Source: Candidatus Bathyarchaeota archaeon
GTDB taxonomy: Archaea; Thermoproteota; Bathyarchaeia; Bathyarchaeales; Bathycorpusculaceae
Length of the DNA: 38,430 nt
Reading direction: 5' to 3'
Assembly (NCBI GenBank): GCA_029879735.1
Contig: JAOUPS010000007.1
Location: 1-38,430, forward strand
How positions within the stretch are numbered: the stretch's first letter is position 1; every line of letters begins with the position of its first letter. Shown piece by piece: positions 1 to 38,430 of the stretch. The translations under genes and the position numbers were made by a program. The notes beneath the pieces are model-generated. The model was not told the DNA's origin. It did no database searches and was given only the letters and a program-made list of their open reading frames with translations.

Positions 1-194
1 TCCGCTCTTACTGCGTATCCATCAACGGTTGAGCGATTAAAGGGTGGAATATTTATGGTGGCGGTTACGTCTTCTGCCAAGACACGGTTGTAGGCTTCTA
101 AAAGCGGAATTTCCTCGATACTTAAAGGCTTGGGTTTAAAATGTTGCTGGATGACTTGCTGTGCTTCATCAAACGTTAGGAGTTTTCTAAACAC
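1..194 (-). CDS. moeA: Molybdopterin molybdotransferase MoeA paralogue, N-terminal part (cut by window edge)
   Basis: This is the first 64 residues of a second MoeA-type protein; the rest lies outside the window. MoeA inserts molybdate (or tungstate) into adenylylated molybdopterin. Reading from a GTG at 194, the peptide contains NRVLAEDVTATINIPPFNRS followed by TVDGYAVRA, the conserved MoeA N-terminal block, which is nearly the same as in the neighbouring complete paralogue. The GTG start overlaps the stop of that upstream moeA by 8 nt, so the two are probably cotranscribed and translationally coupled. A TTG three codons earlier is an alternative start. Archaea often have two MoeA copies, one of which may carry an extra C-terminal domain; that cannot be judged here. 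Confidence 0.85.
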   Translation of the reverse strand, partial: MFRKLLTFDEAQQVIQQHFKPKPLSIEEIPLLEAYNRVLAEDVTATINIPPFNRSTVDGYAVRA

Positions 195-1431
195 TTCTAT
201 CAACCACTTCTATATTGTCAAACACGTGTACCGTGACAGGCTCCCCTTCCTCTAAGCCTTCTCTGTTTTCTGGAACAATAACATAGCCGTTAGCCCTTGT
301 CATCGTTGAGATCACGCCTGAACCTAGGGTGCTTACGGGTTCTGCGAGAAACTCTTCGCCGTGTTGTGACACGTGGACGCGAACAAAGCTTCTTCTTCCC
401 AGCGCCGTGGAGACTCTCCGCGTTATTTTAGCCTTAATCTCCAGTCTAAACTCTCGCTTTAGTCCTAGCATCTTACATATTAACGGTCTGGCGAAAACCT
501 CGAATCCTATCATTGCCGCCACGGGATTACCGGAAAGGATGATTATTGGCTTTTTGTGTGCTATGGCTAGGGCTGTTGGCATGGCTGGACGCATGGCTAT
601 GCCGTGAACAATCACGCCTGGCTTTCCAATACTGTTAACGGCTGCTGGAACAAGGTCGGAGGCTCCGACGCTTGTCCCACCCGTTGTGATTATCGCATTC
701 GCCTTTTCGAGTCCCACTTTTAGCTTTTTCACAATTTCGTTAACATCATCTTTTGCTATGCCTAAATCGAAGGGTTCAGCGCCCAGTTCTTGGCATAAGA
801 CTGAAAGGATAAGCCTGTTAACCTCAAAAATCTGGTTTTCCTCTGGCTTGTTGCCTGTCTCTATAAGCTCGTTTCCTGTGGCTAAGACGGCGATTTTAGG
901 CTTAACCACAACATTAACTTCTGTGATTCCTAAAGCAGCTATCAATCCTAAATGTTGAGGTTTTAAACGGGTTCCAGCTTTTACGGCGACATCTCCCTTT
1001 GAGACGTCTTCACCCTTTTTTGAGATGTTTTCTCCAGGCGTTACTGGAACCCAAGCCTCAATTTCGTCGTTAATTCGCTTACTGTTTTCCAGCATCATCA
1101 CAGCATTTGCGCCTTTTGGGATGGAGTTGCCAGTCCACACCTGTTTTGCCTCTTTCTCGCCCACCTCATTCCCATTCGCAATTCGGAGGTTTTTCGGCGT
1201 AAACTGTGAAGCCTCAAAGGTGTCTTCGGCTCTGACAGCATATCCGTCAACGGCTGACCTGTCGAATCTTGGCAGGTTTTCCTCGGCAATAACGTCTTCT
1301 GCCAAGACACGATTCAGAGCTTGATGCACAGGAACTGTGACTTTTCTCAACTTTTCAATCCTTAATCCATGAAAAAAGATTCGTAATGCTTCATTTATTG
1401 GGGTGAGTTTTTGGAATCCCTTCAGCCGCAC
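187..1431 (-). CDS. moeA: Molybdopterin molybdotransferase MoeA
   Basis: MoeA catalyses the last step of molybdenum/tungsten cofactor synthesis: metal insertion into MPT-AMP. The protein (about 414 aa, usual length) has the N-terminal block NRVLAEDVIAEENLPRFDRS then AVDGYAVRAEDT, the central MoCF-binding segment with ITTGGTSVGASDLVP, and ILSGNPVAAMIGFEVF, followed by a beta-rich C-terminal domain IV ending near residue 410. The open frame extends to a TTG at 1473, but the GTG at 1431 gives VRLKGFQKLTPINEAL, the usual archaeal N-terminus. Two TATA-like TTTATAG boxes (about 1443-1467) fit a leaderless or short-leader start there. A second moeA follows with an 8-nt overlap. Confidence 0.93.
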   Translation of the reverse strand: MRLKGFQKLTPINEALRIFFHGLRIEKLRKVTVPVHQALNRVLAEDVIAEENLPRFDRSAVDGYAVRAEDTFEASQFTPKNLRIANGNEVGEKEAKQVWTGNSIPKGANAVMMLENSKRINDEIEAWVPVTPGENISKKGEDVSKGDVAVKAGTRLKPQHLGLIAALGITEVNVVVKPKIAVLATGNELIETGNKPEENQIFEVNRLILSVLCQELGAEPFDLGIAKDDVNEIVKKLKVGLEKANAIITTGGTSVGASDLVPAAVNSIGKPGVIVHGIAMRPAMPTALAIAHKKPIIILSGNPVAAMIGFEVFARPLICKMLGLKREFRLEIKAKITRRVSTALGRRSFVRVHVSQHGEEFLAEPVSTLGSGVISTMTRANGYVIVPENREGLEEGEPVTVHVFDNIEVVDRSV

Positions 1432-1498
1432 CAAAAATGGGCACCTATAAACAGCACTATAAACTGCGTACAAAAAGGTATCGCATCAAAGCCAAACC

Positions 1499-2362
1499 TT
1501 AGTTTTTGAGTTTCCTTTGGAGGATGTCACGCATTTTTATTGCGTCTACGTCTAAGACTGGGCTCTCGCTTATTATCACTGGTTTAAGCTTACACTCTGC
1601 TATAACCTTTGCGAGCATTGTGAATTCTGGTCCATATTCTGCTTCATCCATTGTGTGATGGTGTTTTTCGCCTTTGTCCGTGAATTCAACCTTTGCAAAG
1701 TGGCAGTGCATGTCTTTAACCGCGTCTGTTCCCAATCGTTTTTCAATTTCCTCCACAACTTTGCGAAAGTCCTCGATGGTTTTTAGGCAGCCCCTACATC
1801 TTGCATGTAGATGTGCCCAGTCAATTACTGGTTGTGTTTGTTCAATCTGTTCGCATAAGCCTAAAACTTCGTCTAAACTTCCGAACTGGGAGAGTTTCCC
1901 CATGGTTTCCGGACCAAGCTTAACTTTCTTAATTCCCAAAGTCTTCGTGTTTTCAACAACTTCTTTCAATGCTTCCAAACAGCCTCTGAAAACCTCTTTT
2001 AGCTGTCTTCTACCATAAAATCCGGGATGAAAAACCACGACATGAGCGTTCATCCATTCTGCTGCTGTTGCACACGCGATCAAGCGGTTTTTGCTGGCTT
2101 CAATTGTTTCTTTTTTGCCGCAGAAATTTATGAAATAGGAGCCGTGAAGACTAAGCCACACATCGTTTTCTCTGGCTTTCAATCCAAGTTTTTCAGCCAT
2201 TTCCTTTTTTATTTGCGGTTTTGCACCCCAGCGAACAGCCTGATACTCAAAAGCGTCAAGTCCCTCTTCTCTTAGAAGTCGCGGAACATCAGTTAAAACT
2301 GCTTTCATCGCCCTAAATGCCGGTGGAACCCCAGCTGGACCGAATCTGGGACGGTCAGCCAT
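1499..2362 (-). CDS. nfo: Endonuclease IV-like AP endonuclease (TIM-barrel, Nfo family)
   Basis: Predicted deoxyribonuclease IV, which cuts DNA 5' of abasic sites in base-excision repair with a metal cluster in a TIM barrel. The 287-aa protein has the expected series of metal-ligand motifs: LSLHGSYFINF, VVFHPGFYG, LGPETMGK, IDWAHLHAR, DMHCHFAKVEF, the HHHTMDEAEYG segment and IISESPVLD near the C-terminus. Length matches the family. It lies 11 nt downstream of the membrane protein stop on the same strand and upstream of moeA. The divergent archaeal branch of this family has been little tested biochemically, so the exact substrate is inferred. Confidence 0.88.
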   Translation of the reverse strand: MADRPRFGPAGVPPAFRAMKAVLTDVPRLLREEGLDAFEYQAVRWGAKPQIKKEMAEKLGLKARENDVWLSLHGSYFINFCGKKETIEASKNRLIACATAAEWMNAHVVVFHPGFYGRRQLKEVFRGCLEALKEVVENTKTLGIKKVKLGPETMGKLSQFGSLDEVLGLCEQIEQTQPVIDWAHLHARCRGCLKTIEDFRKVVEEIEKRLGTDAVKDMHCHFAKVEFTDKGEKHHHTMDEAEYGPEFTMLAKVIAECKLKPVIISESPVLDVDAIKMRDILQRKLKN

Positions 2363-2372
2363 TTAGAAACCT

Positions 2373-3281
2373 CTAACTTCTCTTCTTTTTCTTATATCGA
2401 TAACTTTTTCCCATGTACTCTCCATAGAACAGGGCTGATAGGGCGGAAACCCACGCCGCCATATTCTGAAAGACTAGGTATTTTCCAGCGTTATCTAAAT
2501 CAGTCAAAGGCTTGATTAGAACTCCAAGACTTAGGGCGAAGTCTCTGAAGCCCGGTGTAGCCGAGAGTAAAGCATTGTTTATAGATGAGCAAATCCAGCC
2601 AATGGGCGCTAAGGCGTCTGCTATGCCTTTTACGGAGTTGCTTGTTGATTTTGTAAAGTTGAGCAATGAAGGGTTGTTTTGATAGGCACTTGATATTGTT
2701 CGGTAAATCAGTTGCGGATAGGCTAAAAGGGAGACGAGGAGAATGAACACTGCAAAAACTAGGAGCACTGTTGAGGCGCTTTTTATAGTCGCTCTTGCGA
2801 AACGTGTTTCCTGCCAAGGATATACAACGCCCTTAACCCTTGACAATCCAGACCTTATTTTGTCAAAGAAATTCTTTACAGTGTGACTTATTTTTGATGC
2901 CAGTTTTCTCGCTTCTCTTAAGCCCCGCTTTTTCCCTCGTTTAGTGGGCCTAGATTTTCCTTTCAAAGTTTTGGGAGGCTTTACTGCAACGTACTTTGTC
3001 AAATAACTCCAGCTGGACACAAGTGTAATTATAACCGCGATAGGAACTAAGTGGAACAGAGGGCTGACTATTATTGTTGTGATCCAATCAGTCCCGGGAA
3101 ACTGAAAGTTCCATTGCAAAAGACTTTCATCTTTAACCCCGAGGTTTACGGCGTAAAAAACAACAAAATATTCAATTAATGCCGCTATAATTATGAACAG
3201 AATTATCGCTGCTATACCTTTCAATGTTGTCCAGCGGAACACCAGACGTTTTGGAGACGATTGAGTTGACAACTGATTCAC
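2373..3281 (-). CDS. Multi-pass membrane protein of unknown function
   Basis: Not recognised as a named family. The 302-aa protein starts at a GTG and has about five hydrophobic segments: residues about 20-45, 68-92, 168-192, a weaker one near 225-250, and one near 270-290. Between the second and third lies a strongly basic stretch (about 98-150, rich in Lys/Arg), probably a cytoplasmic loop, and the C-terminus is a run of lysines. A basic cytosolic loop could contact nucleic acid or anionic lipid, but this is only inference. The gene sits between a small zinc-ribbon gene and nfo, all on the minus strand, with 10 nt to nfo, so it may be cotranscribed with nfo. Confidence 0.75.
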   Translation of the reverse strand: MNQLSTQSSPKRLVFRWTTLKGIAAIILFIIIAALIEYFVVFYAVNLGVKDESLLQWNFQFPGTDWITTIIVSPLFHLVPIAVIITLVSSWSYLTKYVAVKPPKTLKGKSRPTKRGKKRGLREARKLASKISHTVKNFFDKIRSGLSRVKGVVYPWQETRFARATIKSASTVLLVFAVFILLVSLLAYPQLIYRTISSAYQNNPSLLNFTKSTSNSVKGIADALAPIGWICSSINNALLSATPGFRDFALSLGVLIKPLTDLDNAGKYLVFQNMAAWVSALSALFYGEYMGKSYRYKKKKRS

Positions 3282-3385
3282 CGTTTTAGCTTTGCATTCT
3301 ATGAAGCTTAAGTTGTGCTTGGAATATGAATGTTCCCATTAAAAAACGTGACTATGAATTTCCCACATGTAACGTGAATTTTTCA

Positions 3386-3547
3386 TTATTCCGACAAGGG
3401 GAACTCATGTCCACACTTCGGGCACTTGGCAAATCCGCATTGAACAGAAGATGGACAGCCGGAACAAGCGAAAGTTCTACCATATGTTATGTCAAAGGTA
3501 AAGCCGCATTTTGGGCAGCGAATAATGTGTTTCGACTGCGAACCCAC
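3386..3547 (-). CDS. Very small zinc-ribbon protein (53 aa)
   Basis: A short gene starting at GTG 3547 and ending at TAA 3386. The product has CPKCGFTFDI near residue 11, then CSGCPSSVQC around 28-37 and CPKCGHEFPL near the C-terminus, so three CxxC pairs plus one extra Cys: a two-metal rubredoxin/zinc-ribbon pattern. The regular cysteine spacing over the whole length argues for a real gene. A TATA-like AT-rich block (about 3581-3594, TTTTTAAAATTTTA) lies about 35-45 nt before the start. Function is unknown; such mini zinc ribbons are usually protein- or RNA-binding adaptors. The longer open frame on the opposite strand here is its shadow. Confidence 0.72.
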   Translation of the reverse strand: MGSQSKHIIRCPKCGFTFDITYGRTFACSGCPSSVQCGFAKCPKCGHEFPLSE

Positions 3548-3701
3548 TTCAAGTCACTTTCTCTGAACCAAACATCCGGTAAAATTTTAAAAACTTATCG
3601 CTTGAGACTGTTCATGCGGAAATCTTAACCACGATAAAAACAATTATTAATAAAATGGTTTTAAATGTTGATGTCAAATATAATGTTGGTTCGGAAAGAC
3701 G

Positions 3702-4685
3702 ATGCTAGAGACGAATAAAATGAAACGGGCAGAACTCTACAGGGATCACAACACACAGGTTTTTCTAAGCAAGTTCTTAAGCGGTGAAATAAGTGAACTT
3801 AAACCAGCTTATGATCCCAAAATTTGTTATCGATACCCAATTGTTGAGACGATTATTGGCGACTCAACCGCAGAAGATTTCTTGAACAGACTTTATGAAG
3901 CTGGAATATTGGAAAGAAGACTTTACGATAAGATTGTTTATTGTCCAAAATGTGATTCCGTGAATATTTCTGTTCATTATTGTTGTCCATACTGCAAGTC
4001 GTTTAACATCCAGAAAAGCTCCTTAATCGAACACGTCAAGTGTGGATACATGGATGTTGAGGGAAACTTTCGTAAAGGAAACAAGCTTGTCTGTCCGAAA
4101 TGTCATGAAGAATTGAAAAAACCCGATGTTGATCACAGACGGGCTGGAATATGGTGCGCCTGCAAGGATTGCGGCAAAAGCTTTGACATCCCCACTACTG
4201 CACATTTCTGCAGGGACTGCCATGCAAACTCAACTTTTGAAGACGCCGTGATCAAAGACGTTTACTCATACAGCTTGAAAGAAGAAGTTAGAGAAGAAGC
4301 TTCAGTAGGCTGGGTCGTAATTGCACCCATAACAGAGTTTCTGGAAGAAAATGGGTTTGAGGTTGAAAGTCCCGCATTTCTGAAGGGCAAGTCCGGTGCA
4401 AACCACATGTTTGACATGGCAGCCTACAGAGGAGACAAGACACGAAAAGTAACGGTAATCGATTTGGTATCTTCGACGGAAAATGCTGTGAACGAGCAGC
4501 CAGTAATCGCATTATTTGCCAAGATATTTGATGTCTCCCCAGACAACGCCTACTTAATCGCGATTCCAAAAATGAGTGAAAACGGAAAGAAAATGGCAGA
4601 ACTATACAATATCAAGATAGTCGAAGCTAAAAACCAGAAAGAAGCAACAAAAGCGTTAAAGGATAAATTGCTTAAGAGAAAGTGA
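3702..4685 (+). CDS. TackOD1-type zinc-ribbon protein with C-terminal restriction-endonuclease-like domain
   Basis: The 327-aa protein has an N-terminal helical region (1-75), then a Cys-rich module: C81/C84, C94-C98, C114 in the EHVKCGYMDVE segment, C131/C134, C152/C157 and C170/C173. This order, with the CGYMD-x-E element, is that of the TackOD1 output domain found in TACK archaea (recognised from memory). Residues about 205-310 look like a restriction-endonuclease-like fold: ENGFEVESPAFLKGKSGANH, then FDMAAYR and a VTVIDLV strand. The usual E-x-K is not evident in that strand, so the domain may bind rather than cut DNA. A purine-rich RBS (GGAAAGACG) precedes the ATG. It is convergent with the pilus operon, 8 nt away. 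Confidence 0.82.
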   Translation: MLETNKMKRAELYRDHNTQVFLSKFLSGEISELKPAYDPKICYRYPIVETIIGDSTAEDFLNRLYEAGILERRLYDKIVYCPKCDSVNISVHYCCPYCKSFNIQKSSLIEHVKCGYMDVEGNFRKGNKLVCPKCHEELKKPDVDHRRAGIWCACKDCGKSFDIPTTAHFCRDCHANSTFEDAVIKDVYSYSLKEEVREEASVGWVVIAPITEFLEENGFEVESPAFLKGKSGANHMFDMAAYRGDKTRKVTVIDLVSSTENAVNEQPVIALFAKIFDVSPDNAYLIAIPKMSENGKKMAELYNIKIVEAKNQKEATKALKDKLLKRK

Positions 4686-4693
4686 TCTTCAGT

Positions 4694-6091
4694 TTAGGGG
4701 CTCATGAACACAGCCGTGTTTCCTCTTTCCGTCACGACCTTAACTTTGTATGGTCCATTTGGTAAAGTCAAGTCGCTGCGAATGTATACTGTGTTTTCTC
4801 CAGAATTGATGAATATGTTCATCTCGTATCGTTGATGGTATGTCGAATTGTTCACCCATAAAGAAACTAAATGAGAAGTTAAAGACCCTTTATTCTGAAA
4901 AGTGAACCTTGTCCCATCGACTAATACTCTAACAGCTAAGAAGTCAATGTCAACGATCGTTTGGTTGGCATCTGCTTGGTTATCTTGCATTTTCACAAGC
5001 ACAGTGCCCTCGTCACTTACGTAACTACGCCACTTGTCTGTTAGATTCACGGCATATATGTTCCAGCCTGTTGTTGGTGTATGCCCCAAAGTGTTGTTAA
5101 AGCCGGAATCACTGTAAGTCGTGTCTGTCCAGTTGTAAGCCTTTAGATACCACTCTTCAACAGTGTCGTTAGTTCTGTACCTCAGTTGTATTTCAACAGA
5201 TTGGATGCAAGCCATAGGGTAGATGGACAAATTTATGGAAAAGGTTCCGTTTAGATCAAGTCCATAGCCCCCGGGAGAGGGGGATTGCAGACGTGTTTCG
5301 TGACCTAGAGTTTCATAGGTTCCGTAGCCATCGTAGTAGAAACTCATTCCTTTTGGGTCATTTGCTGCGCCTGTTTGGGCGTATAAGGTGAGTCGGATTC
5401 GATCACCAGAAGTCAAGTTCACAGCACTGCCAGATATTGTGATGGTTCTTTCAGAGTATCCATAATCAACAACGACATCCGTTAATGTTCCCATGGTTGC
5501 TTTCTCAGTAGAGCCGTCTGATGATACCAAGTGTATTCTAACGGTTAAAAGTGATACCTTGCCGCTGCTTACGGTTGATGCCCATATGTAAAGTGTCCAT
5601 GTTCCATTTTCTATAGACCCTGCTGAGAGGATTGGCGTGTAAAAGTAAACAGAGGCGGCTCGAATTATTTCATAGGTTGTTTCTGGTTGACTGGAGGGTT
5701 GTTGAGCGTTGTTCATAAGTCTGCCACTCGGAGTGACGCCTGACACATCTGTTCTATGAAGATAAAGCGTTTGTGCAACAACGCTTTCCATGAACGTTTC
5801 GTAAGAGTCCCCAATCTTTTGTGTGTCCGTGTAGTCACCGCTTACAAGACTGCCTTCATTTACCGTATATTCTCCTTCTGCTGTAAACCAAGAAGAGTTA
5901 GCAACACGAGCGATGTCAATAATCTTCAAATCTTCTTGTATCCTTTCCCAGTCAAGTTGGTTCATTTGGTAGCTCCAGAGCACCACGTTTGCAACTATAA
6001 CTACTATTAGAACTAGGCTTAGCATAACTACTATAACATTGCTTACCCCTCGCTTATCGCGTTTAAGGCGCTTTATAATAGCCTCCAACAT
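4694..6091 (-). CDS. Large type IV pilin-like secreted protein
   Basis: This 465-aa protein has an archaeal pilin N-terminus: basic residues RLKRDKRGVSNV followed by a hydrophobic helix (VIVVMLSLVLIVVIVANVVL) and then QMNQLDWERIQED. Prepilin peptidase would be expected to cut after the KRG region. The remaining about 420 residues are beta-rich, Ser/Thr/Asn-rich, with many N-glycosylation sequons (NGT, NLS, NNS, NQT), as in a surface-exposed adhesin or minor pilin. ATG 6091 is chosen over ATG 6121 because an AGGGGGAC RBS lies just before it. Its first 29 nt overlap the end of the smaller pilin gene. It is the last gene of the pilus operon. Confidence 0.8.
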   Translation of the reverse strand: MLEAIIKRLKRDKRGVSNVIVVMLSLVLIVVIVANVVLWSYQMNQLDWERIQEDLKIIDIARVANSSWFTAEGEYTVNEGSLVSGDYTDTQKIGDSYETFMESVVAQTLYLHRTDVSGVTPSGRLMNNAQQPSSQPETTYEIIRAASVYFYTPILSAGSIENGTWTLYIWASTVSSGKVSLLTVRIHLVSSDGSTEKATMGTLTDVVVDYGYSERTITISGSAVNLTSGDRIRLTLYAQTGAANDPKGMSFYYDGYGTYETLGHETRLQSPSPGGYGLDLNGTFSINLSIYPMACIQSVEIQLRYRTNDTVEEWYLKAYNWTDTTYSDSGFNNTLGHTPTTGWNIYAVNLTDKWRSYVSDEGTVLVKMQDNQADANQTIVDIDFLAVRVLVDGTRFTFQNKGSLTSHLVSLWVNNSTYHQRYEMNIFINSGENTVYIRSDLTLPNGPYKVKVVTERGNTAVFMSP

Positions 6092-6485
6092 GCGTCCCCC
6101 TGGTTGTAACAATATCTGCATAGTATAGGCTTCCGGAAACCCAACCGTCTGAAACTAAAATGTTGAGCCAGCCGTGCTCACCAATTTCTAAACTTAAAGG
6201 CGGGGTGAAAGATTTAGAAGTGTGATTGACGTAGACAGCTGAAACATGAACGGCAACTTTTCCAACATTACGAAGATAAACGTTGATGTTTCCGGTTGAA
6301 TTAAACCATAAGTCCTCTATAACAACCCGTTCGCTCATGTTTTCCCGCAGATTAGTTGTAATCACATATGTAGCGGTTGTAGCAATGGACATTGCAGCCA
6401 CAGCCACAACCGTGAGCAAAAGGTTGCTTAGCACTGGAGTTATAGCCCGTTTATCACGGAAAAATCTCCTAAGCTTTCGCGCCAT
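6063..6485 (-). CDS. Small type IV pilin/archaellin-like protein
   Basis: The 140-aa protein starts RKLRRFFRDKRAITPVLSNL, a typical archaeal class III signal peptide: basic patch, then (A/G)-I-T-P-V and a hydrophobic helix to about residue 40. The C-terminal part is a small beta domain (YLRNVGKVAVHVSAVYVNH, SLEIGEHGWLNILV) with the aligned 'NVGKV..V..VYVN' pattern seen in FlaF/FlaG- and archaeal pilin-like ectodomains. It follows the membrane platform gene by 9 nt and overlaps the large pilin, so it is part of the pilus operon, probably as major or minor pilin. Confidence 0.82.
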   Translation of the reverse strand: MARKLRRFFRDKRAITPVLSNLLLTVVAVAAMSIATTATYVITTNLRENMSERVVIEDLWFNSTGNINVYLRNVGKVAVHVSAVYVNHTSKSFTPPLSLEIGEHGWLNILVSDGWVSGSLYYADIVTTRGTHVGGYYKAP

Positions 6486-6494
6486 TTTCCCACC

Positions 6495-7322
6495 TCACAA
6501 AAAAAGTTTTAGGGCTATGCATCCGCAAAGCATGAGGATTAGGCTGTGTTTCAGTCCAGCATTTATAGTTCCTTCCCCCATTTTTCCTGCGACAAGTCCC
6601 CCGAAAAAGGCTTGAATCGATGTCATGTGAAAGAACATTCGCTGCATCTCTTCGGGTGCCATCACCGCTGACCCAAGTATTGGCAAGCCCTCTATGCTCG
6701 AGAAAAACGACTTGAAAAGCAGTATGATTGTGAATAAGAACACGAAAAAGGCCACATATATTATCGCAATGTATGATCTCGTCTGGTTTCGCCGTTCCTT
6801 GTCAAGCAGAAGCGTTGTCTGTACAAACTTACCCATTGGGTCAAAAACCCTTTCCACACGTCCTCCGGAACGGCTTGCCTCAATGATCATCGGCACAGTT
6901 CTCTGCATAAGCACGGTGTTGACACGCCTTCCAAAAGCGAGAAGAGCCTCTTCAAAAGTCATTCCCCAAGAAATCTGTGTAGTCATTCTTTTCAGTTCAG
7001 CCGTAAGCGGACCATAATCTCTCTTAGAGGCTCCTTCCAAGGCTTGGGGAAGGGTCATGCCCGTCTCTTGGGCCTGAACTATGCTTCTGAAAAGATCTGG
7101 TAGGTGCTCGTCCACGGCTTTTCTCCATTTGTAATCCACATAGTTTAGGACTGTTGGAGGGAAAACGGCAACCATGAGGGCGAGGAGAACAAACTCGTCG
7201 AATGTTGGGGTTCTCCAAAACGTGAAGTAGGCAGATAAGATTATGACCACAGCTAAGGAAACAGAGACAACCCACGCAAGTTTTTTCTCATGCTTCTCTA
7301 TTTTCGGCATTTCCACTACCAT
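6495..7322 (-). CDS. Type II/IV secretion platform protein, TadC/FlaJ-like (second F-domain protein)
   Basis: An integral membrane protein of 275 aa with a T2SSF (GspF/FlaJ-type) domain: two N-terminal helices (15-60), a cytoplasmic helical F domain with DLFRSIVQAQETGMTLPQAL and WGMTFEEALLAFGRRV, then a helix pair near 180-205 and a C-terminal pair. It should form the inner platform that couples the secretion ATPase to pilin assembly. The ATG at 7322 overlaps the preceding platform gene (stop at 7316); an ATG four codons in has a slightly better purine-rich leader. Having two separate F-domain proteins resembles the Tad (TadB/TadC) arrangement rather than a single FlaJ. Confidence 0.87.
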   Translation of the reverse strand: MVVEMPKIEKHEKKLAWVVSVSLAVVIILSAYFTFWRTPTFDEFVLLALMVAVFPPTVLNYVDYKWRKAVDEHLPDLFRSIVQAQETGMTLPQALEGASKRDYGPLTAELKRMTTQISWGMTFEEALLAFGRRVNTVLMQRTVPMIIEASRSGGRVERVFDPMGKFVQTTLLLDKERRNQTRSYIAIIYVAFFVFLFTIILLFKSFFSSIEGLPILGSAVMAPEEMQRMFFHMTSIQAFFGGLVAGKMGEGTINAGLKHSLILMLCGCIALKLFL

Positions 7323-8293
7323 CTAGGCGAAGTAGCATCCAAAATTATCAGAAATACTATGGAACCCAGCGGGATTCCAAGATACGTGATCATGCTGAGC
7401 AAAAGATCTGGGCCTAGCATGCCTAGGCCGCCTCCGCCAAGCATAGCCATAACCGCAAGCATAATAACAAAAAGCAAAGGTCCTGTGACAAGCAAAGCCA
7501 CGTAGAACTCCGATAAAATGGACAAGGTGTCGGAAAACTTCTGTAGGCTGATTCTCTTTAGCTTCATGTACTGCCTAGACTTTTCACGCAGGTAAGCCGC
7601 CAGATCCCCGCCAGAATGTATTGTTGAGATGAATCCTTCCAACATTTCGCGGAACCGTTCAGAGGGAGTTCGCTTCGAAGTTTTCTCCAAAGCAGAGATT
7701 ATGTCCAAACCGAAGAGATTTACGTCTCTAACAACGTTTTTTGCTTCTGCGGAAACAGCCAAAGGCACACTGAGATTTGAGAGTGAATAAAAAATTTTTT
7801 CTGAAGAAACACCAGCACTCGCAAGAATCGCCATATAACCAGTTGTAAACGACAACTCATCCTCTAACTCTCTTCTGAGCTTGTCAGCACGATATATTGG
7901 ATACACATAAAATCCAATTATCGAAAATGCGACTGTGAAAAGGCTTCCGCCAGTACCAAACAAAACCACCGAGAAAAACGGCACATTTAGAACAAAAGTA
8001 AGCAAGCACGGAATAAGAATTAATGCAACGAATGATGTTAAAATTGTAACAAGAACTGTTAGGCTCACGTAAGCCTTGAAATTAATCTTTAACCCAGACC
8101 TCTGCAGGTTTAAGTCCAAATCCCTAAAAAACGGTAAGAAACGACCTGTTTTTTCTCCGATAAGTCGATAGGCTATGGAATGCGGTTTTTCAAGTTCAAG
8201 TTTGAATTTTTCTTGTGATGCCTTCGGCTTAAGTCTCGTTTTGAAACTGTTGAAGAGTCTCTTAATCTTTTCAAGGGTTTTGTTGTTTTTCAT
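7316..8293 (-). CDS. Type II/IV secretion platform protein, TadB/FlaJ-like (first F-domain protein)
   Basis: A 325-aa membrane protein with two N-terminal transmembrane helices (about 70-135), a T2SSF helical domain (DELSFTTGYMAILASAGVSS, FISTIHSGGDLAAYLREKSR) and two C-terminal helices with a glycine-rich link (MAMLGGGGLGMLG). The F-domain pattern of small residues (ASAG, SGGD) is characteristic. It overlaps the ATPase gene by 4 nt (8290-8293) and the next platform gene by 7 nt, showing tight coupling. Together with the following F-domain protein it probably forms a heteromeric platform in the membrane. Confidence 0.87.
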   Translation of the reverse strand: MKNNKTLEKIKRLFNSFKTRLKPKASQEKFKLELEKPHSIAYRLIGEKTGRFLPFFRDLDLNLQRSGLKINFKAYVSLTVLVTILTSFVALILIPCLLTFVLNVPFFSVVLFGTGGSLFTVAFSIIGFYVYPIYRADKLRRELEDELSFTTGYMAILASAGVSSEKIFYSLSNLSVPLAVSAEAKNVVRDVNLFGLDIISALEKTSKRTPSERFREMLEGFISTIHSGGDLAAYLREKSRQYMKLKRISLQKFSDTLSILSEFYVALLVTGPLLFVIMLAVMAMLGGGGLGMLGPDLLLSMITYLGIPLGSIVFLIILDATSPRW

Positions 8294-9840
8294 CTTAACC
8301 CTACCCTAGCCTTTTGGTAAACACGCTTCGGGTTGGCATAATATTCGCGGATTACATTTGCGACGTCGGTGTAGCCGCGAATGCTCTTCTGAACCATCCA
8401 TTCTAAAATGGTCTTTCTGCGATGTAGTTCGCGTTTGACATCTTCTTCATTAACGCCCGTTTTCTTCATATGCTTCTCTAAAATGCTGCTATGGCCGGAG
8501 AAAACAACTTTGTCTTCTTTTGGGTTCCAACTGAAGACCTCTTCGGTCTGTATTCTGTTCGTTTTTCGGTTAAGCTCTAAGACTTCTGTCGTTGTGGTTG
8601 CTCTTCTCGCTGGTTTTCCTTCGATCTCTGTTCTTGCCATAACCATTATAGCGTCTATCATTGCTATGAGCGGTTTTGGAATGTTCATCGGTTCCGATTC
8701 CAAACGGTTTATCACCGCTTCAACCGATTCCGCGTGTATCGTGTTCATCCCAAGATGGCCTGTTGCTATTGCCTGAAACAGCGTGTAGGCTTCTTTCCCG
8801 CGGACTTCACCCACAATAATATAGTCTGGTCTTTGTCTAACAGCCGCTTTCAATAAGTCGAACAGGGTTATGCTTCCACCCTTCTCATCTTCATGCCCAA
8901 AGCCTAACCTCACAACCGATGGTATCCAGTTCTCATGTGGAAGGTTAAGCTCATGCGTATCTTCTACGCTCACTATCTTCATTTCGGACTTTATGAACAT
9001 TGATAAGCAGTTTAGCATCGTTGTCTTTCCCGCTGCGACGCCACCAGCCACAATAACTGAAGCCCTATTTTCTATAATGTACCAAAGGTACGCTGCCATT
9101 TCTGAAGAAACGGTGTTGAATGCTATCAAGTCTGAAATTGTTAATGGGTCAACTCTGAAGCGTCGAATCGTGAATGTTGAGCCTCTTCTGGTGATTTCGC
9201 TTCCATAGGTTAGTTGTATACGGCTTCCATCAGGAAGTGACGCGTCCAGAATTGGAGATGCTATGGAGATGTTTTTTTCTGCTAAGTATGCTAATCGAAT
9301 TATGAAAGAGTTTAGTTCTGCCTCATCCTTGAATATTATGTTTGTCGGCAGCGACTCGTATACTCTGTGCCAGACATAGATTGGAATGTTTACGCCGTCC
9401 GCCGATACATCCTCGATTAGATGATCTTTCATCAGAGGGTCTATTTTTCCGTAGCCTATGAAGTCGCGTATTATGTAGTATGTGAGTTTGTCTACAGCTT
9501 CGGGTGGAATTTTTATGCGGTATTTCTTGATCGTTTCCTTTGTTTTTTCTTTCAGATAATTTTCCGCCTTCGCTTTGGTTTCTATTTCTTTTAGGTTTAC
9601 GTCCACTTCTTCCATCAAAAACGTCTTTATTTCCTTTAGCTGTTCTTCCTCATTTTTTTGTAGCGTTGGTTCTACAACTTTGTACGTTATTTTTTGTGTT
9701 TGAGGATCTTTGACTATTGCTGCATAAACGTAAGGTTCTTGTATGGGGTAGACTTCTCTGAAAACGGCTGGTTTTTTTATTCCTCCTTTTATCAGTATAC
9801 CTACTTCTGGTTTTTCCACTGTTTCGGAGGTTTTAGGCAT
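8290..9840 (-). CDS. Type IV pilus/archaellum-type secretion ATPase (GspE/FlaI/TadA family)
   Basis: The 516-aa hexameric ATPase that powers pilin assembly. Motifs: an N-terminal domain with the DPLMKDHLIEDVSADG element (about 134-149), Walker A GGVAAGKTTML (266-276), Asp box VEDTHEL (292-298), Walker B IIVGEVRGKEAYTLF (341-355) and His box TGHLGMNTIHAES (360-372). The Walker A second residue is V rather than the usual T/P (GGTGSGKT type), a mild oddity. It is the first gene of the pilus operon; the downstream platform gene starts within its stop. Promoter-like AT-rich sequence (TTAATAAGTTATATG, read from the plus strand) lies at about 9920-9934. Confidence 0.94.
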   Translation of the reverse strand: MPKTSETVEKPEVGILIKGGIKKPAVFREVYPIQEPYVYAAIVKDPQTQKITYKVVEPTLQKNEEEQLKEIKTFLMEEVDVNLKEIETKAKAENYLKEKTKETIKKYRIKIPPEAVDKLTYYIIRDFIGYGKIDPLMKDHLIEDVSADGVNIPIYVWHRVYESLPTNIIFKDEAELNSFIIRLAYLAEKNISIASPILDASLPDGSRIQLTYGSEITRRGSTFTIRRFRVDPLTISDLIAFNTVSSEMAAYLWYIIENRASVIVAGGVAAGKTTMLNCLSMFIKSEMKIVSVEDTHELNLPHENWIPSVVRLGFGHEDEKGGSITLFDLLKAAVRQRPDYIIVGEVRGKEAYTLFQAIATGHLGMNTIHAESVEAVINRLESEPMNIPKPLIAMIDAIMVMARTEIEGKPARRATTTTEVLELNRKTNRIQTEEVFSWNPKEDKVVFSGHSSILEKHMKKTGVNEEDVKRELHRRKTILEWMVQKSIRGYTDVANVIREYYANPKRVYQKARVGLR

Positions 9841-10216
9841 TTATTCTTCACCGTTGATGCTGTTTGTCTTTCACGAATGGTGTGAGGTTGGATATCCGTT
9901 GATATACTGTGTCGTGAGTCTTAATAAGTTATATGCACGTTTAATCTTTAGCATGCTTAACCTTAACCATCACAAAAACCGCCAACTTCACACACAAAGA
10001 AACGGTTGCTCGGAAAAAAGAAAGTCAAAAAATCCTGCGTGCTCTTAATGAGCATAAGGAACTAGAGCGCGCGCAAGGTCATAGAACTCTATCAGAAAAT
10101 GGAGGAATAGCCTGAAGTGTCATTCAAGAAGTAGCAGCGGGAGACGAATACTCTTCTTTACACACTCGAAAAAATAAATGAATTTGAAGCCTATCTTTGG
10201 GTTAGGTGTCTGTTTG
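9841..10216. other. Intergenic region with promoter sequence and a startless open frame
   Basis: About 375 bp between the divergent pilus operon and a TIGR04076-type gene. It should hold the promoter of the pilus ATPase (AT-rich near 9905-9935). On the plus strand an open frame from about 9940 to 10113 encodes a charged helical peptide (KKESQKILRALNEHKELE) but has no ATG, GTG or TTG, so it is either a degraded gene end or chance. The run AGCGCGCGC at 10066-10074 resembles GC runs elsewhere in the window. Confidence 0.4.
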
Positions 10217-10540
10217 GTGAAGCGAGCGAGTAATGTAAAGATCACGGTGCTCAGGCGCTTCAGCACCGAGGAGGTCTTCAAAGACCCGCCGGTCAAGGCA
10301 ATGTATAGCGGCCCGTGCCCCATCTTCGAGGACGGACAGGTGTTCCATATTGTCGATGAAGATGAACTCCCCCAGATGCCCAAGGGGTTCTGCCCATATG
10401 CTTGGGACGCCATCTTTTGGGGGGTTATTACGCTCAGGTCCAATGGCGACTTCCTCGAGTGGTACGACGAGCCCGGAGTCGCAGTGTGGTGCTGCCCTGA
10501 TGGATTGCGACCCGTCGTCTTCAAGCTCGAGCGGACATAG
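10217..10540 (+). CDS. TIGR04076 family protein
   Basis: Small cytosolic protein of 107 aa matching the TIGR04076 family pattern (from memory): VKITVLRRFSTEEVF at the start, a central CPIFEDGQVF, then MPKGFCPYAWDAIF and the C-terminal CCPDGLRPVVFKLER. Biochemical function is unknown for the family; conserved cysteines suggest metal or redox chemistry. GTG 10217 with an AGGTG RBS is preferred; an ATG at 10178 would add 13 poorly conserved residues. The gene is visibly richer in G+C than its neighbours, with mostly G/C-ending codons, which suggests recent transfer. It stands alone between oppositely oriented genes. Confidence 0.82.
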   Translation: MKRASNVKITVLRRFSTEEVFKDPPVKAMYSGPCPIFEDGQVFHIVDEDELPQMPKGFCPYAWDAIFWGVITLRSNGDFLEWYDEPGVAVWCCPDGLRPVVFKLERT

Positions 10541-10602
10541 TGGCGTGCGCTAAACCCTTAACCATTTTCCTTACAAAAACGACGACCTTACACAATAATA
10601 AT

Positions 10603-11025
10603 TTAGTACGAAGCTGCCTCTACGTATTCGGTGAATATTAGGTCATCCTTTTCTGGGAAATACTCAAAATCGTGTCCAACTTTTTCATGGAGATGCTTCA
10701 TTATTTGAATCTCAAGAAATTTGGCTCCATTACCAAAGATTTTTTCAATGGCATTGGTAAACTCATCAATTTTGTTGGGGATGTCCTGTTTCTTAATTTT
10801 CAAATTCTTTTCCAGATAAACATAGATCGCCAGTTTCGCCGAATCTCCCAGCGAAGAGAGCCCCTCATCTACTGCTTCTAGCAGAAGCTTCTTGAAACCA
10901 CGATTACGCGGCAATGATTCTAAAGTGGACACGTTTTCACTGATGTCGCATTGCAGCTTAGGTGTGGATATTGAAAGTGAACACACTCTGTATATGTGCC
11001 AATTGGTCGTGGATACACGCTTCAT
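10603..11025 (-). CDS. NitrOD5-like archaeal output-domain protein
   Basis: A 140-aa soluble protein. Residues about 44-110 (FKKLLLEAVDEGLSSLGDSA, then YVYLEKNLKIKKQDIPNKID and AIEKIFGNGAKFLEIQIMKH) resemble, from memory, the small helical 'output' domains described in TACK archaea (NitrOD5-type) that sit in one-component signalling proteins. The N-terminal 40 residues are unlike it and may be a second module. ATG 11025 is chosen over ATG 11118 because AAAAGAGGTGAAG lies 5-10 nt before it, an excellent RBS. Two inverted repeats lie upstream (11050-11072 and 11076-11090), so it may be regulated. No enzyme motif is seen. Confidence 0.7.
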   Translation of the reverse strand: MKRVSTTNWHIYRVCSLSISTPKLQCDISENVSTLESLPRNRGFKKLLLEAVDEGLSSLGDSAKLAIYVYLEKNLKIKKQDIPNKIDEFTNAIEKIFGNGAKFLEIQIMKHLHEKVGHDFEYFPEKDDLIFTEYVEAASY

Positions 11026-11049
11026 CAACTTCACCTCTTTTGTAGTTTT

Positions 11050-11090
11050 GTAGAACTGTTCGCATGTTCTACCAGGATACATATTGTATC
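11050..11090. promoter_or_regulatory. Two inverted repeats upstream of the output-domain gene
   Basis: A perfect 7-bp inverted repeat GTAGAAC/GTTCTAC with a 9-nt spacer lies at 11050-11072, and a 5-bp inverted repeat GATAC/GTATC with spacer ATATT at 11076-11090. They lie 25-65 nt upstream of ATG 11025, where promoter and operator are expected; the second one overlaps a TATA-like ATATTG. They may be operators for an autoregulator. Confidence 0.4.
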
Positions 11091-11244
11091 GTATGATGTA
11101 ATATATCACTTGTTTCACCTATCGACATATTCCGAAATTCGATATATCTCCTCCATAAAACATATTGCACTTGGTTTGGTTAGGTAGCCCGTTTTAAGCG
11201 AAAATATTCAGTTTTCTCAGAAATGTGCACAACTTTTCCCTTTT

Positions 11245-11361
11245 TCAGTAATTGACTCCTCTTCTTTCTAAGAAATCATACCATTTCCAAATTTCTTTAA
11301 TGGCTTTATCAGAGTAGCCTCTACGAGTCAGCAAGGTTCTGAAAGCAGAGGGTGGATTCAT
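11245..11361 (-). pseudogene. Short ORF or remnant of a small helical protein
   Basis: Between the output-domain gene and the SIS gene there is a clean open frame ending at 11245. From ATG 11361 it reads NPPSAFRTLLTRRGYSDKAI followed by KEIWKWYDFLERRG, 38 aa. The frame stays open upstream to a TAA near 11413 with further plausible sequence (YVYESVSNRVGDESK) but has no start codon there. The composition (helical, RRGYS-x-KAI-x-x-IWKWYD) looks like real protein, so either the gene is only 38 aa or its 5' end has decayed. Family not identified. The rest of 11119-11483 shows no gene. Confidence 0.4.
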
Positions 11362-11483
11362 TTTGGATTCGTCACCAACCCTATTAGAGACACTCTCGTA
11401 AACATAGAATTAAAGATTGTGAATCCCAAGTTTAGTTTAGTGTAAAATGGGAATAGGTATACCAATCCACGCGTGCTCTAGTT

Positions 11484-12647
11484 CTATTGCGTAACAGAGT
11501 GATACCAACCGATCAAGTATTCTGGCAGCTTCAGCCCTCTTTCACCCAATCTTTCAGCCAATTCAACTGGCAAAGGGCTTAAGACGTATGCTGCTCTCAT
11601 GTAAAACCTCCTAGGCTGGCCCGGCTTGACTTCTTCTTCCAAGGTTATTTGGAAGTCTGACTTTTCGGCTAAAGTTGACTTCTTTGTTCCCGTGATTGCC
11701 AACACAATTCCGTTCAGTTTTTTAAAAACGTCACACCAGATGATGACGGGCTTAGTTTCTCCAGAAAATGACACTAAGATCTCGAGATCTCCAGCTCTTG
11801 GATGCGGAGTGTTCACGCCTCTGGCTATGTAGACGTTGTCTCCCAAGAAACCCTTGATGTGGAAAAGTCTTACACCGGCCATCTTTACAATTTCGTTCGC
11901 TGTCCCCCTCCCGCCTAGAAACACGTTGGTCCGTCTTTCCAGCATATCAACGACGTGCGTGTAGGTTTCTGACTGCACATTCGAGTCGATTATGGGTCCT
12001 AGCTTGTCGAATTCTTCCTCGCAGAGTCGAAACACCCCATCTGCCCTTAGGTTTCGGAAGACCGCCTCGGTCATCATGCACAGAAGGAGCAGGCTCCCTA
12101 GCTCGAAGATGTCGCCCATGATGCCTATCTTGCTGTATTCAAAGGAGGGCTTCGATCTTCCTCGCCCTCTCAACGCAACTACATGCCCGCGTTCACGGAC
12201 TATCTTGGCTAGCGGAGAGTTAACGTTAGATGTTATAAGTCCCATGGAAAACTTTGACGTTTTTTTGTCTTCGATGTATTTCGCCAAATCTTGCGCCATC
12301 GCCAGAGGATCATCAGAGAAGCCGCTACCGGAGTTCATCAAGAGCAAAGTCTTTTTGTATCGCCTTTCGAGCTCGGGTGCCGCATCGTACATGTTTTTTC
12401 CAGGAAAGCCTGGGTCGTCCAAGGTTAACACAACTTTATTCCTCCAGCCTATCTGGCTCATTGCGATTTGGCTCATTGCAGCGTTCAAGGAGTACAGTGA
12501 CCTGCCCGATCCTCCGCAGACCACGCAGTTTGCCGATTTTAGGTCTTCATACAGTGGCAACAGTTTTTTCTTTTTTATGTTGAAAATGTTATCTCTAATC
12601 TTGTTAACGTATCCTATATGGCTGATCTTGCTTTTGATTTCGCTCAC
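11484..12647 (-). CDS. Tandem SIS-domain protein (phosphosugar-binding)
   Basis: The 387-aa protein appears to hold two sugar-isomerase (SIS) domains. The first (about 35-165) has CVVCGGSGRSLYSLNAAM, LLMNSGSGFSDDP and FSMGLITSNVNSPLAKIV, giving the nucleotide-like loop, the Ser-rich phosphosugar loop and the third strand. The second (about 235-340) has NVFLGGRGTANEIVKMAGVR, LVSFSGETKPVI and LAITGTKKSTLAEKSD, as in 6-phospho-3-hexuloisomerase and GmhA-type proteins. A hydrophobic helix with EL-SLLLLCMMTEAVF joins them. Substrate unknown; two fused SIS domains would mimic a homodimer. It starts at a GTG with an in-frame TGA just upstream. Function as isomerase or sugar-phosphate sensor cannot be decided. 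Confidence 0.82.
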   Translation of the reverse strand: MSEIKSKISHIGYVNKIRDNIFNIKKKKLLPLYEDLKSANCVVCGGSGRSLYSLNAAMSQIAMSQIGWRNKVVLTLDDPGFPGKNMYDAAPELERRYKKTLLLMNSGSGFSDDPLAMAQDLAKYIEDKKTSKFSMGLITSNVNSPLAKIVRERGHVVALRGRGRSKPSFEYSKIGIMGDIFELGSLLLLCMMTEAVFRNLRADGVFRLCEEEFDKLGPIIDSNVQSETYTHVVDMLERRTNVFLGGRGTANEIVKMAGVRLFHIKGFLGDNVYIARGVNTPHPRAGDLEILVSFSGETKPVIIWCDVFKKLNGIVLAITGTKKSTLAEKSDFQITLEEEVKPGQPRRFYMRAAYVLSPLPVELAERLGERGLKLPEYLIGWYHSVTQ

Positions 12648-12654
12648 CCCTCAT

Positions 12655-12810
12655 TCAAGAACGAAACGTCAACCATTCTATATTTGCCTTGCGCGTGGAT
12701 TTCTGAAACTTTATACTTATTTGTATCTTTCCCGTCTTTTTTCTCTCTTCTTCTTCTGTCGACGCACCTTCTTTTTTTTCCACTTTTTGCGGATACTCTA
12801 CACGCTCCAA
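12655..12810 (-). CDS. Possible very small basic protein (51 aa) upstream of the SIS gene
   Basis: An open frame from TTG 12810 to TGA 12655 encodes a Lys/Glu-rich, then beta-like peptide (LERVEYPQKVEKKEGAS, later KTGKIQISIKFQKST). The TTG has an AGGAATAAG leader 3-9 nt upstream and a good TATA box TTTAAATA lies at 12846-12853 (read TATTTAAA on the minus strand), placing a start site near 12822. The stop is 7 nt before the SIS gene start. No family was recognised, and the length is too short to exclude chance. Confidence 0.35.
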   Translation of the reverse strand: MERVEYPQKVEKKEGASTEEEERKKTGKIQISIKFQKSTRKANIEWLTFRS

Positions 12811-12844
12811 ATTCTTATTCCTAATCTATTGTTGCATGTCTACG

Positions 12845-12854
12845 CTTTAAATAC
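12845..12854 (-). promoter_or_regulatory. TATA-like promoter element for the SIS operon
   Basis: TATTTAAA on the minus strand at 12846-12853 is a near-consensus archaeal TATA box within the 307-bp gap between ecfT and the SIS gene. A second TATA-like AAGTATAAAG lies near 12709-12718, closer to the SIS start (12647). Either could serve the SIS gene; the upstream one would also cover the small ORF at 12655-12810. Confidence 0.45.
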
Positions 12855-12954
12855 TCATTAGTTCGCCCAAGCAACAACCTCGTCTGCTGCTGCCGCCTTC
12901 TAACTCCACCCGAGAAAGCCAATACTCTCTCGTCTATATTAAAAATCTTGCGGT

Positions 12955-13749
12955 TTAAAACAATCCTCCTAAAAGTTCATTTAAGGATGGGATTCCGAGG
13001 AACAGACGGACGTAAACTGCGGCTGCTAAGATTCCAACGGTTATGGCTATCAAAACAATGTCGCCCTTGTGCATTTTAAGCACGTACAGGTTTGTGCGGT
13101 TTTTGGTTGCCCCCCATGCGCGGGACTCCATGGCTTCAGCCAATTCTAGGCTTCTGCGAATCGCACTCACAATTAAGGGTATAAGAATCGGGATGTAATT
13201 CCTAATTCTTTTCAAAAAGTTTCCACGTTCAAGCTCCAAACCCCTCGCCTTCTGAGCATCCATAATCGTCTGCGCCTCTTCGGCTAGAACAGGAACGAAA
13301 CGCACGGCGGTTGTGAAGGCAAAACAGAACTCGTAGGGTATGCGTGTTTGCTCTAGAGCTAAGCCTAAATGATCCGGCGAGGTTGTTAAGAAGAAAACGG
13401 AGAAGGACTCCACAAGCACTACGAAGCGTAAAGTCATGGCTATTGCATTTTCTAGATTAGAGGCTGTAACTACGTAGCCAGCATTTATAAATTTAAAGAT
13501 GAAATTGGTTAGGAAAATTATTGTTGCCAGGAAGGCTGCTCCTCGCATGGAACGAAGCCACTCGCGTTTTACACCAGCTAAAAAGACAAATGGAACCTGT
13601 ATCAAGAAGAGTATTATTAACGGTAATAGTTCCCAAAAGATTATTGCAGCCACGAAAATTGCGCAGACATAAACAAATTTTATTCTTGGGTCTAGGTTGT
13701 GAATGGGAGAGTAAACCTTTCGAAATCTGAGTCCCTCAAAAACGCTCAT
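12955..13749 (-). CDS. ecfT: ECF transporter transmembrane coupling protein EcfT
   Basis: The 264-aa T component of an energy-coupling factor transporter. Its N-terminus (RKVYSPIHNLDPRIKFVYVC) is typical, followed by transmembrane segments at about 27-60, 70-92, 100-125 and a last one near 230-255. Two cytosolic coupling-helix signatures are seen, AQKARGLELE (about 166-175) and AMESRAWGAT (about 208-217), matching the paired A-R-G motifs that dock into the ATPases. It overlaps the upstream ATPase gene by 4 nt. Group II ECF systems share this module among several S components; none is encoded here, so the substrate (vitamin or metal) is unknown. Confidence 0.93.
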   Translation of the reverse strand: MSVFEGLRFRKVYSPIHNLDPRIKFVYVCAIFVAAIIFWELLPLIILFLIQVPFVFLAGVKREWLRSMRGAAFLATIIFLTNFIFKFINAGYVVTASNLENAIAMTLRFVVLVESFSVFFLTTSPDHLGLALEQTRIPYEFCFAFTTAVRFVPVLAEEAQTIMDAQKARGLELERGNFLKRIRNYIPILIPLIVSAIRRSLELAEAMESRAWGATKNRTNLYVLKMHKGDIVLIAITVGILAAAVYVRLFLGIPSLNELLGGLF

Positions 13750-14567
13750 TTCGATCTCTCCGAGACTTTGAGCAATTTTTCTCGTGCTTCATAAACATCA
13801 ATGACGTCTTTGGGAAGCCCTAGATCGGATAATTGTATGAAGATTTGAGCTATTTGTGGCGGCACAATTGATGCTTTGATTAGAATTTCAGGATTTGTAA
13901 GAACATTTTGTGCTTCACCGTCAGCTACTATTCTTCCTTCACGCATCAGCAGAACTCTTGGGTTACATTCGGCCACGAACTCCACGTCGTGTGTAACGAT
14001 TATTGTTGTTTTTCTTTGAGTTTTCATTTGCAGGATGAATTGGCGAAGCTTTTCCTTTTGATGGTAGTCTTGCCCTATTGTTGGCTCGTCTAATATCAAT
14101 ATTTTTGGGTTCCACGCCAAAACTGAGGCCAAGGCTACGCGTTTTCTTTCCCCACCACTGAGCATGAATGGTGAAGTCTTTCTGTACTGTGCCAAACCCA
14201 AAAGGTTTAGAGCCCATGTAACCCGCCTTTTTGTGACCCTTTCTTTAAACCCGAAATTCTTTAGTGCGAAGGCTATTTCCTGCTCAACTGTTTCGCTGAA
14301 AAGCTGGTTGTCGGGGTTCTGGAAGACGAATCCAACCTTTCTCGCTAGGGTTGCGACGCTAACTTTTCTCGTGTCCACTCCGTCGATAAGTACACTTCCG
14401 CTGGCAGACTTAAGCAACCCGTTAAAATGTTTCACTAGAGTTGTTTTCCCAGCGCCGTTTTCTCCCATTATGGCTACAAAATCGCCGTTTTTGATTGTTA
14501 AGGATACACCTCTTAATGCTTCTACACCGTTCGGATAGGTGAAGTAGACGTCTTCAACTTCGATCAT
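13746..14567 (-). CDS. ecfA2: ECF transporter ATP-binding protein (second ATPase, EcfA2-like)
   Basis: ABC ATPase of 273 aa for the ECF module. Motifs: Walker A GENGAGKTTL (35-44), Q-loop VFQNPDNQLF, signature LSGGERKRVALAS, Walker B ILILDEPTIGQD and switch His in IIVTHD. The 'QNPDNQLFSETVEQEIAFAL' segment is typical of EcfA/CbiO proteins. The stop of this gene overlaps the ATG of ecfT and its start overlaps the end of the other ATPase gene, so the three are cotranslated at equal dose. Which of the two ATPases is formally EcfA1 or EcfA2 is not certain. Confidence 0.92.
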   Translation of the reverse strand: MIEVEDVYFTYPNGVEALRGVSLTIKNGDFVAIMGENGAGKTTLVKHFNGLLKSASGSVLIDGVDTRKVSVATLARKVGFVFQNPDNQLFSETVEQEIAFALKNFGFKERVTKRRVTWALNLLGLAQYRKTSPFMLSGGERKRVALASVLAWNPKILILDEPTIGQDYHQKEKLRQFILQMKTQRKTTIIVTHDVEFVAECNPRVLLMREGRIVADGEAQNVLTNPEILIKASIVPPQIAQIFIQLSDLGLPKDVIDVYEAREKLLKVSERSK

Positions 14568-15418
14568 TGGCTTTTGAGAGCCTCCCTTAGCATGGATGCC
14601 ATTTCATCCGAACACAACGGAATGGTGTTGCCCAGTCTTATTCTTCCGTCTTTCTGAAGTATCTGGTAAAGACGTGTTGCCTTTGGGATTCCAACTCCGA
14701 TTAGGCGGGCTTCTTCAGAGCTTAACGTTTCACGGGGCTCCCCGTCGAGGACAACCTTTCCATTGTCCATTACTATTATGTGATCTGCGTATCTTGCGGT
14801 TAGGTCAAGTCTATGCTCAACAAGCGCTATGGTGACTCCAAGTTTTCGGTTTAGCTCGTAAATGACTTCAAATATTTTCTTTGCACCCAACGGGTCGAGG
14901 AAGGATGTCGGCTCGTCTAGGACCATCACTTTCGGTTGCATTGCTAAAACGGATGCGATCGCCACACGTTGCTGTTGTCCACCTGAAAGTTCATGGGGAG
15001 CCCTCTCTCTCAAGTCATCAATGCCTGTAAGCTTCAGTGCCCATTCCACTCTTTTGCGCATTTTCTCTCTTGGAACTCCGAGGTTTTCAAGTCCGAATGC
15101 CACATCTTTTTCCACAGATAAGGCGAAGAGCTGGTTTTCTGGGTTTTGAAAGACGAGGCCCACGTGTCTTGCTAGTTCAGAGATTTGGTGTTCAACAACT
15201 TTGAGCCCAGCGGCTGTTATTTCGCCTTTTAGTTCGCCTTGGTAAAAGTGGGGGATCAGTCCGTTGAAGCATCGGCAGAGGGTTGTTTTTCCGCATCCGC
15301 TTGGACCGGTTATTAGAGTGAACTCGCCTTTCTCGATTTTTATGGAGACGTCTTTGATTGATGGTTCTGTTCTGCCCGGATATGTGTATGTGAGGTTTTT
15401 TGTCTCGATTACTGCCAT
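14564..15418 (-). CDS. ecfA1: ECF transporter ATP-binding protein (first ATPase, EcfA1-like)
   Basis: Second ABC ATPase of the ECF module, 284 aa from ATG 15418. Walker A GPSGCGKTTLCRCFNGLIPH, Q-loop VFQNPENQLFALSVEKDVAF, signature LSGGQQQRVAIASVLA, Walker B VMVLDEPTSFLDPLG and switch VEHRLD. The frame is open to ATG 15460, but MAVIETKNLTYTYPG from 15418 is the normal N-terminus and an AGGTAGG leader precedes it. It is first in the ecfA1-ecfA2-ecfT operon with 4-nt overlap to the next gene. Confidence 0.92.
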   Translation of the reverse strand: MAVIETKNLTYTYPGRTEPSIKDVSIKIEKGEFTLITGPSGCGKTTLCRCFNGLIPHFYQGELKGEITAAGLKVVEHQISELARHVGLVFQNPENQLFALSVEKDVAFGLENLGVPREKMRKRVEWALKLTGIDDLRERAPHELSGGQQQRVAIASVLAMQPKVMVLDEPTSFLDPLGAKKIFEVIYELNRKLGVTIALVEHRLDLTARYADHIIVMDNGKVVLDGEPRETLSSEEARLIGVGIPKATRLYQILQKDGRIRLGNTIPLCSDEMASMLREALKSQ

Positions 15419-15478
15419 GCTTATGGTGCCTACCTGTTTTAAAGCAAGCTTTTTTCTCATTTAAGAGTAGCTACTTGA

Positions 15479-16471
15479 TTACGGGTTAACTAATTTTTCC
15501 TTTAAAAGCCGTAAACAACGCTTAAGCCCTGTTTCAGTATATCCTACTCCGTTGACTCCGGCGGCTGTGGGATGCCCACCACCCATGCCGTGGAGATATT
15601 CGCCTAGGGGCTTTGCGATGTCCTTGCCTAAATGGATGCCTGTCTTCTTATAAAATTCGTGGGTAGAGCGTAGGCTTATCTCTATGTTTTCGTTTTTCTG
15701 TCCAGCCACGACTGCAACGTGGGCTCCTAGGTCAAGTATCGCTCTTGCCGCCGAGGCTTGGTAGGCGCTGACGTGTGAAAATGCGATTATCCATTCGTTG
15801 ATTTTGGTGATTTTGGCTCTTCTGGATGCTTTTAGTCTTGCGACGCGTTCTGAAAAGTCCATGGGTAGGGAAAGTAGAGATAATGTCTCTTGTGCGTTTA
15901 TGCCAGCGTCGGTTAGTTCTGCGACTGTTTTTAGTGTGGATGATTTGGCTATGATGAAATGGCGTGTGTCGAAGGCTATGCCTAAAAAAAGTGCTTTTGC
16001 TTCTTTTTCGCCGGGTTTAACGTTCATCTGCTTGTAGAAGTTGTAGACGATTTCGCATGTTGAGGAGGCTTCCTCGTTTGTTATGGATAGTCTTGCTATT
16101 TGTTCCGTTTCTGGGTGGGGTGCGTGATGGTCGATAACTATGATTGGCGCCTTTGAGGTTTTCACTTTTTCAGACAGTCTGTTCAGTTGTTGGATTGTGT
16201 TGGTGTCAAGTAGCACTATCGCATCAGCGTTTTCCACGTTAGGCTGCGTTTTCATTTCTATTGGCAGATGTTTGAGAAGATGTTTTGAAAGTCGACTTAT
16301 TCCTTGGGCTGCTCCGATCTCAACCTTCAGATTCGGTATGAGCTGTTTTAGCAGGCTCTTGAAGGCGTAGGCTGAACAAATTGCATCTGGGTCAGCGTTA
16401 TGATGACATAATAACACGACAAGTTTGGCGTCTAGCTCGTTCAAGATTTTGGTTATTTCTGTGAACGGCAT
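15479..16471 (-). CDS. DHH/DHHA1 family phosphoesterase (NrnA/RecJ-like)
   Basis: The 330-aa protein has motif I HHNADPDAICSAYAF, motif II VLLDTNT, motif III VIDHHAPHPE and a C-terminal DHHA1 domain ending GMGGGHPTAAGVNGVG. These residues bind two Mn2+ ions and cut short oligonucleotides, cyclic dinucleotide products or pAp. Length fits the NrnA-like group. Its start overlaps the end of the DUF3194 gene by 19 nt, and it closes the informational superoperon, where a DHH protein is commonly present in archaea; a role in clearing short RNAs made by the exosome is a reasonable inference. Confidence 0.88.
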   Translation of the reverse strand: MPFTEITKILNELDAKLVVLLCHHNADPDAICSAYAFKSLLKQLIPNLKVEIGAAQGISRLSKHLLKHLPIEMKTQPNVENADAIVLLDTNTIQQLNRLSEKVKTSKAPIIVIDHHAPHPETEQIARLSITNEEASSTCEIVYNFYKQMNVKPGEKEAKALFLGIAFDTRHFIIAKSSTLKTVAELTDAGINAQETLSLLSLPMDFSERVARLKASRRAKITKINEWIIAFSHVSAYQASAARAILDLGAHVAVVAGQKNENIEISLRSTHEFYKKTGIHLGKDIAKPLGEYLHGMGGGHPTAAGVNGVGYTETGLKRCLRLLKEKLVNP

Positions 16472-16767
16472 TTCAGTTTCCTCAGGTATTCTTCTGCTGA
16501 GGCGTAGGCTTCTTTTACGGTTTCGTCGACAAGCTTTTGCACATCAGAATTTTTCATTAAGGGTGACAGGGAAACATCAACTTCAATTGTAAGCGTTACA
16601 GGCTTTGTTCCTTCAGTTTCAACACTTATGTTTAATGCTTCTATTCTTCTTGAAGGAACCTTTGACAGGACGTATTCTCTGGCGGTTTTCTCTGCGATTG
16701 AGCAGAGTTCTTCGATTTGTTTGCTGTTCAGCTCTGGTATGCCTAGTTCTTCCACAATTTCCACCAA
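16453..16767 (-). CDS. DUF3194 family protein
   Basis: Small archaeal protein of 104 aa: N-terminal helices (PELNSKQIEELCSIAEKTAR), the VLSKVPSRRIEALNISVETE segment, a beta strand pair with TLTIEVDVSLSPLMKNSDVQ, and a final helix. This is the DUF3194 layout as I remember it, an alpha/beta protein resembling Pcc1/KEOPS-like folds, usually next to prefoldin beta. Function unknown. The conserved position between prefoldin beta (12 nt upstream) and DHH phosphoesterase suggests a role in RNA or protein folding homeostasis. Confidence 0.78.
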   Translation of the reverse strand: MVEIVEELGIPELNSKQIEELCSIAEKTAREYVLSKVPSRRIEALNISVETEGTKPVTLTIEVDVSLSPLMKNSDVQKLVDETVKEAYASAEEYLRKLKCRSQK

Positions 16768-16779
16768 AGGGTTTTGGGG

Positions 16780-17145
16780 CTAGGGAGGAGAAACTGGGCT
16801 TAAGTCTTTTTGGAGTTTTGTCTGCAAGTCTTTTAGTTGTCCTCGTAAGCGTTCTTCTTGCTTTCCGAGAACTGTGGTTCGCATGTTAAGCAGTTCTTTT
16901 CGTTCGTCTAGGTCGGTGGTTACTTTCGTTTTTTCGGCTTTTACTAGTAGTGAGCCGATTGCTTGGTATATGACTGTGTCGTCTGCTGTTTTTTGTAATT
17001 CGGCTAGGGCTTGCTCGATCTCTGTTAGTTCGAGTTCTACTTGCTGTTTTTGTGCCAAGACTGCTTGAAGGGTCTGTTGCAGCTGTTGTAGCCTTAGTAA
17101 ACGTTCTTGAATGTGAGGTGGAAGTTTCGAAATTTCTTCGCTCAC
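16780..17145 (-). CDS. pfdB: Prefoldin subunit beta
   Basis: The 121-aa beta subunit of the archaeal prefoldin hexamer, which holds unfolded proteins for the thermosome. It shows the two long coiled-coil helices (LPPHIQERLLRLQQLQQTLQ, and KQEERLRGQLKDLQTKLQ) joined by a beta hairpin region ALAELQKTADDTVIYQAIGS with LLVKAEK. The start is taken at GTG 17145 because GGAAGGATA lies 4-12 nt upstream and the length then equals that of the family; an ATG at 17184 would add 13 residues rich in Cys and aromatic residues. It is followed by DUF3194. Confidence 0.92.
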   Translation of the reverse strand: MSEEISKLPPHIQERLLRLQQLQQTLQAVLAQKQQVELELTEIEQALAELQKTADDTVIYQAIGSLLVKAEKTKVTTDLDERKELLNMRTTVLGKQEERLRGQLKDLQTKLQKDLSPVSPP

Positions 17146-17451
17146 TTGTATCCTTCCGTATGCACAGCAATACGTCACAGCCATTAATTAAGCATTTTCT
17201 CCAGCATCAATAATTATCAGTCTGTGTGAAAGTTGCAGGAGAACAGCGCGCGCTAGATTTGGAGCCAAATGTCATGATGCGTGAAATCTATAGGGCGCCA
17301 TCGCTCTTTGACTTGCGCGAAAACTCTGCGAAAATTCGAAACTCTGGTCTTCTGGAACATTAACAGGGACCCAGAGGCTTACTTGCGCAAAGAATGGTGG
17401 AACGTCGGCTTCATGAAAACTAGCGAATGGCTATAACACTTCAGAAGTGTC
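17146..17451. other. Intergenic region with possible 51-aa ORF and a GC-rich short repeat
   Basis: About 300 bp between prefoldin beta and Pcc1, breaking the otherwise tight superoperon. It should hold a promoter for pfdB. A plus-strand open frame from GTG 17281 to TAA 17436 encodes a peptide ending with NINRDPEAYLRKEWWNVGFM, which looks protein-like but has no convincing RBS and no recognised family. The 14-mer AGCGCGCGCTAGAT at 17245-17258 occurs again at 27373-27386. Confidence 0.35.
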
Positions 17452-17706
17452 TTAGGGAATACTCTCCACAACTTCTAGGACACTTACCATTGAGTTTATC
17501 CATCTTAAATAAGCGTTTACTGCTGCACGCAAGGCAACCGTATCTTTGGCTTCGATCTTCAAGATCAAAAACGTGTTTTCTTTCTCCAATTTTGCTTGGG
17601 AACGCATAGTTGGAGGCGTCCTTGCTTCTGGTTCTAAAGCCTTAAAAACGATTTCTAAGTGCTTTTCTGAGGGAAACTTCAAACGCACAAGGGCATGAGC
17701 TTTCAT
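17452..17706 (-). CDS. pcc1: KEOPS complex subunit Pcc1
   Basis: Small (84 aa) dimerisation subunit of KEOPS, which makes the t6A modification of tRNA A37. The pattern is typical: MKAHALVRLKFPSEKHLEIV, a central helix EIVFKALEPE, then RSQAKLEKENTFLILKIEAK and the final helix DTVALRAAVNAYLRWINSMV. ATG 17706 overlaps the stop of the Brix gene (ATGA), which decides the start; the frame is open to 17721. In archaea Pcc1 is often encoded in the exosome superoperon, as here. Confidence 0.9.
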   Translation of the reverse strand: MKAHALVRLKFPSEKHLEIVFKALEPEARTPPTMRSQAKLEKENTFLILKIEAKDTVALRAAVNAYLRWINSMVSVLEVVESIP

Positions 17707-18281
17707 CCAATCAGCTCCCAAACCAGATGCGATATTCTAATTTGCGGACCAACCTCAACAAGTCCTGGAACGAGCTTAAACGTGACAATTATGCTGTTTG
17801 ACTGGTCTGTTGAAATCTGCATCGCAGCTTCACATTTTCTGTTGATGACTTCGTTAAACGGAAGGATCGGAATGTTAAAGAATTCTGATAAGGCATTTTC
17901 CAGTCTTTTAACCTTTAATGGGACCTTTCGTGATGACGCGACTGCTAGGGATTTCATCCTTCTCCTTTTCGGCGTGTTCTCTCCAAAATCCCTCCGCAAC
18001 TTTACGCCTCTTACATAAATTAACGGTGGAACACTATCCAAACCCTCTTCACCTATATCCAAAAACCTTATTTTTCCCATTCCCCCCTTCCACCTTTCAA
18101 CGATCATCGCTTTTTCGGCGTCAAGCTCCAGCGCCTTTTCGGCTACTCCTTCAAGGCTTAGCTTGCCTCGATTTGTTCGCACAGTGTTTGGAAAAGTATG
18201 CGATAGGTCTCTGCAAAACGATCTCATGTTTTTCGTCGGTCTTCTCGAAGTAGTTAATAGTATGAACGGTTTTTTAGCCAA
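17703..18281 (-). CDS. Brix domain protein (Imp4-like ribosome biogenesis factor)
   Basis: The 192-aa protein has the single-domain archaeal Brix/IMP4 fold: N-terminal ILLTTSRRPTKNMRSFCRDL, then FPNTVRTNRGKLSLEGVAEK, a central IVERWKGGMGKIRFLDIG, and a beta strand with PPLIYVRGVKLRRDF. It should bind rRNA in ribosome subunit assembly. The start is a TTG at 18281; no ATG fits the conserved N-terminus and a TTTTTTAACATAT box about 15-28 nt upstream supports a leaderless transcript. It overlaps pcc1 by 4 nt. Confidence 0.88.
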   Translation of the reverse strand: MAKKPFILLTTSRRPTKNMRSFCRDLSHTFPNTVRTNRGKLSLEGVAEKALELDAEKAMIVERWKGGMGKIRFLDIGEEGLDSVPPLIYVRGVKLRRDFGENTPKRRRMKSLAVASSRKVPLKVKRLENALSEFFNIPILPFNEVINRKCEAAMQISTDQSNSIIVTFKLVPGLVEVGPQIRISHLVWELIG

Positions 18282-18314
18282 TACTTAAATCACTAAGATA
18301 TGTTAAAAAAGGCG

Positions 18315-18611
18315 TTATTCAGCTTCCTTCGTTCTAACTGCCTCTTTCACGGCCACTCCTTTGGCCGCTCGCTTCGCAACTATTCCAAGCTTTGTGGTGG
18401 GGGTGTAGGCTCCTCCAGTGAACGTGAATCCGCATTTTCTGCATTCCCAGACGCCAACGCTTATCCTCTTCACTCGCGTAAGCCCGCATTGTGGGCATCT
18501 GTGGGTTTTCTTCATTTCCGTGACTACTTTTATGTAGCGTTTTCTAACCATAGCTCCGTAACGCGCGCCAAACCCGCGTGTCGGCCCCACTTTTTTGGTT
18601 CTTTTCCCCAT
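18315..18611 (-). CDS. rpl37ae: 50S ribosomal protein L37Ae
   Basis: Zinc-ribbon ribosomal protein of 98 aa. It begins MGKRTKKVGPTRGFGARYGA and has the C2C2 zinc finger CPQCGLTRVKRISVGVWECR followed by KCGFTFTGGAYTP, as in L37Ae/L43e. ATG 18611 is used, since GGTGA lies 7 nt upstream; a GTG at 18623, overlapping the rrp42 stop, would add four residues. Located between rrp42 and the Brix gene, the usual superoperon position. Confidence 0.94.
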   Translation of the reverse strand: MGKRTKKVGPTRGFGARYGAMVRKRYIKVVTEMKKTHRCPQCGLTRVKRISVGVWECRKCGFTFTGGAYTPTTKLGIVAKRAAKGVAVKEAVRTKEAE

Positions 18612-18619
18612 TGCGCATT

Positions 18620-19411
18620 TCACCAGTTCAGTTTTTTGCGTATCTCTCCAGCTTTCTCTCCAGCTATCTTAGCGGCCTCTAAAACTTGTTTCGGTGTGAA
18701 GTAACCAGTGCCTCCCTTCTGCATTGCACATATGTTGCCCTCATCATCAACCGTTATCGTGAGTCTAGTATCCATCGTCTGTTCTTCTTCAAGCCATGGG
18801 TCAACAACAAGCTTGTCATTTATTTTGGCAAAAGTGACGGCTATTGGATGTTTCGTTAGTGTGAGAGGCGTGTAACCCGGTTTGATTTTAACTTCGTCTT
18901 CTTCGATTTCGTAGTTAGACATTTTTGTATTGAGTAGGGCGGCAAGGGCGGCTAACGCTGAGGCATCTATCAGGTTTCCATCATGGTTTAGAACGTAAAC
19001 GTCCACAAAAACCACAAACACTTTTTTGCCTGGTTTAATGCATAACTTTTTAAAGTCAATAGTTTTTGATTCCCTTATTCCCCTGTCAACAACTCTTGCA
19101 AGTTCTATCGAGTTTTCATTTGGAGGTCCAGGCTCAAAGTTTGGTGATGCCAGCGGTACGAGTTCAGCGTTCACAGTTAAGACGCCTTCATTAGGCGTAT
19201 CCGGGAATGGCTTGCCAACTTCAATTTTTGTTCCAGCCAAAACTTCGGTTTTTCCAAGAAGAACCCTTGCCGAGCCTTCAGCACGTTCGATTATCCCCTG
19301 TTCCACTTTTATTTCACGGTAGTCTGTTAGGCCTCTACCATCCAGTCGTTTTCCTTTGGCAATTAGCTGTGCGATCTGTTTTCGCTTCAAGCCAACAATC
19401 ACTGATGACAT
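18620..19411 (-). CDS. rrp42: Exosome complex subunit Rrp42
   Basis: RNase PH-fold subunit of the archaeal exosome, 263 aa. It forms the hexameric ring with Rrp41 and shapes the RNA channel but lacks the catalytic aspartates. Features: RLDGRGLTDYREIKVEQGII, AEGSARVLLGKTEVLAGTKI, NFEPGPPNENSIELARVVDR, FVVFVDVYVLNHDGNLIDAS and MDTRLTITVDDEGNICAMQK. The start follows the rrp41 stop without a gap (19411/19412), and the stop touches L37Ae. Confidence 0.96.
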   Translation of the reverse strand: MSSVIVGLKRKQIAQLIAKGKRLDGRGLTDYREIKVEQGIIERAEGSARVLLGKTEVLAGTKIEVGKPFPDTPNEGVLTVNAELVPLASPNFEPGPPNENSIELARVVDRGIRESKTIDFKKLCIKPGKKVFVVFVDVYVLNHDGNLIDASALAALAALLNTKMSNYEIEEDEVKIKPGYTPLTLTKHPIAVTFAKINDKLVVDPWLEEEQTMDTRLTITVDDEGNICAMQKGGTGYFTPKQVLEAAKIAGEKAGEIRKKLNW

Positions 19412-20146
19412 CTATTCTTCAACCTCCTTAACACTCACATATTTGGCCTTCAACGCTTCTTTTTGCATTGGGTAAATTTTTCTGCATCCTTCAAGGGCTA
19501 GATTTGCAGCCTTTTCAAACTCCTCAAGGGACAAAATTCCATCCATCTGCAACAACGTTATGGCGTTAAGATTCGGCATCAAAGCCACAGGAACATCGGC
19601 GCCTCCTTCTTTGTCTTCAGTATCCATTAAATCTAACACTATTGTGTTGTCAACTTTTCCAGCTGCGCAAGCAGTCACCAAATCCTGCATTGGAATCCCC
19701 GCATCAGCCAGAGCCAAAGACGCCGCTGTGATGCTTGCACATCTCGTCCCTCCGTCTGCCTGCAAAACTTCAATGTGGATGTCGATGCCTGTTCTCGGGT
19801 AATATTCAAGGAAAACCGAGGGTTCAAGGGCTTCCCTGATGACTTTTGAAAGCTCTATGTCCCTTCTTGAGGGTGCTGGTGATTTGCGTTCTTGAACGGA
19901 GAAGGGAGCCATGCGATAGCGGCATCTCAGAACTGTTCTGTCTGGGAGTGCCAAATGTTTCGGATGTAATTCTCTTGGGCCGTACACGCCGGCCAAAATC
20001 TTGTTTTTCCCTTGTTGAATGTAGGCTGAGCCGTCGGTGTTTGGCAAGACGCCTACTTCAATTTTTATCGGTCTTAATTCATCTGGTTTTCTACCATCTA
20101 ACCTTAAACCTTTCTTATCGATTAACTTTTCAGGTTTTCGACTCAT
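19412..20146 (-). CDS. rrp41: Exosome complex catalytic subunit Rrp41
   Basis: Catalytic RNase PH-like subunit of the exosome, a phosphorolytic 3'-5' exoribonuclease (244 aa). Motifs: [60 protein letters not shown] with the phosphate-binding GTR-S, and [20 protein letters not shown] with the catalytic Asp region. ATG 20146 is the start because GGAGGAAAAG lies just before it; a longer frame to 20185 would add a purely basic tail that overlaps rrp4. Overlap with rrp4 (20130) shows coupling. Confidence 0.96.
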
Positions 20147-20852
20147 TTTTCTTTTCCTCCTTTTGTTTTTTCTTCTCTTTCTCAATCATCTGGGTTATGC
20201 GGTCTGTTAAACCAGCCGTGTGAGATTCCTCCTCGATTTTATGAATGGCCATTATTGCCAATTGTTCGTTTTCGAGGCGTTTACCAGTGACTAATATCGT
20301 TCCGTTGTGTCCAAGGATTATGTGGCAGTCTGTTTCCTTTTTTATCATGGATATCATTGAGCCTTTTCTACCTATCAAGCGGGGGATTTTTGTTGGAGTA
20401 ATTTCCACCACTTGCCCACGGGTTATTTTCCCTAATCCTGGTTCACTCACTGTTAACTGTGGGTCGTGCGCCCTGTCATAGTCAATTATTTTGGCTATCA
20501 CCAAGTCTCCTGCATTAAGAACTTCGGATAAGTCATTTCTCTGCGGCCTGAATGGTCTGCTTAGGACGTCTGATGCCCTTAGAAGGGCTGGATACGGCGA
20601 GCTTATATCCACTGTCCATCCGTTGAAACCAACCTCCACAATTGTTCCTATGACAGTGTCTCCAACTTTTGGGACGTAAAAGGCTCTTAAGGCTACCACG
20701 TCTACTTTCTTGTCTTCGTATTCCACAAGCCCTAACTTTGAAGCATAAATTTTTTGGTCTACTTTGTATGTGTTTTCACCTGGTATGTATTCGCCTTCTG
20801 CAAGCAAATCTCCGGGTGTTACAAGTTGTCTTCTTTCAAAAAAGGTCGGCAT
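20130..20852 (-). CDS. rrp4: Exosome RNA-binding cap protein Rrp4
   Basis: Cap subunit of the archaeal exosome, 240 aa: N-terminal domain ([20 protein letters not shown]), S1 domain ([20 protein letters not shown] through [17 protein letters not shown]) and KH domain ([20 protein letters not shown] with the GRKG loop, then [15 protein letters not shown]). The C-terminus is a charged tail of Lys and Glu. It recruits and threads RNA. It follows the SBDS gene by 29 nt on the same strand. Confidence 0.95.
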
Positions 20853-20881
20853 AAACTACACATCCATTAATCATAAACTAT

Positions 20882-21571
20882 TCAGGAAATTATTTTCGCT
20901 TCTGCGTTTCCTTTGGTTATCTCTCCAATTTTTTCTAGGAACGGGCCGTACAGGCCTGCTGGCATCTCCAAGACTCCGTACCATGAGCCGTCTGCACGCC
21001 ATTCTTCACGCTTTATTGTTCCGAAACCCTTCACTGTTCCGTAGGATTTGGCTGCGTATTCTGCTGGTATGTGAACACCTACTGAAGCCCGCTCCATTTT
21101 CAATGGTAGAACAGGCCGCAAAAGTTTGGTTATTTCTTTTGCCTGTTCTTCCGTTGGTTTAAAGGGGTCTATTGAGTAGTGGATTTGTTCCATGGCTTGT
21201 TCTACGCGTAATGGTGGATGCGGAAGATTCGTTCTTGGGTCAACGCATTGTCGTGATATGAAGGCTATTATCTGCTTTCTTTTGTCCTCAATCATTTTTC
21301 TGCGCTGTTCCGTTGTCAGCTGAATTGTTCCTCTTTTCAGGATTATCTCCGCTACCTTGAGCGGTTCTGTTGTTCCAAAGGCTTTGCGCAGGGCTTCTTC
21401 CGAGACTTTTGTGCCTTTGTTCGCGTCTGAGAATGTGGTTTCAGTGACTAAAACTTCTGTTATTGCAGATGTTTTTCCCATGCGATAGTCTAATGCCTTT
21501 TCGGGTTTTACAAGAACCTCGAAGTGTTCATTATCCTTTGTAAGACGTGCAATAGTGTACTTTTCGCCCAT
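20882..21571 (-). CDS. sdo1: Ribosome maturation protein SBDS homologue
   Basis: The 229-aa protein has three SBDS domains: N-terminal FYSH-like domain (YTIARLTKDNEHFEVLVKPE, VTETTFSDANKGTKVSEEAL), central helical domain (QLTTEQRRKMIEDKRKQIIA, CVDPRTNLPHPPLRVEQAME) and C-terminal ferredoxin-like domain (RPVLPLKMERASVGVHIPAE, WRADGSWYGVLEMPAGLYGP). It helps release aIF6 from the large ribosomal subunit. ATG 21571 matches the family N-terminus; GTG 21583, with an AGGTAA leader, is an alternative. It lies between psmA and rrp4. Confidence 0.95.
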   Translation of the reverse strand: MGEKYTIARLTKDNEHFEVLVKPEKALDYRMGKTSAITEVLVTETTFSDANKGTKVSEEALRKAFGTTEPLKVAEIILKRGTIQLTTEQRRKMIEDKRKQIIAFISRQCVDPRTNLPHPPLRVEQAMEQIHYSIDPFKPTEEQAKEITKLLRPVLPLKMERASVGVHIPAEYAAKSYGTVKGFGTIKREEWRADGSWYGVLEMPAGLYGPFLEKIGEITKGNAEAKIIS

Positions 21572-21593
21572 TCCCCATTTCACTTACCTAAGC

Positions 21594-22307
21594 CTAACTC
21601 TTTACATATTCTCCGATTTTTTCGTCGCCTAGCATTTCTAGTTTTTTAGTTGTTGAAGGAACAACCCCTATTTTAATTCTAGGCGGAAGCTGCCTCGCTT
21701 CCAAGGCCTTTACTAAACATTTCACTGCGAGTTTTATGGTGTCTTCAAGCCTCATGTCCTCGCGGTATTCCTCCTTCAACATGTTGATCACAGTTTCTCT
21801 TCCAGCTCCAACGGCTGTAGCCTTGTGGCCTCTATACGTTCCGCTTGGATGCGTCCCAAACAACCGGTTTCCTGTCTTGTCCACCCCGCCAAAAATTATC
21901 GAAACTCCGAAGGGTCTCACGCCTGCGTGTTGTGTGTAGAGCTGTTTTATGTCGCACACTCTTTTTGTTGTCACTTCAACATCTATTGGTTCATCATAAG
22001 TTAACTTATTACTTTGGGCGTATATCCGCGCCTGGTCTATCAATACTCTCGCGTCTGAGCTTAAACCAACTATTGCTGCAGCTATATGGTCGTCAATCTT
22101 GAAGATCTTCCAGGAGTATTCTGTCTCTTCAAGGGCTTCTATGGTCTCTTCTGCTCCTAAAACAACTCCTTCTGAGCATCTTATTCCCAGGATTGTTGCT
22201 CCACGGTTAACCAATTCCATTGCGTATTCAACTTGAAACAGCCGACCGTCCGGTGAGAAAACGGTTATGGCGCGGTCGTACGCCCCTGGTGCCGCAAACA
22301 TAGACAT
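21594..22307 (-). CDS. psmA: Proteasome subunit alpha
   Basis: Alpha subunit (237 aa) of the 20S proteasome, forming the gated outer rings. It has the N-terminal alpha signature YDRAITVFSPDGRLFQVEYA MELVNRG, then GVVLGAEETIEALEETEYSW, the RPFGVSIIFGGVDKTGNRLF strand pair and a C-terminal KIGVVPSTTKKLEMLG. The alpha signature helix rules out beta. It is the first gene of the superoperon block; a BRE/TATA-like promoter lies 55-75 nt upstream at 22360-22380. In many euryarchaea RNase P genes precede psmA; here a decayed region does. Confidence 0.96.
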   Translation of the reverse strand: MSMFAAPGAYDRAITVFSPDGRLFQVEYAMELVNRGATILGIRCSEGVVLGAEETIEALEETEYSWKIFKIDDHIAAAIVGLSSDARVLIDQARIYAQSNKLTYDEPIDVEVTTKRVCDIKQLYTQHAGVRPFGVSIIFGGVDKTGNRLFGTHPSGTYRGHKATAVGAGRETVINMLKEEYREDMRLEDTIKLAVKCLVKALEARQLPPRIKIGVVPSTTKKLEMLGDEKIGEYVKS

Positions 22308-22359
22308 TAATATCTACCTCACAGTATCCCAAACTCAATTGCACACTTTCATATAACAA

Positions 22360-22380
22360 CTATACTAAAAACCTTTTCCT
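22360..22380 (-). promoter_or_regulatory. psmA promoter (BRE/TATA-like), also a repeated 21-mer
   Basis: On the minus strand this reads GGAAAAGGTTTTTAGTATAG, a purine-rich BRE followed by a TATA-like element, 53-73 nt upstream of the psmA ATG. The same 21-mer with one change (T to C at position 7 on the plus strand) recurs at 26730-26750. The shared GAAAAGGTTT core is also found at the ABC transporter promoter near 24112. Confidence 0.5.
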
Positions 22381-22408
22381 ATTTGTCCTGGGCTTTTCCT
22401 TAGTATTC

Positions 22409-22564
22409 CTATTTGCGTTTTCTGAAGATTTTGCCTTCGTCATGGTATTCGCCTGTAACGTATTCAAAGCCTACTTCTAGGAGTCTTATGGCTTCTTGAG
22501 TGTTATAGGCTACTTTGACATGATATTCGTCAGATTTTTCTGTTTCAAACAATATTTTCTCTGC
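22409..22564 (-). pseudogene. C-terminal remnant of a tyrosine recombinase/integrase-like gene
   Basis: A 51-codon open frame with no start, preceded by a TAA, ends at TAG 22409. It reads FETEKSDEYHVKVAYNTQEA, then IRLLEVGFEYVTGEYHDEGK and a basic end FRKRK. From memory, archaeal tyrosine integrases often finish with such a segment (E-S-D-E-Y-x-V-K-V-A, EA..L.E.GFEYV, and a K/R-rich end). The catalytic part (Arg...His-x-x-Arg...Tyr) is gone from this window, so only a dead 3' end remains. Identification is tentative, but the peptide clearly looks like real protein. Confidence 0.45.
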
Positions 22565-22617
22565 TTAAAGCTCTTTCTGGAGGCTGTATGGCATCTTCTG
22601 TTTTGTTGCTGACGTTT

Positions 22618-22857
22618 CTAATAGTAGACAAACAGTTTTTTACTGCAAATAAGGAAGCCTTTGTCTCCTGAATGTTTGTTAATTATACTTAGCAAGCATT
22701 GAATGCAAACGGTTTTTCCCGTCCCAGGCTGGCTGTAAACGAATGTTTTCTAGCTTGATAAGCTCAAAAAAACATCTCGTGGAGAAGCTGCCATCAGTTC
22801 TAACCACTCTTCACGGCGAAGGAGCTTACTGCTCGACGGACTAGGAACTATTGAAGC
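22618..22857 (-). pseudogene. Broken P-loop ATPase fragment resembling Orc1/Cdc6 N-terminus
   Basis: In one reading frame interrupted by a TAG at 22750-22752, the peptide runs VPSPSSSKLLRREEWLELMA, ASPRDVFLSLSS, stop, KTFVYSQPGTGKTVCIQCLL and SIINKHSGDKGFLICSKK before a second TAG at 22618. YSQPGTGKT is a Walker A, and the preceding 'S-K-L-L-R-R-E-E-x-L-E-L-M-A' matches, by eye, the HREE-x-L-x-x-L element in front of the Orc1/Cdc6 P-loop. No Walker B or winged helix follows. A clear pseudogene; Orc1/Cdc6 origin is likely but another AAA ATPase is possible. Confidence 0.5.
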
Positions 22858-22883
22858 CACTTTACATATTAGACAGCTTGAAA

Positions 22884-22923
22884 AAAAGTAGTAGTCGCTA
22901 AGGCCTGTCGGACTACTACTTTT
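22884..22923. repeat. Perfect 13-bp inverted repeat
   Basis: AAAAGTAGTAGTC at 22884-22896 and its exact complement GACTACTACTTTT at 22911-22923, separated by 14 nt that include AGGCCT. A related AGAAGTAGT/ACTACTTCT pair with a longer loop occurs at about 23140-23185. It lies directly upstream of the broken ATPase. It could be a terminator, a protein-binding site of an old replication origin, or an element end. Confidence 0.75.
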
Positions 22924-23472
22924 GAACGGTTCAGTTGTCGTCGTCACAAACATCGTAGACGATGACAAGTGAAAGAGTCCCAGCCAAGACAAGTTACAGA
23001 GGCTCTATCGCAATCGTGCAAAAACTGGCTTAAATGTCGTTGTGGCCTCCCTAGGCCGCCTACAACAACAAATCATCAAGGTCTAAAAATGATGGTGACT
23101 CACACGCAAAAACATGTCGACAAAATAGTTAAAACAGAATTAGAAGTAGTAGTGCAGCGTGCTAGGAAAAGCAGCAACTACTTCTGACTCTTAATAGTTC
23201 GTTTTGTTTGTTGTAATGAGCGTGTATTAGTTGTCTTCAGTAGTCAAAACCAAGAAAAAGAAGGATAAGGATGTGAGCTATGCGGCAAAGGCGAGCCACC
23301 TAGATCGCAGATGCTATGGACATATTCACTCTTAAAGAGGCTTTACATCGGGCGACTATGCCTTTCGAGCATCTGCATTGAGCCGAAAGTCGCAGACTAG
23401 AACGTGAAGAAGAACCCGATAAAATTTGGACTTAGGAGCGCGCCGAACATTCTGACTAGCGAGCGCGCTGTT

Positions 23473-24012
23473 CTATTCTAGTCCTTCTAACTTCTGTAAT
23501 TTCTTGTCTATGAGTTTGATTGTTTGGCGCATGTGAGTGCGAAAACTTTTGAGGATGCGTATTTGTTCTTCGAGAGGTTTTCCTTCTAGATTTTTTCCAA
23601 ACGGTAGAAGCTTAAAGCGTGCAGGAGGAGGGGAAGGGAGCTTGGTTCCTAAGACCTCTTGAGCGAATTGACGGAACAGTTTCCCGATGGTCTCCTCCAT
23701 TTGCTGCTGTCTATACAACGCGGTCTCTAGCATTTGTTTTCCCTCATCGGTTATCTCATATATCTTCTTTCTTCGTTCACCCTTGGCTTTCCACCATCCT
23801 TTGATGTATCCTTTTTCTTCCAGTTCCTTGAGCACAGGATATACTCCACCTGACGTTAACTTCCAGAAACCGAAGGTCTCATCCTCAATTTCCTTCATAA
23901 TTTTGTAACCAGTCAGAGCATTCTTGTTCAAAAACATCAGCACCGCTAACTTGGTATATCCCTTCCGCATCTCCATGCCCCACATCTCAGCCACCTCTTC
24001 CGCCTTACTCAT
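23473..24012 (-). CDS. PadR family transcriptional regulator
   Basis: The 179-aa regulator has a PadR winged helix: MEMRKGYTKLAVLMFLNKNA, LTGYKIMKEIEDETFGFWKL, then TSGGVYPVLKELEEKGYIKG and a wing with KGERRKKIYEITDEGKQMLE. The C-terminal part is helical (YRQQQMEETIGKLFRQFAQE) and ends in a coiled-coil-like helix, suitable for dimerisation. ATG 24012 is used; TTG 24051 would run into the promoter region. It is divergent from an ABC-2 exporter, the usual arrangement of a PadR repressor controlling an efflux pump and itself. Confidence 0.9.
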   Translation of the reverse strand: MSKAEEVAEMWGMEMRKGYTKLAVLMFLNKNALTGYKIMKEIEDETFGFWKLTSGGVYPVLKELEEKGYIKGWWKAKGERRKKIYEITDEGKQMLETALYRQQQMEETIGKLFRQFAQEVLGTKLPSPPPARFKLLPFGKNLEGKPLEEQIRILKSFRTHMRQTIKLIDKKLQKLEGLE

Positions 24013-24039
24013 CCAACACACCCAAACTTCATTTACATT

Positions 24040-24059
24040 GAAGGTTAACAATGACCTTC
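24040..24059. promoter_or_regulatory. Inverted repeat, possible PadR operator
   Basis: GAAGGT and ACCTTC with an 8-nt spacer, between the padR start (24012) and a TATA-like GTTAAATATA (minus strand, about 24075-24084). A repressor here would block transcription of padR. Confidence 0.4.
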
Positions 24060-24074
24060 CATCGTAGAGCAGTG

Positions 24075-24150
24075 TATATTTAACTAATATATGTTTTGCT
24101 GCTACATAACGAAAAGGTTTATATTTGACTAATACACGTCTCTGTGCTAC
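24075..24150. promoter_or_regulatory. Duplicated 31-bp promoter block between padR and the ABC exporter
   Basis: Two direct copies, 24075-24105 and 24120-24150, agree at 24 of 31 positions and start 45 bp apart. Each begins TATATTT-ACTAATA and ends TGCTAC. The second copy carries the likely TATA box of the exporter operon, with GAAAAGG (BRE-like) just before it. The first copy, read on the minus strand, gives a TATA box for padR. The tract probably holds both promoters and a repeated regulator site. Confidence 0.6.
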
Positions 24151-24185
24151 AAAATTACGGTGAGACTAAGTTGGAAAGTGATTTG

Positions 24186-25187
24186 ATGATTGAGGTCAGA
24201 AACCTTACAAAGAACTTCAACGGCTTCAGAGCGGTTGATCATATATCTTTCGACGTAAAGAGAGGTGAGGTGTTTGGTTTGCTTGGTCCTAATGGAGCCG
24301 GCAAAACCACGACCATAAGGATGCTGGCCACACTAACCAGGCCTACGGAGGGCACAGCCACAGTCGGCAACTACGACGTGGTGAAAGATGACGATGAGGT
24401 GAGAAAACTCATCGGTCTGGTTTCCGAAAAGATAATCATGTACGATCGGTTAACGGCCAAGGAAAACCTGTGGTTTTTCGGAAGACTCTATGGTATACCC
24501 AAAGAAGTCCTCAACGAGAGAATCGACGAACTGCTAGGGCTGGTTCAATTAGGTGATTGGAAGGGTTCTCAGGTAGGTACGTTCTCATCGGGCATGAGGC
24601 AGAGGATGAACGTGATAAGGGCGCTGCTTAACATGCCAAAGGTGCTGCTCCTAGATGAACCCACATTGGGTCTGGATCCTCAATCCTCCGTCGAGGTTAG
24701 AGAGTTCGTAAAGAAAATCAATAGAGAAAAGAAGACGACGATAATCCTGACAACACACATGATGGTTGAAGCCGACATTCTCTGCGATCGCATAGGCATC
24801 ATGGACCACGGAAAAATCGCCGCGCTTGATACATCAACAAACCTGAAAAAGCTTGTTTCGGGAGACGACACAGCTATCTTAGAACTGGAGATTGCAAATC
24901 TAACCTCCAACATGATCGCGTCGATACAATCCTTAAAGTGCGTCAGCTCCGTCTCTCAAGACAACTCCACCCACATCAAGGTTCATGCTAGTGGTAACGG
25001 GGTTTTCGACACCATAATTGACGCCATAAGAGCCGAGAAGGGCGAGATAAATTCAGTAAAAAATCTTGAACCCACACTTGAAGACGTGTTCCTCCACATC
25101 ACTGGCCACGAAGTAAGAGACAAAGCAGACCAAAAGATACCCATGAGGGCGCACAGGCGTTTCATGCCACGTCGGAGAGTGAGGTGA
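24186..25187 (+). CDS. ABC transporter ATP-binding protein (ABC-2 exporter)
   Basis: The 333-aa ATPase has Walker A GPNGAGKTTTIRM, Q-loop region SEKIIMYDRLTAKENLWFFG, signature FSSGMRQRMNVIRALLNMPK (FSSGM, the usual variant in DrrA/NatA-type exporters), Walker B LLLDEPTLGLDPQSS and switch LTTHMM. The C-terminal 100 residues are the accessory domain of drug/lipid exporters (EINSVKNLEPTLEDVFLHIT). ATG 24186 has GGAAAGTGAT in front; the frame extends to GTG 24144 inside the promoter repeat, so that longer start is unlikely. The permease gene starts 6 nt after its stop. Confidence 0.92.
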   Translation: MIEVRNLTKNFNGFRAVDHISFDVKRGEVFGLLGPNGAGKTTTIRMLATLTRPTEGTATVGNYDVVKDDDEVRKLIGLVSEKIIMYDRLTAKENLWFFGRLYGIPKEVLNERIDELLGLVQLGDWKGSQVGTFSSGMRQRMNVIRALLNMPKVLLLDEPTLGLDPQSSVEVREFVKKINREKKTTIILTTHMMVEADILCDRIGIMDHGKIAALDTSTNLKKLVSGDDTAILELEIANLTSNMIASIQSLKCVSSVSQDNSTHIKVHASGNGVFDTIIDAIRAEKGEINSVKNLEPTLEDVFLHITGHEVRDKADQKIPMRAHRRFMPRRRVR

Positions 25188-25193
25188 GGCCTA

Positions 25194-26390
25194 GTGAACA
25201 TAAAAAGTGTGATCTCGAACAGTCTCAGGATTGCTTGGAAGGATCTAATAGAGTTATTCAGGAACAGGATGGGACTGGTTATGCTCGTGTTAATGCCGAT
25301 ATTCATGATGAGCATGGTTGGCTTCATTTATCCTTCTGACACATCCATGAGCAATGTATCCGTCGCCCTAGTGAACGAGGATGAGGGATACGGCAGCTAT
25401 CCTAGCGCAAGCGCAACGCTCATCATGGCCTTGGAAAACATAAGCAACAGCACAGGTATGATGACCATTACTGAAGCTTCAAGCCTCGATGAGGTGAGGG
25501 AGATGATCCAGAAGGAAGAGGTTGAAGGTGGTATAGTAATCGCCAGAAACTTCACCGTAAGCCTCATGACTGGAAATCAGGGGACAATCACAATCGTAAC
25601 CGACCAATCTAATCCCCAAATGTCAACGTTGCTACAGATCGCTTTGAAGGAAGTGTTTGAACAGATGGGCACATGGTTGGCACAGCAGAATGTTCAAGGG
25701 CTAAGCCCAGCGGTTAACGCAAGCAACTCACTGGCGATCGTGAAGCCATACAGTGTTCAGACAGAAGGAGCTGTTCCAGGACACTTCAGTTATTTCGACT
25801 TCATAGCTCCCGGGTTAATGGCTATGACGGTGATGATGAGCGTTATGACGGGGCTTCCCGCAGCTATCTCTCACGAGCGGGAGGTTGGGACGCTGGACGG
25901 GATGATGGTGGCTCCCATCAACAGGCTTGCTATAATAGTTGGGAAAACCCTTGCCCAGACGGCTAGGGGCATACTTCAAGGTATTATCATACTCGCATTG
26001 GCTGTGGCTTTGTTCGGCGTCACCATTCACGGAAACATTCTGCTAATCTTCGCATTGTTGTTCTTGGGGGTGTTCAGTTTCGTTGGCCTCGGCGTTGTGG
26101 TAACGTCCTTTGCGAAGGATCAGGAGACAGCCATGATGGTAATGATGACCCTGATGTTTCCTATGATGTTCCTCAGCGGCGTGTTCTTCCCGATACAGCA
26201 GATGCCATGGTACATGCAGGGTATCTCAAAATTTCTGCCACTGACCTACGTATCCACAGCTCTAAGGAAGGTTATGGTGCTTGGAGCGGGCGTGTCCATG
26301 ATAACGACTGAGCTCGCGGTGCTGATAGGATTTGGGATCGTCATGACGGCAATAGCGGTGCCGGTGTTCAGGAGAGCCATGACCCGGTAG
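25194..26390 (+). CDS. ABC-2 type transporter permease
   Basis: Membrane partner (398 aa) of the ATPase. One N-terminal transmembrane helix (about 25-47, MGLVMLVLMPIFMMSMVGFI), a large extracytoplasmic domain (about 48-205), then five or so helices from 210 onward, including MAMTVMMSVMTGLPAAISHE with the conserved E-R-E-V-G-T-L (coupling helix), and FPMMFLSGVFFPIQQMPWYM near the end: the ABC2_membrane/YhgE-like layout. GTG start with GAGGTGAGG leader. Exports drugs, lipids or peptides; substrate unknown. Probably repressed by the divergent PadR. Confidence 0.92.
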   Translation: MNIKSVISNSLRIAWKDLIELFRNRMGLVMLVLMPIFMMSMVGFIYPSDTSMSNVSVALVNEDEGYGSYPSASATLIMALENISNSTGMMTITEASSLDEVREMIQKEEVEGGIVIARNFTVSLMTGNQGTITIVTDQSNPQMSTLLQIALKEVFEQMGTWLAQQNVQGLSPAVNASNSLAIVKPYSVQTEGAVPGHFSYFDFIAPGLMAMTVMMSVMTGLPAAISHEREVGTLDGMMVAPINRLAIIVGKTLAQTARGILQGIIILALAVALFGVTIHGNILLIFALLFLGVFSFVGLGVVVTSFAKDQETAMMVMMTLMFPMMFLSGVFFPIQQMPWYMQGISKFLPLTYVSTALRKVMVLGAGVSMITTELAVLIGFGIVMTAIAVPVFRRAMTR

Positions 26391-26447
26391 GGCTGAACCT
26401 CATGCATGCATGTACCAACCCATAAAGTTGATGTGAGGTTGCTAGAT

Positions 26448-26636
26448 ATGTATGGAAAACCGCCATTAATAGAATGTAAACACTGTGGTTTAACCATACC
26501 AAAAAAGAAGAGAAGAGAACATCTAAAAAGGGCTCATAGGATATCAGTCGGTTTGAAGGGGTGGATAGGCAAGCATTTCAGAGAACGCAAGTGGAAACAT
26601 GGCTGGAAAAAACCGTCAATAATAGAGCTTGAATAG
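26448..26636 (+). CDS. Small C2H2 zinc-finger-like protein
   Basis: The 62-aa protein has ECKHCGLTIPKKKRREHLKR followed by AH, a C-x2-C-x12-H-x4-H zinc finger, and a strongly basic C-terminal half (GKHFRERKWKHGWKKP). It is likely to bind nucleic acid. ATG 26448 has GTGAGGTTG about 7 nt upstream, which decides it over ATG 26406. It follows the exporter permease by 57 nt on the same strand, so readthrough is possible. No exact family is named. Confidence 0.68.
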   Translation: MYGKPPLIECKHCGLTIPKKKRREHLKRAHRISVGLKGWIGKHFRERKWKHGWKKPSIIELE

Positions 26637-26655
26637 AAAAACCACTCGATTACGG

Positions 26656-26671
26656 GAAAAGCATGCTTTTC
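26656..26671. repeat. Perfect 16-bp palindrome
   Basis: GAAAAGCATGCTTTTC is fully self-complementary and lies 20 nt after the stop of the zinc-finger gene. It may form a hairpin at the end of the exporter/zinc-finger transcript or act as a dimeric regulator site. The palindrome is followed by TAGAAG, not by a T-run. Confidence 0.6.
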
Positions 26672-26841
26672 TAGAAGTCATAGTGCACGCTTTGCAACGT
26701 CATCGCGCGTGCGGAGATGTCTCCGACAGCTATACCAAAAACCTTTTCCTCTGTCTTTTGTTTTCAGTTCAGCTTCATTCTAATCTGCGTTTGAATTTGT
26801 GAGAATTCCTTTAATAATGTTTGTTGCCTAACCAATATGGA

Positions 26842-27372
26842 ATGGTGAATCGTCAGATGGGCTATTTGGCCGCTTGGAAAGTTTTAGAAGAGATGATTAC
26901 CGATTTCCGGAAAAGAGGGATGACAGTTCCAGCAGATGTCATAAACGATTTAAGGTCTGCGAAAACTCTGATTAATGTTTTAAGAGCTGATCCGACCCGT
27001 ATAGACACCCGTCAAAAGGTTGATGAATATCTTCGCACTGTGGAGTCTTATCTTGTTTCTGAGGGACAGAAGAGGTTCGGAACGGAGTATGTGGATGAGT
27101 GGCTCAAACGTCTGGATGAAGGAAGCAAGAGAGTTTTTGAAGAAGAAGAGGAGACGAGGTTTATTCCGGGGCTTCCGCGTGAGCAGAAGTGGATTCGGGT
27201 TAGACCCTCAGACGAGTTGCCCTTGGAGAAAATAATGGAGCTGGCTGACGAGTTAGGTCTTTCATGTGATGTGCAAGACGACGGCTGCTTGCTTGTTTGC
27301 GGCGAAGACGAACGACTAAAGGATTTTTTAAAGAAAATGGCTACAAGATATGGTTTAAGAGCTGAAAAATAG
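26842..27372 (+). CDS. DUF2096 family protein
   Basis: Soluble protein of 176 aa. It begins with helices GYLAAWKVLEEMITDFRKRG and VPADVINDLRSAKTLINVLR, then DTRQKVDEYLRTVESYLVSE, and ends in an alpha/beta part (RVRPSDELPLEKIMELADEL, CDVQDDGCLLVCGEDERLKD). This is the archaeal DUF2096 pattern from memory; function is unknown. ATG 26842 is preferred, fitting a leaderless transcript from the TTTAATAAT box at about 26810-26818; the alternative ATG 26857 has a GGTGA leader, and a TTG at 26821 is also in frame. It lies upstream of smc on the same strand, 246 bp apart. Confidence 0.78.
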   Translation: MVNRQMGYLAAWKVLEEMITDFRKRGMTVPADVINDLRSAKTLINVLRADPTRIDTRQKVDEYLRTVESYLVSEGQKRFGTEYVDEWLKRLDEGSKRVFEEEEETRFIPGLPREQKWIRVRPSDELPLEKIMELADELGLSCDVQDDGCLLVCGEDERLKDFLKKMATRYGLRAEK

Positions 27373-27469
27373 AGCGCGCGCTAGATCGTATGTGTGCCAT
27401 ATATATAGCTAGATGTCTAAAAATCTTATATTCCCATATACAGATAGAATTCTCATCTGTAGAAGACAT

Positions 27470-27564
27470 CTATAAGAAAAATCTATAGACAAATGGGCTC
27501 TCGGGGTGGGAAATAAACGCATAAAGTCTTACCCTGCGGGTTTATCTATAGAAAAATCTTATAG
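27470..27564. promoter_or_regulatory. Repeated 19-bp inverted repeats upstream of smc
   Basis: CTATAAGAAAAATCTATAG at 27470-27488 and CTATAGAAAAATCTTATAG at 27546-27564. Both have CTATA/TATAG arms and a 9-nt spacer, and start 76 bp apart. A partial third copy of the core (AAAAATCTTATA) lies at about 27419-27430. The downstream copy is 55 nt before the smc ATG, overlapping where a TATA box should be. They could be operators or architectural sites. Confidence 0.55.
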
Positions 27565-27618
27565 AATTGCCTAAAATAACGCAGTCTCTGTGTTTGAGAG
27601 GGTGAGGGCGCAAACTGA

Positions 27619-30600
27619 ATGCCCTACGTTAAAAAAATCGAGCTTAAAGGTTTCAAATCATTCGGACCGAAAACAGTTAAAGTAGTCCTAGATGAAGGCT
27701 TCACAGCCATAACGGGCCCAAACGGAAGCGGCAAAACAAACATTGTGGATGCAACTTTATTCGCCTTAGGAGAATTAAGCACGAGAAGGCTTCGCGCAGA
27801 AAGTGCTGCCAAGCTAATTTTTCACGGGTCTGAGAAGGCCGGGTTAGAAAGGGCGAAAATGGCTAAGGTAATAACACAGTTCGATAATACGGATGGACGC
27901 ATACCCGTTGACACTTCCACAGTTACAATCTCCCGTGAGGTTCACAGAAACGGCCAAAGCGTGTACAGGCTTAATGGCAGAAGAATCTCAAGGACACACA
28001 TTTTAGAGGTTCTTTCTATGGCTGGGGTAAGCTCAACAAGTCAAAACATAATCTTGCAAGGCACGATAACACGTCTTACGGACACTTCTCCGGTGGAACG
28101 CAGAAAAATCATCGAGGGTCTTGTTGGGATAGCCCAATATGACGCTGAGAAGGCTGATGCTGAAGAAAAACTACGGGCGGCAGACATGTCTACGCGGACA
28201 GCCATGGGTAGAATAGACGAAGTACAGAAGAGAGTAGATGATCTTGAAAGGGAACGTAACGAACTCTTAAGGTATGCCTTCATTCAGAACGAGATAAAAA
28301 AGTTTGAAGCAGTGAAGCTGTCGCATGACATAGCACAGACACAAAAAGAAATGAAAGGAACCTCCCTACAGGCCGATAAGGTCAAGAGCAGAGTTGAAAA
28401 ACTAAGGCAGTTGCGGGAGCAACTCAGATCTAACAGAAGAGGGATAGAAGGCGAATGGCGAAAATTAAGCTCAGAAATGGTCGAGGAAGGCGGTTCGCAA
28501 GTATTAAAGGTTCAGATAAAAATCGGCGAATTAAAATCAAGGATAACAGAGTTAACAACCAAAATAAGCTCCGGAAGGACAAGCCTCGAAGGCTTGAAAC
28601 GCGTTAGAGAAAACAACTTCCAGCAATATCAGTCCATCCGGAAGGAAATCCGTGAAAACCGCTTGGGAATCAGACGGCTGAGACGCAAATATGAACGCAT
28701 TTTGAAAGAGATTGCCGCAGAACAAGCTGAACATGATGCTTTTGCAGAAGAAGCGGCTAAGCTCTGGGAAAACCTCGGAGAAAACAGCAGAAAAATCCGT
28801 GAAATCGAACAGCAAATCGACAAACACTACAAGAGGCTTACATACTTAAGGTCCGAACATGCAAAAAACCGAACAGCCATCAACGTGCGTGTAAGAAGAC
28901 TCAAGGACTTAATGGAACGCAAGGAAAGATTCACGGCAACACTCGGTGAGCTAGAGAAATCCTTGGCTGAACTTGAGAAGGTGCAGAATGAACAGAAGAC
29001 TCGGCTGAGAAACTTGGAGCGGATGCTTGAACGGAGAATCGCACAAAAAGAGGCTATAGAAGGGGAAATAACTGAGGCTGGAAAGATAGCTGAGTCCGCA
29101 CGTGAGGCTGTCATAGAGTTCGTGACACAAAAAGAGCTCGCTGAAACAGTGGCAGCTGAGGAGAAAGCCCTCAGAAGCATAGAAGAGCTAGGCGAGCTAG
29201 GCGTTATTCTAGGCGTGTATGGCAGATTACGCAGCCTAATCAAAGTTGCTAAGGCTTATAAGCGTGCAATGGAGGTGGCAGCGGCAGGATGGCTTGACGC
29301 AATAGTTGTAAAAGATTTTGCCGCAGCTTTCACGTGCACAGAGACGTTGAGAAGGATGAAACTTGGAAGAATCAAGATAATTCCAATTCAAGTAGTGCTC
29401 AAACCTAAGTCCCTGAAAGTCCCGGGAAAAAAGGGCGTTAACGGTGCAGCTCCGTTCTTTATAAAATGTGCAAAAGAGTATGAGCCAGCTGTCCGTTTCG
29501 TTTTCGGCGACACATTGATAGTTTCAGATGACAAGACCGCTTTTGACTTATCCAGTAAAGGCTACCGAACGGTTACGGTCAACGGAGACCTGTACGAGGC
29601 AGGTGGCGCCCTCGAAAGTGGTTACTATCGTGCCCCAATAGACTTTTCCACCATCATCCCAAGCGAATCAGCCATCAAAAGTCTGGATGAAGCTGTTGGT
29701 GCTCTTCAACAACATCTCTCAAGAAGAAGCAGCGATGTGACCTCTTTTGAAGAGGAAATTGACGGAATACGCGTTGAAATTGCTCGACTCTCAGAAGCTA
29801 TAACCACCCTTCATAGGGAAGTAGCCAGAGTCAAAAGAAGCGTCAAAAGGACAAAAGCCAACATCAAACTAATAAGCAAGCATATCACGCGTTTTGAAAA
29901 AGAAATTGAAAACGAAAAAACGCAGATGTGGCTGCACAGGGCTGACAGAAACTCCATTCAGAAAGAAATGCGAAAACTTCAGAATAACCTAGCTGCTCTA
30001 AGACGGAGAGCAGATCCTGCCCACATTCAAGAGATGGAGATTAAGAGGGAGAAGCTGGCGGAAGAAATAATCAGTTTAAGGCAGAAGCTCGGCACAAATC
30101 AAACAGACATTTCAACGCTTCAGTCACAATTCGATAACGTCTTAAGGGTTGGATATAAGAACGCCAAGATTCAACTTGCAAAGGTTGAACAACAGCTGAG
30201 AAAAGTTGAAAAAGAAGTAGAGGCTGCGCTGCAAGAGAGAGAATCGCTAAAAATAGAGCTATCGGAACTGGAAAAAAGCCGCATTGAGCTCTCTAGGACT
30301 GTTTTGTCAGCGAGGGAAGAATCCAAAAAATTCACAGTTCAAATAGATGACATAGACGAAGAACTGCACAAGCTTGACCCGGAATATGAGCAAGCCGACC
30401 GTTTGTTAAACCAGCTCCAACTAAAAATACAAACATCCTTGCTGCAGCTTGGGCAACATCAGAATCAGCTTAGACAATTTGGTTATGAACAACCATTAGA
30501 AGTGACACTGAAACAGGTTGAAGAAGCCGAAACATCAATGAGGATGATGGAGTTTGAACTCGAAAGAATAGGCGCAGTAAACCAGCTTGCCTTGTCCCAT

Positions 30601-31170
30601 TATGCTGAACAAATTTCGCGCTATAAAGAGCTGTCGTTAAGATTAAATGAGCTTGAAAGAGAAAAACAGGTAATCCTACAGTTTATGGATGAAATCGAAA
30701 GCAAAAAACGCAAGATCTTCATGGAAGCATTCGAAAAAATAAATCGGAATCTGCAAAAATACTTCTCAAAGCTCACTGGCGGCGGAATCGCCACATTGAA
30801 GCTTGAAAACCCTGATGAACCGTTCTCAGGCGGCATTGACATGATTGTTCAGTTTCTCAACAAGCCTTCAATAGTCGTGAGTGGAGCCAGTGGTGGCGAA
30901 CGCTCAGTTGCAGCTGTTGCCTTCATATTTGCTCTCAAGGATTTTACCCCTGCATCCTTCTACATCCTCGACGAAATAGATGCACATTTGGATGCTTTCC
31001 ACGTGTCAAAACTAGCCGACCTTCTCTTGGAAGAGTCAGAGAAAACTCAGTTTATAGTCCTTACATTAAAGCCTGAAATGGTTGACAAAGCGCAGAAAAT
31101 CTACGGGGTTTATGAGCGCAACGGAGTTTCAAGCGTTATCTCAGCAAAATTCTTAGAGGTGCCAAGTTAA
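27619..31170 (+). CDS. smc: Chromosome segregation protein SMC
   Basis: Condensin-type ATPase of 1183 aa, full family length. Walker A GPNGSGKTNIVDA (33-45) in the N-terminal head, long coiled coil, hinge at about 525-680 (ELGVILGVYGRLRSLIKVAK, AAGWLDAIVVKDFAAAFTCT, GYRTVTVNGDLYEAGGALES), second coiled coil, then the C-terminal head with signature SGASGGERSVAAVAF and Walker B FYILDEIDAHLDAFH. It dimerises at the hinge and entraps DNA. ATG 27619 follows a GGGTGAGGG leader. scpA starts at the smc stop (TAATGG), so the two are coupled. Confidence 0.97.
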   Translation: MPYVKKIELKGFKSFGPKTVKVVLDEGFTAITGPNGSGKTNIVDATLFALGELSTRRLRAESAAKLIFHGSEKAGLERAKMAKVITQFDNTDGRIPVDTSTVTISREVHRNGQSVYRLNGRRISRTHILEVLSMAGVSSTSQNIILQGTITRLTDTSPVERRKIIEGLVGIAQYDAEKADAEEKLRAADMSTRTAMGRIDEVQKRVDDLERERNELLRYAFIQNEIKKFEAVKLSHDIAQTQKEMKGTSLQADKVKSRVEKLRQLREQLRSNRRGIEGEWRKLSSEMVEEGGSQVLKVQIKIGELKSRITELTTKISSGRTSLEGLKRVRENNFQQYQSIRKEIRENRLGIRRLRRKYERILKEIAAEQAEHDAFAEEAAKLWENLGENSRKIREIEQQIDKHYKRLTYLRSEHAKNRTAINVRVRRLKDLMERKERFTATLGELEKSLAELEKVQNEQKTRLRNLERMLERRIAQKEAIEGEITEAGKIAESAREAVIEFVTQKELAETVAAEEKALRSIEELGELGVILGVYGRLRSLIKVAKAYKRAMEVAAAGWLDAIVVKDFAAAFTCTETLRRMKLGRIKIIPIQVVLKPKSLKVPGKKGVNGAAPFFIKCAKEYEPAVRFVFGDTLIVSDDKTAFDLSSKGYRTVTVNGDLYEAGGALESGYYRAPIDFSTIIPSESAIKSLDEAVGALQQHLSRRSSDVTSFEEEIDGIRVEIARLSEAITTLHREVARVKRSVKRTKANIKLISKHITRFEKEIENEKTQMWLHRADRNSIQKEMRKLQNNLAALRRRADPAHIQEMEIKREKLAEEIISLRQKLGTNQTDISTLQSQFDNVLRVGYKNAKIQLAKVEQQLRKVEKEVEAALQERESLKIELSELEKSRIELSRTVLSAREESKKFTVQIDDIDEELHKLDPEYEQADRLLNQLQLKIQTSLLQLGQHQNQLRQFGYEQPLEVTLKQVEEAETSMRMMEFELERIGAVNQLALSHYAEQISRYKELSLRLNELEREKQVILQFMDEIESKKRKIFMEAFEKINRNLQKYFSKLTGGGIATLKLENPDEPFSGGIDMIVQFLNKPSIVVSGASGGERSVAAVAFIFALKDFTPASFYILDEIDAHLDAFHVSKLADLLLEESEKTQFIVLTLKPEMVDKAQKIYGVYERNGVSSVISAKFLEVPS

Positions 31171-31853
31171 TGGCTGCAACCATTAAAAAACCGTTTTATC
31201 TCCGTCCCCCATGGAACATTCTCTTCGAGTTTCGCAAACTTGAAAAGCTTACTCCATGGAACATCAACATCGCATATTTACTTACAACATTTCTCGAAGA
31301 AATGGAAAAAGCCGGGCAGATAGATTTTAGGGCTTCAGGCGTAGCCCTCGACTCTTCAGCACTCATATACTTGATGAAGTCGAAGCTTCTGCTCAAACTT
31401 GAAGAACCACCGCCGCCACCGAAAGCTCCACAAGACTTTCTTCCCCCACCTCTATTTCTGCCGCTGCGACATGAGTTAACCTCGACAACCATAAGGCATT
31501 TGTTAGAAGTTTTAGATGACGTTTTAAAGGGTGAGAAACTCGTTCGTCCAGAAAAAACCTTTCCAGAGCCGATTCTTCCGACTCCTTCGGAGATTCTGCC
31601 ACAACTAGATCTATACCTAATGGAAATTGAGCTGCAGATGGAAAAGCTCTACACATCCCTTTCGCAGAGGGTGAAAGGCACAGGAATAATAGAGTTTTCC
31701 ACCTTGATGAGGGATATTGGACGGCTGGAAGCCATCCGCACGTTCATTCTTCTGTTGTTTTTGGCGCAAGATGGAAGAGTAAATCTATGGCAGGATGAAG
31801 AGTCTGAAGAGATATACATAGCTATCAACCTTGTTTCCCTAGGATCCAAATAA
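31170..31853 (+). CDS. scpA: Segregation and condensation protein A (kleisin ScpA)
   Basis: Kleisin of 227 aa that bridges the SMC heads and recruits ScpB. N-terminal helices (PWNILFEFRKLEKLTPWNIN, ASGVALDSSALIYLMKSKLL), a proline-rich linker around 80-105 (EEPPPPPKAPQDFLPPPLFL), and a C-terminal winged helix (FSTLMRDIGRLEAIRTFILL, LAQDGRVNLWQDEESEEIYI). Its ATG overlaps the smc stop by one base. It is shorter than many bacterial ScpA proteins but usual for archaea. Confidence 0.93.
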   Translation: MAATIKKPFYLRPPWNILFEFRKLEKLTPWNINIAYLLTTFLEEMEKAGQIDFRASGVALDSSALIYLMKSKLLLKLEEPPPPPKAPQDFLPPPLFLPLRHELTSTTIRHLLEVLDDVLKGEKLVRPEKTFPEPILPTPSEILPQLDLYLMEIELQMEKLYTSLSQRVKGTGIIEFSTLMRDIGRLEAIRTFILLLFLAQDGRVNLWQDEESEEIYIAINLVSLGSK

Positions 31854-31932
31854 TGTAAGCCACAGGTCGCAAACGTGTCTCTTGAAGCTCAAGATCACTC
31901 CCAAACCAAGCATGCGCACTCGTATTATCTTG

Positions 31933-33096
31933 TTAAACTTGTTTTTTTGGTTTGGGAAGGAGTTGGAGTATTATCAACCCCATGATCATAAAAATTATGC
32001 TGAAGGGAAAAACGAACCAAACATCAGACAGCTCTATGACTCCTGCAACTAAAGTCGGTGTGAAAGACGCTATCAACCCTTCCGTGAAGAAGTAAATGCT
32101 GTAACTCAATCCTCTTTCTGATTCAGGCGTAATAGCGGCTACAATAGTGTTCATAGGCGACCACAAAGAATTGCTGAACAGCGCATAGACAAGGTAAACG
32201 AGTACGAGAAGATAAACATGTGTCATCAGTGATAGAATAGAAAGTGAAACCACACAGCCCAAAACAGCCCAGCTAAGCGCCTTCTTTGCACCTGTCCTTT
32301 CCGTCATGTAGCCGCCGGCCAGAGAGCCTACTATTCCCATGAAGGGCCCAAGCCCGAAGATCAAACTGGCTGTGGACTCAGAAAGCCCTCTTGTACTCAC
32401 GAAATACGTAGTCATAAACGTGGAAATCCCAGTGGAGCCGACTTCTCTAATGCCTATTGCAACCAGAAAAATCAAGAGCGGGGCGGAAAAAATAAGAGAC
32501 AATTTCATGAGTCTCTCTTGCTTTTCGATCTCAGTTTTATCTGTTGGCTTGGTTTTGAGCTGTGGAGACCTTAGTAGTATGAATCCCCAAATAAGGATTG
32601 GAAATGCCCAGAATAGGTAGGACCATCTCCAGCCTAGTGTTGACAAAAACACGGCGAGGCTGACGACACCTGCGGCTGAACCTAGACTTCCGAGAGCATT
32701 TTGGAAGCCAATTGACCTACCCATTCGTTCGGGCTTCGCAAATCTGCTTATTTGGCTCAGTCCTGAAATATGGTAGATTCGGGATGCAATCTTCATAAGG
32801 GATACGCCAAGCACTAGCATCCAGAAATTGTATGTTTGGCTTATCAAAAGTGCTGAAAGGCCCTCTATTAGCATGCTGGCAAACAACAGGTGATTTGTGC
32901 TAAAACGGTCTGCCAAGAATCCGGATGGAATATTCATCAGAAGCGTAAAAAGGCTTGGAACCGTAGCCACCAAAGAGGCTTCGAGTAGGCTCAATTGGAA
33001 TTCTCGGGTGATAACTGGGATGAGAGCAACCTGTACGAGAAGATAAGTTTCAAGGAACATGTGCGTTACGCAGATCATCCAAAGAGGCTTTTCCAT
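31933..33096 (-). CDS. Major facilitator superfamily transporter
   Basis: The 387-aa permease has about 12 transmembrane helices, the MFS motif-A-like loop after TM2 (IPSGFLADRFSTNHLLFASM) and a second-half equivalent (GSLAGGYMTERTGAKKALSW), with a charged central loop (RSPQLKTKPTDKTEIEKQER). Substrate is unknown; the layout resembles small-molecule antiporters of the YbfB/fosmidomycin-resistance type, but this is a guess. ATG 33096 is used; TTG 33111, with AAAGGA about 6 nt upstream, would add five residues. It is convergent with scpA (79 bp). Confidence 0.88.
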   Translation of the reverse strand: MEKPLWMICVTHMFLETYLLVQVALIPVITREFQLSLLEASLVATVPSLFTLLMNIPSGFLADRFSTNHLLFASMLIEGLSALLISQTYNFWMLVLGVSLMKIASRIYHISGLSQISRFAKPERMGRSIGFQNALGSLGSAAGVVSLAVFLSTLGWRWSYLFWAFPILIWGFILLRSPQLKTKPTDKTEIEKQERLMKLSLIFSAPLLIFLVAIGIREVGSTGISTFMTTYFVSTRGLSESTASLIFGLGPFMGIVGSLAGGYMTERTGAKKALSWAVLGCVVSLSILSLMTHVYLLVLVYLVYALFSNSLWSPMNTIVAAITPESERGLSYSIYFFTEGLIASFTPTLVAGVIELSDVWFVFPFSIIFMIMGLIILQLLPKPKKQV

Positions 33097-33162
33097 CCGT
33101 TTACTCGCCAAACAATCCTTTGAAGTCCCAGAAATAGAGGAGCCACAGATAAAAAGCTTGAC

Positions 33163-33448
33163 TTAAAAATTTACGTTCCTTGATGGTACTGCACACACTT
33201 CGATTCTGTTCAGATTTTTTGCTCCGAGGAATAGGAATATGAGCCCTACAATCCAACCTAGGGTAGTTTGAGGCAATAGAACATACATCAAGCGTGTAAT
33301 CTGATTCATACTATAATAATCTGGAATTATCCTTATCAAACCAAACAGAGAGACCAAGAACAAGCCGATCGAAACAAAAATGACTATTAAGATGTTTGAA
33401 ATGAACTTTCCCGACTTTTCTTATTCTCTTTTCACGTTCCTGAGTCAT
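33163..33448 (-). pseudogene. Small two-helix membrane protein, frameshifted
   Basis: The 3' frame (33163-33420) has two transmembrane helices, NILIVIFVSIGLFLVSLFGL and LLPQTTLGWIVGLIFLFLGA, but no ATG or GTG, only a late TTG (33363). A good start, ATG 33448 with an AAAGGTG leader, opens another frame: MTQEREKRIRK. Joining them at the run of four A (33416-33419, minus strand) by removing one base gives a continuous protein of about 95 aa, MTQEREKRIRKSGKFISNIL and on. So this is a real gene with a one-base frameshift, either mutation or assembly error. Family unknown. It sits upstream of the MFS gene on the same strand. Confidence 0.6.
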
Positions 33449-33617
33449 GTTTTGACACCTTTCACCACAGAAGATGGTGTGCTTACTCAGTCTAAGTTTG
33501 CTCTTTCTGAATTCTAAAATTTAGTTCTTGAAGTCTTGGAATAACTCGTAAGTGGATGCGGCTTTTGTACCAAAGCGTACCAGAACATTTTTTAGTTTTG
33601 TCAAAAAGGCGCACGCG

Positions 33618-33632
33618 AAGTATAAAATACTT
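33618..33632 (+). promoter_or_regulatory. Palindromic TATA promoter of the aldolase gene
   Basis: AAGTATAAAATACTT is a perfect inverted repeat (6-bp arms, spacer AAA) containing TATAAAA, 11 nt before the ATG at 33644. The distance fits a leaderless or very short leader. Confidence 0.55.
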
Positions 33633-33643
33633 CCTCAAGTAAA

Positions 33644-34483
33644 ATGAACGTATCAGTGATGTTTGTGAACGGGAAAGACGTTTTGGAAAAAATGAAACGA
33701 GATGAACTAGTATTATCTATGAGCTTAAGAGTTGGTATGGGAAATCCATCGATCGAAGTTGCGAGCAAACTTGGCTTTGACTATGTGTATTTTGACTTTG
33801 AACACGGTGTTCTTGAGGTTGAAACTTTCGCGCAACTGATAAGAGAGGCTCGTCTTGCCGGTCTAATAGCTTTGTGTCGAGTACCTGGACTTGACGTGGC
33901 TTTCGTCAATCGGGTTCTTGATGCTGGTGCCAGCGGGGTTGTTTTCCCACATGTAAAGACGAAGCAGGATGCAATCAGAGCTGTGGAATTAACAAAATAC
34001 GGCACTTCAGAGACTCCCGTCGGCAAACGCGGGTTTGAACCCGCTTACGGACTGCCAAAGCGTGACAATGAGAGCTGGGACGAGTATTTCAAGCGGGTGA
34101 ATAAAGAGACTTTAGTCGGACTAATGATAGAGGACAAAGAAGGCGTTCAGAATATCGCGGAAATTCTGTCCGTTAAAGGAATAGATTTCATCTACATAGG
34201 CAAGATGGACATGGCGTTTTCTTATGGCGTTCCCTTCACACCGCGGGCTGGAAGGGATGATCCTGTTATCGAGAAGGCTGTCACGAAGATCTGCGCTGAA
34301 TGTAAGAAGAGAGGAATACCCGTCAGATTCAGTGTTGGGATGGCTGCAGAGGATGTCGTTGAGAACGTGAAGAGATGGCTCTCGAAAGGAAGATCCCACT
34401 TGTTCATGGTAGGTGACGTAACTCTGCTCATGCAGGGCGCTAGGCATTACGTGAATACATTGAAGAAAGGCTTAAAGAAGTAA
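33644..34483 (+). CDS. HpcH/HpaI aldolase family protein
   Basis: Class II pyruvate-type aldolase, TIM barrel, 279 aa. Seen motifs: LGFDYVYFDFEHGVLEVETF (the substrate His region), ALCRVPGLDVAFVNRVLDAG, ASGVVFPHVKTKQDAIRAVE, the metal-binding Glu in LVGLMIEDKEGVQNIAEIL and the Asp in FIYIGKMDMAFSYGV. In the family the latter is usually G-P-x-D-L-x, so K-M-D-M is a variant. It should cleave or form 2-keto-3-hydroxy acids releasing pyruvate-like enolates. ATG 33644 or 33659 are both possible. It converges on the radical SAM gene. Confidence 0.88.
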   Translation: MNVSVMFVNGKDVLEKMKRDELVLSMSLRVGMGNPSIEVASKLGFDYVYFDFEHGVLEVETFAQLIREARLAGLIALCRVPGLDVAFVNRVLDAGASGVVFPHVKTKQDAIRAVELTKYGTSETPVGKRGFEPAYGLPKRDNESWDEYFKRVNKETLVGLMIEDKEGVQNIAEILSVKGIDFIYIGKMDMAFSYGVPFTPRAGRDDPVIEKAVTKICAECKKRGIPVRFSVGMAAEDVVENVKRWLSKGRSHLFMVGDVTLLMQGARHYVNTLKKGLKK

Positions 34484-34522
34484 ATGGTGAAATAAGTGCA
34501 CGCATTTATGTTCATAAGGTAC

Positions 34523-36160
34523 TCAGCTTCTCAGTTCGGCTTGATCTTCGTTCCATCCTGAAATTTTCATTATTGGCTGTAAGACTTTCTTGCCATGTTT
34601 CCATCGATAATACAGCGCGTAGGCAACCATTGCTGCAAGCCTTATTTTCCATTGAAGACCTTTTGATACGAAAACCTTTATGTTGCGTTCCCAGCATGTG
34701 GCTATTAGCTCCCATTGTAGTGGCGTTAAATGTTTCAGATCCATGTGTCGTGCTTCTCTGAGCATGCAGTCTTCTTCTGAAGTAAACAGCAGGGGCACAT
34801 AGAATACTTTGCTATGTCTCAATTTATCTAATAGTTCAAGCGTCGCAATCGTATCCTTCTCGGTTTCACCAGGCAATCCAATGATTAATGTTGCCAATGG
34901 CCAAATACGGTTCTCGTTCATAATTCCAATTCCCTCCGTCACGATGTCATGCCACTCCTTGGGTTTGTACGGTAACATCTTGCCTTTCATATGTTCATTC
35001 ATAAGTCGAATGCTTCCTGTCTCTATGCCGATTTCGACCGAGCTATGTCTAGTGCCATTTGTAACCCAGTTCGCTTTCTCAAGAAGAATTAGACCGATCT
35101 CTTCGATCATCTCAGGATCATAGACAACAGGTGCCAACGACGCATGAGCGGGTTGAATATATTCGACTTCAGGCACAGTCGCAATTGATTTAATCAACGT
35201 GACAAGGGCTTCACGATTTGGCAGAAACTTTCCCTTAGATCGGTACAAGAAGATGTCGTCACTGGCTAAAATAATCATTTTTGTGCCATTTTTCGCGTTC
35301 AACTTCACTTCTTTCAAGATGTGTTCTAAAGGAAAGGAGTAGCTTCTTCTCAACGTTGGCGAGCAGAACTTACAGCCACGACCACAACCGCGTGTAATCT
35401 CCACGTTGCCAAAAATCGACGGGTGTACGATGCAGGGAATTTCCTCTGGATTAGGAGATTCGGTTTTAACTACTCGAGGAAGCTCCCCGCCATTGAGAGC
35501 CATACGAAAAATTTTCAACGCAGTCTTCTCACCTTCGCCCATAACGATGCAGTCTATTCCATATTTCCTCTGTAACTTCGCCTTGTGAACTTGCCAAGCG
35601 CCTGAGCCCCCGAGAATTATCTTAGCACCCCATTTTCGAAGAATTGGCTTTCCTATTAAGTCTCTGAATTCAGCAGCTGCCACGGGTTCTCCGCCAAAGC
35701 CCACAAAAGATGTGTAAGTTCGACTGACAAAACCTATTCCGGCCGCCTCCATAGAAGAAATTCCAACAACTTTCGTTTTCGGTCCCACAACCTCCTTCAA
35801 GTAATCGGGATGCACCACCGCAACATTTTCTGCGCCAAATTCCCTAACTAGTATGGCTTCAATCTTACGCATTCCATAGGGCGCATATTTGGCAGTGCCA
35901 TCTCCATTGTTGGGCACCGGCGGATACCAATATTTTCTGAGTAATCTTCTGGGGACGATGCCAGTTGGAAACCCTCCTGTGAACGCCCGAAAAGGACTGA
36001 GTCCAAAGTCGCTCATGTAGGCAGCTGACGCTGTGAGCACGATAGGAACTCCTTGAGACTGTGTGTCGACAACGTTTCTCAGAAACATATAGCTCGCAAA
36101 TACACAGCTCACTTTAAGAACTTTGCGCGTGTTAGAGGCGATATCACGCGCGCAGCTCAT
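34523..36160 (-). CDS. Radical SAM protein with B12-binding-like N-terminal domain
   Basis: The protein (545 aa from ATG 36160) has an N-terminal Rossmann-like domain (TKVVGISSMEAAGIGFVSRT, KIILGGSGAWQV, GIDCIVMGEGEKTALKIF), which matches a B12-binding fold but shows no D-x-H-x-x-G cobalamin motif. The radical SAM core follows: EITRGCGRGCKFCSPTLRRS with C-x3-C-x2-C for the 4Fe-4S cluster, then MIILASDDIFLY, VEIGIETGSIRLMNEHMKGK and TLIIGLPGETEKDTIATLEL. The C-terminal part is basic and aromatic. Substrate unknown. The B12-like domain begins near GVPIVLTASAAYMSDFG, so ATG 36088 is also a plausible start. Confidence 0.88.
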   Translation of the reverse strand: MSCARDIASNTRKVLKVSCVFASYMFLRNVVDTQSQGVPIVLTASAAYMSDFGLSPFRAFTGGFPTGIVPRRLLRKYWYPPVPNNGDGTAKYAPYGMRKIEAILVREFGAENVAVVHPDYLKEVVGPKTKVVGISSMEAAGIGFVSRTYTSFVGFGGEPVAAAEFRDLIGKPILRKWGAKIILGGSGAWQVHKAKLQRKYGIDCIVMGEGEKTALKIFRMALNGGELPRVVKTESPNPEEIPCIVHPSIFGNVEITRGCGRGCKFCSPTLRRSYSFPLEHILKEVKLNAKNGTKMIILASDDIFLYRSKGKFLPNREALVTLIKSIATVPEVEYIQPAHASLAPVVYDPEMIEEIGLILLEKANWVTNGTRHSSVEIGIETGSIRLMNEHMKGKMLPYKPKEWHDIVTEGIGIMNENRIWPLATLIIGLPGETEKDTIATLELLDKLRHSKVFYVPLLFTSEEDCMLREARHMDLKHLTPLQWELIATCWERNIKVFVSKGLQWKIRLAAMVAYALYYRWKHGKKVLQPIMKISGWNEDQAELRS

Positions 36161-36447
36161 TTAACACGTTCATTTTTATGGAACCACGAATCGTAATTTC
36201 AGCTCTAATAAAAAACATAAAAGCCTTTCTACCGCAAGACAAAATTTGTGAAAAAGAATGGAGAGACCAGGAGAGCACGCGTTTTTGTTTTTAAGATTGG
36301 ATTGTGAAAAGTGTATTCTGTCGCACAAAACCGATAATTGAAGCTCTCCCTTCTAGCAATAACTCTAAACTTAATATACACTTCTAACCGTATGACTTTA
36401 CTGTTAAATGCTATTGCCGATATACATAATTGTTGGAGATCTAAACA
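36161..36447. other. Intergenic region between divergent radical SAM and scpB genes
   Basis: About 290 bp. TATA-like sequences occur on the minus strand near 36177-36185 (CATAAAAATG) and on the plus strand near 36370-36380 (CTTAATATAC) and 36418-36427 (CGATATACAT). No gene, repeat or RNA structure was recognised. Confidence 0.4.
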
Positions 36448-37044
36448 TTGCAGAAGACGGAAAAACAAGCATTTAAGCTGGATGAGGCTTCCCAGCAGAA
36501 ACAAGCCGCAGAGAAAACTCAACGGGAGCTAGCCCTAGTGGAAGCCGCGTTATATGTTGCTGGCCGTCCACTAACGCTCAAGGAATTGTGTTCTGTTTTG
36601 AAAACTCGCTCAAAAAACAAGGCTAGAAAACTTGCGAAAACACTTATGCGAGAATACGCAAGCAGAAACACGGCTCTTGAGGTTCTAGAGTTGAAGGATG
36701 AAAGATACGTTTTACAGTTGAAGGCTGAGTTCACGCCTCGTGTCAGAAAACTCGTTAAGAGACCGCTGCTTTCCACGGGTCCGTTAAAAACGCTTGCCTA
36801 CATAGCTTACAGGCAGCCGGTTTCTCAAAAAAGGGTTGTTGATGTGCGGGGGCATCATGTCTACGGTCACATTAAACTGCTGAAGGAGATTGGTTTGGTC
36901 GTGGGTGAAAGAAGGGGACGTTCAAGTGTTCTGAGAACAACTGAGTATTTCGCTGACTACTTTGGCTTAAGCCGCGACCTCTCAGCCATGAAAAGACAGT
37001 TAAAGAAGGTTTTCCAACGGGAAATGGCAGCTGAGAAAAAGTGA
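36448..37044 (+). CDS. scpB: Segregation and condensation protein B (ScpB)
   Basis: The 198-aa protein contains two winged-helix domains: ALVEAALYVAGRPLTLKELC with SRNTALEVLELKDERYVLQL, then PLLSTGPLKTLAYIAYRQPV, DVRGHHVYGHIKLLKEIGLV and a wing with RRGRSSVLRTTEYFADYFGL. It dimerises and binds the ScpA kleisin. The start is TTG 36448, supported by GGAGAT 8 nt upstream; about 30 charged residues precede the domain. It lies 4.6 kb from scpA, followed by S8e. Confidence 0.92.
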   Translation: MQKTEKQAFKLDEASQQKQAAEKTQRELALVEAALYVAGRPLTLKELCSVLKTRSKNKARKLAKTLMREYASRNTALEVLELKDERYVLQLKAEFTPRVRKLVKRPLLSTGPLKTLAYIAYRQPVSQKRVVDVRGHHVYGHIKLLKEIGLVVGERRGRSSVLRTTEYFADYFGLSRDLSAMKRQLKKVFQREMAAEKK

Positions 37045-37070
37045 AAAACCTCTAAAGGCAAGACGGATAG

Positions 37071-37128
37071 CTTTATATTTTGAATAACGGTGATAGTGAA
37101 CACTCAAGTTTAACAACTAAAGGAGAAG
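37071..37128 (+). promoter_or_regulatory. Promoter and strong RBS of ribosomal protein S8e
   Basis: CTTTATATTTTG at 37071-37082 is a TATA-like box about 53 nt before the TTG start. AAAGGAGAAG at 37119-37128 is a near-perfect Shine-Dalgarno sequence that picks the TTG at 37134 over the TTG at 37080. Confidence 0.55.
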
Positions 37129-37133
37129 TAGAA

Positions 37134-37532
37134 TTGTCGGTTTGGCACGGTGACTTGAAAAAGAGAAAGCCTTCAGGCGGTAGAAAGAGATCCTATAGAA
37201 GAAAGAGGAAATTTGAAAAAGGTTCGTTTCCAGCAGAAACCATGCTGGGCGAGCCGAAAAGGAAGGTTGAACGTGAAAGAGGTGGAAACACAAGAATCAA
37301 AATCTTAAGCGACAAATACGCGTGCGTAACTGACCCTAAAAGCGGAAAAACAGAAAAAGTTGAGGTTGTACGCGTTGTTAAGAATCCGGCAAATGTTGAT
37401 TACGACCGCAGAGGCGTAATAACAAAAGGCGCGATCATAGAAACTCCCAAGGGGTTGGCCCGTGTCACCTCGCGTCCAGGACAAAACGGGATAATAAACG
37501 CTGTTCTAACAGGTGAAGAAAAGACGCGTTAA
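37134..37532 (+). CDS. rps8e: 30S ribosomal protein S8e
   Basis: Small-subunit protein of 132 aa: SVWHGDLKKRKPSGGRKRSY at the N-terminus, RRKRKFEKGSFPAETMLGEP, GGNTRIKILSDKYACVTDPK and the C-terminal GVITKGAIIETPKGLARVTS with GQNGIINAVL. The length and start from TTG 37134 match archaeal S8e. The open frame extends to 37080, where the extra residues (Ser/Thr/Glu) are not S8e-like. SRP19 follows on the other strand, 2 nt away. Confidence 0.96.
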   Translation: MSVWHGDLKKRKPSGGRKRSYRRKRKFEKGSFPAETMLGEPKRKVERERGGNTRIKILSDKYACVTDPKSGKTEKVEVVRVVKNPANVDYDRRGVITKGAIIETPKGLARVTSRPGQNGIINAVLTGEEKTR

Positions 37533-37534
37533 GC

Positions 37535-37834
37535 TTATTTTGTTACGGATGCACCGCGGATTTCCAGTAGTTGCTTCGCAATCTTTTTGATTGTCTGATT
37601 TTTTGTCTTCTTTTTCGTCACAAGGAGCATACCTTTTTTCAGCCACGGCGTCTTCGGATAGCCAGCATCCAACACAAGTTCATAGTCTAAGCCCAGTTTT
37701 TCCACGGCTTCCTTCATCTCTGAAATTTTTGGAGAAGGCGCAGCCAAACTTTTGGGGATTCGCCTTCCGTCACTTCTCGTTTTTGTTGAATCGAAATAGG
37801 CTGGCCATATGATTATCTTATCTTGTTCGCGCAT
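37535..37834 (-). CDS. srp19: Signal recognition particle 19 kDa protein
   Basis: SRP19 (99 aa) binds 7S RNA and helps SRP54 assemble. The pattern is clear: IIIWPAYFDSTKTRSDGRRI PKSLAAPSP, then EAVEKLGLDYELVLDAGYPK TPWLKKGMLLV and a basic tail KKTKNQTIKKIAKQLLEIRG. ATG start. It lies 17 nt downstream of the GluRS gene on the same strand. Confidence 0.95.
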   Translation of the reverse strand: MREQDKIIIWPAYFDSTKTRSDGRRIPKSLAAPSPKISEMKEAVEKLGLDYELVLDAGYPKTPWLKKGMLLVTKKKTKNQTIKKIAKQLLEIRGASVTK

Positions 37835-37851
37835 GTCTTTTTCCTCTCCTA

Positions 37852-38430
37852 CTATCTGTGGGTGTAGTAGGCTGTTAACCTCATATTAGCCTCGTCAACT
37901 CTTGCGAAGCCGAACCTCTCAAACTGTATTATATCGTTTGCCTTTAACCCTTTGCAAGCACTCTCAGCGATTCCTTCAGCTGTTGTTGCGTCTGGCATGA
38001 CAACTTGGCAGGGCATGTCAGCTCCGATTGGTATCCAATGAATCAATGGTGCGTCAGCCTTTCTTGCTTCTTCGTAGGGTTCGCTGATGAAGGATGCCTC
38101 AGGGGAATACGCATTTGTCCTCTCAATTTTTATGTTGAATAACCCCATAAGCCGTATCACTTTTTCAACTTTCAAAGCATCTATGTCGCTTCTTGAAATC
38201 CACAAGGCTACGGAATTATCGTCTCCTTTGGGTGTTATTGTGTATTCCCTGAATCCTCTTTCGGGCTGGTCTGGATGCAGACGAAGTTTCGCTGTAAACG
38301 TTTTCGGAATGTTTCTGACTGTCAGTTGTGTTGGATTGTGCACGAAGAAATATCTGTCTGCCTCTGGGTCTAGGATTTTACGGTTATGAGCGTACAAGTT
38401 TTCCCAGCTCAAAACAACGTCTGAAGTTTT
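37852..38430 (-). CDS. gltX: Glutamyl-tRNA synthetase, C-terminal part (5' end outside window)
   Basis: The last 192 residues of an archaeal-type GluRS. The frame is open to the window edge (TSDVVLSWENLYAHNRKILD). The anticodon-binding beta-barrel domains are visible: PEADRYFFVHNPTQLTVRNI, HPDQPERGFREYTITPKGDD, IHWIPIGADMPCQVVMPDAT and the C-terminal IIQFERFGFARVDEANMRL. This is the GlnRS-like barrel typical of archaeal GluRS, not the bacterial helical cage. The catalytic domain is missing because of the cut. Confidence 0.93.
   Translation of the reverse strand, partial: KTSDVVLSWENLYAHNRKILDPEADRYFFVHNPTQLTVRNIPKTFTAKLRLHPDQPERGFREYTITPKGDDNSVALWISRSDIDALKVEKVIRLMGLFNIKIERTNAYSPEASFISEPYEEARKADAPLIHWIPIGADMPCQVVMPDATTAEGIAESACKGLKANDIIQFERFGFARVDEANMRLTAYYTHR

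Follow-up and report, generated by a model that had tools for sequence, protein, structure and literature searches.

The window analysed here is a 38,430-nucleotide stretch (contig C94) of an archaeal genome of 2.1 Mb in 156 contigs. Two gene remnants on its minus strand and a palindrome-rich repeat lie immediately upstream of psmA, arranged as follows:

21594–22307, minus strand: psmA, proteasome alpha subunit, intact (Pfam PF00227 and PF10584); the gene at the presumed integration site
22349–22379, minus strand: core of the psmA promoter (BRE/TATA region), GGAAAAGGTTTTTAGTATAGTTGTTATATGA, which hardly varies across 70 genomes and is the presumed core of the attachment site
22380–22408, minus strand: spacer from the integrase stop to the psmA promoter core; probably an element-derived attachment-site arm
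22409–22564, minus strand: C-terminal stub of an archaeal tyrosine integrase (final 50 codons and stop), EKILFETEKSDEYHVKVAYNTQEAIRLLEVGFEYVTGEYHDEGKIFRKRK, found by tblastn and profile matches
22411–22409, minus strand: TAG stop of the integrase-like tail
22618–22857, minus strand: N-terminal fragment (about residues 26–85 of 295) of a short Orc1/Cdc6-like AAA+ ATPase gene, recognized by matches to intact genes in the related genomes G067, G065 and G087
22752–22750 and 22620–22618, minus strand: in-frame TAG codons of the Cdc6-like fragment
22881–23190, no strand assigned: dispersed palindrome-rich repeat with copies on other contigs, separate from the element proper, abutting and truncating the start of the Cdc6-like gene
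22884–22896/22911–22923: perfect 13-bp inverted repeat inside the dispersed repeat (100% complementary)

Rfam families and tRNA genes were both searched for in the window and none was found, so no tRNA target is present here. Between the repeat and a padR gene, a 119-bp segment (23302–23420) is 75% identical to positions 6812–6930 of contig C12, where it lies downstream of a long ORF.

The minus-strand integrase end at 22409–22564, proposed by the initial annotation from the letters of the DNA, was borne out. The tail was matched by a profile of 67 related integrases with an E value of 2e-11 over profile positions 162–209 of 209, and five shuffles of the set of 70 upstream sequences used below gave no integrase-profile matches. 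It aligned with the C-terminal 50 residues encoded by integrase genes, and by remnants of such genes, in its own genome, and its identity to other integrases of that genome and of the family ranged from 45 to 72%, with the nearest members at 64–72%. Individual values were 64% for a remnant on contig C43, 52% for C53, 45–47% for a pair of full-length integrases on C119 and, over 39 residues, 69% for the integrase of an intact element in G065. The stub therefore belongs to the tyrosine recombinases by sequence homology over the stretch that remains, and its full-length relatives pass PF00589. The catalytic R-H-R-Y residues are absent from the stub, which comprises the C-terminal tail only and so cannot be an active integrase. 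Pfam profiles had also been proposed as a check of both gene fragments; Pfam and PHROGs gave no match to the 50-residue tail alone and weak, sub-threshold generic AAA matches only to the Cdc6-like fragment, so generic libraries would have missed both. The two full-length integrase genes on C119 (L046; 4242–5202 and 9260–10215) are 90% identical, lie 5 kb apart in the same direction and flank a third integrase 3′ remnant (7883–7984), suggesting repeated insertions at one place.

The features attributed to the second fragment (22618–22857), namely its Orc1/Cdc6 likeness, the Walker A motif YSQPGTGKT and two TAG codons, were all present as described, and the Walker A motif is preceded by RREEWLELMA, the REE-x-L element of Orc1/Cdc6 proteins. 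The fragment was 37–46% identical to intact open frames of 298–399 amino acids in G067, G065 and G087 (E values of 1e-10 to 3e-9), compared to about 30% (E near 1e-3) for chromosomal Cdc6 proteins. No other copy of this Cdc6 type was found in its own genome and no relative of the protein was found in the viral contigs searched; the named assemblies that carry relatives are Ca. Bathyarchaeota and one uncultured archaeon. For the intact proteins, matches to archaeal Cdc6 structures were obtained (2QBY, E 1.5e-29), and all three contain the Cdc6 lid domain PF22703 (E 9e-14 to 4e-15), which is absent from the truncated window copy. No winged-helix family was matched in the three intact relatives, and the structural match to 2QBY ends at residue 269 of 295. 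We therefore describe these proteins as Cdc6-like AAA+ ATPases rather than as proven initiators. They share the AAA+ core and lid domain with archaeal Orc1/Cdc6 proteins such as Sulfolobus Cdc6-1 (PDB 2QBY) and differ from them in having no detected winged-helix domain, in being encoded in integrated elements and, in two cases, in lying next to an integrase.

The genomic settings of the intact genes connect the two remnants. All three genes sit within integrated elements that contain a primase, of the AEP-TOTE type (PF22548) in G067 and of the Prim-Pol type (PF09250) in G065. In both G067 and G065, the Cdc6-like gene directly precedes a tyrosine integrase of the window type, which is the order seen in the window. 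In G065, about 40 bp lie between the end of the integrase and the 3′ end of a tRNA-Leu gene. Another relative, in G203 (62%), lacks an adjacent integrase. As the window keeps the order of ATPase then integrase, the two remnants read as one element that has lost most of its middle, and the proposal of a dead integrated element with an integrase and an Orc1/Cdc6-like gene in front of psmA is upheld by intact relatives bearing the same pair in the same order.

The 13-bp inverted repeat had been assigned to the same dead element. It is perfect and lies where it was reported; its assignment to the element did not hold, as it is one palindrome of an independent dispersed repeat of approximately 300 bp (22881–23190). 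Copies or part-copies with 76–91% identity were found on C63, C81, C86, C12 and C144, with short pieces on C54 and C73, and the repeat is absent from the intact elements of G067, G065 and G087. Its start falls at the place expected for the initial ~25 codons of the Cdc6-like gene, which it thus truncates. A 32-base palindrome pattern (three or fewer mismatches) was detected in 9 of 91 family genomes (the reversed control pattern gave 0), and most copies outside the own genome are away from any detectable integrase. The 40-bp palindromic site itself, AGAAGTAGTMGTC-GCTAAGNNCTATAG-GACTACTACTTCT (window 22884–22923; loci L060–L073), has a conserved asymmetric centre and is dispersed in at least nine family genomes. 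It was considered as the core of the integrase attachment site and dropped because in most genomes it is far from a detectable integrase.

Three further loci of the own genome, L047 (C63, 768–1266), L049 (C81, 3803–4240) and L050 (C86, 2693–3003), are copies of one small unit composed of the palindromic repeat, an integrase 3′ stub and an L7Ae-promoter-like core (AAATAGTCGAARYCTTCATAAA). The units sit upstream of L7Ae, cofE and an adenosine-deaminase-like gene and are 77–83% identical. They share a common internal junction, so a derivative without the integrase gene seems to have moved, perhaps with integrase supplied in trans.

We compared 70 psmA upstream regions of the family using the integrase profile and tblastn. 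By profile, an integrase stub was detected in 9 of the 70 genomes, in every case codirectional with psmA and ending 102–122 bp before its ATG. Weaker tblastn matches add G041, G043 and G056, giving 12 genomes from about ten genera, so that at least 11 related genomes carry a similar stub at the psmA position of the window; the upstream region of G050 gave a motif match only. In most stub genomes, 31–33 bp, counting the stop codon, separate the integrase stop from the psmA promoter core, and the spacer is longer in G070. Stub-free congeners were also found (G069 beside G068, and G057 beside G056). Between G068 and G069, similarity covers the BRE and the sequence that follows it; it breaks off exactly at the left edge of the BRE, and farther upstream the two regions differ. 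The upstream comparison that the initial annotation had proposed as a check thus yielded both a recurring stub in other genera and relatives without it. As controls, SMC had no stub near the gene in 30 upstream regions (with one marginal opposite-strand match at −1.4 kb), and L7Ae had a stub in 2 of 30, ending at −103 in the own genome and at −105 in G088; both L7Ae stubs join the conserved L7Ae promoter GTCGAAACCTTCATAAA. A Cdc6-like piece lies beside the stub in the window only and beside none of the other psmA stubs. All these comparisons draw on draft metagenome assemblies, which limit the view further upstream (G075, for example, ends inside the integrase).

The stubs are of two kinds. 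Those of G070, G075 and G068 represent a second integrase type, nearest to integrases elsewhere, and the presence of two types at the psmA site points to recurrent integration. Among six well-preserved stubs of the same type, differences per site were 0.17, 0.06 and 0.44 at codon positions 1, 2 and 3, respectively. Differences biased toward third positions are those of a gene under selection, and an old inherited relic would be expected to lose the bias, which favours repeated integration. From these sequence comparisons, insertions at psmA look recurrent.

Across the 70 genomes, the psmA promoter core GGAAAAGGTTTTTAGTTTAGTTGTTATATGA shows almost no variation. Conservation of this segment (window 22349–22379) is nearly base for base across the family, as it is for the L7Ae promoter, and seems to exceed what a TATA box alone would need.

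Integrases of the window type occur in 70 of 91 family genomes, and 70 of their loci were examined as best hits rather than as a random sample. Among these best hits, 24 have a codirectional tRNA gene starting 17–85 bp past the integrase stop and 16 have a tRNA gene 3′ end past the stop. Integrases directly before a tRNA 5′ end (His, Phe, Ser, Thr, Glu and Pro) were observed at L119, L120, L122, L123, L125–L129, L131, L133, L135, L137, L139, L140, L143, L144, L147, L149, L160, L163, L168, L174 and L184, a placement that the literature describes as rare among archaea. At tRNA-Thr and tRNA-Glu 5′ ends, direct repeats of 25 and 24 bp have second copies about 8 and 33 kb away, respectively, which identifies these as true attachment sites. 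Treating all integrases with a codirectional ORF behind them as promoter insertions was tried and abandoned, as several such ORFs look like shadows of gene ends or RNA genes.

Reported targets of archaeal integrases are mainly tRNA genes, 3′ parts of protein genes and intergenic sites (PMC6563490, PMC8371274). In Thaumarchaeota, integration at tRNA genes involves the 3′ part in all elements but one, and the sites in protein genes are at their 3′ ends (PMC6563490). The cryptic integrated elements described there resemble those studied here as integrase-bearing archaeal elements of unclear nature, the intact relatives here having replication genes and tRNA targets; in contrast to those 3′ targets, the stub here lies at the psmA promoter. 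According to a review of archaeal recombinases, sites in the 5′ half of tRNA genes are unique to pTN3-type integrases (PMC8371274). The pTN3-like integrases of Thermococcales share with the present case the 5′ side of the target gene and the reconnection of the target to upstream sequence at the junction (PMC8371274), and relatives of the window integrase are often found immediately next to tRNA 5′ ends. In the pTN3 type, the site is internal to the integrase gene and integration splits that gene (PMC8371274), whereas here the presumed core lies ~30 bp beyond the integrase stop and the targets include protein-gene promoters. In bacteria, the dusA integrases (PMC4482086) offer a further likeness, being tyrosine integrases that many genomes carry at the 5′ end of a single conserved gene.

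Several searches bear on the point of crossover at psmA. Direct repeats in the window did not reveal an attachment-site duplication of the psmA 5′ region above shuffled background, no second psmA promoter core was found in the flanks, and no intact element at psmA was found among the genomes compared. With neither a second attachment-site copy nor an intact element at psmA, the exact crossover is unproven. The distance of about 30 bp between integrase stop and conserved core in stub genomes does not fit an attachment site within the integrase gene of the SSV/pTN3 type. The psmA promoter looks like a repeatedly used landing site for integrase elements, and we lean, by a small degree, towards a broader model in which integrases of this group use the BRE/TATA promoter cores of essential genes (psmA and L7Ae) as attachment sites, with the element carrying a copy of the core that reconnects the host gene at each integration; the sites would be reused, leaving the stubs as fossils across the family. 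The open-access papers searched do not describe promoter cores as attachment sites in archaea, an absence that is itself weak evidence.

Other histories can be written for this locus. It is quite unlikely, in our judgement, that the stubs go back to one ancient integration at the head of psmA, passed down to all stub-bearing genera and lost in most, with the integrase 3′ end kept because it serves psmA, for example in regulation from upstream or as a short peptide. Such an origin would suit the nearly fixed stub distance, the frequent survival of the last 20–25 codons alone and the almost identical spacers of the window and G043, but it sits poorly with two different integrase types at one site, with congeners lacking the stub (G069 and G057) and with the absence of a shared reading frame or start upstream of the stub. 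Nor would a non-coding relic keep differences mainly at third codon positions.

Within the window, the stub and the Cdc6-like fragment might instead derive from two different elements that landed, or were rearranged, side by side by chance. The two are not joined by continuous sequence, no Cdc6-like piece adjoins the other psmA stubs and integrase remnants are common in this genome; yet the order and direction match the intact G067 and G065 elements, the tail is 69% identical to the integrase of the latter, and the Cdc6 type has no other copy in the genome, which together make a chance juxtaposition unlikely. The initial annotation had also raised an abandoned replication origin. A former chromosomal origin accompanied by an Orc1/Cdc6 gene would suit the co-occurrence of a Cdc6-like sequence and inverted repeats. 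This reading was not borne out and appears extremely improbable: the fragment is nearest to element-encoded ATPases and far from chromosomal Cdc6, its intact relatives are short and have no detected winged-helix domain, and the palindrome is dispersed in the own genome and in other genera.

We consider it likely that the window holds the gene-proximal stub of a Bathyarchaeial plasmid-like element, encoding a Cdc6-like ATPase and then a tyrosine integrase, that was once integrated at the psmA promoter and then decayed, at a site repeatedly used in related genera. In the proposed course of events, the integrase would have joined the attachment site of the circular element to a matching site overlapping or abutting the psmA BRE/TATA box, and the psmA promoter would have been rebuilt at the junction, so that psmA presumably stayed expressed. 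During decay, approximately 1.7 kb separating the ATPase Walker A region from the final 50 integrase codons would have been lost, stop codons would have arisen and the dispersed palindromic repeat would have come to abut the ATPase gene at its start. Selection on the essential psmA promoter would bar deletions from it, and the adjoining integrase 3′ end may persist for that reason. The same site would have been used repeatedly in related genera.

If attachment at promoter cores is true, it would explain how elements land harmlessly next to psmA or L7Ae, and integrase stubs at about −100 would provide a simple finder of fossil insertions in uncultured archaea. Element DNA would then have repeatedly rebuilt two promoters, that of the proteasome/exosome operon and that of a ribosomal protein gene, and their regulation could change in the process.
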